This document shows positions 1 through 44,685 of a stretch of DNA of 44,685 nt, one piece after another. The position numbers and the translations under genes were made by a program. Origin of the DNA: Lentisphaerales bacterium. GTDB taxonomy: Bacteria; Verrucomicrobiota; Kiritimatiellia; JAUXFM01. Where the stretch lies: assembly GCA_030622955.1 (NCBI GenBank), contig JAUXFM010000008.1:1-44685 (forward strand), written 5' to 3'. How positions within the stretch are numbered: position 1 is the first letter of the stretch; each line of letters begins with the position of its first letter. Below the pieces are notes generated by a model. That model made no database searches. It had not been told where the DNA came from and saw only the letters and a list, made by a program, of their open reading frames with translations.

Positions 1-459
1 ATACAAGTCCTAGTGGAGAGTGGACAAACCTGCGGAATCGGAATTGAAGTAAAATATACCGAGCAGGATTATCCAATCGGGAAAACAGAATCAACCAATG
101 TGGACAACCATGATTCTTTGTACTGGAAAACCGCAAGAGCATCTGGATTTTTCCAAAACCCAGATGATGAAATGCTTGGGGTGGATGAATTTCGTCAAGT
201 TTGGAGAAATCATCTTCTCGGGTTAAAAATGATCCAAGTGGGTGATGTTGATGAGTTTTACTCCATCACCCTGTTTCCTGATGGGAACAACCATTTTCAT
301 CATGTAATTCCTGAATACATTTCCCAACTGAAAAATGAAGTACAATCATATTTGATTGGATGCACATTCGAGGAATTCATTTCAGCAATTCAAGGATCAC
401 CAGAATTTGATGAATGGAAGAATTGGCTGGGTAGAAGATATATAGTGGAGAATCTCTAA
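1..459 (+). CDS. PGN_0703-like putative restriction endonuclease, 3' part
   Basis: The frame is open from base 1, so the start lies upstream and the GTG at 13 is probably internal. About 152 C-terminal residues remain. The visible GIEVKYTE stretch looks like the E-x-K half of a PD-(D/E)XK nuclease core and resembles my recollection of the PGN_0703 family of putative restriction endonucleases; this is motif recognition, not a search. The family is thought to cut DNA, possibly as a stand-alone restriction or defence enzyme. The rest is soluble and rich in Glu, Asn and Phe. The gene is visibly more AT-rich than the genes to its right, which fits acquired DNA. Other PD-(D/E)XK nuclease families are possible. 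Confidence 0.6.
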   Translation: MQVLVESGQTCGIGIEVKYTEQDYPIGKTESTNVDNHDSLYWKTARASGFFQNPDDEMLGVDEFRQVWRNHLLGLKMIQVGDVDEFYSITLFPDGNNHFHHVIPEYISQLKNEVQSYLIGCTFEEFISAIQGSPEFDEWKNWLGRRYIVENL

Positions 460-484
460 CAACAAAATGCAAAGAAAACACGTC

Positions 485-736
485 ATGAGAGAATGGTGCG
501 AGACAAAGCTGGATGATGAGAACAAATTCGAGTTCGCCTGTCCGCCGGGTCGGCAGGAGTTTGAACTGGTCGGTGAACGTCAGGCTGACGGACAATGGCA
601 ATGCACACTGAATCGTTACCCTGGCGGAACGGTCAACGTTTCGATGCCAGTTCGAGGTGATGCAATTGCCACCTTCACTGCCGATTCATCCGAGCAGGCG
701 AAACAACTCGCAGAGAAGAAGCTGGCTGAGCTTTAG
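485..736 (+). CDS. Small hypothetical protein
   Basis: An 83-residue soluble protein that I do not recognise. It starts MREWCETKLDDEN and ends with an Ala/Glu/Lys-rich helix (EQAKQLAEKKLAEL). No membrane segment, signal peptide or metal site is visible. An in-frame ATG at 467 would add six basic residues; neither ATG has a good Shine-Dalgarno sequence, and 485 is preferred because the acidic/aromatic body begins there. It follows the endonuclease gene by about 25 bp on the same strand and could be its partner, but nothing in the sequence shows this. Confidence 0.5.
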   Translation: MREWCETKLDDENKFEFACPPGRQEFELVGERQADGQWQCTLNRYPGGTVNVSMPVRGDAIATFTADSSEQAKQLAEKKLAEL

Positions 737-763
737 AATCAATCCTGAAGAGGCACCCAACGA

Positions 764-1144
764 ATGAAACTCCGGACAATGTTTCTAGTTCTCGGGGTGG
801 CCTTAGCGGTCGCGATTGGTCTTGCCGTTGTCGCAAACCAACGCAGCGGGCACCGTGACTACACGACTATCGTCCATTTGGAGTACTTGTCCTGTGCCTT
901 GGAGGAGTACCGAATCGCGCAGGGCGAATACCCCACCCAAGCACTCCGGATTGCGCTTGGTGGCTACGCTCCCCCCGAACAGCCCCCCGATATTTGGCAG
1001 GATCAATGGGGTAACGATTTCCGGTATCAGAGAAGGGGCAAGTACAGATACCACTTCTACTCCCTTGGACCAGATGGCAAACCAGGCACGGGAGATGAGA
1101 TAGGAGAACATAGACCTAGGCGCACCCAACAACCAGCTCCATGA
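764..1144 (+). CDS. GspG-like (T2SSG C-terminal domain) membrane-anchored protein
   Basis: The 126-residue product has one N-terminal membrane helix (about residues 5-24) and then a short domain with the hallmarks of the C-terminal half of major pseudopilins: a YRIAQGEYPT start, an aromatic/Gly region around QDQWGNDFRY and the terminal SLGPDGKPGTGDEIGE loop, which binds calcium in GspG. The usual prepilin-peptidase site (Gly followed by a hydrophobic stretch with Glu5) is not visible, so it may be a membrane-tethered relative rather than a processed pilin. No other type II secretion gene adjoins it. Its last codons run through the R'' box of the attC site at 1124, typical of a gene carried on an integron cassette. 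A purine-rich GAAGAGG lies 12 nt before the ATG. Confidence 0.65.
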   Translation: MKLRTMFLVLGVALAVAIGLAVVANQRSGHRDYTTIVHLEYLSCALEEYRIAQGEYPTQALRIALGGYAPPEQPPDIWQDQWGNDFRYQRRGKYRYHFYSLGPDGKPGTGDEIGEHRPRRTQQPAP

Positions 1145-1201
1145 CGACTCCCATTGGCGCGCGGCCGCGCCAACGGGAGCGCATGATCTGAGGCGTTGGG
1201 C
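1124..1201 (+). repeat. Integron attC recombination site (59-base-element type)
   Basis: The outer boxes match the attC consensus. R'' is ACCCAAC at 1124-1130 (RYYYAAC) and R' is GTTGGGC at 1195-1201 (GTTRRRY). Between them is a nearly continuous imperfect palindrome: CTCCCATTGGCGCG at 1148-1161 pairs with CGCGCCAACGGGAG at 1166-1179 with one mismatch around a CGGC loop. Farther out, CAGCTCCATGACGA pairs with CGCATGATCTG, leaving three unpaired bases on the left arm only. Such asymmetric extrahelical bases are typical of attC hairpins. The GspG-like stop codon (1142-1144) lies inside the site and the next gene starts 7 nt after R'. No integrase gene or second attC is visible. Confidence 0.72.
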
Positions 1202-1207
1202 TCAGGG

Positions 1208-1438
1208 ATGATGAAAAGTGACAGTAAAGCAATCGGTTGTGGCATACTTGCCGTTCTCGGCGGGATCTGCTTCATAGTGACTGCTCGCCTGATCGCCGGA
1301 CATGTGTCCTGGGGCGTGGGGTGGATCATCAATGCGATCGGTTGGCTTACCATCGCAGCGTTGGGCATGAAAAGAAACTTAGAAAAAGCATTGACAGCAA
1401 ACGCCATGTGCCTTAATTTAGTCATATCACTAAATTAA
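1208..1438 (+). CDS. Small two-helix membrane protein, hypothetical
   Basis: About 76 residues starting MMKSDSKAIGCG. Two hydrophobic segments are visible, roughly residues 10-28 and 35-54, with a short basic linker near the end. I recognise no family. The ATG at 1208 (or 1211) lies just downstream of the attC R' box, as expected for the first gene of the next cassette; a TTG at 1196 in the same frame is inside the attC core and unlikely to be the start. The stop codon lies inside the inverted repeat 1412-1439. No attC follows it, so the cassette is either the last one, broken, or not a true cassette. Confidence 0.5.
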   Translation: MMKSDSKAIGCGILAVLGGICFIVTARLIAGHVSWGVGWIINAIGWLTIAALGMKRNLEKALTANAMCLNLVISLN

Positions 1439-1439
1439 G
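1412..1439. promoter_or_regulatory. Inverted repeat, candidate operator of the AAA ATPase gene
   Basis: CTTAATTTAG and CTAAATTAAG form a perfect 10-bp inverted repeat around TCATATCA, 35 bp before the probable ATPase start at 1474. A TTGACA at 1391-1396 lies 17 bp upstream of TAATTT at 1414-1419, a weak -35/-10 pair that would put the repeat over the -10 region. The arms are AT-only apart from the end bases and no T-run follows, so an operator is more likely than a terminator. The binding protein is unknown. Confidence 0.45.
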
Positions 1440-1473
1440 ACCGTGTGCAATGACCCAGTCTAGAGAGACAAAC

Positions 1474-2733
1474 ATGACATCACATCAAAAAACTTTTCTC
1501 AACCCTTACCGCCCCGGGGCAGGACACATGCCCCCTTATCTCGCAGGCCGACAAAAGGAAACAGCAGAGTTCAAACGCCTTTTGAAACAAGAGGCCATCT
1601 TGGAAAACATGGTGCTTACAGGCCTCAGAGGAGTTGGCAAGACTGTACTTCTCGACACGTTCAAACCCATCGCCATCGCAAAAGATTGGCGGTGGGTCGG
1701 TGCCGATTTGTCCGAATCAAGCAGCCTCACCGAGGCCAACATAGCAATTCGCCTTTTGGCTGACCTGTCAGCCGTATCATCATCCGTCGTCACAGGAACT
1801 GAAACAACAGACATAGGCTTTGGCAACCAAGCTGGCGATAAGCCAGTGACCCTGGACTATGACCACCTGACACAGTTCTTCAATGCGACCCCCGGCCTGA
1901 TTTCAGATAAATTGAAAGCCGTTCTCGAGTACGTTTGGTCATTTCTCCAACACCAACCGACACACGGATTGGTGTTTGCATATGACGAGGCACAGAACCT
2001 CTCGGATCATGCGCAGAAGGATCAGTTCCCTCTGTCTCTCCTCTTGGATACTTTTCAGTCCATCCAAAAGAAAGGAATCCCGTTCATGCTGGTTCTCACG
2101 GGACTGCCTACCCTCTTTCCGAAACTCGTCGACGCACGAACATTCGCCGAACGTATGTTTCGGGTAGTTTTCCTAGATCGACTCACGCAATCAGAAAGCG
2201 AAGATGCCATTCTCAAGCCGATACAGAAACACAAGAGCCCTGTCACCTTCAAACCCGATTCTGTGCAGACGATATCCGAGGTCTCGGCAGGATATCCATA
2301 TTTCGTTCAATTCATTTGCCGTGAGGTATACGATATCTTCCTACAGAAATTCTCTGCTGGCGAAGAGGCAAGCGTCCCTATTGCTACCATCCTCGCCAAG
2401 CTTGACACTGATTTCTTCGCAGGAAGATGGTCGAGAGCAACCGACCGACAACGTGAACTCCTTCGTGTGATAGCAAATCTTGAGAACTGTGACAGCGAAT
2501 TCACAGTTCAAGAAGTTGTCGAACTCTCGAAGAGTCTGCTCGAAAAAGCGTTTTCCAGCAGTCACGCCAATCAAATGCTTGTGTCCTTGAGCAATTCTGG
2601 GCTTGTATTCAAAAACCGACACGGCAAGTACTCTTTTGCTGTGCCCCTCATGGGTGAATTCATTAACCGACAATACGGATCACAGATGAAAGATAAGATT
2701 GCCCAACCAGAAGATGCACTCGACAAGGAATAG
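1474..2733 (+). CDS. AAA (AAA_16-like) ATPase with C-terminal winged-helix region
   Basis: A 419-residue soluble P-loop ATPase. It begins with an NPYRPGAGHMPPYLAGR box, followed by Walker A GLRGVGKT (residues 50-57) and Walker B LVFAYDEAQ (about 167-174), the DEAQ form seen in ORC1/Cdc6-like and STAND-type ATPases. The C-terminal third (QRELLRVIANLE...EVVELSK...SNSGLVFKNRHGKYSFAVP) reads as a winged-helix domain. Such stand-alone ATPases are common on mobile and defence loci, but their substrate is unknown. The ATG at 1474 is chosen because TAGAGAGA lies just upstream; an ATG at 1450 would add eight residues. It is a single gene between two inverted repeats, 1412-1439 and 2724-2752, and may be autoregulated. 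Confidence 0.7.
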   Translation: MTSHQKTFLNPYRPGAGHMPPYLAGRQKETAEFKRLLKQEAILENMVLTGLRGVGKTVLLDTFKPIAIAKDWRWVGADLSESSSLTEANIAIRLLADLSAVSSSVVTGTETTDIGFGNQAGDKPVTLDYDHLTQFFNATPGLISDKLKAVLEYVWSFLQHQPTHGLVFAYDEAQNLSDHAQKDQFPLSLLLDTFQSIQKKGIPFMLVLTGLPTLFPKLVDARTFAERMFRVVFLDRLTQSESEDAILKPIQKHKSPVTFKPDSVQTISEVSAGYPYFVQFICREVYDIFLQKFSAGEEASVPIATILAKLDTDFFAGRWSRATDRQRELLRVIANLENCDSEFTVQEVVELSKSLLEKAFSSSHANQMLVSLSNSGLVFKNRHGKYSFAVPLMGEFINRQYGSQMKDKIAQPEDALDKE

Positions 2734-2752
2734 CGCGCCGCGCTATTCCTTG
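2724..2752 (+). terminator. Strong hairpin at the end of the ATPase gene
   Basis: CAAGGAATAGCGCG and CGCGCTATTCCTTG are 14-base perfect complements around a single C, overlapping the ATPase stop codon. No T-run follows, so it is terminator-like or mRNA-stabilising rather than a textbook intrinsic terminator. Confidence 0.45.
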
Positions 2753-2792
2753 CAAGTGATCTTGATCGTTTATGATTTGAGGAAAATGCGAA

Positions 2793-4154
2793 GTGAACAT
2801 TCTTAGCGAAGTTCTTAAGCAGGATGTATTCCCGGCGCTTGGCTGCACTGAGCCGATTGCTACTGCCTACGCTGCCAGCGTCGCCGGGCAGAAGCTTGAT
2901 GGCAAGATTTGCGAAGTACACATATCGGTCGACCCGGGGGTGTACAAGAACGGTTTCGCCGTAACCATTCCCAATACCGGAAATCAAAGGGGGAACCTGA
3001 TAGCGGGTGTTCTTGGGGCACTCATTAAGCGCCCTGAGCTGAAGATGGAAATAATGAGTTGTGTTACCAAGGATATCCTTGAACAGGCAAGGAAACTCAT
3101 AACCGCTCACAAAGCAGACATCAGTTGTGACAGATCGAAGAAACAACTTTACATTGACGTGTGTCTTCGCACAGAAACGGGGTCTGCCAGAGCAGTCATT
3201 GAAGGCTCACACACCAATTTGGTCAGATTGGTGTGCAACGGCAAAGAATTTCTCACCCCCAATGATGCGCATTATCGCTCCAGTAGTGATGAGTTCAGAA
3301 CCACATTGAAAAATACCAGCGTGTCCGATCTTGTTGATATGGCTGAGCATATCGAGCGCCAGGATTGCAAATACATCAAGCGTGGAATTGATATGAATCT
3401 GCGCGTCGCAGAAGGAGGACGTTTGTTACACAAGGTCAGTTACTATATTTCCGAGTTGATCGAAAAGAAGCAGCGAGAGAATGATCTGTTCTCCTCCTGT
3501 GAAGTAGTGACCTCGTCGGCAGCGGATGCTCGAATGGGCGGGCTCAACCTTCCCGTTATGTCCAGTGGGGGAAGTGGAAACCAGGGCATTGTGGCGATCC
3601 TGGTGCCGTATCTCGTTGGCACACACTATAACGTAGAAGAAGGACTCATTATCCGCAGTATTGCATTGTCCCACTTGATGAACAGCTACATCAAGTGTTT
3701 CACGGGCGATCTATCTCCTCTGTGCGGGTGCGCAATTGCTGCAGGCGTCGGTGCGAGTGTTGCCATCGTTTATCAACGGGCAGGAAAAAATATGTCAAAA
3801 CTCACGTTAGCCGTGAATAACCTTGTGAGTGATCTGGGTGGGATGCTTTGCGACGGCGCCAAGGAGGGATGCGCTTTGAAAGTAGCGAGTTCAACCAATT
3901 CCGCAATACGTTCCGCACACATGGCGTTGAATGATCATGGCATCACGCAGATCGAGGGCTTTGTCGGGCGCACAGCGGAAGATACTATATATAACTTGAG
4001 CCAAATCGGCTCCATCGGGATGTCACGGGCAAACGACACAATGCTCGAAATAATGATAGAGAAATCTGCAGATCTGACCGATTCCGGGAAAAGCACGAAC
4101 GTGAATGTGGACGGCCCGCATGATCATAACAAGACGGATGCAAGCGCCAACTGA
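2793..4154 (+). CDS. cyuA: L-cysteine desulfidase (CyuA/CdsB, UPF0597 family)
   Basis: A 453-residue cytosolic enzyme that splits L-cysteine into sulfide, ammonia and pyruvate using an oxygen-sensitive 4Fe-4S cluster. Family marks are the N-terminal ALGCTEPIATAYA box (Cys18), the central SSGGSGNQGI loop, LSPLCGCAIAAG, and the C-terminal GMLCDGAKEGCALKVASST box with two conserved cysteines. The length is usual for the family. The start is the GTG at 2793, with TGAGGA 9 nt upstream. The last roughly 25 residues are polar and poorly conserved. It stands alone, without the transporter or Lrp-type regulator often found with cyuA. It fits an organism that spends time in anoxic conditions. Confidence in the family is high; the exact substrate is inferred. 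Confidence 0.85.
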   Translation: MNILSEVLKQDVFPALGCTEPIATAYAASVAGQKLDGKICEVHISVDPGVYKNGFAVTIPNTGNQRGNLIAGVLGALIKRPELKMEIMSCVTKDILEQARKLITAHKADISCDRSKKQLYIDVCLRTETGSARAVIEGSHTNLVRLVCNGKEFLTPNDAHYRSSSDEFRTTLKNTSVSDLVDMAEHIERQDCKYIKRGIDMNLRVAEGGRLLHKVSYYISELIEKKQRENDLFSSCEVVTSSAADARMGGLNLPVMSSGGSGNQGIVAILVPYLVGTHYNVEEGLIIRSIALSHLMNSYIKCFTGDLSPLCGCAIAAGVGASVAIVYQRAGKNMSKLTLAVNNLVSDLGGMLCDGAKEGCALKVASSTNSAIRSAHMALNDHGITQIEGFVGRTAEDTIYNLSQIGSIGMSRANDTMLEIMIEKSADLTDSGKSTNVNVDGPHDHNKTDASAN

Positions 4155-4196
4155 TAGCCGCGCCTGACCCGCAGCGTTCTGGGGACTTGATAATGG

Positions 4197-4352
4197 ATGT
4201 CGCGAGCGCTACGCTCTAGCGGCTGCACAAAGCGGTTTGCAATAGAGTCTGGATTACGACTGCTTGTCCAAGTCAACAGTCAGAATAAACTTCGCCAGCT
4301 CAAAGGAAAGATCAGATGGGAAGGCGACTTGAACGAAATGAGAAGGGATTGA
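4197..4352 (+). pseudogene. VapB-type antitoxin, shortened or 5'-degenerate
   Basis: A 51-codon reading frame, below the usual ORF cut-off, ends 1 nt before vapC. Its C-terminal part (AIESGLRLLVQ...KLRQLKGKIRWEGDLNEMRRD) matches the tail typical of VapB antitoxins that pair with PIN toxins: a helix, then a K/R-L-x-G-K-I-x-W-E-G-D-L toxin-wrapping segment. The expected N-terminal beta strand and first helix of the ribbon-helix-helix domain are not in this frame. A DLIMDVASATL stretch that would suit the missing part lies in another frame (about 4185-4217), which suggests a frameshift there. It could still make a short toxin-binding peptide. Which of these is true cannot be decided from the sequence alone. 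Confidence 0.6.
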
Positions 4353-4353
4353 A

Positions 4354-4743
4354 ATGGTTATGGTCGACACATCAGCCTGGATTGAATATCTCGACGGGAA
4401 AAGGTCTCGTGTCGTTCCTAAAGTCGATCAATGTCTTGAACGAGATCTTGTAGCCATCGGCGATCTTATATATTGTGAAGTCATGCAAGGCATTCGCTCG
4501 CCACGTGACCGAAGCCAGGTATCTTCTCTCCTGCTCTCTCTCCCTCAGTTCGACATGGTGGGATTTAGTATCGCCGAGAAGTCGGCAGCAAACTACCGAC
4601 TTCTCAAATCAAAAGGAGTTACTGTTCGTAAAACAATCGATGTCCTAATAGGAACATTTTGTGCTGAGCATGGGCTCCAAATCGTGCATCATGATTCTGA
4701 TTTCGACTTGATGGCAAAACAGATAGGCCTCGATATAATTTAG
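4354..4743 (+). CDS. vapC: VapC family PIN-domain ribonuclease toxin
   Basis: A 129-residue PIN domain of the usual VapC length. The acidic metal-binding set is visible: Asp5 in VDTSAW, Glu42 in IYCEVMQG, Asp96 in TIDVLIG and Asp114/Asp118 in HHDSDFDLM. VapC toxins cut RNA, often tRNA, and are held in check by VapB. It is preceded at 1-nt spacing by the VapB-like frame, so the two would be co-transcribed and translationally coupled; GAGAAGGG upstream of the ATG is a reasonable ribosome site. All catalytic positions are intact, which matters because the antitoxin looks damaged. A solo or cross-neutralised toxin is possible. Confidence 0.88.
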   Translation: MVMVDTSAWIEYLDGKRSRVVPKVDQCLERDLVAIGDLIYCEVMQGIRSPRDRSQVSSLLLSLPQFDMVGFSIAEKSAANYRLLKSKGVTVRKTIDVLIGTFCAEHGLQIVHHDSDFDLMAKQIGLDII

Positions 4744-4762
4744 CCCCAACAATGTTTTGGGG
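4744..4762. terminator. Small hairpin between convergent vapC and DUF362 gene
   Basis: CCCCAA (4744-4749) pairs with TTGGGG (4757-4762) directly after the vapC stop codon, in the 42-bp gap between two convergent genes. The stem is only six base pairs and there is no good T-run, so termination is only suggested. Confidence 0.3.
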
Positions 4763-4785
4763 AGTAACGGGGCCACAGACTGACC

Positions 4786-6081
4786 TCACTGGTCCTTGTC
4801 CTTGCGAAGTCTTTTGCGCGCAGCGAACTCAGGAGCTTCCTTAACACAGGTGCCCAGCACTTTGAGTGATTTCATGAAGAGCTTCATGCCCTGGGCTTTC
4901 AGCTCTGCAGGCGCATCACCGACATTGTCCCAACCTTTCGCGTCAAGATCACCTGCTGGAATCTCCAGCTGTTCCCAATTCTTGAACAATCGGCCCCACT
5001 CACTGCCCAGAAGCTTGTGCACGATCTTCTGGTGCGTCGGATACCAGAAGGAGTCATGGTAGAGCACGCTCGCGATGTACGCCCAGGGTGCAAGGAAGGT
5101 CTTGAGCGACCATTCAAGTGGCTTCCTGAGCGGACCCCAATAGATCTTATGCTGCATCTTGCTGGCAAATGTCATCTTCTTGAATGGTCCCACGAAATTC
5201 CAATTCTCATTGGCGGCATCAACATCGCCGACTATTTCAATATCGCGCGGATCACCACAGCCCAACCCCTTCTCGTGTGCAAGCCGCACAAATTTGAGCC
5301 GCTTCATGGGATCGAACCCCATAATCTTTGCGGCCACCGCATCAATTGCAACCTGGTCTTTTGAAGCCAGTATGACGTTCTTCACATGTGGCACCATGCA
5401 ACGTGGGCCTGGCCCATCACCGGCAAATGTTCCATCCATGACGGCAAACAATCCGCTGTGGATCTTCTTCTGGATCATAAGCAGGTCGACAAGTGTTTCG
5501 TTGATGACTGGATGGGTCCAGTGTCGCTTCTCATTGAGCAGACCACCAAACGCATTCTTCATTGCACCCGTGGTGAACGTGAATACATGCGTCTTCACAG
5601 TCGGCAGGTGTATGATGTTCGAACCGATAAAATCTTTCGGGATCATGAATCCGTCAGGATAGACATCGTTGAGGACCATGAATTTGTCAGCGACATCTCC
5701 TACTGCATCCCGGACATTGATCCATTCAACCCCTGGTTCATAGAGATGCTTGTTATGCAGGCCGTGAGCGTTCACGACGTTGACCTGCTTGTTTTCCCGC
5801 TCGCCAAGATAGGAATCGATGACAACCGTCCTGTTATGACACCCGTTCATCTTGCCGGGTGAATAGCCATCCTTCTTCATCGCACGAATAACACCGTCGA
5901 GCTGCCATGGCGTTGTCGAGCAAGCTGGATAGAAGAAATGCCAGCTGATATTGATCTTGAGAGAGGTCTGCTTGTCCTTCGGCAGTGCCTCCTGGTAATC
6001 CGCCAGGTTCATCAGGCGGTGATAATCCTCAAGCACGGTTGCCGGGGACGTCCTCAGTATGGCTACTTTTGACTTTGACAT
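4786..6081 (-). CDS. DUF362 domain protein
   Basis: A 431-residue protein of the DUF362 type, a family known from uncharacterised and iron-sulfur proteins. Supporting stretches are LKINISWHFFYPACSTTPW (about residues 41-59), IIHLPTVKTHVFTFTTGAMKNAFGG and ASKDQVAIDAVAAKIMGFDP. No ferredoxin CxxCxxC motif is present, so this is the cluster-free form. The function is unknown; the Lys-Thr and Gly-rich segments suggest a ligand pocket. The start MSKSKVAILR at 6081 is preferred because the fold begins there. An upstream in-frame ATG at 6144 would add 21 residues and leave only 45 bp to the divergent gene. Neither has a clear Shine-Dalgarno sequence. Confidence 0.75.
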   Translation of the reverse strand: MSKSKVAILRTSPATVLEDYHRLMNLADYQEALPKDKQTSLKINISWHFFYPACSTTPWQLDGVIRAMKKDGYSPGKMNGCHNRTVVIDSYLGERENKQVNVVNAHGLHNKHLYEPGVEWINVRDAVGDVADKFMVLNDVYPDGFMIPKDFIGSNIIHLPTVKTHVFTFTTGAMKNAFGGLLNEKRHWTHPVINETLVDLLMIQKKIHSGLFAVMDGTFAGDGPGPRCMVPHVKNVILASKDQVAIDAVAAKIMGFDPMKRLKFVRLAHEKGLGCGDPRDIEIVGDVDAANENWNFVGPFKKMTFASKMQHKIYWGPLRKPLEWSLKTFLAPWAYIASVLYHDSFWYPTHQKIVHKLLGSEWGRLFKNWEQLEIPAGDLDAKGWDNVGDAPAELKAQGMKLFMKSLKVLGTCVKEAPEFAARKRLRKDKDQ

Positions 6082-6188
6082 GCGGAAGACAATAGCAGGG
6101 AACGAAATACCTGTCGAGAGACGAGCCACTTGAAAAGTAGGCATTATTTGTAGCGAATATTTGCCCGTTTATATATAGTCCTCTCGCT

Positions 6189-7097
6189 ATGAAACATACA
6201 CTCGTGATACTGGCTGCGGGGATCGGAAGAAGATTTGGGGGCATCAAGCAGATGGCACCCATTGGACCGTCGGGCGAATTCATCATCGATTACTCCATCT
6301 ATGATGCTGTCCGCGCCGGTTTTGACAAGGTGACTTTCGTAATATCGGCGGCCATTGAAGAGGATTTCAGAACCACCATGGGTGATCGTATTGCCGAACA
6401 TGTTGAGGTCGAGTACGTGCGCCAGGGTCTCGCCGATGTTCCACAGCCCTTTTCGCCGCCAGAAGGGCGTGAAAAACCCTGGGGAACGGGTCACGCAGTC
6501 CTAGCCTGCAGAAACACCGCCGCCGATGGTCCATTTGCCGTGATCAATGCCGACGATTTCTATGGCAGGGAATCTTACGAGCTGCTTTATCGATTTCTTT
6601 ACGACACCAAGACGGACCAATCCAAGTTCGCAATGGTAGCCTTCATCCTGCGCAACACGTTGTCGGATTCAGGCTCTGTCGCACGTGGCATCTCCTATGC
6701 AGGTGGTGACGGCAAACTCACTCACCTCGTTGAGCGTACAGAGATCATAAAAACCGATGAAGGCCCGCGCTTCCGTGTTAAGGGAGATGAATGGGGCAAG
6801 CTCACCGGGGACGAGTTGGTTTCAATGAACATGTGGGGATTCAAGCATTCGATCTTTCCCTTCCTTCAACATGAGTTTGAACGGTTTCTTGCGAAATACG
6901 GTGACACCGAGAAGGTCGAGTTCTTCTGCCCTTCGGTCGTTGACAAGATGATCGTCGACGGTGAAGCTACGGTGGACGTGCTCAAGACCCACAACGAATG
7001 GACCGGCATAACGTATCCTGAAGATCTCGACAAGGTAGTTAAACGTGTCAATGGTCTCATTGCCGACGGCGAATATCCGTCATCCCTTTGGGCATAG
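6189..7097 (+). CDS. Sugar-nucleotidyltransferase family protein
   Basis: A 302-residue nucleotidyltransferase with a GT-A-like fold. The N-terminal signature LAAGIGRRFGGIKQ (residues 8-21) is the NTP-binding loop, and NADDFYG (120-126) carries the metal-binding aspartates. SMNMWGFK and the VFVP-like FFCPSVVDKM region belong to the C-terminal half. Such enzymes join NTP to a sugar phosphate, but the sugar cannot be read from sequence; no sugar-pathway neighbour is present. The ATG at 6189 lies 15 bp after TATATA-rich DNA (6170-6177), with TTGTAG at 6148 as a possible -35 box. It is transcribed away from the DUF362 gene and ends at a hairpin. Confidence 0.75.
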   Translation: MKHTLVILAAGIGRRFGGIKQMAPIGPSGEFIIDYSIYDAVRAGFDKVTFVISAAIEEDFRTTMGDRIAEHVEVEYVRQGLADVPQPFSPPEGREKPWGTGHAVLACRNTAADGPFAVINADDFYGRESYELLYRFLYDTKTDQSKFAMVAFILRNTLSDSGSVARGISYAGGDGKLTHLVERTEIIKTDEGPRFRVKGDEWGKLTGDELVSMNMWGFKHSIFPFLQHEFERFLAKYGDTEKVEFFCPSVVDKMIVDGEATVDVLKTHNEWTGITYPEDLDKVVKRVNGLIADGEYPSSLWA

Positions 7098-7115
7098 CCT
7101 GCCCTCTCGGGCAGG
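7098..7115 (+). terminator. GC-rich hairpin after the nucleotidyltransferase gene
   Basis: CCTGCCC and GGGCAGG form a perfect 7-bp stem with a TCTC loop immediately after the stop codon. No T-run follows. The remaining 230 bp up to the next gene (7116-7349) show no gene that I can support. Confidence 0.4.
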
Positions 7116-7349
7116 TCCAGGAAGAACAAACGCTCAACACTGAACATCCAAGGGAAGCAACCAGACCGTTTCTGCCGATTCCTGCTTCGCACAAGACTTC
7201 GGAGCTCAAGAGGACAAGTTACGAGGTGCCACTGCATGCCAAGCACCTGTCTGCCCGCCGAAGGCGCGCTTCATACATCCCATGGAGCACATTCAAGTCC
7301 AGTCCCGAGAACTCACCAAACACAATCCATCCTTACGGTAGGCAAAGCC

Positions 7350-8663
7350 CTATAAGCGTGCAAGCAGAGCATCCTTGAGTGACCTGCCGCCCTCATGGTC
7401 CTTGTAGGCATAACGAACACGCACAGCCGGCTTGTCGATCGAGAGCAATGCCGGCAGATCTATCGGCGTACCGAACAACACGACATCACAGTCGCAACTG
7501 TTAATCGTAGCTTCGAGCTCCTGGACCTGCTTATCACTGTAACCCATGGCGGGCAGGACTCGTTTCACATGGCCGTACTTCTCAAGTGTGTCCGCGATGC
7601 TGCCTACCGCACAGGAGTGCGGATCAACGACTTCGCTCGCGCCATACTGCTTCGCAGCCAGCGTCGCAGCTCCAAACGGCATGCCACCGTGTGTCACTGT
7701 TGGCCCATCTTCTACCGCCAATACGCGCTTCCCTTCAATGAGCGAAGGCTCTTCAACTACTATGTTAGAATCTGCCAAGACAATCTCGGCACCAGGGTTG
7801 TTGGCCGTGATGTTCTTCCGCACGATTTCAATCTGTTCCGGTGTCGCGCTGTCGACCTTGTTGATGAGCGCAATATCCGCCATGAGCATATTCGTTTCGC
7901 TTGGATAGTAGAGAAGCTCATGACCGGCACGATGCGGATCGAACACTACTATGCTGACATACGGCTTATAGAAAGGCATATCGTTGTTCCCGCCATCCCA
8001 GATGACAACATCGGCCTCTTTCTCTGCTTCGCGCAGTATCTTTTCATAATCTACTCCGGCATAAACGACTATCCCCTCATCCACCAGCGGCTCATATTCT
8101 TCCCGCTCTTCAATGGTGCACTTATGCTTGGCGAAATCATCGTAGGAATCGAACCTCTGAACGACCTGCTCCTCAAGATCGCCATAAGGCATGGGATGCC
8201 GCACAGCCACGGCCTTCTTCCCCTGCTCTTTCAGGATATGAAAGACTTTGCGGGCCGTTTGCGATTTCCCGCACCCCGTACGTACCGCACAGATCGAAAT
8301 GACCGGCTTTATTGATTCCAACATGGTCTCTTCCGCGCTGAGCAGCGCGAACCTTGCCCCTTCAGATGCGACCAGGGCCGAAACATGCATGACCTGATCA
8401 TAGGTAACGTCGCTATAGGCGAACACCACAAGATCGGCCTTATGCTGCCTGATCAGCTTGACCAGGTCGGCCATTGGGTGAATACCAATACCATCGGGAT
8501 AGAGCTTGCCTGCGAGCTCAGGAGCAAATCGACGATTATCGATGTCCGGTATCTGTGTCGCGGTGAATGCTACCACATCGTATCTCGGGTTGTCCCTGAA
8601 GCAGGTATTGAAGTTATGAAAATCCCTGCCACCGGCACCCACTATTATTACTCGCTCCGCCAT
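7350..8663 (-). CDS. Cyclic 2,3-diphosphoglycerate synthetase-like P-loop protein (COG2403 type)
   Basis: A 437-residue protein. Residues 1-110 form a Rossmann-like domain (RVIIVGAGGRDFHNFN), followed by a P-loop NTPase domain with AVRTGCGKSQ (126-135) and the Asp/metal stretch DVVIWDGGNNDMPF. This arrangement fits the COG2403 group related to archaeal cyclic 2,3-diphosphoglycerate synthetase. In bacteria its role is not established. It lies last in a three-gene operon after rocD and arcC (20 bp behind arcC), so a role in carbamoyl-phosphate, ornithine or phosphoryl metabolism is likely but inferred. It could instead be an ATP-grasp-independent phosphotransferase of another substrate. The start has a purine-rich GAGGGTAAC just upstream. 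Confidence 0.7.
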   Translation of the reverse strand: MAERVIIVGAGGRDFHNFNTCFRDNPRYDVVAFTATQIPDIDNRRFAPELAGKLYPDGIGIHPMADLVKLIRQHKADLVVFAYSDVTYDQVMHVSALVASEGARFALLSAEETMLESIKPVISICAVRTGCGKSQTARKVFHILKEQGKKAVAVRHPMPYGDLEEQVVQRFDSYDDFAKHKCTIEEREEYEPLVDEGIVVYAGVDYEKILREAEKEADVVIWDGGNNDMPFYKPYVSIVVFDPHRAGHELLYYPSETNMLMADIALINKVDSATPEQIEIVRKNITANNPGAEIVLADSNIVVEEPSLIEGKRVLAVEDGPTVTHGGMPFGAATLAAKQYGASEVVDPHSCAVGSIADTLEKYGHVKRVLPAMGYSDKQVQELEATINSCDCDVVLFGTPIDLPALLSIDKPAVRVRYAYKDHEGGRSLKDALLARL

Positions 8664-8683
8664 GTTACCCTCACTTTCAGTAC

Positions 8684-9634
8684 TTACTGCACGATAGTCG
8701 TTCCTGCTTCGCCTTTCAGAGCCACCAGGCCATGTCCCAGCGACGTGATGATCGCACGTCTGCCGCCGCCTTCGATGAATTTCACTGCAGCGGCGACCTT
8801 GGGGCCCATGCTGCCTTCCGGGAAATGGCCTTCGCCAAGATACCGTTTCGCTTCCTCGACAGTCATACTGTCCAGCTTCTTCTCGTCCGGCTCATCATAA
8901 TTCAGGGCAACGCGATCGACCCCTGTAAGAATGAGAAGTGTTTCAGCATCAACTATGTTGCCAAGCAGCGCGGCCGTATTATCCTTATCGACCACTCCTT
9001 CAACGCCATGCAGTGTGCCGTCCGATCTTTCCACCACGGGCACTCCGCCACCGCCTGCAGCTATGATAATCCAACCCTCGGCAAAAAGCGTCCTGATGGC
9101 GAGGCTTTCAACGAGATCAATTGGAGCAGGCGAAGGCACCAGTCTTCGATAACCAGCCTGCTGCCTGACCATCTGCCAGCTTTTCTCCTTTTCCAGTTGC
9201 CTGGCTTGCTGAGCCGTGTAGTAAGGGCCAATTGGTTTCGTGGGGTGCCTAAAGGCCGGATCGCAGGCATCGACCAATGTTTGCGTCACAACAGTGATGA
9301 CAGGGAAGTTCATCGAATAGCTCTGCTTCTCGAGCTTGAGCTGGTTGACCGTGTATCTCTGGATCATGTAACCGATCATCCCCTGGCTTTCGGCACCGCA
9401 GATATCCATTGGCATGGGCGGGAAACGTTTCTTTGCAATCTCGTCCTTCAGCATGATCTCGCCAACCTGCGGACCATTCCCATGTGTCACCACCACGGAA
9501 TATCGCTCTCTTATGACCGCGACAATGAACTCGCATATCTCCTCAACATGCTCGAGCTGCTTCTCCACGCTGCCATCCTCGCCACTACGCAGCATGATAT
9601 TGCCGCCAAACGCTATGACAATTCTCTCAGACAT
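8684..9634 (-). CDS. arcC: Carbamate kinase
   Basis: A 316-residue cytosolic enzyme of the amino-acid kinase fold that transfers phosphate between carbamoyl phosphate and ADP, yielding ATP, CO2 and ammonia in catabolism. Visible marks are AFGGN (residues 8-12), the THGNGPQVG loop, DICGAESQGMIGYMIQ, AAGGGGVPVV, and the C-terminal GSMGPKVAAAVKFIEGGG with the catalytic Lys region. The length is normal. It sits between rocD (34 bp upstream) and the P-loop protein gene, all on the minus strand. No ornithine carbamoyltransferase or arginine deiminase gene is present here, so the source of carbamoyl phosphate is not shown by the window. Confidence 0.92.
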   Translation of the reverse strand: MSERIVIAFGGNIMLRSGEDGSVEKQLEHVEEICEFIVAVIRERYSVVVTHGNGPQVGEIMLKDEIAKKRFPPMPMDICGAESQGMIGYMIQRYTVNQLKLEKQSYSMNFPVITVVTQTLVDACDPAFRHPTKPIGPYYTAQQARQLEKEKSWQMVRQQAGYRRLVPSPAPIDLVESLAIRTLFAEGWIIIAAGGGGVPVVERSDGTLHGVEGVVDKDNTAALLGNIVDAETLLILTGVDRVALNYDEPDEKKLDSMTVEEAKRYLGEGHFPEGSMGPKVAAAVKFIEGGGRRAIITSLGHGLVALKGEAGTTIVQ

Positions 9635-9668
9635 TGTGCTGTCCTTTTCTCAAACTACCAGGCATCTC

Positions 9669-10883
9669 CTAGTCACATTGCAGAACGCGTTCGATCCGTT
9701 CCAGCGCCCAGTCGATCTCTTCACGCTGGATGATGAGCGGCGGCGCGAAGCGGATGACATGCTCATGCGTTTCCTTGCAGAGCAGGCCCTCATCCATGAG
9801 CATCTCACAAAAACGTCTTGCACCACCCGATTCCGGGAACAGTTCTACGCCTATAAAAAGGCCTTTGCCGCGCACTTCCTTTATGTGGGAGCTCTTGATC
9901 TCCTGCAGCTTCGAAAGGAAATAATCTCCCTGAACAACGGCGTTCTCGAGCAAGCCCTCCTCCGTCAAGACTTTCAGAGCCGCTCTGCCCACCGCGCAGG
10001 CGAGCGGGTTGCCACCGAACGTACTGCCGTGATCGCCCGGCATGAAAACCCCGAGCACTTCTTCATTGGCCAGCACGGCAGAAATCGGATAGAAGCCTCC
10101 AGAGAGAGCTTTGCCGATCAGTGACATGTCCGCCTCAATCCCTTCATGCTCTTCCGCGAGCATCTTGCCTGTCCTGCCGAGCCCCGTCTGGATCTCGTCG
10201 AGCAACATGATAACATTATTCTTCGTGCAGATCTGGCGTACGGCTTTGAGATAGCCCGCAGGTGGAATGATTATTCCTGCCTCACCCTGTATTGGTTCGG
10301 CCAAGAATCCTGCCGTGTCTGGCGTTATCGCTTTTTCAAGCGCATCAATGTCGCCGTAAGGGATCGTTTTGAACCCTGGCGTGAAAGGCCCGAACCCGTC
10401 ACGGTATTGCTCCTCCGTGCTGAATCCCACAATGGTCAACGTGCGGCCGTGGAAGTTATTGGCACAGGTTATGATCTCGGCTTTATCCGGCTCAACCTTC
10501 TTGACCTTGTATGCCCACTTGCGAACGGCCTTGATGGCTGTTTCGACTGCTTCTGCACCACTGTTCATGGGAAGCACCGTGTGTGAATTAGTCAGTTCGC
10601 ATAGTTCCTCATAGAAATGACCAAGCTGATCGTTCCGGAACGCCCTCGAGGTCAGGGTCAGCTTGTTGAGCTGCTCGATCATCGCCTCCTTGATCTTCGG
10701 GTGGCAATGCCCCTGATTGACGGCGGAGTAGGAAGAGAGACAGTCCATGTACTTCTTATCGTTCACATCCCAGACCCAGATCCCCTCACCTCGACAGAGG
10801 ATTACATCAAGCGGCTTGTAATTATGCGCACCATACTTGTTCTCGACTTCAATAAGATGCTGGGTATCGTTCATTCCCGTCAT
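9669..10883 (-). CDS. rocD: Ornithine aminotransferase
   Basis: A 404-residue PLP enzyme that converts ornithine plus 2-oxoglutarate to glutamate semialdehyde and glutamate. The class III aminotransferase pattern is intact: [13 protein letters not shown] (106-118), the HGRT loop near 145, [14 protein letters not shown] (227-240) and the PLP lysine Lys258 in LIGKALSGG. The closest relatives I recall are RocD/OAT enzymes, including the [11 protein letters not shown] and SRAFRNDQ stretches. The start at 10883 has a perfect AGGAGGGA site 6 nt upstream. It heads the operon with arcC and is divergent from an Lrp-type gene, a likely regulator. Confidence 0.93.
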
Positions 10884-11033
10884 GATATTCCCTCCTGATG
10901 GTGAGCCGATAGCTCCGCCCCTTTCTTCTCCCCCAAATGAACATTATCCTATACACCCCTTCCAGACAATGCTATTATTCGGCCTAATTGCATATATACC
11001 GCCTAGTATTGCGGCAATCTGAATAGACGCTAT

Positions 11034-11483
11034 ATGATCGATGCTATTGACAAGAGAATACTGACAATTCTTCAAGAAGACGCCAGGATCACTAACGCCG
11101 ACATCGCGCGGCAGCTCAAAATGACCCCCTCTGCTGCGCTCGAGCGTGTGAAGAAGTTGAAGCAGAGAGGGATAATACAGAGATACGAGACACGCCTGGA
11201 CGCCCATGCCCTGGGGCTCGAATTGACCACTTTCATAATGATCCGAACCGAGGAGAACATCGGCCTGACAACTATCGGAGACCAGATCGCCCGGTTCTCT
11301 GAAGTGCAGGAGGTCCATTTCACTACTGGTGAATACTGTTACATCATAAAGGCAAGAGTTCGTGACACTGACGCTCTTACGGCATTGCTCAAGAAAATAG
11401 GAGCAATAAAGGGCGTAAAATCGTCGCAAACGACGCTCGTCCTCACACCACTGAAGGAATCACTCGCACTGGCCATGGATTGA
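11034..11483 (+). CDS. Lrp/AsnC family transcriptional regulator
   Basis: A 149-residue regulator. The N-terminal winged helix (IDKRILTILQEDARITNADIARQL, residues 4-27; recognition helix SAALERVKKLKQRG) is followed by an RAM ligand-binding domain with the TGEYCYIIKARVRDTDAL stretch. Proteins of this family sense amino acids and often control an adjacent, divergent gene. It is transcribed away from rocD with 150 bp between the starts, so control of the rocD-arcC operon by ornithine, arginine or a related amino acid is the natural inference. The ATG lies inside CTATATGATC with no clear Shine-Dalgarno sequence. Confidence 0.9.
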   Translation: MIDAIDKRILTILQEDARITNADIARQLKMTPSAALERVKKLKQRGIIQRYETRLDAHALGLELTTFIMIRTEENIGLTTIGDQIARFSEVQEVHFTTGEYCYIIKARVRDTDALTALLKKIGAIKGVKSSQTTLVLTPLKESLALAMD

Positions 11484-11553
11484 TCCCGGCCTGCCGCAAA
11501 CAGCAAGATATTGCTTTTCCCCAAGCTCAGCGTTATCCTCGTAAATCACCATT

Positions 11554-13026
11554 ATGAGCGCACTGACCGAACAGATCGAGAAAGCCGTCCTGGGTCGGCA
11601 TCCCCTGCTTTATCTCAAAACACCTGAAGAGAGCCGGGTTGTTGAAACCCTTAGGCAGCTTGCACCCAACTGCTTTGACGAAGGGAAGGTCTCGGTCTGG
11701 ACATGTGTTGACGGGCTTGACTCGATAAAGGGCAAGGATACTCGTGATCCGGTCGATGCCATCAAAGCCGCTGTCAACTCTTCGATCAACGGCTTCTTTG
11801 TAATGAAGGATCTGCCTGACTTCATTACAAAACCAGAGGTCACCAGGTCGCTCCGTGATGCTTATGCCGAACTACTCAAAACCGGCAGAGCCTGTATTGT
11901 CATACTTTCTCCTGTCCTGGTAATGCCCGAAACGATTAAGAACGAGATCTGTCTGGTTGAGGTCAGCTTGCCCTCCCCCGAGGAGCTTCTCAACGAACTG
12001 CTGGCGGTCCAGAAAGAGTATCCCAAAAAGAAGATCGCCGAGGAGCACCATTCTGAGATCACGCTTGCATTGCGTGGCCTGGCCCTGAACGAGGTGCACC
12101 ATGTAATGCACCGCGTGTTCGGAGTCGGCAAGCTTGAAGCCAAGGATATTCTCGCCCAGATCTTCGAAGCGAAGAAGATCCTGCTCGGGAAAGCCGGTTA
12201 TCTCGAGTATGTCCAGAACTCGTTCCACGTCGACAAGATAGGTGGGCTCGAAAATCTCAAGGAATGGGCGATGAACCGGGTCGGCCTGTTCACACAGGAA
12301 TCGGTGGATGCTGGAGCGCCGATCCCGCGCGGCGTCTTGATCATGGGTGTGAGTGGCTGCGGCAAGAGCATGTCTGCCAAGGCATTGGCAGGTCTCTGGC
12401 ACCTCCCCCTCTTCAGGCTCGATATGAACCTCATATTCTCCGGCATGTATGGAAAACCTGAAGCAGCCTTTCACAACGCGCTCAAGTCAATTGAATCTGT
12501 GGCACCGGCCGTACTCTGGATAGATGAGATAGAGAATGCGCTGGGCATGACATGCGAATCCACTACCTCCGAACAGTCGCTCACATTCTCCTCTTTCCTT
12601 ACATGGATGCAGGAGCGGCCACCGCTCGTTTTTGTCGCCGCTACGGCCAACCGTATCGAGGTGCTGCCAGCAGAGGTCATCAGGAAAGGCCGATTCGATC
12701 ACGTCTTCTTCTGCGATCTGCCTGGTGCAAAGGAAAGAGGGGAGATCATAGAAATCCATGTCCGCAACAACGGCGTTGACCCCGCCACAATCGACATCGA
12801 CAAACTCCTTCTCTCGACAAAAGCATGGAGTGGCGCAGAGATCGAGCAGGCCGTTATTGCAGGACGTGTCGATGCGCGCAAGGAAGGACGCGATTTCAAC
12901 ACGGAAGACATCAGAAAACACACCATCAGCATGGTCCCCCTCTCCGAAACCATGGAAGAGCAGGTCCGCATGATTCGTGACTGGGCATACCAACGTGCGA
13001 CTCGCGCTTCAAAGAAGAGAACGTGA
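11554..13026 (+). CDS. Ycf46-type AAA ATPase
   Basis: A 490-residue two-part protein. Residues 1-225 are a degenerate P-loop-like domain (HPLLYLKTPEESR, VMKDLPDF), and the second half is an active AAA module with Walker A GVSGCGKS (265-272), Walker B LWIDEIENAL (321-330), sensor and Arg-finger regions (VFVAATAN, RKGRFDHVFF). This matches the Ycf46 family, known from cyanobacteria and chloroplasts and linked to inorganic-carbon use there, and widespread in other bacteria with unknown role. Its stop overlaps the GTG of the metal-transporter gene by 4 nt, a sign of translational coupling, so the ATPase may act on that membrane protein or its cargo. Confidence 0.82.
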   Translation: MSALTEQIEKAVLGRHPLLYLKTPEESRVVETLRQLAPNCFDEGKVSVWTCVDGLDSIKGKDTRDPVDAIKAAVNSSINGFFVMKDLPDFITKPEVTRSLRDAYAELLKTGRACIVILSPVLVMPETIKNEICLVEVSLPSPEELLNELLAVQKEYPKKKIAEEHHSEITLALRGLALNEVHHVMHRVFGVGKLEAKDILAQIFEAKKILLGKAGYLEYVQNSFHVDKIGGLENLKEWAMNRVGLFTQESVDAGAPIPRGVLIMGVSGCGKSMSAKALAGLWHLPLFRLDMNLIFSGMYGKPEAAFHNALKSIESVAPAVLWIDEIENALGMTCESTTSEQSLTFSSFLTWMQERPPLVFVAATANRIEVLPAEVIRKGRFDHVFFCDLPGAKERGEIIEIHVRNNGVDPATIDIDKLLLSTKAWSGAEIEQAVIAGRVDARKEGRDFNTEDIRKHTISMVPLSETMEEQVRMIRDWAYQRATRASKKRT

Positions 13027-13739
13027 CCGTGACACCTGAAATTACAGCTTTGTGCGTTACCGCAGCATCTATCGGGCTTCTCCATACACTACTTGGTCCA
13101 GACCACTATCTCCCCTTCATCGTTATGGCACGGGCAAGAAAATGGTCAATGTCCAAAACAACAGTGATCACGTTTATATGTGGTCTTGGACATGTCTTGA
13201 GTTCCGTCGTGCTGGGACTGCTCGGCATAGCGTTTGGCATGGCCATAGGCAAGCTTGAAGCATTTGAAGGCTTTCGCGGCAACATTGCGGCCTGGTTACT
13301 GATCGGGTTCGGTTTCGCTTACACCGTCTGGGGGATTCGCCGCGCCATCAGGAATAAGCAGCACAGTCACCACCACGTTCACAGTGGCAACATGGAGCAC
13401 AGGCATGAGCACGCACATTGCAACGAGCACGCACATCCTCACGCAGATGGCAGGCGCTCCACAACGCCATGGATCCTCTTCACCATCTTCGTATTCGGGC
13501 CCTGCGAACCGCTCATTCCCATCCTCATGTATCCAGCCGCGAAACACAGCATCACGGGAATGATACTGGTGGCATCGGTTTTCTCGGCCATAACGATCGG
13601 CACAATGCTTGCCGTCGTACTGCTCACATCATGGGGAGTGAGCTTTGCCAAGCTCGGAAAACTGGAGCGTTACACGCACGCCATGGCGGGGGCCGCCATC
13701 TTCCTTTCAGGCATCGCTATACAATTCTTGGGACTTTAG
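13023..13739 (+). CDS. NicO/UreH-type metal transporter with His-rich loop
   Basis: A 238-residue polytopic inner-membrane protein with about six helices. The first helix carries LLHTLLGPDHYLP, the His/Asp metal-pathway signature of NicO/RcnA and UreH-like nickel-cobalt transporters. A central cytoplasmic-type loop (about residues 112-145) is packed with histidines (HSHHHVHSG, HRHEHAHCNEHAHPHAD), as in RcnA. GPCEPLIPILMYP follows in the second half. The direction of transport and the metal are not decided by sequence. The GTG start at 13023 overlaps the ycf46-like stop, so the pair is co-translated. No urease, hydrogenase or other nickel enzyme gene is nearby. Confidence 0.75.
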   Translation: MTVTPEITALCVTAASIGLLHTLLGPDHYLPFIVMARARKWSMSKTTVITFICGLGHVLSSVVLGLLGIAFGMAIGKLEAFEGFRGNIAAWLLIGFGFAYTVWGIRRAIRNKQHSHHHVHSGNMEHRHEHAHCNEHAHPHADGRRSTTPWILFTIFVFGPCEPLIPILMYPAAKHSITGMILVASVFSAITIGTMLAVVLLTSWGVSFAKLGKLERYTHAMAGAAIFLSGIAIQFLGL

Positions 13740-13847
13740 AGTTCTGTCCCGGGAATAGACGCGCATAACGGTTCGCGTGTTTCCGAAAATCGATTGAGCG
13801 GCAGCAATCCAATTGGAAGCGCTTCCGCTCTCTCGCTTGATCTGCAG

Positions 13848-14096
13848 CTATCCCCTTCCTGGCCCTTCCCTCAACGGATCGAGAAGGTGCTCCAATCCGT
13901 TCAACTTAATCTCGTATACCTCCTCGAGCAGGCGCCCCAATTTGCCTGCAGGCATCTGCCCTCGCTGGCTGAACCAGAGGATATAGGCTTCCGGAAGATC
14001 GATCAGGCGTTCACCCTTGTACTTGCCAAACGGCATACGATAGTTGGCCAGCTCGCGCAACTTCTCAGGGTCGAATTTGATCTCACCATCCTTCAT
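13848..14096 (-). CDS. DUF3820 family small protein
   Basis: An 82-residue soluble protein from MKDGEIKFDPEKLRELA. The YRMPFGKYKGERLIDLPEAYILWF and KLGRLLEEVYEIK stretches are characteristic of DUF3820, whose members include a putative quorum-sensing-regulated virulence factor; a nucleic-acid or nuclease-associated role is sometimes proposed, but no function is established. The start at 14096 is picked because family members begin near the FDPxxL segment; the frame is open up to an ATG at 14141. It is a single gene on the minus strand with no clear ribosome-binding site. The flanking stretch 13740-13847 holds nothing I can identify. Confidence 0.8.
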   Translation of the reverse strand: MKDGEIKFDPEKLRELANYRMPFGKYKGERLIDLPEAYILWFSQRGQMPAGKLGRLLEEVYEIKLNGLEHLLDPLREGPGRG

Positions 14097-14270
14097 AGAA
14101 TCTAATAGTATCGAACCTCGGACCATTTCCCAACAACTCAACCACCCGGCAACTCAACAACTGGCAGCGGTGCCGGCCCAGAATGCACAAAAAAAAGCCT
14201 TCTCTGGACGTTTATGCGCGAAAGTGTAAACTATGGGGCCTGTTCTACAACCCTTTTTGGGAGAACCCGT

Positions 14271-15038
14271 ATGAAATCAATTGTACTTGTCGCAGTGGCG
14301 CTGCTGCTGGGACTAATTCTCGGCGGCTGGGCGCCACGCTCGGAAGTCGCCAGGCTGAAGAAGGAGCTGACGACCAAAGAGGAGCTGCTCAAAAGCTCGG
14401 ATCGCTCGAGATCCGGCATCGACAATGTCACCCGAATGATCGGCATCGATCGCACAGCTGCCAGAACATCGCCTGAAGTGGTAGCGATGGAACCGCAAGA
14501 GGCCCTTGACCAGGATCAACCGGATAATGAGAGGCCTGACGCCGGCATAACGGTATCTGAAGAGATCGTGAAAGACACAAAGGAGAAAGAGCCGGAAGAT
14601 GTCGCAGAGGAAGACGAGCGTGAGATGGGTATGGAGGAATCGATAGAACATGCAATGGAACTCTGGCAGATCCGGGTCGATATCGCCCGCAACACGCTCA
14701 TATCGAATGCCCAGATGACACCTGTTGAAGTCGAGAAATTCGATCTATTGGTCTCCGACATGAATTCACAGCTCAAGAATAAGTTCACCGAGTTCGCCGA
14801 AGATCTGCAGGATGCGGAAGAGGTCCAGATGGAGGCCGGCATACGAATCTTCAACGATGTGACCGATTCCATCGTGAGCACCTATGATGCGATGGATGAA
14901 ACGCTCGAGCCGGGTTGGCGGCGTTCAGCAGGACCCAAGTTCTCATTGACCGACTTCATCAGCCCGGATGTTGCAGAACCACTGATCGGGGTCGAGAGCA
15001 AACTCGACCGTATCGGGGGTCAGCGCCTCAATCGATAG
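14271..15038 (+). CDS. Membrane-anchored coiled-coil protein, ABC-exporter neighbour
   Basis: A 255-residue protein with one N-terminal membrane helix (about residues 2-20) followed by a coiled coil (EVARLKKELTTKEELLKS), a very acidic linker (residues about 75-120) and a helical C-terminal domain (ELWQIRVDIARNTLIS...FAEDLQDAEEVQ). I do not recognise the family. The ATG at 14271 is supported by GGGAGAA about 8 nt upstream; a longer frame begins at 14214. It is followed after 23 bp by an ABC-2 permease and its ATPase, so it may be a periplasmic accessory of that exporter. That is inference from position only. Confidence 0.6.
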   Translation: MKSIVLVAVALLLGLILGGWAPRSEVARLKKELTTKEELLKSSDRSRSGIDNVTRMIGIDRTAARTSPEVVAMEPQEALDQDQPDNERPDAGITVSEEIVKDTKEKEPEDVAEEDEREMGMEESIEHAMELWQIRVDIARNTLISNAQMTPVEVEKFDLLVSDMNSQLKNKFTEFAEDLQDAEEVQMEAGIRIFNDVTDSIVSTYDAMDETLEPGWRRSAGPKFSLTDFISPDVAEPLIGVESKLDRIGGQRLNR

Positions 15039-15061
15039 AACAACTGAAAACAGGATAAACC

Positions 15062-15967
15062 TTGCTCAAGCTTCTGCACAGTGCATTAAAGGTCGCCCGC
15101 TACGAGCTGCAGGATTCCGTCCGAAGCCGCCGTTTCGCCGTAGTTCTCTGCCTCTACCTGATAGGCGCCATGCTGGCCTGTAACGGCATGATCTCCATGC
15201 TGCACCATTTCGAACAACATATTGCCCGCTCTGTTGGCCTTTCTGCTTCAGCAGCGCCTGGCGATGTACTCCGCGCCCTGTGGGATTCAGAATCGTTCAG
15301 AGATACAATCGCGAAAATGACACGCAACAAGGAAGCTTTTGAAGAAATCAAACAGCTCCCACTGATCGCCATCTTCTTCGGATGGCTTGCCTTCACTTTC
15401 ACGCCTGTCTTTGTCATCCTGACGTCGCCCAGTCGGATTGCAGAAGAACTGGCGACCGGATCCGCGAGATTCGCTCTTGTCAGAACATCGCGTGCCGCCT
15501 GGTGCCTTGGCAAGTTCTTTGGTCAATGCCTTGAGGTAGCCATTGCGCTCCTGCTCAGCGCCATTGGCACCTGGGTTGTAGCGAGGTTCAGAGTACCGCA
15601 CATGACCAGCGCAATAACCATGGCACCAATGATCATCCTAGGCTGGAAGGTCTGGCTCTGTTCGATCGGATTTGTGGGGATGTCGCTCGGTCTTTCCCAA
15701 CTCACGCGATCTCCGAACCTGGCAATTGTTTTTGCCTTCCTGACATGGTCCGCCATGAAGATAATCTCAATGGCGGCATGGTTCACCGATGAAGAAGGCT
15801 TGACCAGGATCTGGCATGTTCTTGATCTGATGACACCGATGGGACACATTGCAGATCTCTGGAGATCACAGATCACGTTCGTTCTTCCGGCCGTCTGTTA
15901 TGTCGTGGCACTTGGCCTGAGCTACCTCGCTGTCGGTTATGCATTCTTTGCGAGGAAGAACGTATGA
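15062..15967 (+). CDS. ABC-2 type transporter permease
   Basis: A 301-residue integral membrane protein with six predicted helices. It starts with a cytoplasmic amphipathic stretch (ALKVARYELQDSVRSRRFAVVLCLYL), which is the usual opening of ABC-2 permeases of the NosY/YhaP kind, and ends in FFARKNV. The start appears to be a TTG at 15062, with AGGA 5 nt before it. Its stop overlaps the ATG of the ATPase gene by 4 nt. The substrate is unknown. A large loop between helices 1 and 2 (residues about 45-105) contains a charged region and probably faces the periplasm. Confidence 0.8.
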   Translation: MLKLLHSALKVARYELQDSVRSRRFAVVLCLYLIGAMLACNGMISMLHHFEQHIARSVGLSASAAPGDVLRALWDSESFRDTIAKMTRNKEAFEEIKQLPLIAIFFGWLAFTFTPVFVILTSPSRIAEELATGSARFALVRTSRAAWCLGKFFGQCLEVAIALLLSAIGTWVVARFRVPHMTSAITMAPMIILGWKVWLCSIGFVGMSLGLSQLTRSPNLAIVFAFLTWSAMKIISMAAWFTDEEGLTRIWHVLDLMTPMGHIADLWRSQITFVLPAVCYVVALGLSYLAVGYAFFARKNV

Positions 15968-16887
15968 GTGATTCCGCGCTGACATTCGATAACGTTGTCA
16001 AGAAATTCGGAGGCCGAACGGCTCTCGACGAGTTCAATCTTGAAGTGCCGAAGGGCGTTGTTTTCGGCCTGGTCGGCAGTAACGGTGCGGGCAAGACCAC
16101 CTCCATGGCGGTGGCAACGAGTCTTCTACGCGCCAATTCCGGAAGTGTGAACGTACTGGGCCTGGGCCAGTACGATCCGCTTCTTCACAGCGGACGCGTA
16201 TCGCTCATGCCACAGGATTCAAACTTCCCACGCTATGCACGCGTGAGGGATCTGCTCATGTATTACGCCACACTCCAAGGCCAATCTGCAAAACATGCCC
16301 AGGACAATATCGCCCAGGTGATCGACTTAGTACACCTCTCCGATCGCGTTGATTCTCAGATCCGTACGCTGTCACACGGGATGCGCAGACGCGTCGTCAT
16401 AGCACAGGCATTCCTGGGCAACCCTGAACTGGTTCTGCTGGACGAGCCCATGAGCGGACTTGATCCCAAAGAGGTAATGAACATAAGGCGCTTACTTCAC
16501 AAGCGGCAGGAAGGCCAGACAATCGTCGTGAGCTCACACAACTTGTTCGAACTCGAGAGGGTTTGCACTCATGTTGCATTCATCGAAGATGGCAAGCTGG
16601 TGAAGCAGGATACGATGTCGACCATTACCGGCCAGCACCATGTGCTCAACTATCTGATAGAAGCAGGCGCCAACGCATCTCTTCCTGGTTTACGTGAGCT
16701 AATGCCAGACACCTCTTTTACCATCCCAGGGGACGGCTCGGTCCTCACCTGCAGCTATGCCGAGGCTGGCCATACAACTGCCGAGGTCAACAGTATTGTC
16801 CTCAATCACCTGCTAGGGAGAGGGGTTAGGATCCTCGAAGTTCGTCGTGGCGCCGAGCTGGAAACCGCCTATATGCAGCAGACCTGA
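15964..16887 (+). CDS. ABC transporter ATP-binding protein
   Basis: A 307-residue ATPase partner of the preceding permease. Walker A is GSNGAGKTT (38-46), the Q-loop is LMPQD, the signature is LSHGMRRRV (about 139-147), Walker B is LVLLDEPMSGLDP, and the switch is SSHNLFEL. The C-terminal roughly 90 residues form the extra domain common in ABC-2 exporters of the CcmA/DrrA type. It is translationally coupled to the permease (ATGA overlap). The substrate cannot be inferred; the membrane-anchored coiled-coil protein in the same operon is the only clue. Confidence 0.9.
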   Translation: MSDSALTFDNVVKKFGGRTALDEFNLEVPKGVVFGLVGSNGAGKTTSMAVATSLLRANSGSVNVLGLGQYDPLLHSGRVSLMPQDSNFPRYARVRDLLMYYATLQGQSAKHAQDNIAQVIDLVHLSDRVDSQIRTLSHGMRRRVVIAQAFLGNPELVLLDEPMSGLDPKEVMNIRRLLHKRQEGQTIVVSSHNLFELERVCTHVAFIEDGKLVKQDTMSTITGQHHVLNYLIEAGANASLPGLRELMPDTSFTIPGDGSVLTCSYAEAGHTTAEVNSIVLNHLLGRGVRILEVRRGAELETAYMQQT

Positions 16888-16915
16888 TTCTTCCTGTAGT
16901 TCTGCGAGCTTCTAT

Positions 16916-16955
16916 TAATACGCGTAGTTGACATATGCGTCAACTACGCGTATTA
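16916..16955. promoter_or_regulatory. AbiE promoter inside a perfect 17-bp-arm palindrome
   Basis: TAATACGCGTAGTTGAC (16916-16932) and GTCAACTACGCGTATTA (16939-16955) are exact reverse complements around ATATGC. A near-consensus promoter is built into it: TTGACA at 16928-16933, 17 bp spacing, TATTAT at 16951-16956. Transcription would begin near 16963, right at the AGAGG ribosome site of the toxin gene, so the leader would be extremely short. The arrangement fits an operator bound by the antitoxin. AbiEi proteins are known to repress their own promoter through inverted repeats. Confidence 0.8.
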
Positions 16956-16975
16956 TAAATATAGAGGATAAGCAA

Positions 16976-17731
16976 ATGATTGGATACAGCCCCAGACAAT
17001 ACGTCGAGCAGTTTCATCTCCTCTTTCTCGCGCAGCTTGGCCTCAAATTAGACAAGCGATTCTATGCGTTGAAGGGCGGATGCAATCTTCGCTTCTTCCT
17101 CAGAAGCTTCCGATATTCAGAAGATATCGATCTAGATGCCTGTTCAATCACCAAGGACAAGCTTGAGAATATCGTGAATGGCATCCTTGAGTCTAAGCCA
17201 TTCGCAGACATCCTCAGAACGCGGAACATGACCATCCAGCACACCAGCAGTCCCAAACAAACTGAGACTACTCAACGATGGAAACTTGGACTTGCGACCC
17301 CACTAGATATGACGCTGCACACCAAAATCGAGTTCTCCAGGCGCGGGATGGGAGGCAACACATTGTTCGAAGCAATCGATCCCACAATAATCATGGCCTA
17401 CCGATCCCACCCCATTATGATCAATCACTATCACGCTGAAGCAGCATATGAGCAGAAGATCGAAGCCCTAATAATGCGTACCACCACACAATCACGCGAC
17501 ATCTTCGACCTGAATCTTCTCATCAACTCAGGAGTTAACACCCAGATCGAAAACGATAGACTGAGATCACGCATCAAGGAAGCACAGTCAAATGCCATGC
17601 GTATTTCTTACGACGTTTTCAAAAGCCAGGTCCTTTCATTCCTCATACCCGAATACCAGGCGCAGTATGATTCCCGCCAAGTATGGGAGGATATGGTGTT
17701 AAAGCTCGTTGAGACACTGGAGCAACAATGA
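16976..17731 (+). CDS. AbiEii/AbiGii-type nucleotidyltransferase toxin
   Basis: A 251-residue toxin of the type IV AbiE toxin-antitoxin family, associated with phage abortive infection. Nucleotidyltransferase core motifs are visible: the KGGCNLRFF loop (33-41) and the SEDIDLD metal motif (48-54), then a charged helical C-terminal half with KIEALIMRT and RDIFDL. AbiEii enzymes are known to transfer nucleotides to tRNA or other targets. The true start is the ATG at 16976, with AGAGG 9 nt upstream; the frame runs further upstream, but through the promoter palindrome. The toxin gene precedes the antitoxin gene, the reverse of the textbook abiEi-abiEii order, and the two overlap by 4 nt. Confidence 0.88.
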   Translation: MIGYSPRQYVEQFHLLFLAQLGLKLDKRFYALKGGCNLRFFLRSFRYSEDIDLDACSITKDKLENIVNGILESKPFADILRTRNMTIQHTSSPKQTETTQRWKLGLATPLDMTLHTKIEFSRRGMGGNTLFEAIDPTIIMAYRSHPIMINHYHAEAAYEQKIEALIMRTTTQSRDIFDLNLLINSGVNTQIENDRLRSRIKEAQSNAMRISYDVFKSQVLSFLIPEYQAQYDSRQVWEDMVLKLVETLEQQ

Positions 17732-18336
17732 AACTCGCTGATGTTCACAGATCACTACTAGGAATGGCTCAACCCGTCTTCACCACGAACGATGCCAAGG
17801 CGCTTCTTGAAAAGTCAAAGGATCATGCCAGCCATCTTCTGCGCCGCCTGGTTGAGTCGGGCCACCTCGTCAAGCTGAAGCGCGGATTATGGGCATTTCC
17901 TAAAGACCTAAATGCATTCATAATTCCAGAGTACTTGACGGCGCCATTCCCAAGTTACGTCTCCCTTCAGAGCGCACTCTACTATCATGGCTTGATCTCA
18001 CAGATCCCCGAGGTAACGTACTCGATATCCCCAGCCAGAACCAGGGCGTATAGGACTCCCCTCGGCACATTCTCCATCCACCACGTCAAGCCATCTTTCT
18101 TCATAGGTTATGAGATGACAGATGGCGGCGCCAAGATTGCAACACAGGAAAAGGCACTGCTCGATTTTCTCTACCTGACACCAGCCAAGACCAACCTCTT
18201 CCGTGCATTGCCTGAACTTGAATTACCCAGCACATTCCAATTGACCGCCCTGAGAAAGATGATTCGCTCAATCGAATGGCGCCGAAGGCGAACACTAGCG
18301 GAAGAACGACTTCAGGCCTTGTTGCGTCAGAAGTAG
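17728..18336 (+). CDS. AbiEi-type antitoxin with winged-helix domain
   Basis: A 202-residue partner of the AbiEii-like toxin. Residues 1-55 form a winged helix (FTTNDAKALLEKSKDHASHLLRRLVESGHLVKLKRGLWAF) and the remaining part, with SALYYHGLISQIPEVTYSIS and ATQEKALLDFLYL, is the domain typical of AbiEi antitoxins. AbiEi both blocks the toxin's effect and represses the operon by binding inverted repeats, which fits the palindrome at 16916-16955. The start overlaps the toxin stop (ATGA). The protein is intact, so the pair is probably functional. Confidence 0.85.
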   Translation: MKLADVHRSLLGMAQPVFTTNDAKALLEKSKDHASHLLRRLVESGHLVKLKRGLWAFPKDLNAFIIPEYLTAPFPSYVSLQSALYYHGLISQIPEVTYSISPARTRAYRTPLGTFSIHHVKPSFFIGYEMTDGGAKIATQEKALLDFLYLTPAKTNLFRALPELELPSTFQLTALRKMIRSIEWRRRRTLAEERLQALLRQK

Positions 18337-18407
18337 CCTTCGACCCTACTCAACAAAGAGGCCGTCGAAATTCGCCTTGATATCTGCCCCGGCTATCTCG
18401 TAGTGGC

Positions 18408-19193
18408 GTGCTGCCAGGGTCTGGCGGCCAACGCATTACCCTGCCCTATGGCGTAACCCCAGGGCTCCATCGCCGCATAGGCACGGAAGATGTTACCGAT
18501 TACTTTGCCCGAATGGGCGTGCCGTTCGGAAGGGGCGCATATGTTAGACACCTTCCCGATCTCAGCAAACTCGTCATCGCCGGTTCGATCCAGACCCTCA
18601 TTAAGTCCGAAGAGGTCTTGGCCGAGATCGATATCGTGCCGAAACTTGTTTCCGTTAACGCCAGGTTGATCGAAGTCGTTGATGAAACGGCTATACTGGC
18701 AGATCATTCCGGCCGTCCCGTCGTCAGCGAAAGGAAAGCTCTTGAATCAGGCGCCATGAAGGAAGTCGCACATCTTGAACTAATCACGATCTCGGGGTCA
18801 TCCGGCTCAACACAGAGCCGCTCACTCTCACAGGCTGTATCAAAGAAGCAGGGACCCATTATGATAAGCAGCTCTCTCCGCCACGCCACACTTCAGCCAT
18901 GAGCGCACCCTCATATCACTCGAATCAGCCTACTCGTTCAAGCAAATCGAACAGTTTGAGAAGGGAGCGCGCTTGCTCGGCGAACAACAGGTCAAGACGA
19001 TCGTCGATCTCTACGATCATGCCAGAGGATGTGGCTCACCGACAGATCAGGCGACCGCCTGCTCAGGCGCTACGTCAAGGTCACAACAACGTTGCTTGAC
19101 CCGGCCGGTCTGCCGATCAGGCGACCGCCGGGCATCAACAAAACTGCACCAAGAACACGAACGGTCATACCTGAGAGCATGTTGATAGAATAG
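18408..19193 (+). pseudogene. Decayed secretin-like gene
   Basis: Frame 3 from 18408 to 18902 contains a recognisable fragment of a type II/III secretion secretin: the VTDYFARMGVPFGRGAYV segment, LPDLSKLVIAGSIQTLIKSEEV (an N-domain repeat) and EIDIVPKLVSVNARLIEV, the entry to the secretin domain. The frame then fails at 18900. Another frame reads ERTLISLESAYSFKQIEQFEKGAR over 18901-19030, and frame 3 returns with RYVKVTTTLLDPAGLPIRRPPG before a stop at 19191. The N-terminus and most of the secretin core are missing, so this is a broken relic. A 15-bp direct repeat, GATCAGGCGACCGCC, lies at 19045 and 19115. The short flanks 18337-18407 and 19194-19290 hold no gene I can support. Confidence 0.55.
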
Positions 19194-19290
19194 AAGCCGG
19201 CGCCGCGGAGACGGGCTAATCTTGTTGGCGGCGGGGCGATGCAACCCCTTGAAGCGAAGGGTGCCGGAAGAGCTGACAGCACGCGATTAC

Positions 19291-21876
19291 TCATCTCCTG
19301 CCTGGTTGCCCCAACAGATCTTCTACTTTCTTCGATGATTTCTTCAGTTGCAACTTCGCGTTCTGCAGCTCTTCTATGTTGGCGTATAATCTGACCATTA
19401 TGCTGCATTTATCAAGAATCGCGGTCCTGGGCCCATTCACGGACGCCCACATTTCATTCGACTCCTGCGATTTCTTATTTGCCTTCTCAGCGAGTGTTGT
19501 GGACTCGGAGCGGATCTTCTTGAGCGTTCCCTTGGTAACGTAATCGACCTTATTCCCTTCGAGTGCGTCATCAACAGCAGTCGCAATATCTTTGTCAGCC
19601 TTCTTTATGGCGTTCAGTATCTTCCGGATCCTGTCGATGTACCGCCGACTCGCCATGATCATTCTCGGCAAGATCGCGGCAGCGCTTGTGGACACATCTG
19701 CATCAGCAATCAATGACATGCCCAGCATTTGCCATGCCGATTGTGGCACATCGTTCTCTGCCGCATAGGTTGCAGCGCCAAGCCCGAGCCTGGCTTTCTG
19801 TTTCCTGGAAAGTGATTCATCCTTGAGTGCAGAGACAATGAAACGAATCATCAGCGCGGGCTCGACATCGCCCCATGCCTTCGCACCATTGGAGGTGATT
19901 ATGGTCACTGCATTGGCACCGGTGATGTCATACTTGTTCTCACCCTCCCACCAACCATCACGGAGCCGCCTCTGTGACAATCTCTTGATCAACGCTTCCT
20001 TCAGTTCAACCAGGAGCCTGCATCGTTCCCGGAGATGCTCAAGCTGTTTGAGAGATGCTGCTGTCTTGCATTCGGCAGGCACCTTCTGTGACATCAGGAA
20101 GGCCGTTTCAAAATCGTTCCTGTTGATAAAGGCTGTGACCTCTTCAACATATTTCATGGCTCTTGCGATCTGCTTCGCAGGAGTAGGCCTCGCGGGTACT
20201 GGCGGCGCCACGGGATCAGGCTGACTTTTAGTAATGATTGTCACCGCGACAAGATCCTGTGTGCCGGGATTCTGCACCAACTTCAGGGGCTCGGGTTCAA
20301 GCGCGGCAACACGCATACTAAACGTCTCCATATCCGCATTTACAGACTCGGTCAGCTTCTCGGTCTGGGCATGAATCTTCTTCATGAGCGTCAGCCAGGC
20401 CAGGCTAAATCTCTCGATCTCCATCGCGGTGGCCTTGGTCTCGTCGAGGGCATCGATCTCATCCATGAGAGATGTCGTTGACTTCTCAATTATATCTGCC
20501 TGCTCAACTTTCTTCGTTATCTGCTGATACAGCATGACCACGCCCATATTGTCGGGATACTTCTCTGTGACCTCAGTGGCTTGATCAAGTTGGGCACGAG
20601 CTGTTTTGAGTCGTTCCGAGATCTGCTCTGCCAATGGCTGGAGCTTCTCCCTGTGATCTTCAGGCTTGCCTGCCAGGTCCACAACGTAGGTCGATTGACC
20701 ACCCACCGGCACCTGCACAGGATCGCCAATCATCTTCTGTATGACAAAGAAACCGGCACCTGCAAGGGCCAGCAAGACAACAACCGTGACCACTACGATA
20801 AGCGCCCCCTTCTTCCTCGCGTTTCGTCGTTCCGATTCCGCCATCTGGCTTTTCGCCCTCATGGAGACAATAGACGACCGCGGCGTCCTGATCTTGATAG
20901 ATGCATCTCTGCCACCCAGCTCGTTCATCTGCTTCATGAGCGGGAAGAGATCTGCTGCCACGGAATTACCAGTCGGATACCGAGCCTCTGGTTCGATTGC
21001 CATCATCCGCATGATGACTTTTTCCAAGCGTGGATCAACTTCAGGCCTGATTTCAGTAATGCGCTTGGGCGGGCCCTGGAGCCGTGCCTTAACACAGGCG
21101 ATCAAGGTCGGTCGCTCAAAAGGACGCTGCCCTGTTATTGCGTGGTATAACACGGCGCCCAGGCTGTATATGTCGGAACGAGTATCCACGTTCTTGCGCA
21201 GCACCTTCTCGGGTGCAATATACATGGGCGTGCCCCATATTTCATCCGACTCACTCTTTCCTTCATATGCGGCAACACCAAAATCGATCAACTTGGCGCG
21301 AGATGTTTCGTCAAGAATGATGTTCTCCGGCTTGACGTCGCCATGCACGAGCCCTATTTCCGATGCAGCGTGCAACCCCATGGCTATATCCGCACCAATG
21401 CCGGCGACGGTCGTCTGGTCCAACGCGCCGTATCTATCCATCATCTCTTCGAGCAACCTGCCCTCGACCAGCTCCATGATCATGTAGGGCTGGCCTTCGC
21501 TCTGGCCGAACGCATACACCTTGGCAATGTTGGGATGGTTCAATTTGGCGAGTGCCCGCGCTTCACCAATAAAGGTATCGAGGAACTTCTCATCTTCGCC
21601 AAGGGCTTTCTGCATGACCTTGACAGCAGCGAAACGTTCAAGCGTTTCATCGAGGGCGTGATAGACCATGCCCATGGCTCCGCTGCCGAGCGGGTAGAGA
21701 AGAAGGTAATCTCCGAGCCTCGCGGGCACGGTGACCGCTGCGCCACATGCGCACTCGACCTTCTCAAATGATTTGACGCCTTCGACCTGGAGAACCGTGC
21801 CACAATTGCCGCAGCAGACTTCCGGGACCGGTGTCGTTTCAATGGCAGACAGCTTCGCGATATCCATCGTATCCAT
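19291..21876 (-). CDS. Membrane Ser/Thr protein kinase with N-terminal zinc ribbon
   Basis: An 861-residue transmembrane receptor-type kinase. Near the N-terminus are two paired-cysteine motifs (VCCGNCG, ECACG) making a zinc ribbon. The kinase domain has the glycine loop LGSGAMGMVYHA, AVKVM, the catalytic loop HGDVKPENI (Gly in place of Arg of HRD), DFGVA and the GTPMYIAPE stretch. One membrane helix (around residues 370-392) separates it from a roughly 470-residue outer helical region with several coiled coils. Start: ATG 21876, with GAGG upstream; a GTG 15 nt earlier is less likely. Regulation of secretion or cell-surface processes is possible. There is no phosphatase gene nearby. Confidence 0.85.
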   Translation of the reverse strand: MDTMDIAKLSAIETTPVPEVCCGNCGTVLQVEGVKSFEKVECACGAAVTVPARLGDYLLLYPLGSGAMGMVYHALDETLERFAAVKVMQKALGEDEKFLDTFIGEARALAKLNHPNIAKVYAFGQSEGQPYMIMELVEGRLLEEMMDRYGALDQTTVAGIGADIAMGLHAASEIGLVHGDVKPENIILDETSRAKLIDFGVAAYEGKSESDEIWGTPMYIAPEKVLRKNVDTRSDIYSLGAVLYHAITGQRPFERPTLIACVKARLQGPPKRITEIRPEVDPRLEKVIMRMMAIEPEARYPTGNSVAADLFPLMKQMNELGGRDASIKIRTPRSSIVSMRAKSQMAESERRNARKKGALIVVVTVVVLLALAGAGFFVIQKMIGDPVQVPVGGQSTYVVDLAGKPEDHREKLQPLAEQISERLKTARAQLDQATEVTEKYPDNMGVVMLYQQITKKVEQADIIEKSTTSLMDEIDALDETKATAMEIERFSLAWLTLMKKIHAQTEKLTESVNADMETFSMRVAALEPEPLKLVQNPGTQDLVAVTIITKSQPDPVAPPVPARPTPAKQIARAMKYVEEVTAFINRNDFETAFLMSQKVPAECKTAASLKQLEHLRERCRLLVELKEALIKRLSQRRLRDGWWEGENKYDITGANAVTIITSNGAKAWGDVEPALMIRFIVSALKDESLSRKQKARLGLGAATYAAENDVPQSAWQMLGMSLIADADVSTSAAAILPRMIMASRRYIDRIRKILNAIKKADKDIATAVDDALEGNKVDYVTKGTLKKIRSESTTLAEKANKKSQESNEMWASVNGPRTAILDKCSIMVRLYANIEELQNAKLQLKKSSKKVEDLLGQPGRR

Positions 21877-22066
21877 AACGATATACCTCACCCGGCGGGA
21901 TAGTATGATAACATTAACAGGGAAGGAAAGCCGGTTCTTATGCTTTTTAGGACGACAATTCTGCCCGATACTCAGAATACCGCTTCAACAGGTCATCGAC
22001 CCGACCAATGCAGGAACGGCCAATTTGTACGCTTTCCAGAATGTAGACGAAGTACATGACCATCTT

Positions 22067-22142
22067 TGGTGGAGGTAAGGGGATTCGAACCCCTGGCCTT
22101 CGCATTGCGAACGCGACGCTCTACCAACTGAGCTATACCCCC
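22067..22142 (-). tRNA. tRNA-Ala (anticodon CGC)
   Basis: A complete 76-nt cloverleaf is readable on the minus strand: acceptor GGGGGTA/TACCTCC with the G3-U70 pair that marks alanine tRNA, D arm GCTCAGTTGGTAGAGC, anticodon stem TCGCG/TGCGA with loop TTCGCAA (anticodon CGC), T arm AGGGGTTCGAATCCCCT, discriminator A and an encoded CCA end. It reads GCG codons. Confidence 0.96.
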
Positions 22143-22162
22143 CCCACGAAGACGCGAGGCGG

Positions 22163-22192
22163 AGTATAGGATTCTCCACGCAGGGCTTTCAA
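22163..22192 (-). promoter_or_regulatory. tRNA-Ala promoter
   Basis: On the minus strand TTGAAA (22192-22187) and TATACT (22168-22163) are 18 bp apart and end 20 bp before the tRNA 5' end, a good sigma-70-type promoter for the tRNA. Confidence 0.7.
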
Positions 22193-22232
22193 GAAAAGAC
22201 TGCCATATTCTCGCGGCGGGAGTGGCCGGGCC

Positions 22233-23576
22233 TCACGAATTCCCTGAAACACCCTCCTGCTGGCCGGTCCGAGTAGAATACCAGTTGATCTTCCGCGTCA
22301 GGAACATGGCGCCCGCAAGGATCACAAACAGACCACCGCTGCCCAGCACGAGCGAATAAGTCTCAAGCTGCAGGACAACGTACAAGTACCCATAAAGGAA
22401 TCCCAGCAGGGTGCCGAGCACGAGCGCCGGTCCTTTCCTGCCGAGAACAGTCCTGGCATAGCAGATAACCATGAGCACTGTAGCAGCACTCGATACCGCA
22501 TAGGCTTTCCCAAAGCCGATGTGCTCCGATATCGAGATTAGCAGGGTATAAAATACAACGAGCGCCAAGCCGATAAGCAGGTATTGAAAAGGATGTACCC
22601 TCTTCTTCCTGATCACTTCGCACAAGAACAACGCAGCAAAGGTAAAACCAATGAACAGCACCGCATACTTGGCCATCCGCATGGATTTCTGATAAGCAGC
22701 CACAGGTATGAACAACTTCAACCCGAACTCGGAATCCGCCACATCGTACCTGTCGCCTATCCAGCATTGAGGAAAGTCCCTGTTCACATGCAACACCTGC
22801 CAACGCGCAGTAAAACCACCGTCACTGATGTTGCGTTCGCTGGGGAGAAACGCCCCGGCAAAACTCGGATCAGCCCAACTCGACTGCACTGATACAGTAG
22901 TGATCTTACCCACAGGAATGAAACCAAGCCACCTGCTCCCGTTTAGATCAACGGACATCTCGAACGGGAATTCGCTGGATTTCGGATTCAACTCATGCTT
23001 GGAGGAAACGGCAGCCCCACCATCATCGACTATCGGCTCACCGGGATCCATGCTGGATTCCACCCCATCAACGCTCATGAGCACGGTGTCTGCAACACCC
23101 AGGAGATCCGATACCCCAAACGTAGTGGTTGCACGAGACCACTGCAAGCTCTTGCGCTCTATGCCGAGTGCTTCCAGATCCGGCATCAGAAAAGACCCAG
23201 ACAGCTTCAGCTCCGCATTGAAAAGAACCGCTTCGTACAACCCCCTGTATCGGATTGTCGGCCGCACGTCTCCTGTAATACTGAGAATCTCCGGCAAGAG
23301 ATGAAGATAGTGGATCTCAGATGGCTCACCCCGTCTCCGGATCTCATAAGGGACGGTCAATATAGGCCCCACGATCGTCTGTGCGCCACCCCACTTTGAG
23401 GTGATCTCGTCCACAACAGATTCCTGCCGTTCTGCCCGCTCATCAATCAATTCTCTCACCATGGAAACCGGATAGAGCATGACCAGGATCAGTACCCCAA
23501 TAATGACCAACCTGAAGGTCAACGAGTTGATCACCGCCTTGATAAATCTACTGAAGCCACCCTCGCCGTTATTCAT
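22233..23576 (-). CDS. creD: Inner-membrane protein CreD
   Basis: A 447-residue CreD-family protein. There is an N-terminal membrane helix (about residues 20-43), then a large extracytoplasmic domain (VGPILTVPYEIRRRG, LNGSRWLGFIPVGK, GGFTARWQVLHVNRDFPQC) and a C-terminal cluster of helices (from about residue 300), as in E. coli CreD, which has about the same length. CreD is a CreBC-regulated envelope protein connected with resistance to colicins and beta-lactam stress; its biochemical role is unknown. It follows the unknown membrane protein gene by 22 bp, and creB-creC-like genes lie divergent nearby, so the classical regulation is likely preserved. Confidence 0.88.
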   Translation of the reverse strand: MNNGEGGFSRFIKAVINSLTFRLVIIGVLILVMLYPVSMVRELIDERAERQESVVDEITSKWGGAQTIVGPILTVPYEIRRRGEPSEIHYLHLLPEILSITGDVRPTIRYRGLYEAVLFNAELKLSGSFLMPDLEALGIERKSLQWSRATTTFGVSDLLGVADTVLMSVDGVESSMDPGEPIVDDGGAAVSSKHELNPKSSEFPFEMSVDLNGSRWLGFIPVGKITTVSVQSSWADPSFAGAFLPSERNISDGGFTARWQVLHVNRDFPQCWIGDRYDVADSEFGLKLFIPVAAYQKSMRMAKYAVLFIGFTFAALFLCEVIRKKRVHPFQYLLIGLALVVFYTLLISISEHIGFGKAYAVSSAATVLMVICYARTVLGRKGPALVLGTLLGFLYGYLYVVLQLETYSLVLGSGGLFVILAGAMFLTRKINWYSTRTGQQEGVSGNS

Positions 23577-23598
23577 GCGCTATTCCTCACATGTTCCA

Positions 23599-25134
23599 TC
23601 ATTTCATCGTGTGGTGCAGAGTCCTTCTTCGGGGCAACATCCTGACCGCCACAATAAGACCACAAAAATACAGCAAGCTCCCGATATAGAAGACCTGCAT
23701 CCAGAAACCGGTACGCTCAGAGTCAACAATGGCAAGTGGATAGCAGAGCACCATCATCGAGAAGACGATGATATCTCTTACAGATCTGCCCTTTGCATGA
23801 CGGTTGAATGCCCTGAACCAGGCCATCAAAATGATGATCGCAACAGACGAGACGAGGAACGGCACGGTGAAGTCACTCACCAGCTCCGCCAGCCTGCCCA
23901 TGAAGGTATAGTGAAGATAGTATGCCGCGCCCATGCATGCGATTATCTCGATCCTGACCCGACGGCCGGTCACTATGCAGGGAACGGTCAGCAGGATAAA
24001 CAGGAGTATGAGCCCCACCGGCGCTTCGCGTATCAGGCGTGCAAAATGATACTCGGGTTGCTGTGCCATGGGTAGCTTGATGCCAATATCGTAAGAGGTC
24101 AGCGCGTTGTCCAACTTCCATGTGAGCTTGTAACGGGACCCTTTTATATCCAACAGCTTTTCCGCCGGTGGCATTGAACCGATTGGATAGTCCAACTCGC
24201 TCGCAGGTATCCCCATGATGTTCATCGTGACCCTGTAATGGCCCGTCTGCGTCATCCGCCTGGGAATGTATCGCAAATGCTCCAGACCACGAGACCGATA
24301 CCCTATTTCCACAATCTGCTGCGAATGCGGAGCCATCTCTGTGCTCCAATGCACGCTGCTGCCCGACGATTGAGTTTTCTCCGAGATGTTCGTCCCATCG
24401 ACTTTTACATACATCCCATCGAACAGTCCTGTGCGAGCAGGGAGTGGGAACGACATCCGCGCGGTGGTGTGCCACTTGCTGCGATTGGCAACAACGTACT
24501 CGAGCCGCCACACATCGTCATAACCTGCATAGTTCGCATTGCCAAGCGTCCTGGGATTGTTCTGAACACTTATCTCGACATCTGCGCTCACTATGGACTT
24601 CTGGCTCACGGCAACATTCCGATCTTCTTCCTTCACACTCAACACCTGCGGCATTCTGCCATCGACAGCTTTGACGGGCAGTTCCTCATCTTTCCAATAG
24701 GATTCAGATAACACCCGCGGCTTCTCTGTTCTTGTTTGCAGTTGACGTGTGATCAAGATCCGCTTCCTGGTGTGAGAGATGCCCAGTTCTTTCTGCTCAT
24801 GCGGTGAACCCCATTTCATCAACACCGCCGATCGGTTCTGCTCGGTAACCCGGCCGTGCCTTCCTGCGAACAGGGCCGACTGGTAATGCATTGCCGTCAT
24901 GAAAAACCTCGTTAGAACAAAAATGACGAGGAACTTGAAGAGGCCGACACCCATCACGACCACTGTACTGCGCCAGCATCTACGTTCACGAGCTCGAGCC
25001 ATGGCTTCCCTGAAAAAGGAACTAACGTTGGCAGACAGGACAACGACAATGCAGGAGACCGCAATTATCAAACATGTCTTGAGCGCTCCGCGTCCAAAGA
25101 ACTCCCTCAATGTGTTCATTAATGTCTCGTACAT
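23599..25134 (-). CDS. CreD-operon membrane protein, function unknown
   Basis: A 511-residue protein with two N-terminal membrane helices (about residues 18-37 and 57-78), a roughly 260-residue extracytoplasmic beta-rich region (DVEISVQNNPRTLG, RMSFPLPARTGLFDGMYVKVDG, SQQIVEIGYRSRG) and some six C-terminal helices. I do not recognise a family name, though the layout resembles CreD itself: membrane anchor, big outer domain, helix bundle. The ATG at 25134 is selected because GGGAGGGG lies 6-7 nt upstream; the open frame reaches 25344 but would cross the creB promoter region. It is co-transcribed with creD and probably serves the same envelope-stress response. Confidence 0.7.
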   Translation of the reverse strand: MYETLMNTLREFFGRGALKTCLIIAVSCIVVVLSANVSSFFREAMARARERRCWRSTVVVMGVGLFKFLVIFVLTRFFMTAMHYQSALFAGRHGRVTEQNRSAVLMKWGSPHEQKELGISHTRKRILITRQLQTRTEKPRVLSESYWKDEELPVKAVDGRMPQVLSVKEEDRNVAVSQKSIVSADVEISVQNNPRTLGNANYAGYDDVWRLEYVVANRSKWHTTARMSFPLPARTGLFDGMYVKVDGTNISEKTQSSGSSVHWSTEMAPHSQQIVEIGYRSRGLEHLRYIPRRMTQTGHYRVTMNIMGIPASELDYPIGSMPPAEKLLDIKGSRYKLTWKLDNALTSYDIGIKLPMAQQPEYHFARLIREAPVGLILLFILLTVPCIVTGRRVRIEIIACMGAAYYLHYTFMGRLAELVSDFTVPFLVSSVAIIILMAWFRAFNRHAKGRSVRDIIVFSMMVLCYPLAIVDSERTGFWMQVFYIGSLLYFCGLIVAVRMLPRRRTLHHTMK

Positions 25135-25215
25135 GCTGCGCCCCTCCCACTGGCTGGCGTTCCTGTTTTGCGATTCTCCATGCTCGAGCATCACAAAACC
25201 GAATGGCACCGATAT

Positions 25216-25301
25216 GACAGATCCGTGATAAGTTGTGACAGAAATGAGGCAGCATGAGGCCGGCTGTGGATTGCACTTGAAACTGGTCACAGGATCCGTG
25301 A
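25216..25301. promoter_or_regulatory. Divergent creD-operon/creB control region with repeated ATCCGTGA
   Basis: The 193-bp gap between the two divergent starts holds two related sites in the same orientation: GACAGATCCGTGA at 25216-25228 and CACAGGATCCGTGA at 25288-25301. They share CAG followed by ATCCGTGA. They are possible binding sites for the CreB-like regulator; they do not match the E. coli CreB tag closely. Confidence 0.3.
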
Positions 25302-25327
25302 GACTTGCAGCAGGAAGAAGATACATA

Positions 25328-26038
25328 ATGCATAACTCACGCATACTCCTGATAGATGACGAACAGCATATCGTCGACGTCGTTCTTTACGTTTTAGAGG
25401 AGAACGCGTTCGAGGTCGTCACAGCACTCGACGGCGATGCCGGACTGCGTTTGTTCAAGGAGAAGAAACCGGACCTTGTACTGTTGGATCTGAACCTTCC
25501 CGCCATACCCGGCCTGGAACTGTTCAAGGAGATGCGTGCGGTGCGACCGGATATTCCTGTGATCATGCTGACATCGCGCAGCGAAGAGGTGGATCGGGTC
25601 ATAGGCCTCGAACTCGGCGCAGACGACTATGTCACCAAGCCCTTCAGCACGAGGGAACTAGTTGCGCGGGTACGGGCCGTGCTGAGACGCTCAACAAACA
25701 AAGAGGACAAGGAATCTTCCAACCAGCTCCGGCATGGACCGATCGACCTGGATTGCACCGCCTTCTCACTCGCTTACTTCGGACAGCCAGTGCAACTCAC
25801 AAGGGCCGAATTCAGGCTTCTCGAGTGCCTCGTCCGCTATCCCGCCCGCGTATTTACGCGCGATGTTCTAATAGACAGGATCCATGAGGATGGCCACATT
25901 GTTACCGATCGCAGCATCGATGCATACGTGAAGCGGCTGCGAAAGAAGCTGACCGGCGTCAAGCCACACCTCAATCCAATCGAGACAGTTCATGGGCTCG
26001 GCTACAAGCTAGACAAAGACGTGGAGAAGGCACAGTGA
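25328..26038 (+). CDS. creB: CreB-like OmpR-family response regulator
   Basis: A 236-residue regulator. The receiver domain has the acidic pair Asp10/Asp11, phosphoacceptor Asp54 in LVLLDLNLP, and the conserved LTSR and TKPFS switch residues. The C-terminal winged helix (LTRAEFRLLECLVRYPARVFTR, DRSIDAYVKRLRKKL, GLGYKL) is of the OmpR/PhoB type. Start ATG 25328 with AGGAAGAAG upstream. The pairing with a sensor kinase and divergence from creD support the CreB assignment, though other OmpR regulators are similar. The stop overlaps the kinase start by 4 nt. Confidence 0.85.
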   Translation: MHNSRILLIDDEQHIVDVVLYVLEENAFEVVTALDGDAGLRLFKEKKPDLVLLDLNLPAIPGLELFKEMRAVRPDIPVIMLTSRSEEVDRVIGLELGADDYVTKPFSTRELVARVRAVLRRSTNKEDKESSNQLRHGPIDLDCTAFSLAYFGQPVQLTRAEFRLLECLVRYPARVFTRDVLIDRIHEDGHIVTDRSIDAYVKRLRKKLTGVKPHLNPIETVHGLGYKLDKDVEKAQ

Positions 26039-27459
26039 AGAGCATTCGCTGGAAGTTCATGCTCACCTGTTTCCTCGTTGTCTTCCTTCCAATCTATTTC
26101 CTTAACAGGAAAGCAATAGATTCTTTCGATGATTTCACCAGCAAGGCATTGGAAGATGAGATGACCAGTCATGGCTTCATGATCGGCGAACAATACAAGG
26201 CAATGGTATTGAACTCGCACACCAAGGACGGATCGACAAGAGACAAGGAATTCGAAACTCTTCTAAAGATATACGGACCCAAAGTCCAGTCACGATTTCG
26301 CATCGTATCGCCCAAAGGCATTATCCTCTTCGATTCAGGCAAGAAATCCATGAACGGAGTGAACATAGCCAATCGCAAAGAAATTGCCATGGCAATGACA
26401 GGTAAATATGGGGCACGCTGGGCCCTCTCAGAAGACCGAAGCCACGTTTTCTACTACACCGCATCACCAATAGATCACGATGGCCGTCTCGCCTGTATCT
26501 CATATGTATCCCGACATACCGGCCCGATAACAAAGGCCATCATCAAAATGGCACTGGACCAGCGCATCGCCCTGATCTGCTCCCTGGCCTTCGCGGTCAT
26601 CCTGTCAGCCATAGTCGCGCAGACGCTTACCAGGCGATTGCGCCGACTGACAAGGTCAGCCATGCTCTATGCACAGGGCAAGGCCATCCTTGACTTGCAG
26701 GTTGGCGGAAATGATGAGATCGCACAACTTGGCCATGCGGTGAATCACATGGCCTCGGAGATCGAAAAACGCAACGATTATAATCGTGACTTCATCTCGG
26801 CTGTCATGCACGAACTCAAGACACCCATTACCGCAATACGCGGCGCAGCAGAGGTGCTGCAACAGGGCGCCGCCGAAAAGAAGGAAGTACGTGACAAGTT
26901 CCTGTCAAATATTCGATATGAATCCGATCGCCTGACTCGCATGGTCGGCGAGCTTAATGAGCTGACAAAACTCGATGCCGACACGCTGCGTGGCCATCGT
27001 GAAGCTGTTGATTACTGCCAATGTATAGAGGATACGCTCGAGCGATTGGTCCCGACGTTCGACGAGAAGCATGCGTCATTCTCTATCAGCATCCCGGGCG
27101 AGCCTATCGCGGCCCTGATCATGCCGGGACGAATCGAACAGGTGATTTCTAATCTGCTGGAGAACGCTTTCCGCTACACACCGCCGTCAGGACATGTTGA
27201 GCTGGTAGTCGAGCAAGATGGCGACTCAATAGTGCGCACCATTGTCCGGGATAACGGACCAGGCATAGCGCCCGGCAACATGGACAAGGTTTTTGATAAG
27301 TTCTTCACAACCGAGCCCAAGGATGTGCCGCGGGAATATGGTTCGGGGCTGGGCCTGGCAATCGCACGCAACATCGTAGAGAACCACCAGGGCAGGATCT
27401 GGGTCGAATCTGAACCGGGCAAAGGAACCTGCTTCTACTTCACCCTTCCTACGGCATAA
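26035..27459 (+). CDS. creC: CreC-like sensor histidine kinase
   Basis: A 474-residue membrane kinase, GTG start at 26035 coupled to the creB-like stop. There is one helix at residues 8-22, a periplasmic sensor domain to about 175, a second helix at 178-196, then HAMP, the phosphorylated His259 in MHELKTPITAIRG, the N-box NLLENAFRYT, DNGPGI, FDKFF, and the GSGLGLAIARNIVENH loop. The size and periplasmic domain match CreC. The signal sensed is unknown; in E. coli CreC relates to carbon source and peptidoglycan stress. Its last 11 bases overlap the end of the GYF_2 gene on the other strand. Confidence 0.85.
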   Translation: MKSIRWKFMLTCFLVVFLPIYFLNRKAIDSFDDFTSKALEDEMTSHGFMIGEQYKAMVLNSHTKDGSTRDKEFETLLKIYGPKVQSRFRIVSPKGIILFDSGKKSMNGVNIANRKEIAMAMTGKYGARWALSEDRSHVFYYTASPIDHDGRLACISYVSRHTGPITKAIIKMALDQRIALICSLAFAVILSAIVAQTLTRRLRRLTRSAMLYAQGKAILDLQVGGNDEIAQLGHAVNHMASEIEKRNDYNRDFISAVMHELKTPITAIRGAAEVLQQGAAEKKEVRDKFLSNIRYESDRLTRMVGELNELTKLDADTLRGHREAVDYCQCIEDTLERLVPTFDEKHASFSISIPGEPIAALIMPGRIEQVISNLLENAFRYTPPSGHVELVVEQDGDSIVRTIVRDNGPGIAPGNMDKVFDKFFTTEPKDVPREYGSGLGLAIARNIVENHQGRIWVESEPGKGTCFYFTLPTA

Positions 27460-28042
27460 AACCCGACACCGCTGCCGGGAGCATTCGAAACATCAACAAA
27501 ACCAGGGCCCAACCTATTATTCCCAGGATCCCGAGAATGATTCCGGCGATGGCCAGCCCTTTGCCACTATAGCCAGGATTCTCGCCGATTACTTCAAGCG
27601 CGGATCTCCCCTTCGTTATGGCAATGATGCCAAAAATTAGCCCGCAGATGAAGATCGCCATCAGCCCGGAAATGAAAGACCATACAGCGCCAGGCGCCAT
27701 CCCGCGATCTATCGGCGTTGATGGCCGGCTCTTCCCGGCAAAGATGTCGCCTACCGAGGGTGATTTGTCACTATGCAGGTCCGGGCCCAACCCATGCCGT
27801 GGCACCTCGGGAGGTGCCTTCCTGATGCTCAGTCCTGATTTACCAGCAGCACCAGAGCTCGGCTTGAAACAGGGCCCGAGATCGGAATCTGCGGCAGGGA
27901 TCCAGTTTTCCAGTCCCTCACGCCAGACATGGGTCTCCTTCTTGATCTCCCCGGCCCCTATCCTGGCCTTCACATCATCAAAACTGATCGGCCCAACCTG
28001 CTGGCCCAATGCCATGAAGTACCAAATCTCTCTGCCAGCCAT
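27449..28042 (-). CDS. GYF_2 domain membrane protein
   Basis: A 197-residue protein. Residues 5-58 form a GYF_2 domain (IWYFMALGQQVGPISFDDVKARIGAGEI, THVWREGLENWIPA), then a Pro/Gly/Ser-rich linker, then two helices (about 122-145 and 163-185) with the GSALEVI...GKGLAIAGIILG layout of DUF4190. Such proteins are frequent in PVC bacteria and may bind proline-rich partners at the membrane; no function is established. The gene is convergent with creC, overlapping by 11 bp, and divergent from the FecR-domain gene. Confidence 0.8.
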   Translation of the reverse strand: MAGREIWYFMALGQQVGPISFDDVKARIGAGEIKKETHVWREGLENWIPAADSDLGPCFKPSSGAAGKSGLSIRKAPPEVPRHGLGPDLHSDKSPSVGDIFAGKSRPSTPIDRGMAPGAVWSFISGLMAIFICGLIFGIIAITKGRSALEVIGENPGYSGKGLAIAGIILGILGIIGWALVLLMFRMLPAAVSGFMP

Positions 28043-28162
28043 TCTCTTTGCCTCCGTAAACTGCCTGAAGTATAAACAAACTCGTTATTCTTGGATATGC
28101 AAAGTTCCTTGAAGTTGCTCCATGACTTTGCGTTTCAGAAGCGTATATGCTATTGATAGACC

Positions 28163-28912
28163 ATGAGCGAAAACGAACAGAAACCAAAAGCTAAGCGGGT
28201 GAGAAGGCGTCCCAACGTCGTTAAACGCAAGCTACCAAAGAATATTGGAAAGCTCAGCAAAGACAGGGCCCAGTCGCTCCGCGAAATGTCACAGGAGCTC
28301 CAGCCCACCCGCAAGAAGGAAGCTATCAAGTGGGGTATATTAGCTGCAATTGTAATCGCGGCCATCATAATTCCCTACTACGTTATGCAGGCAAGGGAAC
28401 AACCGATCGGCGAGTCGCCCAAGATCGGAATGCTCACAGCAGTGACACCTCGCGTGACAATGGTCCAACTTGGCAGTGACCTAACAGCGGGAACAGAACT
28501 GTTCCGCGGCGATATCCTGGAGATTTCAAGAAGCGGTAAGGCAACGATCTCCTATGACGATGCGTCCACGATCAAATTCAGCGGTCAGACAAGAGTCATA
28601 CTCCTTCAATCGTCCGGCGCGAAACGAATGCGCCTTAACTGGGGCAATGTCATGGCGAACATCACCCCGCAAGGCCAAAAGAGAATGGAAGTCTATACAC
28701 GCAGCGCCGTCATAGCCAATTACGGTGCACGATTCCTTGTCTCACGCAACAAGAACAGTACATTGGTAGAAGTGTACGAAGGGACCGTATCGTTGGAACG
28801 TATATGGGACTCCCGCAGCATCGTGATACCAGCCGGTCATTATGCAGTGGCAGACCCAAAAGTAGAATTCATCGCTCTCCCGATCAAAACAACAGACAGT
28901 GATACGGAATAA
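28163..28912 (+). CDS. FecR-domain membrane protein
   Basis: A 249-residue single-pass protein. A Lys/Arg-rich cytoplasmic tail (residues 1-55, KPKAKRVRRRPNVVKRK) is followed by a helix (about 57-75) and an extracytoplasmic FecR domain (GTELFRGDILEISRSGKATISYDDASTIKF, VIANYGARFLVSRNKNSTLVEVYEGTVSL). FecR domains signal or act as structural beta modules; no sigma factor or TonB receptor gene is adjacent, so classical Fec signalling is unlikely. The gltS start is 7 nt after its stop, so the two are one transcription unit. Confidence 0.78.
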   Translation: MSENEQKPKAKRVRRRPNVVKRKLPKNIGKLSKDRAQSLREMSQELQPTRKKEAIKWGILAAIVIAAIIIPYYVMQAREQPIGESPKIGMLTAVTPRVTMVQLGSDLTAGTELFRGDILEISRSGKATISYDDASTIKFSGQTRVILLQSSGAKRMRLNWGNVMANITPQGQKRMEVYTRSAVIANYGARFLVSRNKNSTLVEVYEGTVSLERIWDSRSIVIPAGHYAVADPKVEFIALPIKTTDSDTE

Positions 28913-28918
28913 GAATAG

Positions 28919-30304
28919 ATGACAATTGTTACCTCGTTCTGTGGCTTGTGCTTTCTCTTGATCCTCGGCAAATTACTCAGGGTCAAGCTGCGCTTCCTCC
29001 AGAAGCTTTACCTGCCATCATCCGTAATCGGTGGTCTGCTGGGACTCATAATCCTGCAATGCCTCGCACAATTGGCGCCTGAATCCTGGAATACAGGTGT
29101 GGCCAACTGGACCGCCGGCTGGAACAAGCTCCCCGGCTTCCTTATCAACATAGTCTTCGCAGCTCTGTTCCTGGGCGTCACCCTGCCTCCTGTGAAAAAT
29201 ATCTGGCAGAAGGCAGGCCCCCAACTCGCATACGGCCAGATCGTCGCATGGGGCCAATACGTCGTAGGGTTGGGCCTCGTACTCATCCTGCTCAAACCCA
29301 TCTTCGGAACCAAAGAACTGTTCGGCGTGATCGTTCCGGTAGGGTTTGAGGGCGGTCATGGAACGGCCGGCGGATTGCAGGAAACATTTACGAGGCTCGG
29401 ATGGGCGGCTGGCGCCGATTTCGGCATGGCATCGGCTACTGTAGGCATAATCTCGGCCATAATCGTAGGCATGGCCCTTATCAACTGGGCGGTAAGACGC
29501 GGCATTGTAACCCATCTCAAGAAGGCCGACCTTCTTTCTGCAGGTGAAGGCATGGGTTTATATCCCCTGGATAACAGACCGGCAGCCGGAAAGCAGACCA
29601 CCATCTCCAGCTCTGTCGATTCGCTGGCTCTCCACCTGGCAATTATCGGCATTGCGGTTCTCGTCGGATGGGGCATCAAGCAGCTCCTGGTTCTTATTGA
29701 AACGAATCTGCCGGGATTGGGTGAGCAGGAAATCATGCGGGCATTTCCCCTCTTCCCTCTCTGTATGATCGGGGGCCTGATCGTCCAGTTCTGCGTCTCG
29801 CGTGTTTCGAAAATTGACCCGATCGATCATGGCCTGATGCAGAGGCTCGGGGGCACAGCCCTTGACTTCCTTGTTATAGCTGCGATCAGCACCATCAAAC
29901 TTGAAGTAATCGCGAGTGGCATCTGGCCGTTCCTCGCGATCGTTGTCGGCGGTATCCTCTGGAACGTGTTCTGTGTAATGTGGCTGGCCAAACGACTGCT
30001 GCCAACCGATTGGTTCGAGCGAGCAATTGCGGAAATGGGACAATCAATGGGTGTAACGGCAACCGGGCTCCTCTTGCTACGCGTCGTCGATCCGGAAAGC
30101 AAAACCGACGCGCCCGCAGCCTTCGGGTACAAGCAGTTGTTGCATGAGCCTTTCATGGGTGGTGGGCTCTGGACCTCGAGTGCCGTGCTGCTGGTCTTCC
30201 ACATCGGCGCACTGAAGGTATTCTTGATAAGTGTTGGGGCTGTTATCGCGTGGCTAATCGTCTGGCGGCTGCTCTTCGCAAAGAAGCAGACATCATCACA
30301 ATGA
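28919..30304 (+). CDS. gltS: Sodium/glutamate symporter (GltS, ESS family)
   Basis: A 461-residue inner-membrane carrier for Na+-driven glutamate uptake. Twelve or so helices arranged as two inverted repeats are apparent, each with a re-entrant loop; the first shows GFEGGHGTAGGL, the ESS signature, and the second GVTATGLLLLRVVDP. The length is close to E. coli GltS (about 400) plus a longer C-terminus. It lies behind the FecR-domain gene. Glutamate supply would tie in with rocD metabolism elsewhere in the window, which is only a loose link. Confidence 0.88.
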   Translation: MTIVTSFCGLCFLLILGKLLRVKLRFLQKLYLPSSVIGGLLGLIILQCLAQLAPESWNTGVANWTAGWNKLPGFLINIVFAALFLGVTLPPVKNIWQKAGPQLAYGQIVAWGQYVVGLGLVLILLKPIFGTKELFGVIVPVGFEGGHGTAGGLQETFTRLGWAAGADFGMASATVGIISAIIVGMALINWAVRRGIVTHLKKADLLSAGEGMGLYPLDNRPAAGKQTTISSSVDSLALHLAIIGIAVLVGWGIKQLLVLIETNLPGLGEQEIMRAFPLFPLCMIGGLIVQFCVSRVSKIDPIDHGLMQRLGGTALDFLVIAAISTIKLEVIASGIWPFLAIVVGGILWNVFCVMWLAKRLLPTDWFERAIAEMGQSMGVTATGLLLLRVVDPESKTDAPAAFGYKQLLHEPFMGGGLWTSSAVLLVFHIGALKVFLISVGAVIAWLIVWRLLFAKKQTSSQ

Positions 30305-30349
30305 TGCGCCATCATCTCGGGCTACTGCCAAATCCATAAACGTAAGCGC

Positions 30350-31906
30350 CTAACGGCGGCGTATACCGCCGCGACGCTTGATGATCTCATCACCAACAAC
30401 ACGCCAATCCTTGCTTGTACGGGCTTCTTGCTCCTCGAGAGCCGAGGCTATCTTCGTCGGAAGTTTCGAAGGCGGCATCTTGGACATTTCGATTATCGCG
30501 GCTGTTCGCTGGTCATTGCGCCGCTTCAACCAGGTGCCGCTCCGTAAATTCATTGCGGCAATATTGCCTGGAATCTGCTCGCTGCTGCCTTCATCCCAGT
30601 TGTAGTACTCACTACGCTGATCATTTCGCCATTTAAAACCGGCCCCGCCCGTCTGCTCAAGGCCCAGCAATCCCGTTCTATAGCCATCCCTCTGAAAAGC
30701 CGTCCTGATCCATTCATTCTCTTCTTCGTTCTTGATCACTACCATGTCCGCGCCGAACGCAGAAGCCATGGCCTTCGCAGCGATAACTCGCGCTTCAGGC
30801 AGGATCCCGTACCAGGTATTCCTGGCCTTGTTCAAATACCAGGAAACGAGAACCTCGCCCTCGGAAACCTTCATACCATCGCAAATAGGCTTAAGATGCT
30901 CATCTGTAACCTGCATCGCCAGGAACGCTTGCGCACCATCATCGGCCCATATCGCGGCCTCACATTTCACGCGAACATTCCTCTCCAGGACCTTCCTTGA
31001 TTCCTGGTTTTTCGTGCGCTTGACTTTGCCGCGCTCCGCAACTTTCCACCAGTTCACCTTGTTTGCGGGCTCATAGGCAAACCAATCCCTAGTATTGGAT
31101 GAGAACTTAAAGGTCCCGTTCTGCGGCACAAACAACAGGACGAACCCACTGTCGCCTGCCCCATCATCGAAACACTTCGTGCTCAGCATATCTCCAGCTT
31201 TCAGGGAAACGCGCCTGGTTTGCGTCTCTCCTTTACGCCCTGTCATGATGCGCTTGCCATTCAACACAACTTCAAACCGGCCGGGGCAATTGGCGTAGAG
31301 TGTTCCTGCAACAGTGGGCATTTCAGCTCCCGATGCGGCAGCGATTTTTGCCGGATTGGCATTTTTCACCAGTTCTGTTGCGGCCAGCAGCTTCGCGTCA
31401 TTGTCAATACGCTCTATCTCAGGCTTAACCTTGACCGCATCTTCTATCTGTCCTGCTTTTGTAAGAGTCTTGAGCTGGAGCTCAAGCAGTTCCTTGTATT
31501 TCCCGGCAAGATCCACTGTCTTCTTCGCGGCGCCCATCTCAACACTGTCCCTGGTCGTCCTGAATGTTGCCTGCATGCGCTTCAGCTGCTCAGGCTCGGA
31601 GACCAATGCATCCAGGGGCACATCGGCGGTCTGAATGAAACGCCTACCTTCTTCTCTCACCAGCAATGTACTCTCAAGCTCACCTGACGTTGTGAAGAAG
31701 GCTTCAAGTTTGCTCAGCACTTTCTTGTAGTCGACCTTCAGCTTCACCTGTTGCTGCAAAGCATCGTTATCAATCGCTGCCTGCTGTTTCAGATAGGAAG
31801 CTCTCAATTGGGCCAGCGTCGCAGCCTTCCTCTGTTGTCCTGACGCAGGAAGGAACGAAATCGTGAGTAATAGCGCTGAAAGAACTATAAGCATCCTGTT
31901 TCTCAT
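30350..31906 (-). CDS. Secreted coiled-coil protein with C-type lectin-like domain
   Basis: A 518-residue exported protein. It has a signal peptide (about residues 1-23, ending near PASGQ), an N-terminal coiled-coil module of about 150 residues (KVLSKLEAFFTTSGELESTLLVREEGRRF, VSEPEQLKRMQATFR, LTKAGQIEDAVKVKPEIERI), a middle beta region that resembles a sugar-binding or PA14-type fold, and a C-terminal C-type lectin-like domain (AKAMASAFGADMVVIKNEEENEWI, GLEQTGGAGFKWRND, EYYNWDEG, SGTWLKRRNDQRTAAIIE) lacking the usual cysteines. The same N-module appears in the gene at 37616-38731. Extracytoplasmic glycan or protein binding is a guess. A stem-loop (30354-30369) covers its last codons. Confidence 0.72.
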   Translation of the reverse strand: MRNRMLIVLSALLLTISFLPASGQQRKAATLAQLRASYLKQQAAIDNDALQQQVKLKVDYKKVLSKLEAFFTTSGELESTLLVREEGRRFIQTADVPLDALVSEPEQLKRMQATFRTTRDSVEMGAAKKTVDLAGKYKELLELQLKTLTKAGQIEDAVKVKPEIERIDNDAKLLAATELVKNANPAKIAAASGAEMPTVAGTLYANCPGRFEVVLNGKRIMTGRKGETQTRRVSLKAGDMLSTKCFDDGAGDSGFVLLFVPQNGTFKFSSNTRDWFAYEPANKVNWWKVAERGKVKRTKNQESRKVLERNVRVKCEAAIWADDGAQAFLAMQVTDEHLKPICDGMKVSEGEVLVSWYLNKARNTWYGILPEARVIAAKAMASAFGADMVVIKNEEENEWIRTAFQRDGYRTGLLGLEQTGGAGFKWRNDQRSEYYNWDEGSSEQIPGNIAAMNLRSGTWLKRRNDQRTAAIIEMSKMPPSKLPTKIASALEEQEARTSKDWRVVGDEIIKRRGGIRRR

Positions 31907-32234
31907 GGCATCACCTCAAATTGACACATTTCAACCGCGATCATCCTACAGGATATATAACGGCAAAGACTATGAAATATTGTCGAGAAAGGTGCGAGAG
32001 ATCATGACCACCCACTCAAATTCAAGGAGAGCACGGGTCGAAGCTCAAATCCCCGACATTTTCTGCTTGTTTTAGTTATCCTCGACAACCTCAAACTCAG
32101 ATGCCCGCGTCGCGCCAGCCTTCCACCAGATGTTGATGTGCAAGACCATGCGTTTTGCATGGATTTCAAACCGTGTGATTCGGTTTGCATTGCTGCTGCA
32201 AGGCAGTAGTATTGATCAACAAGGAGCGTGACAA
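31907..32234. other. Intergenic region with small hairpins, no gene
   Basis: This 328-bp stretch separates the divergent lectin-type and rhomboid genes. No ORF is convincing. A 7-bp stem, CAAACCG/CGGTTTG (32167-32187), and a GTTTT-loop ATGC/GCAT stem just upstream are visible, perhaps regulatory. AAGGAG at 32220-32225 is the rhomboid ribosome site. Confidence 0.5.
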
Positions 32235-33326
32235 GTGTTCAAGTGCCCCAGCTGCGGAGACAAACTCTGGAAACAGAAGGGAAAGGCTGGAGTTTTCTGG
32301 TCCTGCCGCTCCTGTGGCGGACGCAGCTCTACCATCGCGGTGCTCCAGCGTATCACACCTGCCAATGCTGCCACTGTGCTGTGGTTCAACTCGAACGAGG
32401 AAAGCTATCCCAGGATCAGGGATTGTCCCGCCTGCGGCAGGAAGATGACGCAGGTTCCCATCCTCTCCCCCTATGGCTCCATCAATGTTGATGCATGCTC
32501 AACCTGCCAATTCGTCTGGTTCGATTCATCGGAATACGAACAGGTCTGCAATGAACCGGCCACATGTGAAGAAACTCTCTCGCAGGAGATGAGGGAGAAG
32601 ATAGCTATGGCCAAGGTCAAGTTCTATGCAGCGAAGGCTGCCGAAGGTGCTCACGAAGAAACGCCTGATGAAGCATGGAAAATGATCCCCGCACTTTTTG
32701 GGCTGCCCGTTGAATACAACAGCGTCAGACTCAGCAGGATCCCTGCCGTCACCTGGATTCTGGCGGGCATCCTTCTTGTGATAGGATGGCTCACCCATTC
32801 CAACCTGGACGCCATTGTGGCCACCTATGGCATGGTGCCGTCAAAGCTTGGAGAGCTTTACGGAGTCACACTGATCACTGCGTTCTTCCTGCATGCCGGC
32901 CAGATCCATCTCTTCAGCAATGTGTATTTCCTGCTGGCGTTCGGTGATAACGTTGAGGACGTACTCGGTCGATGGCGCTTTGTCCTGCTGCTATTCCTGG
33001 CTACACTCGTCGGCAACCTCGTGCATGTGTTCTGCGACATGCGAATGGATATCCCCTGCATAGGCGCCAGTGGTGGGATCTCCGCGGTTATTGTTTACTA
33101 CGGGCTCAAGTTTCCCAAGGCGAAGCTTGGCTTTCTGAACTTCCTTAGCTTCTTCCGGTTCGCCCAGATCCCGGCATCGGCGATGCTACTCGTCTGGATA
33201 GGCCTGCAGGTAATCGGGGCCTGGAAACAGGTGGAGGGACTCACCGCCGTATCCTCTCTCGCCCATCTCGGCGGTGCGGCAGTGGGATTCGTTTTCTGGC
33301 TCCTCACAATCAAAGAGCGCCGCTGA
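32235..33326 (+). CDS. Rhomboid intramembrane protease with two zinc ribbons
   Basis: A 363-residue protein. Two N-terminal zinc ribbons are visible: C4-x2-C7 with C24-x2-C27, and C64-x2-C67 with C88-x2-C91. Six helices (from about residue 170) follow with FLHAGQIHLFSNV, the catalytic GASGG serine (Ser279) and His344 in SLAHLGGA. Rhomboids cut transmembrane substrates within the membrane. The zinc-ribbon head is unusual and may bind partners on the cytosolic side. GTG start at 32235 with AAGGAG 9 nt upstream. The 3' end overlaps the M50 gene reading in the opposite direction by 229 bp. Confidence 0.88.
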   Translation: MFKCPSCGDKLWKQKGKAGVFWSCRSCGGRSSTIAVLQRITPANAATVLWFNSNEESYPRIRDCPACGRKMTQVPILSPYGSINVDACSTCQFVWFDSSEYEQVCNEPATCEETLSQEMREKIAMAKVKFYAAKAAEGAHEETPDEAWKMIPALFGLPVEYNSVRLSRIPAVTWILAGILLVIGWLTHSNLDAIVATYGMVPSKLGELYGVTLITAFFLHAGQIHLFSNVYFLLAFGDNVEDVLGRWRFVLLLFLATLVGNLVHVFCDMRMDIPCIGASGGISAVIVYYGLKFPKAKLGFLNFLSFFRFAQIPASAMLLVWIGLQVIGAWKQVEGLTAVSSLAHLGGAAVGFVFWLLTIKERR

Positions 33327-34315
33327 ACGGCGTCCGCGTTACCCGCTGCCGGCCTGCCGATCCATTCCTGCCTCAAGCGCCCAAACTCGAACGCAGCGAA
33401 TGCGAACAGGCCAAAGAAGATGAAGAAGATATAGAGGCTCAACAGGCCTGCAGTCGTACCGGCCGAGGCCGGCTTGATGCATGCGCGATGCCAGACATCA
33501 CGGGTATGCATCGCAACAAACCTGGGTCGCCGCTGCTGTGCCGGGATCACGTTCTTCAAACCGTCAACTATTGTCTCAAGATACGGGCTCGGTATCTCTT
33601 CCGGATCCCAGTCAAGATCGGGATCCATGCCCATCCGCAGCATGCAGGCCAGTTTTGAGCTTTCATGGTTCAACTTGATCGATGCAAGACCGAGGAAAGC
33701 AACTATGCCAAAGATGATCGATTTCAACCCCAACGCCAGCAGGATCAACAGTACGCATGCCACTATCTTGAAGCCAAGTTCGGCGCCCGGGCTACGCGAG
33801 AACAGCACTGCCTGTAGAAAGCGGCCACCATCAAGCGGTGTCACTGGCAGAAGATTGAAAAGATTGAGGAAGAGGAAGACCCGAATACATTGCGCCAATA
33901 CATCATGTGGAAAGAATCTCAGATAGACAACGCCGCCAATCGCTCCTATGAAAATGCCTGGAACCGGCCCAAGCAATGAGACAACCGCACGCTTCGCCGC
34001 GCCTGGCGATGTCTCTTCACCCGCTACTGCGGCGCCAACGAGAGGGATGAAGAACATCTGCAAGTCACGATATCCAAAAGCCTTCATGCCAATGAAATGG
34101 CCAAGCTCATGCACAAATATGACGCCTACAATCGTCAGGACCAGGGGGAAAGAGAGAGATGCACCGAATGCACCCAGGCTCATGAATGCGACAATTGATA
34201 CCAGGAGAATTACAATGCCACGAAGCGGACGTTTCTTCTTGGTGCCATGCCTGGCCAGCTCAAGTCTTACGAGATCGTAGAATGTCGGTGGTTCTTCACT
34301 CATCAACACATCCAT
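33098..34315 (-). CDS. Site-2-type M50 membrane metalloprotease
   Basis: A 405-residue polytopic protease. Zinc ligands sit in HELGH (69-73) and the third ligand in LLPVTPLDGGR (Asp162), with about six helices. M50 proteases cleave within membranes, often to release anchored regulators. The last roughly 76 residues (from about RSLIVRSQKT) are encoded opposite the rhomboid gene, are Arg/Pro/Thr-rich and look like antisense sequence rather than a domain; a natural end near 33330 would be expected. A true long overlap, a lost stop codon or a sequencing error are the options. The upstream-most ATG (34315) is used; an ATG four codons later is equally possible. Confidence 0.82.
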   Translation of the reverse strand: MDVLMSEEPPTFYDLVRLELARHGTKKKRPLRGIVILLVSIVAFMSLGAFGASLSFPLVLTIVGVIFVHELGHFIGMKAFGYRDLQMFFIPLVGAAVAGEETSPGAAKRAVVSLLGPVPGIFIGAIGGVVYLRFFPHDVLAQCIRVFLFLNLFNLLPVTPLDGGRFLQAVLFSRSPGAELGFKIVACVLLILLALGLKSIIFGIVAFLGLASIKLNHESSKLACMLRMGMDPDLDWDPEEIPSPYLETIVDGLKNVIPAQQRRPRFVAMHTRDVWHRACIKPASAGTTAGLLSLYIFFIFFGLFAFAAFEFGRLRQEWIGRPAAGNADAVQRRSLIVRSQKTNPTAAPPRWAREDTAVSPSTCFQAPITCRPIQTSSIADAGIWANRKKLRKFRKPSFALGNLSP

Positions 34316-34374
34316 AACATATTTTTCAGGGATGGTTAATGAATTATAGACGCTGCCGCGATGGGATCCCTGAA

Positions 34375-34932
34375 TCAGTCGAACAAATAGAGAATGTCGG
34401 AAAGATCGGGCTTCCCCCGCCGAATCTCTTCCATTGTCAGGCCGGAGAGTTCATGTGGAAAGACAAGCCACTTGTCCGTTTCGTGGAGAAAGTAATGTGG
34501 TTCGATATCAGTCTTGTTGTTTGCCGGTTTGTACCATGGGCAGGCTATTTTGATCGCGCGTGGCATCTCTGTGCCTGTTCTTTCCGCGAGGCGTTCGAGA
34601 AGAGCTTTGATGCTGCATCCCGTATCGAACGCATCATCAACAACCAGTAGCGAATTGTCTGCCCTGATGTTGTCGACAATATATTTGAGTCCATGGACCT
34701 TGATCGTTCCTGATCGCTCATCTATCCCTTCGTATGACGAAGTGCGGACGGCAATATGATCCACATGGATACCCTTGAAGTCAAAGTACTCCTGCACTGC
34801 TATGCCTATAGGTGCGCCGCCTCGCCAGATACCAATGATGAAATCCGGCCGGAATCTGCTCTCGAACACCTGGGCGGCCAGCCGAAAGGAATCCTCCAGC
34901 AATTCCCTGGCCGATATGTAGATCTTGGCCAT
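34375..34932 (-). CDS. Type I phosphoribosyltransferase-like protein
   Basis: A 185-residue protein with the PRTase fold. The PRPP loop is LLVVDDAFDTGCSIKAL, preceded by FIIGIWRGGAPIGIAVQEYF and a flexible hood containing SSYEG. Relatives include hypoxanthine/xanthine/guanine phosphoribosyltransferase-like proteins of archaea and bacteria; the base is not known. The start MAKIYISAREL is placed at 34932, two bases after the GH31 stop, making translational coupling likely; the longer frame (to 35019) overlaps the GH31 gene. No purine pathway neighbours are seen. Confidence 0.78.
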   Translation of the reverse strand: MAKIYISARELLEDSFRLAAQVFESRFRPDFIIGIWRGGAPIGIAVQEYFDFKGIHVDHIAVRTSSYEGIDERSGTIKVHGLKYIVDNIRADNSLLVVDDAFDTGCSIKALLERLAERTGTEMPRAIKIACPWYKPANNKTDIEPHYFLHETDKWLVFPHELSGLTMEEIRRGKPDLSDILYLFD

Positions 34933-34934
34933 TT

Positions 34935-37178
34935 TTAGGAGACGATCACCTTGCAGGGCCTGTCCATCGCGGCGCGAACGGTTACGAGTAATGCCCTGCC
35001 TTCTGTATCGTAGGACCAATCGTCAACGAGCTCGTCGTTAACTAGAATCTCGCTCGGTTCTTCAACCTGCAGGTTGATCTTAAGTCTATAGATCCGCTCT
35101 GCTGGCTTGTTCTTGTATTCGCCCTTCGTGGCGCCAATGCTCAGCGTCAGCCGCTCACCTTCCTTCGTGCAATCCATCATGGTAGTCGCATAGGCCCCAG
35201 ATTGATAGTGCAGGGACACACCGTCATCTTCATACATGACGAACTTGCAGTCGGCAGCGGGATAGATGTCGAGCGTGAGTTCATTAAGGGGCTGCGCTGG
35301 ATCAATCCAGTTGCACTCCTCCTGCATCGGAATGATGGAATCGGCCCTGACGAACAACGGCAGCTTCTCTATATCCGAAACATCATAACTGATCACCTGA
35401 CCGCCTTCGTAGATGGTCTTATCCCAATAATCGATCCACTGTTCACCTGTCGGCAGATAGAGCTCCATCTCGTTGATGTCTTCACATACAGGAGCGACCA
35501 TGATGTTCTCACCAAACATGTACTGCCGCGGCCACTGATTTTCATTGCAGTTGCTCTCTACCGGGAATGCCAGAAGCATCGGGCGACAGATCGGCATGCC
35601 GGTCCTGTAGTTGATGTGTGCGAAACTGTAAAGATAGGGCAGTAGCCTGTAGCGCAGCTTGAAATGCTTGCGGATACTGCGCTCCAGCGCCTCATCCCAG
35701 GGCATGGCCGGGCTTTCGAGTACAGCGTCAAGGGTCGCCTGTGCATAACGTCTGCCCTGTTTGATCTCTTCGTTCAGCCGATCGACCAGTTTCTTACCGT
35801 AGTTCTCGATCTTGTGAACGTTGTCACCTTCGTTCCAGGGCTTCTGGTTGTGCGCACGACAGATGGTATTGAACGCCTGGAACTGCATCCAGCGAGCCTT
35901 GACGCGCCAGTTGGCGCCGATCGAGTCATTGGTCAGGTAGGTTATACCCTTCATCGCACCGTGAGTATTGACAATCGTTTCTATCTGCCAGCGCAGTTCG
36001 GCCCAATTGTTACCGCAGTCGCCTGTCCAGTCACAGGGCGTGCGCCTCGATCCGATGATGTTGTTCATGGGCGTCGTGATCGGGTCTTCGCCCCATCCTC
36101 GGTTCCTGTACATCTGGCGTGCGCCGAGAAAGAGAACTCGCTCTTTGTCGCCCAAGTAATCCTGAGCCCTCTTAAAGATAAGTGATTCTGTCACATCGTT
36201 GCGGCGGGTGTCCTGCCAGGTGCCGGTAATGCCCATATCTGTCAGCTTGTTGTAGGCATTGAACCAGACGTCTTCCGGATATTCAACAGATGTCCATCCC
36301 TGCTCAGCCCGGTTTTTGAATTTGGGCGCACTGTGATGGATCAACAGCAAATCAAGGTTGTCGTTTTTGAGCTGCTTCACCATCTCTTCTGCTGGCACTG
36401 GTGAACAATATTCCTTCTTGAATTCAAGACCCGCACCCCACCCTTTGCCCGCACTGTCTTCGTGTTCCTCTGTCCCGTCAGGGCAATCACCCCATTCGAA
36501 GTCCAGGATCAGGTAGTCACATGGCAGATCCTTGGCCCTGAGCTTACGTGCAACTTCCATGGTTGATGCCTGACAACCTGTCTCGCCCTTGTGCTGGGTC
36601 TGCATGAAGCCGAATCCTTTCTTCGGGGGCAGCGGCTCCGGGCCAACCAACTGGTTGAACTGATTGAAGAGCGTTGGATAGTCCGGCCCATAGATAAAGA
36701 AAGTATCCATGATCAGGTCTTCAGCGAGATACTCATCAACGTAGGTGCCAGTGCCAGGATCATAGAACCAGTGCGCGTAACGACTGTTGAAGTTCTCTTC
36801 GTTGAAAGCGCTGGCGCTATCGAACATCGCGTAACCATCCTTGAAGAGCCCGCGCAGGGGGCCGTTCGACGGATAGACGATTCTGCATCCGTCAGCCATG
36901 CAGACTGACCATGAACTGCCCTGTGGCGCCATACGGATTTGGATACGATCCGTTTCCACAAACTGGAAACTGCTGTCCTTGCGTGTCGTATATTTGACTT
37001 CAGGCCAATTTTCGAGACGGCCGATTGCGAAAGGGATCTGATACTTCTCAGGGAACTTCTCTCCCTCAAGTTTGGAGATGCGGACACGGAACATTGAGGG
37101 CGTGAAAAGATCGATGCGAACGCCGTCTTCGATGTCAATCGAGGTGCAGTAGGTTGCAAGGTCGAGTTTTTTCTCCAT
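34935..37178 (-). CDS. Glycoside hydrolase family 31 (alpha-glycosidase)
   Basis: A 747-residue GH31 enzyme. Domains in order: N-terminal beta sandwich (to about 180), a (beta/alpha)8 barrel beginning GFGFMQTQHKG, and C-terminal sandwiches (from about 590). Catalytic candidates are Asp323 in GTWQDTRRND, in the position of the family nucleophile (usually W-x-D-M-N-E), and Asp387 in CDWTGDCGNNW, in the position of the acid/base. The nucleophile surroundings are atypical, so substrate prediction (alpha-glucoside or alpha-xyloside) is unsafe. No signal peptide is visible, so it is probably cytosolic. GAGGG precedes the ATG. The downstream phosphoribosyltransferase gene begins 2 bases after its stop. 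Confidence 0.85.
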   Translation of the reverse strand: MEKKLDLATYCTSIDIEDGVRIDLFTPSMFRVRISKLEGEKFPEKYQIPFAIGRLENWPEVKYTTRKDSSFQFVETDRIQIRMAPQGSSWSVCMADGCRIVYPSNGPLRGLFKDGYAMFDSASAFNEENFNSRYAHWFYDPGTGTYVDEYLAEDLIMDTFFIYGPDYPTLFNQFNQLVGPEPLPPKKGFGFMQTQHKGETGCQASTMEVARKLRAKDLPCDYLILDFEWGDCPDGTEEHEDSAGKGWGAGLEFKKEYCSPVPAEEMVKQLKNDNLDLLLIHHSAPKFKNRAEQGWTSVEYPEDVWFNAYNKLTDMGITGTWQDTRRNDVTESLIFKRAQDYLGDKERVLFLGARQMYRNRGWGEDPITTPMNNIIGSRRTPCDWTGDCGNNWAELRWQIETIVNTHGAMKGITYLTNDSIGANWRVKARWMQFQAFNTICRAHNQKPWNEGDNVHKIENYGKKLVDRLNEEIKQGRRYAQATLDAVLESPAMPWDEALERSIRKHFKLRYRLLPYLYSFAHINYRTGMPICRPMLLAFPVESNCNENQWPRQYMFGENIMVAPVCEDINEMELYLPTGEQWIDYWDKTIYEGGQVISYDVSDIEKLPLFVRADSIIPMQEECNWIDPAQPLNELTLDIYPAADCKFVMYEDDGVSLHYQSGAYATTMMDCTKEGERLTLSIGATKGEYKNKPAERIYRLKINLQVEEPSEILVNDELVDDWSYDTEGRALLVTVRAAMDRPCKVIVS

Positions 37179-37615
37179 GATGCCCTCTACAAGGGCTCAC
37201 GACCCCATGAGTCGGACCCCGCGTTTGTGTTTGTTTAAATGTGGAATATAGAACAGGAGGGAGCCGAGTGTCGAGGAATAGGTTCCCCTTCTTCACCAAG
37301 GCTTCGCAGGACGAGCAGGTTCCCTGGTCGCCTAGAGCGGTTGAAGGAATACTGTAGCCGGAGGGGCGTTGGGAATTGTGCATGATCAAGGAAGGCGAAG
37401 CAGGAATAGCAGGGCTATTCCGATGCAGCCTGACACAGAGCATGCGCAATGCAGTAGGCAAAACGGCTACAGTATTTGTGAAACTGCTCTAGCCCGAGCT
37501 CGGCCAGCGACAGGCGCTGCGTCCTTATGGCAGGCAGATATTCGACGATCGCGCGGCCAACTACAAACCATGGTTCGTCTTGCCGAAAACTGGGCGAACC
37601 AGCAGGAAAAGAACA
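37179..37615. other. Intergenic region upstream of GH31 carrying a MITE-like palindrome
   Basis: This 437-bp stretch holds no gene I can support. It contains the GH31 leader (a TTTAAA-rich block around 37220-37250) and the palindromic element at 37332-37492 described separately. Short ORFs on both strands here are shadows of the palindrome. Confidence 0.5.
37332..37492. mobile_element. 161-bp palindromic MITE-like element with CTAG ends
   Basis: The sequence is symmetric about 37412 without net length difference. Ends CTAGAGC (37332-37338) and GCTCTAG (37486-37492) match, AATACTGTAGCCG (37348-37360) matches CGGCTACAGTATT (37464-37476), and the centre is GGAATAGC-AGG-GCTATTCC. Roughly 24 of the outer 30 pairs match, the middle less well. 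CTAG at both ends fits insertion at TA in CTAG as known for IS630/Tc1-mariner transposons, so it may be a non-autonomous derivative. It has no coding capacity. A large RNA hairpin or REP-like element is the alternative. Confidence 0.6.
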
Positions 37616-38731
37616 CTACTGCGAGGCGGAGACGGTCAGGCTTCTGACCTCGACGGGGATCTTATTGCCAGGCCCAATCCCGAGCCACTGAGGCTTGATC
37701 TTGCCATAGTTCTCAATCGAACTGTAGATCTTCTTCCCGTCAACACGAACAACCATGCCGTCCTTCCGTATGGACCAGTTCACATCATGCCATTTCTTGT
37801 GGCCCAACTTGCCGATCTTGAGGGCAACCTTTTTCATTTTCTTGGTGTGAAGCAGGCTTATAATCCTGATGTTTTCGCCAGATTTGGTGCGCCTGCCAAC
37901 CTGCACCTGTCCCTTACCGTAGTAAAGGCGCACACCATGTTCGCCAAATTTCACCTTCGTGTTAATGATAATCGGCAACTTAAAGCGTTCCTTCGTCCTG
38001 ACTGCCTTGCAGCCATTATCGGTCAGCGCAGTAAGCAGGTATCCATCTTTCGTCTTCTCTGAAGTGCATTGCATGGGCAATGCATCATGCATCAGGTTCT
38101 TTTCGGGATCGATCGTTGCGATGACCGCGCCCTTCTTATTCTTCTTCGACGGCTGAATCTGTGCAACTGGATCGCCCCCCGTCGTGGCTACAGAATGTGC
38201 TGGAACTGGTGGCTTGGGTTTCTCTGCCTCGATCCTTGCTTTGACAGTACCCACCTCCGCCTGAACAGCCAGCGCTTCCTCGACTTGCCCTTTCCGCGTC
38301 AGATCCTTCATGACAGATTCGAGCTTGGTCATGTAGAGGTCATCCAGGCGCCCGCGCGATTCGCTGCGCTTACGATACTGCTCACCGGGCAGTTTGCGAT
38401 ACTTCTCCTGAAGGTTTTTTAGTTCAGCCGGCTCACTGACAACCGACTTCGCATGAATCTTTGCCTCGCGCAGATATCTCACCTTCTCGGCCCGCACCGC
38501 GAGTAATCCCTTAAGGTCACCGGCCTGCTGCATCTTGCGCTCCATCATGGCCAGCTGCTGCACGTAGTTCGCATGAATGGATGCTTTGGCAGATTTGTAG
38601 TCGGCATCGATCTTGTCGGCCTGACCTTGGTAGCTACTCTTGATCTTCGCAACAGAATCGGGAAGCTGCACTGCAACTACGCTCGAAGCTACGACCGCTG
38701 TAACAAAAATGGCTATTAAGAATGCGCGCAA
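37616..38731 (-). CDS. Secreted coiled-coil protein with LamG-like C-terminal domain
   Basis: A 371-residue exported protein: signal peptide (about 1-21), a coiled-coil module (residues 25-175: IKSSYQGQADKIDADYKSAK, MMERKMQQAGDLKGLLAVRAEKVRYL, VSEPAELKNLQEKYR, LTRKGQVEEALAVQAEV), a short Pro/Lys linker, and a beta-rich domain resembling concanavalin/LamG or the DUF1080 fold (LPIIINTKVKFGEHGVRLYYGKG, HDVNWSIRKDGMVVRVDGKKIY). The N-module parallels that of the protein at 30350-31906, including the VSEP-x-x-LKxxQ stretch, so both belong to one family of stalk proteins with exchangeable heads. The function is unknown; a surface or periplasmic binding role is inferred. Confidence 0.7.
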   Translation of the reverse strand: MRAFLIAIFVTAVVASSVVAVQLPDSVAKIKSSYQGQADKIDADYKSAKASIHANYVQQLAMMERKMQQAGDLKGLLAVRAEKVRYLREAKIHAKSVVSEPAELKNLQEKYRKLPGEQYRKRSESRGRLDDLYMTKLESVMKDLTRKGQVEEALAVQAEVGTVKARIEAEKPKPPVPAHSVATTGGDPVAQIQPSKKNKKGAVIATIDPEKNLMHDALPMQCTSEKTKDGYLLTALTDNGCKAVRTKERFKLPIIINTKVKFGEHGVRLYYGKGQVQVGRRTKSGENIRIISLLHTKKMKKVALKIGKLGHKKWHDVNWSIRKDGMVVRVDGKKIYSSIENYGKIKPQWLGIGPGNKIPVEVRSLTVSASQ

Positions 38732-38794
38732 ATTGACCTCCCTTTACCCATGAGATTCAAGTGCAGATTAGAATAAAAGAGGGCTGCGAGTCAA

Positions 38795-39613
38795 CTAAAT
38801 GCAATCGGGGGCAGGAGGCGCCCGCTTATCCTTCTTCTCACCGGCACCCGGGATCTCTTCCGTCTCTACCGCCTGCTTCAACACCTCATCCTGCAGTTCG
38901 GGGATAATACCGACTTCGTCGAGCAACTCCCTAAGCAGCTCCTGCACCTCCGGCGATGTCATTATCGTCTTCATCTGCTCATGGTACATCTCACTCACTT
39001 CTGCGGAAACGCCAAATTCATCGAGGCCAATATCGGAGAGGAGTTCTTTCTCCTCCTCCTTGCTCATCTTCGGTGCTGCTGCCATCCCACGAAGGAACTC
39101 TGCCATCTCACGTTGCTCTTCAACCGACAGCTGCAGGTTCACCAGTGGCTGCATTGCTCTCTCCCTGATCTCCGGCGTGATCTCCATCTGGGCGATCTGC
39201 TCCATAACCATGCGCCTGATCGGGTTCGGCCGTTCGATCACCTCAACGGCAGCCGGGAAGAAACGGTTTTTCACAAACATCGTGCTGTGATATCCGCCAA
39301 TACATATCAGATGTGCCGTGTAAAAGATGGATACAACGACCGCAGCTTTCTGCCACGTTAGCCAGCAGTGTTTCACGACAAGATACAGAGTCAGTGGTAT
39401 CGCCAGCAGCCCGGCCAAGACAGCAGCCACTGTCGTCCCAACATGAGGGATCATGAAGAATTCGAAAATGATGGGTATAGCCACCGCGCCCGCCATAACC
39501 ATTGCCAACGTAGTGAAACTGCAATCGGCTTCGTGTTTAGCCAGCAGGAACAGGAGAAGATACAGCAGTCCCGCCTTGGCAAATATGGCCACGATAAGAT
39601 ACGACGGTACCAT
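38795..39613 (-). CDS. Four-helix membrane protein with acidic C-terminal domain
   Basis: A 272-residue protein, ATG at 39613 with TAGGAGA 6 nt upstream (the frame is open a further 165 bp). Four hydrophobic segments lie in residues 1-125 (SYLIVAIFAKAGLLYLLLFLL, TTLAMVMAGAVAIPIIF, TTVAAVLAGLLAIPLTLYLVV, AAVVVSIFYTAHLICIGGY). The rest is a soluble, mostly helical, Glu/Met-rich tail (EQIAQMEITPEIRERAMQPL, KEEEKELLSDIGLDEF, ELLRELLDEVGIIPEL). I do not recognise a family. It is a single gene, divergent from the addB-like gene across 211 bp. Confidence 0.6.
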   Translation of the reverse strand: MVPSYLIVAIFAKAGLLYLLLFLLAKHEADCSFTTLAMVMAGAVAIPIIFEFFMIPHVGTTVAAVLAGLLAIPLTLYLVVKHCWLTWQKAAVVVSIFYTAHLICIGGYHSTMFVKNRFFPAAVEVIERPNPIRRMVMEQIAQMEITPEIRERAMQPLVNLQLSVEEQREMAEFLRGMAAAPKMSKEEEKELLSDIGLDEFGVSAEVSEMYHEQMKTIMTSPEVQELLRELLDEVGIIPELQDEVLKQAVETEEIPGAGEKKDKRAPPAPDCI

Positions 39614-39824
39614 CAAATCTCCTACAGTAATGATACGCCCGCCGGGCAAGAAAGACAATGCTGAATGATGAGTGCTGTATGCAAGGCTCCGCGAGGCCGA
39701 GCAATACTCGCGTATGCGAGAGCCGCGGCAGTTCTCAGCGAACACCAGCCATTCTTGAACTGAGCAGAAACAGCCCACTCACTCACAGCTTGCGAATACA
39801 GCAGCTTGCAGCTACCATCGCTCC
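39614..39824. promoter_or_regulatory. Divergent promoter region with nested hairpin
   Basis: The gap between two divergent genes holds a CTCGC/GCGAG stem with a GTAT loop near 39710, inside a larger GGCTC...GAGCC pairing. No clear -35/-10 pair was picked out. Confidence 0.3.
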
Positions 39825-42689
39825 ATGCCGCGTAGCATCCATTTTATAGACTGGAACAGACCGGTCACCGACAAGATCTGCCACTTCCTGCTGCACGCCG
39901 AACCGGGCTCGGGGCCCATCGACCTGGAAGATACACTAATCGTTGTCCCTACACGCCAGGCAGGACGTCGTCTTCGCCAGGCGCTCGCCAGGCGATGCGC
40001 CGAGTCAGGTCGCTCCCTGCTGTCCGCGCAAACCGTCACCCCAAAACACTTTCTCCAATCTAAAACAGAACAACCCACAGAAGCTAGCGCCCTACTCATC
40101 GAGTCGACGTGGGCTCACATTCTCATGAAGATAGATCTTGCAGATCACAGGGGCTTCTTTCCCGCCCAACAATTCCGCCGTGATTTCTCATGGGCCATGC
40201 ATACGGGAAGGATAATCCAGGAACTGCGCCGAACTTTGTCAGATTCAGGATATACGATTGCAAATATTCCCGACCTGGCAGGTGATGACCTGGCCGAACC
40301 GGAACGCTGGTTGGATCTTCAGCTACTTGAACAGGCATATCTCGCTCATCTCACAAAGCTCGGAGCGCATGATCCCTGCATTGAACAGGTACAACTTGCG
40401 TCTGCACCATCCATACCGGACAACATCAAAAGGATCGTCGTCGCTGCTGTGCCCTCCCCCACACCACTCAGCATCAATGCGCTCATGGTCCTTTCCGAAA
40501 ATTGCCAACTTGACCTTCTCGTCCATGCACCACACTCGCTCAAGGAACTGTTCGACGAATGGGGTCGACCCATTGCAGATAAATGGCATGCCCAACATGT
40601 GCCAATTCCCGATTTCGAAAAGAATGTGTTCCTGGCCGCTTCACCATCCGCACAATCTCGAATTGTCATAGATCTCATTGCGGAGAATGCCGATCGCTTT
40701 GGACCGGCCGACATTGCAATTGGGGTACCCGACAGAGCAGTAGTTCCTTTTCTTGAAGCAGACCTCGCAGCACATGGCCTCCCCGCATTCGACCCGGCGG
40801 AGCAAATGGCAAGCGACCATGCAGTCTACCGCTTGCTTGATGCCCTGCTCTCACTGTTCATCGATCGCTCCTACGAATCGCTCAGCACCGTCATGCGCCA
40901 CCCTGATCTCCTGGCCTACTTCAAAAACAAAATGAATATATCTTCCTTCGATCTGCTGTCGGAGCTGGACGAGTTCCAGAACAAATACGTACCACTTGAG
41001 TTCAGTGACGTGCTCGAAAAAATACCCGAAACCGAACACACCGGAGAAAACACGCCTGTGCTGCCTGCCCCGATCCGCTTCCTCCGGGATCAACTAGCAG
41101 CAATCGAGCGCCATGGCCTGGTTGACACAATAAGATCCTTTATCGAGGAGCTGTTTCGTGACCGCAAGGTAACGGGAGGCAACAGCATCGATGAAGAACT
41201 GCGGGGGATAGCCAAGGCCGTACAGACAGTCCTGAAAGAATTCGACAATGACGCCATCCGTGAACTTGAAATCGATCCATCAGACGCCGCATCGCTGTTC
41301 CTGGGCCGACTTGCCCAGGAACAGTACGATAGGCAACGCGATGCGACCAGGCTCGATCTCGAAGGCTGGATTGAATTGTCATGGAACGACGCACCATTCA
41401 TGGTTGTCACTGGCATGAACGAAGGTTCTGTGCCAGACACAAGACTCACCGACGTCTTCGTGCCAGATTCCATCAGGTCGAAACTAGGCCTGCCGGACGA
41501 TGCCCAGCGCCTCGCGCGTGATGCTTTTCTCCTACGCGCGTTGATAGAGTCAAGGCGTGAACATGGCATGACATGCCTAGTATCAGGAAAGACCAGCGCT
41601 GCCGGCGATCCATTGAAACCGTCCAGGCTTCTTTTCAGGTGCAAAGAAGAACAGCTTCCCGCCAGGGTCACAAAACTCTTCGGCGACGCACAGGACCTGA
41701 ACGAGAACTTTCCCTCGTCCATCAGCTTCAAACTCGATCCGCGTCCGCCCTGCGATCTGGATGATGAAGATCTGATACCCAGCAGCCTTTCGGTTACCGC
41801 ATTTCGTGATTACCTCGCATGTCCATTCCGCTTCTACCTGTCCCGCATACTCGGCATGGGCGAACTTGACGACACCAAGCGAGGCATGGATGCGCTCGAT
41901 TTCGGCAACATGATCCATTCGGCGCTTGAGAGACTGGCCGATGACAAGATCATAGCCAAATGTTCTGACGAGAACATGCTTGCCACATTCCTTAAGAGGA
42001 AGGCAGAACTCTGGGCCGCAAGGCGGTTCGGAAAGAACCCACCACTCTCGGTGACAATGCTCCTGGATTCGGCAAAACAACGACTCTCGGCTGCCGCACG
42101 AATCCAGGCCCGGCTCCTGGAAGAAGGATGGGAAACAATCGTGCGCCCGGAATCCTCATACCAGGTCAAGGACTTCGGCGGCATGGCCCTGCGCGGCAAG
42201 ATCGACAGGATTGACCGGAACAGAAATACCGGTACGGTCAGAATCATAGACTATAAAACAAGCGATAGTGGCAACAGCCCATCTTTCTCACACATCGCAT
42301 CTGCCAGGGACGACACAACGGACATTGCGCGCTTCAAGACGATCATTAAGGGTAAGCAGAAAGAAATGCAATGGATCGATCTCCAGCTTCCGCTCTATCT
42401 CGTCCTTCTAGAAAACGAGGATTTCATGACGGACAACGTTGAACTTGCCTACTTCAATATGCCAAAGGCAGCTAGTGACACCGGTATTGCCGTCTGGGAA
42501 GGCTTCACCGAAGAGCTCCTCAGCTCAGCACGAGCCTGTGCACTTGAGGTTGCCGGAGCGATCAGGGCCAACAAATTCTGGCCGCCTTCCAACAACGTTC
42601 GCTATGACGACTTCAAATCACTTCATAACGGAGATGTCTCCGACTCTATTCTGCCGCTTAAGCCATCGCATTTCGAGGAGCGAGCATGA
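39825..42689 (+). CDS. addB: AddB-like PD-(D/E)XK nuclease/inactivated helicase
   Basis: A 954-residue protein. The first two thirds look like a UvrD-type helicase frame without a working P-loop (DTLIVVPTRQAGRRLRQALA at the start; GMNEGSVPD in the middle), as in AddB. The C-terminal part is a RecB-family nuclease: CPFRFYLSRILG, FGNMIHSALE (QhxxY-like), GKIDRID and the catalytic IIDYKTS stretch. AddB works with AddA on double-strand breaks to form 3' single strands for RecA. The four-cysteine iron-sulfur motif of Bacillus AddB is not evident. Its stop overlaps the start of the helicase gene (ATGA), and GAGGAG precedes that start. Confidence 0.8.
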   Translation: MPRSIHFIDWNRPVTDKICHFLLHAEPGSGPIDLEDTLIVVPTRQAGRRLRQALARRCAESGRSLLSAQTVTPKHFLQSKTEQPTEASALLIESTWAHILMKIDLADHRGFFPAQQFRRDFSWAMHTGRIIQELRRTLSDSGYTIANIPDLAGDDLAEPERWLDLQLLEQAYLAHLTKLGAHDPCIEQVQLASAPSIPDNIKRIVVAAVPSPTPLSINALMVLSENCQLDLLVHAPHSLKELFDEWGRPIADKWHAQHVPIPDFEKNVFLAASPSAQSRIVIDLIAENADRFGPADIAIGVPDRAVVPFLEADLAAHGLPAFDPAEQMASDHAVYRLLDALLSLFIDRSYESLSTVMRHPDLLAYFKNKMNISSFDLLSELDEFQNKYVPLEFSDVLEKIPETEHTGENTPVLPAPIRFLRDQLAAIERHGLVDTIRSFIEELFRDRKVTGGNSIDEELRGIAKAVQTVLKEFDNDAIRELEIDPSDAASLFLGRLAQEQYDRQRDATRLDLEGWIELSWNDAPFMVVTGMNEGSVPDTRLTDVFVPDSIRSKLGLPDDAQRLARDAFLLRALIESRREHGMTCLVSGKTSAAGDPLKPSRLLFRCKEEQLPARVTKLFGDAQDLNENFPSSISFKLDPRPPCDLDDEDLIPSSLSVTAFRDYLACPFRFYLSRILGMGELDDTKRGMDALDFGNMIHSALERLADDKIIAKCSDENMLATFLKRKAELWAARRFGKNPPLSVTMLLDSAKQRLSAAARIQARLLEEGWETIVRPESSYQVKDFGGMALRGKIDRIDRNRNTGTVRIIDYKTSDSGNSPSFSHIASARDDTTDIARFKTIIKGKQKEMQWIDLQLPLYLVLLENEDFMTDNVELAYFNMPKAASDTGIAVWEGFTEELLSSARACALEVAGAIRANKFWPPSNNVRYDDFKSLHNGDVSDSILPLKPSHFEERA

Positions 42690-44685
42690 GCACCGCACAG
42701 ATAAACAGCCAGGCCATCCTCGCTTCTGCGGGCTCCGGAAAGACATACAAGCTTGCTCATCGCTACATCCGTCTGCTGGCTAACAATGTCGGGCCGAACC
42801 GTATTTGCGCAGTGACATTCTCGCGCAAGGCAGCAGGTGAGATATTCGATTCTATTGTCCGTCACCTCTCGGACGCCGCTACCGATCCGGAGAAGGCGGC
42901 CGACACGGCGAGTGAGATCGATCTTCCGAAACTTCAGTGTTCCGATTTTCTGGAAATACTTCGCAGGTTCCTTGCAGAGTTACACCAGGAACACATAGGC
43001 ACCCTGGACAGCTTCACTGTCAGCGTCATACGCTCGTTCCCCCAGGAACTGGGAATCAGCACCGATCTACAGCTTATGGACAACGGTGGCGCTGCCGCAC
43101 GACTGGTGCGCCAGGAAGTCCTCGCGCGTATATTCAACAACCGCCACGTAACAGCAACCGAACAACACGAATTCCACGAAGCATTCAAACAAGCCACTTT
43201 CGGCAAGGAAGAGAAAAACCTGGAACGCTCGCTCGACCTGTTCATCCAGGATTACTGGGAGCGATACCAGCTCACCCCGGATGGTGAAAAATGGGCGAAA
43301 GAAAATGCAATCTGGCCGAATGGATCGCCCTGGCAGGCAGAGCCCGGCGACCTGGATGCAGCATTGGCTGCATTTGAATCCTCGCTCGAAGAGAAGCAAT
43401 GGCCGACACGCCTCACAGCGCCCCTGCTCAAAATAGCGAGAGCGGCTGCTGCCCACACCACCCATACAGTCTTCCCTGACCCGATCGCGAACAACAAGCT
43501 TGTCAAACAGTTCATTGCCGCAGACATCATGCACTGCGAATCTCTGGATTTCAGCTACTACAACAAACCCTACAGCCTGGATGCCGAGCAGTGCAAAGCC
43601 TTGAGAGCCCTGTTCAACAATCTCTTCGGCCTGGAGATCCAAAACTCATTGCGGCAAACCAGGGGGATCTGGGCCATCCTGGACCGTTACAACGAGCTGT
43701 ACGATCCTATAAGACGTTCGGGCCGCATGACCTTTTCCGACGCACAATACCTGCTCACTGCCGCGAACGATTATAGCGGCGGCGCAATGGTCAGTAGGCG
43801 CCCCAATGCAGAACGACGGCTCTACATTGATTACCGACTCGACTGCAAGCTCGATCACTGGCTGATCGACGAGTTCCAGGACACCAGCGACCTTCAATGG
43901 GAAGTAATCCGCAACCTCATTGATGAAATACTGCAGAATGAAAGCGGACAGAGAAGTTTCTTCTACGTCGGCGACGTGAAACAGGCAATCCACAGATGGC
44001 GAGGTGGTAATGCCCGCCTGTTCGCTCGCATTCTCGAGCAATATGGCACAGTAATTGAAAAGAAAACACTGAGCAGTTCCTACAGGTCCTGCACACCTAT
44101 CATCACTGCGGTCAACGAGATCTTCACCAATCTTGACGAGGAACTTGTCGATCCAGACGTCCGGCGCGAATGGGCCGGAAACTGGGAGTCACACAGTGCC
44201 GAGGAAGAGTTTGTCCCGAAAACCGGCACCTTCGCAGTTATCGAAGCCACGCCTGACAATGACGACGAATGCAATGCCAGAGAGCGATATCATGCCGTTG
44301 CCCAAGTGCTGAAAACCATCAAGCCAATCGAAAAAGGACTGACCACAGCCATCCTGGTGCCGACACATGCCGTGGGCAAAGGCATTGTCGATCAACTCAG
44401 GTTCGAATGTCCCTCGCTGAGGATCACGCACGAAGGTAGAGCGCAAATCAATGACAACCCCGTCGTGTCTGTCCTGCTTTCACTCATTAAGTTCGCCGCA
44501 CACCCAGGCGATACGCTCGCACGGCGCCACCTTCAAATGAGCCCTCTCAATAAACAGCTCGAGAAGATAGACAGGGACGATCTGCCTCTCATGCTACTCC
44601 GCGAAATACAGGACCATGGTTTCGAACACCTTGCTCGGCAATGGGGTGGCCGACTCCAACTGAAGAAGGATGACCTCTTCGGCAG
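42686..44685 (+). CDS. addA: AddA/RecB-like UvrD-family helicase, truncated by window edge
   Basis: A reading frame of more than 660 codons open to the last base. Walker A is ASAGSGKTYKL (13-23), motif Ia follows in CAVTFSRKAAGEI, and Walker B is LIDEFQDT (393-400) followed by FFYVGDVKQAIHRWRGG, the helicase motif III region. SSSYRSC (motif IV) is next. This matches superfamily 1 helicases of the AddA/RecB group. The C-terminal nuclease domain expected in AddA is beyond the window, so AddA versus a nuclease-free relative is undecided. It is coupled to the addB-like gene by a 4-nt overlap. Confidence 0.85.
   Translation, partial: MSTAQINSQAILASAGSGKTYKLAHRYIRLLANNVGPNRICAVTFSRKAAGEIFDSIVRHLSDAATDPEKAADTASEIDLPKLQCSDFLEILRRFLAELHQEHIGTLDSFTVSVIRSFPQELGISTDLQLMDNGGAAARLVRQEVLARIFNNRHVTATEQHEFHEAFKQATFGKEEKNLERSLDLFIQDYWERYQLTPDGEKWAKENAIWPNGSPWQAEPGDLDAALAAFESSLEEKQWPTRLTAPLLKIARAAAAHTTHTVFPDPIANNKLVKQFIAADIMHCESLDFSYYNKPYSLDAEQCKALRALFNNLFGLEIQNSLRQTRGIWAILDRYNELYDPIRRSGRMTFSDAQYLLTAANDYSGGAMVSRRPNAERRLYIDYRLDCKLDHWLIDEFQDTSDLQWEVIRNLIDEILQNESGQRSFFYVGDVKQAIHRWRGGNARLFARILEQYGTVIEKKTLSSSYRSCTPIITAVNEIFTNLDEELVDPDVRREWAGNWESHSAEEEFVPKTGTFAVIEATPDNDDECNARERYHAVAQVLKTIKPIEKGLTTAILVPTHAVGKGIVDQLRFECPSLRITHEGRAQINDNPVVSVLLSLIKFAAHPGDTLARRHLQMSPLNKQLEKIDRDDLPLMLLREIQDHGFEHLARQWGGRLQLKKDDLFG

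Follow-up and report, generated by a model that had tools for sequence, protein, structure and literature searches.

Sequence evidence for an attC site within an integrase-less stretch of chromosomal integron array in a Lentisphaerales genome

Sedentary chromosomal integrons, composed of intI, attI and arrays of attC sites, are on record in Verrucomicrobiota among other phyla (PMC8618304). A cluster of attC sites lacking an integron integrase is termed a CALIN in IntegronFinder, and the same paper notes that integrons get broken up in draft assemblies (PMC9024848). The hallmarks of an attC site are an R'' box of the form RYYYAAC, an R' box of the form GTTRRRY, a length of 57–142 nt, a hairpin and extrahelical bases (PMC2727003). 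The DNA considered here (the window) is a stretch of 44,685 nt that makes up the entire contig C179 of a Lentisphaerales MAG. Judged by its sequence, segment 1124–1201 of the window is almost certainly a bona fide attC site, and the leading 4.2 kb of the contig are, with the same confidence, part of a chromosomal integron array, a part that contains no integrase.

This array is like sedentary chromosomal integrons in the anatomy of its attC sites, its same-strand tandem cassettes, the stop codons inside attC and the complementary cassette ends, and the MAG adds an attI-like site beside a divergent intI as well as toxin–antitoxin cassettes. It is unlike them in that the cassettes are long (about 1.4–1.6 kb), with metabolic or ATPase cargo, and in that an attI-like platform is found three times in one MAG, two of the copies having a broken intI. 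Contig C179 resembles a CALIN in carrying at least two attC sites close together and no integrase; unlike in a CALIN, the absence of the integrase may reflect only an assembly break, and integrase ends are present elsewhere in the bin. With the attC sites of class 1 cassettes (aadA, catB3, qac; resistance plasmids) the site at 1124–1201, attC1, shares the order R''-spacer-L''-terminal stem-L'-spacer-R', whereas its spacer and L-box sequences are divergent enough to be missed by our covariance model R1.

attC1 is an imperfect palindrome of 78 nt, inside the range of 57–142 nt (PMC2727003), that opens with R'' ACCCAAC (1124–1130) and closes with R' GTTGGGC (1195–1201). The R boxes fit the RYYYAAC/GTTRRRY consensus and the spacers are of 9 and 9 nt. 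On the bottom strand a single hairpin, variable in its terminal stem, forms at −29.5 kcal/mol, versus a mean of −14.7 kcal/mol for shuffled sequences (z −6.05, with 0 of 200 shuffles equally good; z −5.0 with flanks included). In the minimum-energy fold, the central spacer aside, four single-base bulges lie on the R''-L'' arm and one on the opposite arm, an asymmetry that, in this predicted structure, matches the polarity expected when the bottom strand is the recombinogenic one. ORF 764–1144 has its stop codon within attC1; an ATG follows at 1208, seven positions after the last base of R'. The earlier note on this DNA had proposed an attC site from the two boxes flanking a palindrome with asymmetric bulges and from the cassette-like placement of the genes; these observations hold, and the identity of the site is borne out by the hairpin, by the score of 29.2 bits with our second covariance model, R2, and by sister sites. 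The checks that it had named, folding of the bottom strand and scoring with an attC covariance model, thus came out in favour of its proposal, the latter with R2 on the predicted strand.

A strict scan for R boxes combined with a hairpin picks up attC1 at −29.5 kcal/mol; applied to reversed control sequence, scans of the same kind gave no matches in 0.53 Mb and three in 0.92 Mb. The R boxes alone carry no weight, since the pattern CCAAC...GTTGG, at 47 sites on each strand of the genome, is rarer than in the reversed control (96). A DNA similarity search of attC1 against the rest of the genome returned nothing informative, and an Rfam search of the window returned only one tRNA. The nine bases that open attC1 (1122–1130) are also found at 752–760, past the stop of ORF 467–736 (GCACCCAAC); the attC model has no match there, and the motif is possibly a remnant of another cassette end.

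The array on C179 comprises three predicted attC sites, all on the + strand and spaced by less than 4 kb. Each of them overlaps an ORF at its 3' end, and the third site is weak. The features of this part of the contig are as follows.

1–459, + strand: PD-(D/E)XK nuclease gene (PDDEXK_13 / REase-ARP; Pfam PF20796, E 3e-28), of which the contig end leaves the 3' part; carried by the leftmost cassette
454–460, + strand: R'' box CTCTAAC of the leftmost cassette, overlapping the nuclease stop codon; exact complement of the junction GTTAGAG, between attI-like site and cassette, on contig C161
467–736, + strand: ORF of 89 aa, no family match
764–1144, + strand: ORF of 126 aa, GspG-like pseudopilin-type protein (Pfam T2SSG, E 2.8e-9; TIGR01710 43.8 bits, under the cut-off of 88.85)
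1124–1201, + strand: attC1, predicted (R2 29.2 bits, E 3.4e-4; hairpin z −6.05)
1196–2768, + strand: predicted gene cassette of 1573 bp, bounded by two G^TT cleavage points
1208–1438, + strand: ORF of 76 aa without a family match, encoding a small, hydrophobic protein of membrane-like type
1450–2733, + strand: ORF of 427 aa, AAA_16/AAA_22 P-loop ATPase (Pfam AAA_16, E 3e-8; AAA_22, E 2e-6); stop codon within attC2
2701–2774, + strand: attC2, predicted (R2 14.8 bits over 2701–2773; hairpin −20.8 kcal/mol, z −6.34); the partner rule described below concurs
2769–4176, + strand: predicted gene cassette of ~1.41 kb, from the attC2 cleavage point to the attC3 cleavage point
2793–4154, + strand: ORF of 453 aa, serine dehydratase alpha-chain family (SDH_alpha; Pfam PF03313, E 9.5e-46); stop codon within attC3
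4124–4182, + strand: attC3, predicted (R2 21.5 bits, E 0.012)
4354–4743, + strand: VapC toxin gene (NCBIfam NF047959, 137.6 bits), just past the array

The motif CTCTAAC at 454–460 is the sole occurrence in the window on both strands, and no hairpin was found downstream of it; beyond the R'' box, the attC site of the leftmost cassette is lost or degenerate. The hairpin of attC3 is on par with shuffles (z −0.44), and attC3 is probably a weak or decaying site, the final one of the array. No attC site was found in the window downstream of the VapC gene, which may lie outside any cassette. The SDH_alpha gene is present in one copy only in the MAG, and among the ORFs of the window's cassettes PADLOC detected no credible defence gene. 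The earlier note had suggested that the array may continue to the left, and the nuclease cassette is indeed cut by the contig end; its picture needs amending in that the array also extends to the right, to about 4182. A search for sister sites recovers attC2 and attC3, both missed by the note, in addition to those on other contigs of the MAG.

Two attC covariance models were built within this analysis. R1 was made from 26 sites, drawn in equal numbers from class 1 plasmid integrons and chromosomal integrons; it detects arrays in many genomes, yet scores attC1 at 1.9 bits or less, which places attC1 outside the classical sequence range. R2 was built on the 98 matches of R1, six of them from other contigs of the same MAG and none from the window. 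It scores attC1 at 29.2 bits on the expected strand, with E-values (3e-4 for the window, 0.02 for the whole genome) that are rough and come from a model not wholly independent, given the six same-MAG sites in its training set. With R2, 4124–4182 scores 21.5 bits and 2701–2773 scores 14.8 bits, all three matches being on the + strand; scores in the array-free remainder of the window reach at most 11.7 bits, and R2 had no matches at E up to 10 in a control of 81.5 kb taken from other DNA of the MAG.

In an excised cassette, the cassette's own 5' end completes R', so that the R'' box of a site should pair with the R' box of the preceding site. The ends of cassette 1196–2768, (G)TTGGGC and R'' GCCCAAC (2701–2707), are complementary at 7/7 positions. 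Among the same-class arrays found by the models, this partner rule is exact in 17 of 22 neighbouring attC pairs, whereas 5000 shuffles gave 2.3 exact pairs on average and never more than 8; for the MAG itself the count is 10 of 12, a biased figure as some of the sites were located by that rule. Cassette 2769–4176 has the ends GTTTATGA and TCATAAC, whose complementarity requires that a single T be counted as surplus. Mismatches of one T, extra or missing, at the cleavage point were observed in the window (2768–2775 and 4124–4130) and at cassette junctions on contig C118 (locus L176, about 2355–2370 and 3393–3400); such differences may be assembly errors or recombination scars.

The window, that is all of C179, contains no integron integrase, in agreement with the earlier note; integrase ends were located at the edges of C90 and C53. 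A search of the whole MAG with PF00589 (tyrosine recombinase) gave no match, which is explained by the breaking up of the integrase at the ends of contigs; its pieces were recovered with TIGR02249 and a same-class IntI as queries, and no intact integrase gene is assembled in the MAG. The C90 array (L193, C90:30000–38245) has a canonical integron head: an integrase start, cut by the right edge of the contig, stands beside an attI-like site (CCTATACAACGTT, joined to CGGC), after which come about six attC sites on the strand opposite to the integrase start. The cassettes there carry an uncharacterized 178-aa ORF, a HigB/HigA-like pair, an alpha-L-fucosidase and a small lipoprotein-like ORF. C53 opens with an integrase C-terminus at the contig edge. 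Matches to attC were also found on C23, C36, C37, C42, C51, C118, C157 and C188, weak on C188 and on part of C37. The earlier note would have abandoned its proposal had there been no attC model match and neither an integrase nor sister attC sites within some 50 kb; R2 matches attC1, and elsewhere in the same MAG there are integrase ends and sister attC sites, on C90, C53 and these eight further contigs.

The attI-like junction CCTATACAACGTT is found three times in the MAG, on C90, C23 and C161, all separate contigs from C179. On the C23 platform (L190, 9642–10563) intI is reduced to an N-terminal piece, and on that of C161 (L218, about 510–900) it is almost gone; C54 (L060, 10659–11036) has an integrase fragment with an early stop. 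The left end of C161 presents the junction GTTAGAG, of which CTCTAAC in the window (454–460) is the exact complement, followed by the 5' part of a related PD-(D/E)XK gene. The genes of C161 and C179 overlap by 91 nt at 75% identity, too low for the two contigs to be joined, and may be two copies or come from two strains. In genomes of the same class full-length IntI is present, in several with adjoining arrays, and 25 of 57 such genomes have an integrase above the TIGR02249 cut-off. Many same-class integrases (L001–L020) sit in open frames of 400–580 codons, and that of L055 (4618–5928) has 436 aa with an N-terminal extension. For one same-class IntI the best-matching named integrase of its own kind comes from a MAG of Kiritimatiellae (64% identity), a single match that suggests class Kiritimatiellia, and with it Verrucomicrobiota, for the present MAG.

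On sequence grounds, the array reading is supported by the anatomy of the site, the tandem sites, the complementary ends, the attI-like sites, the sister arrays and the integrase ends in the MAG. Counter-evidence consists of the R1 score of at most 1.9 bits, the partial dependence of R2 on sites of this MAG, the insignificant hairpin of attC3, the degenerate leftmost attC site and the failure of the assembly to yield an intact integrase gene or to join C179 to one. Hairpins abound in the intergenic DNA of bacteria, and attC1 escapes the class-1-type model R1, which could mean that a terminator or another imperfect palindrome resembles an attC site by chance. We considered this very improbable and rejected it: the hairpin has no T-run, the R boxes have consensus and spacing, R2 gives 29 bits, two more sites lie at ORF ends, the ends of cassette 1196–2768 are exactly complementary, and the same genome has attI-like sites, integrase ends and arrays. 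The array could also come from an organism other than the owner of the C90/C53 integrase, through a contaminant contig, as the contamination estimate of 4.1% for the MAG would allow and as the bin's two PD-(D/E)XK cassettes, one diverged from the other and suggestive of mixed strains or organisms, would favour. This is unlikely, given that the leftmost R'' of the window exactly complements the attI junction on C161, a contig of the same bin, and that attI-like sequence of one type is shared by three contigs of the bin.

The array may, moreover, be a CALIN, severed from its integrase by rearrangement or by integrase loss, with cassettes that would be mobile only with IntI supplied in trans. Such a scenario is a version of the array reading and compatible with it, and we give it about an even chance. 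The window without integrase, the loss of nearly all of intI at the C161 attI-like site, the retention of its N-terminal piece only at the C23 platform and the first cassette of C161, which is of the same kind as the window's left-end cassette, all point this way. Against this, C179 is simply cut at its left end, so the missing integrase may equally reflect an assembly break, and C161 and C179 are not one molecule, their common 91 nt being only 75% identical.

Under the array reading, the single-stranded bottom strand of attC1 would fold into a hairpin in which the bulged bases of the R''-L'' arm direct IntI to the proper strand. The integrase would then cut R' between G and TT, and the cut site could recombine with another attC site (excision) or with attI (insertion), whereby cassettes of an ORF plus an attC site would travel as circles. 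This mechanism is established for integrons, and we infer it for the array on C179.

The kind of element is well known; what is unusual is some of the cassette cargo in this genome, namely sulfatases and a fucosidase. In the window the predicted cassettes carry a GspG-like protein, a small membrane-like protein together with an AAA ATPase, and an SDH_alpha-family enzyme. The earlier note had found GspG-like and tiny membrane proteins unfamiliar as cargo; both are there, but the cargo is not confined to small proteins, as the ATPase and the enzyme show. Sulfatase genes adjoin attC sites or lie between them on C42 (L174, 1963–3659), C118 (L176, 166–1730) and C36 (L178, about 5800–7381); the C118 sulfatase cassette has exactly complementary ends, and C42 also has a weak GH43 match. 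The MAG has 21 sulfatase matches, and 3 of 21 lie beside detected attC sites, which limits the association to part of the repertoire. In a metagenome survey, carbohydrate and amino-acid metabolism was strongly under-represented in integrons, carbohydrate genes being the most under-represented class (odds ratio 0.158; PMC7370490). Our literature search, of partial coverage, found no paper pairing integrons with sulfatase cassettes and none treating integrons in Kiritimatiellae in substance.

We tentatively propose, as a possibility that we hold to be rather doubtful, a multi-platform integron whose three attI-like platforms, two of them without a working integrase, would be served in trans by one IntI and would stock cassettes for the breakdown of sulfated polysaccharides (sulfatases, alpha-L-fucosidase, GH43-like protein).

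The present analysis contributes, from a lineage without cultured members, a chromosomal integron in fragments. It also shows that an attC model half made of clinical cassettes can overlook real sites that come to light with a broader model. Part of the cargo (sulfatases, fucosidase, SDH_alpha enzyme, AAA ATPase) belongs to classes reported to be rare in cassettes, and this makes the genome a starting point for the question of whether enzymes of polysaccharide degradation are shuffled by integrons.
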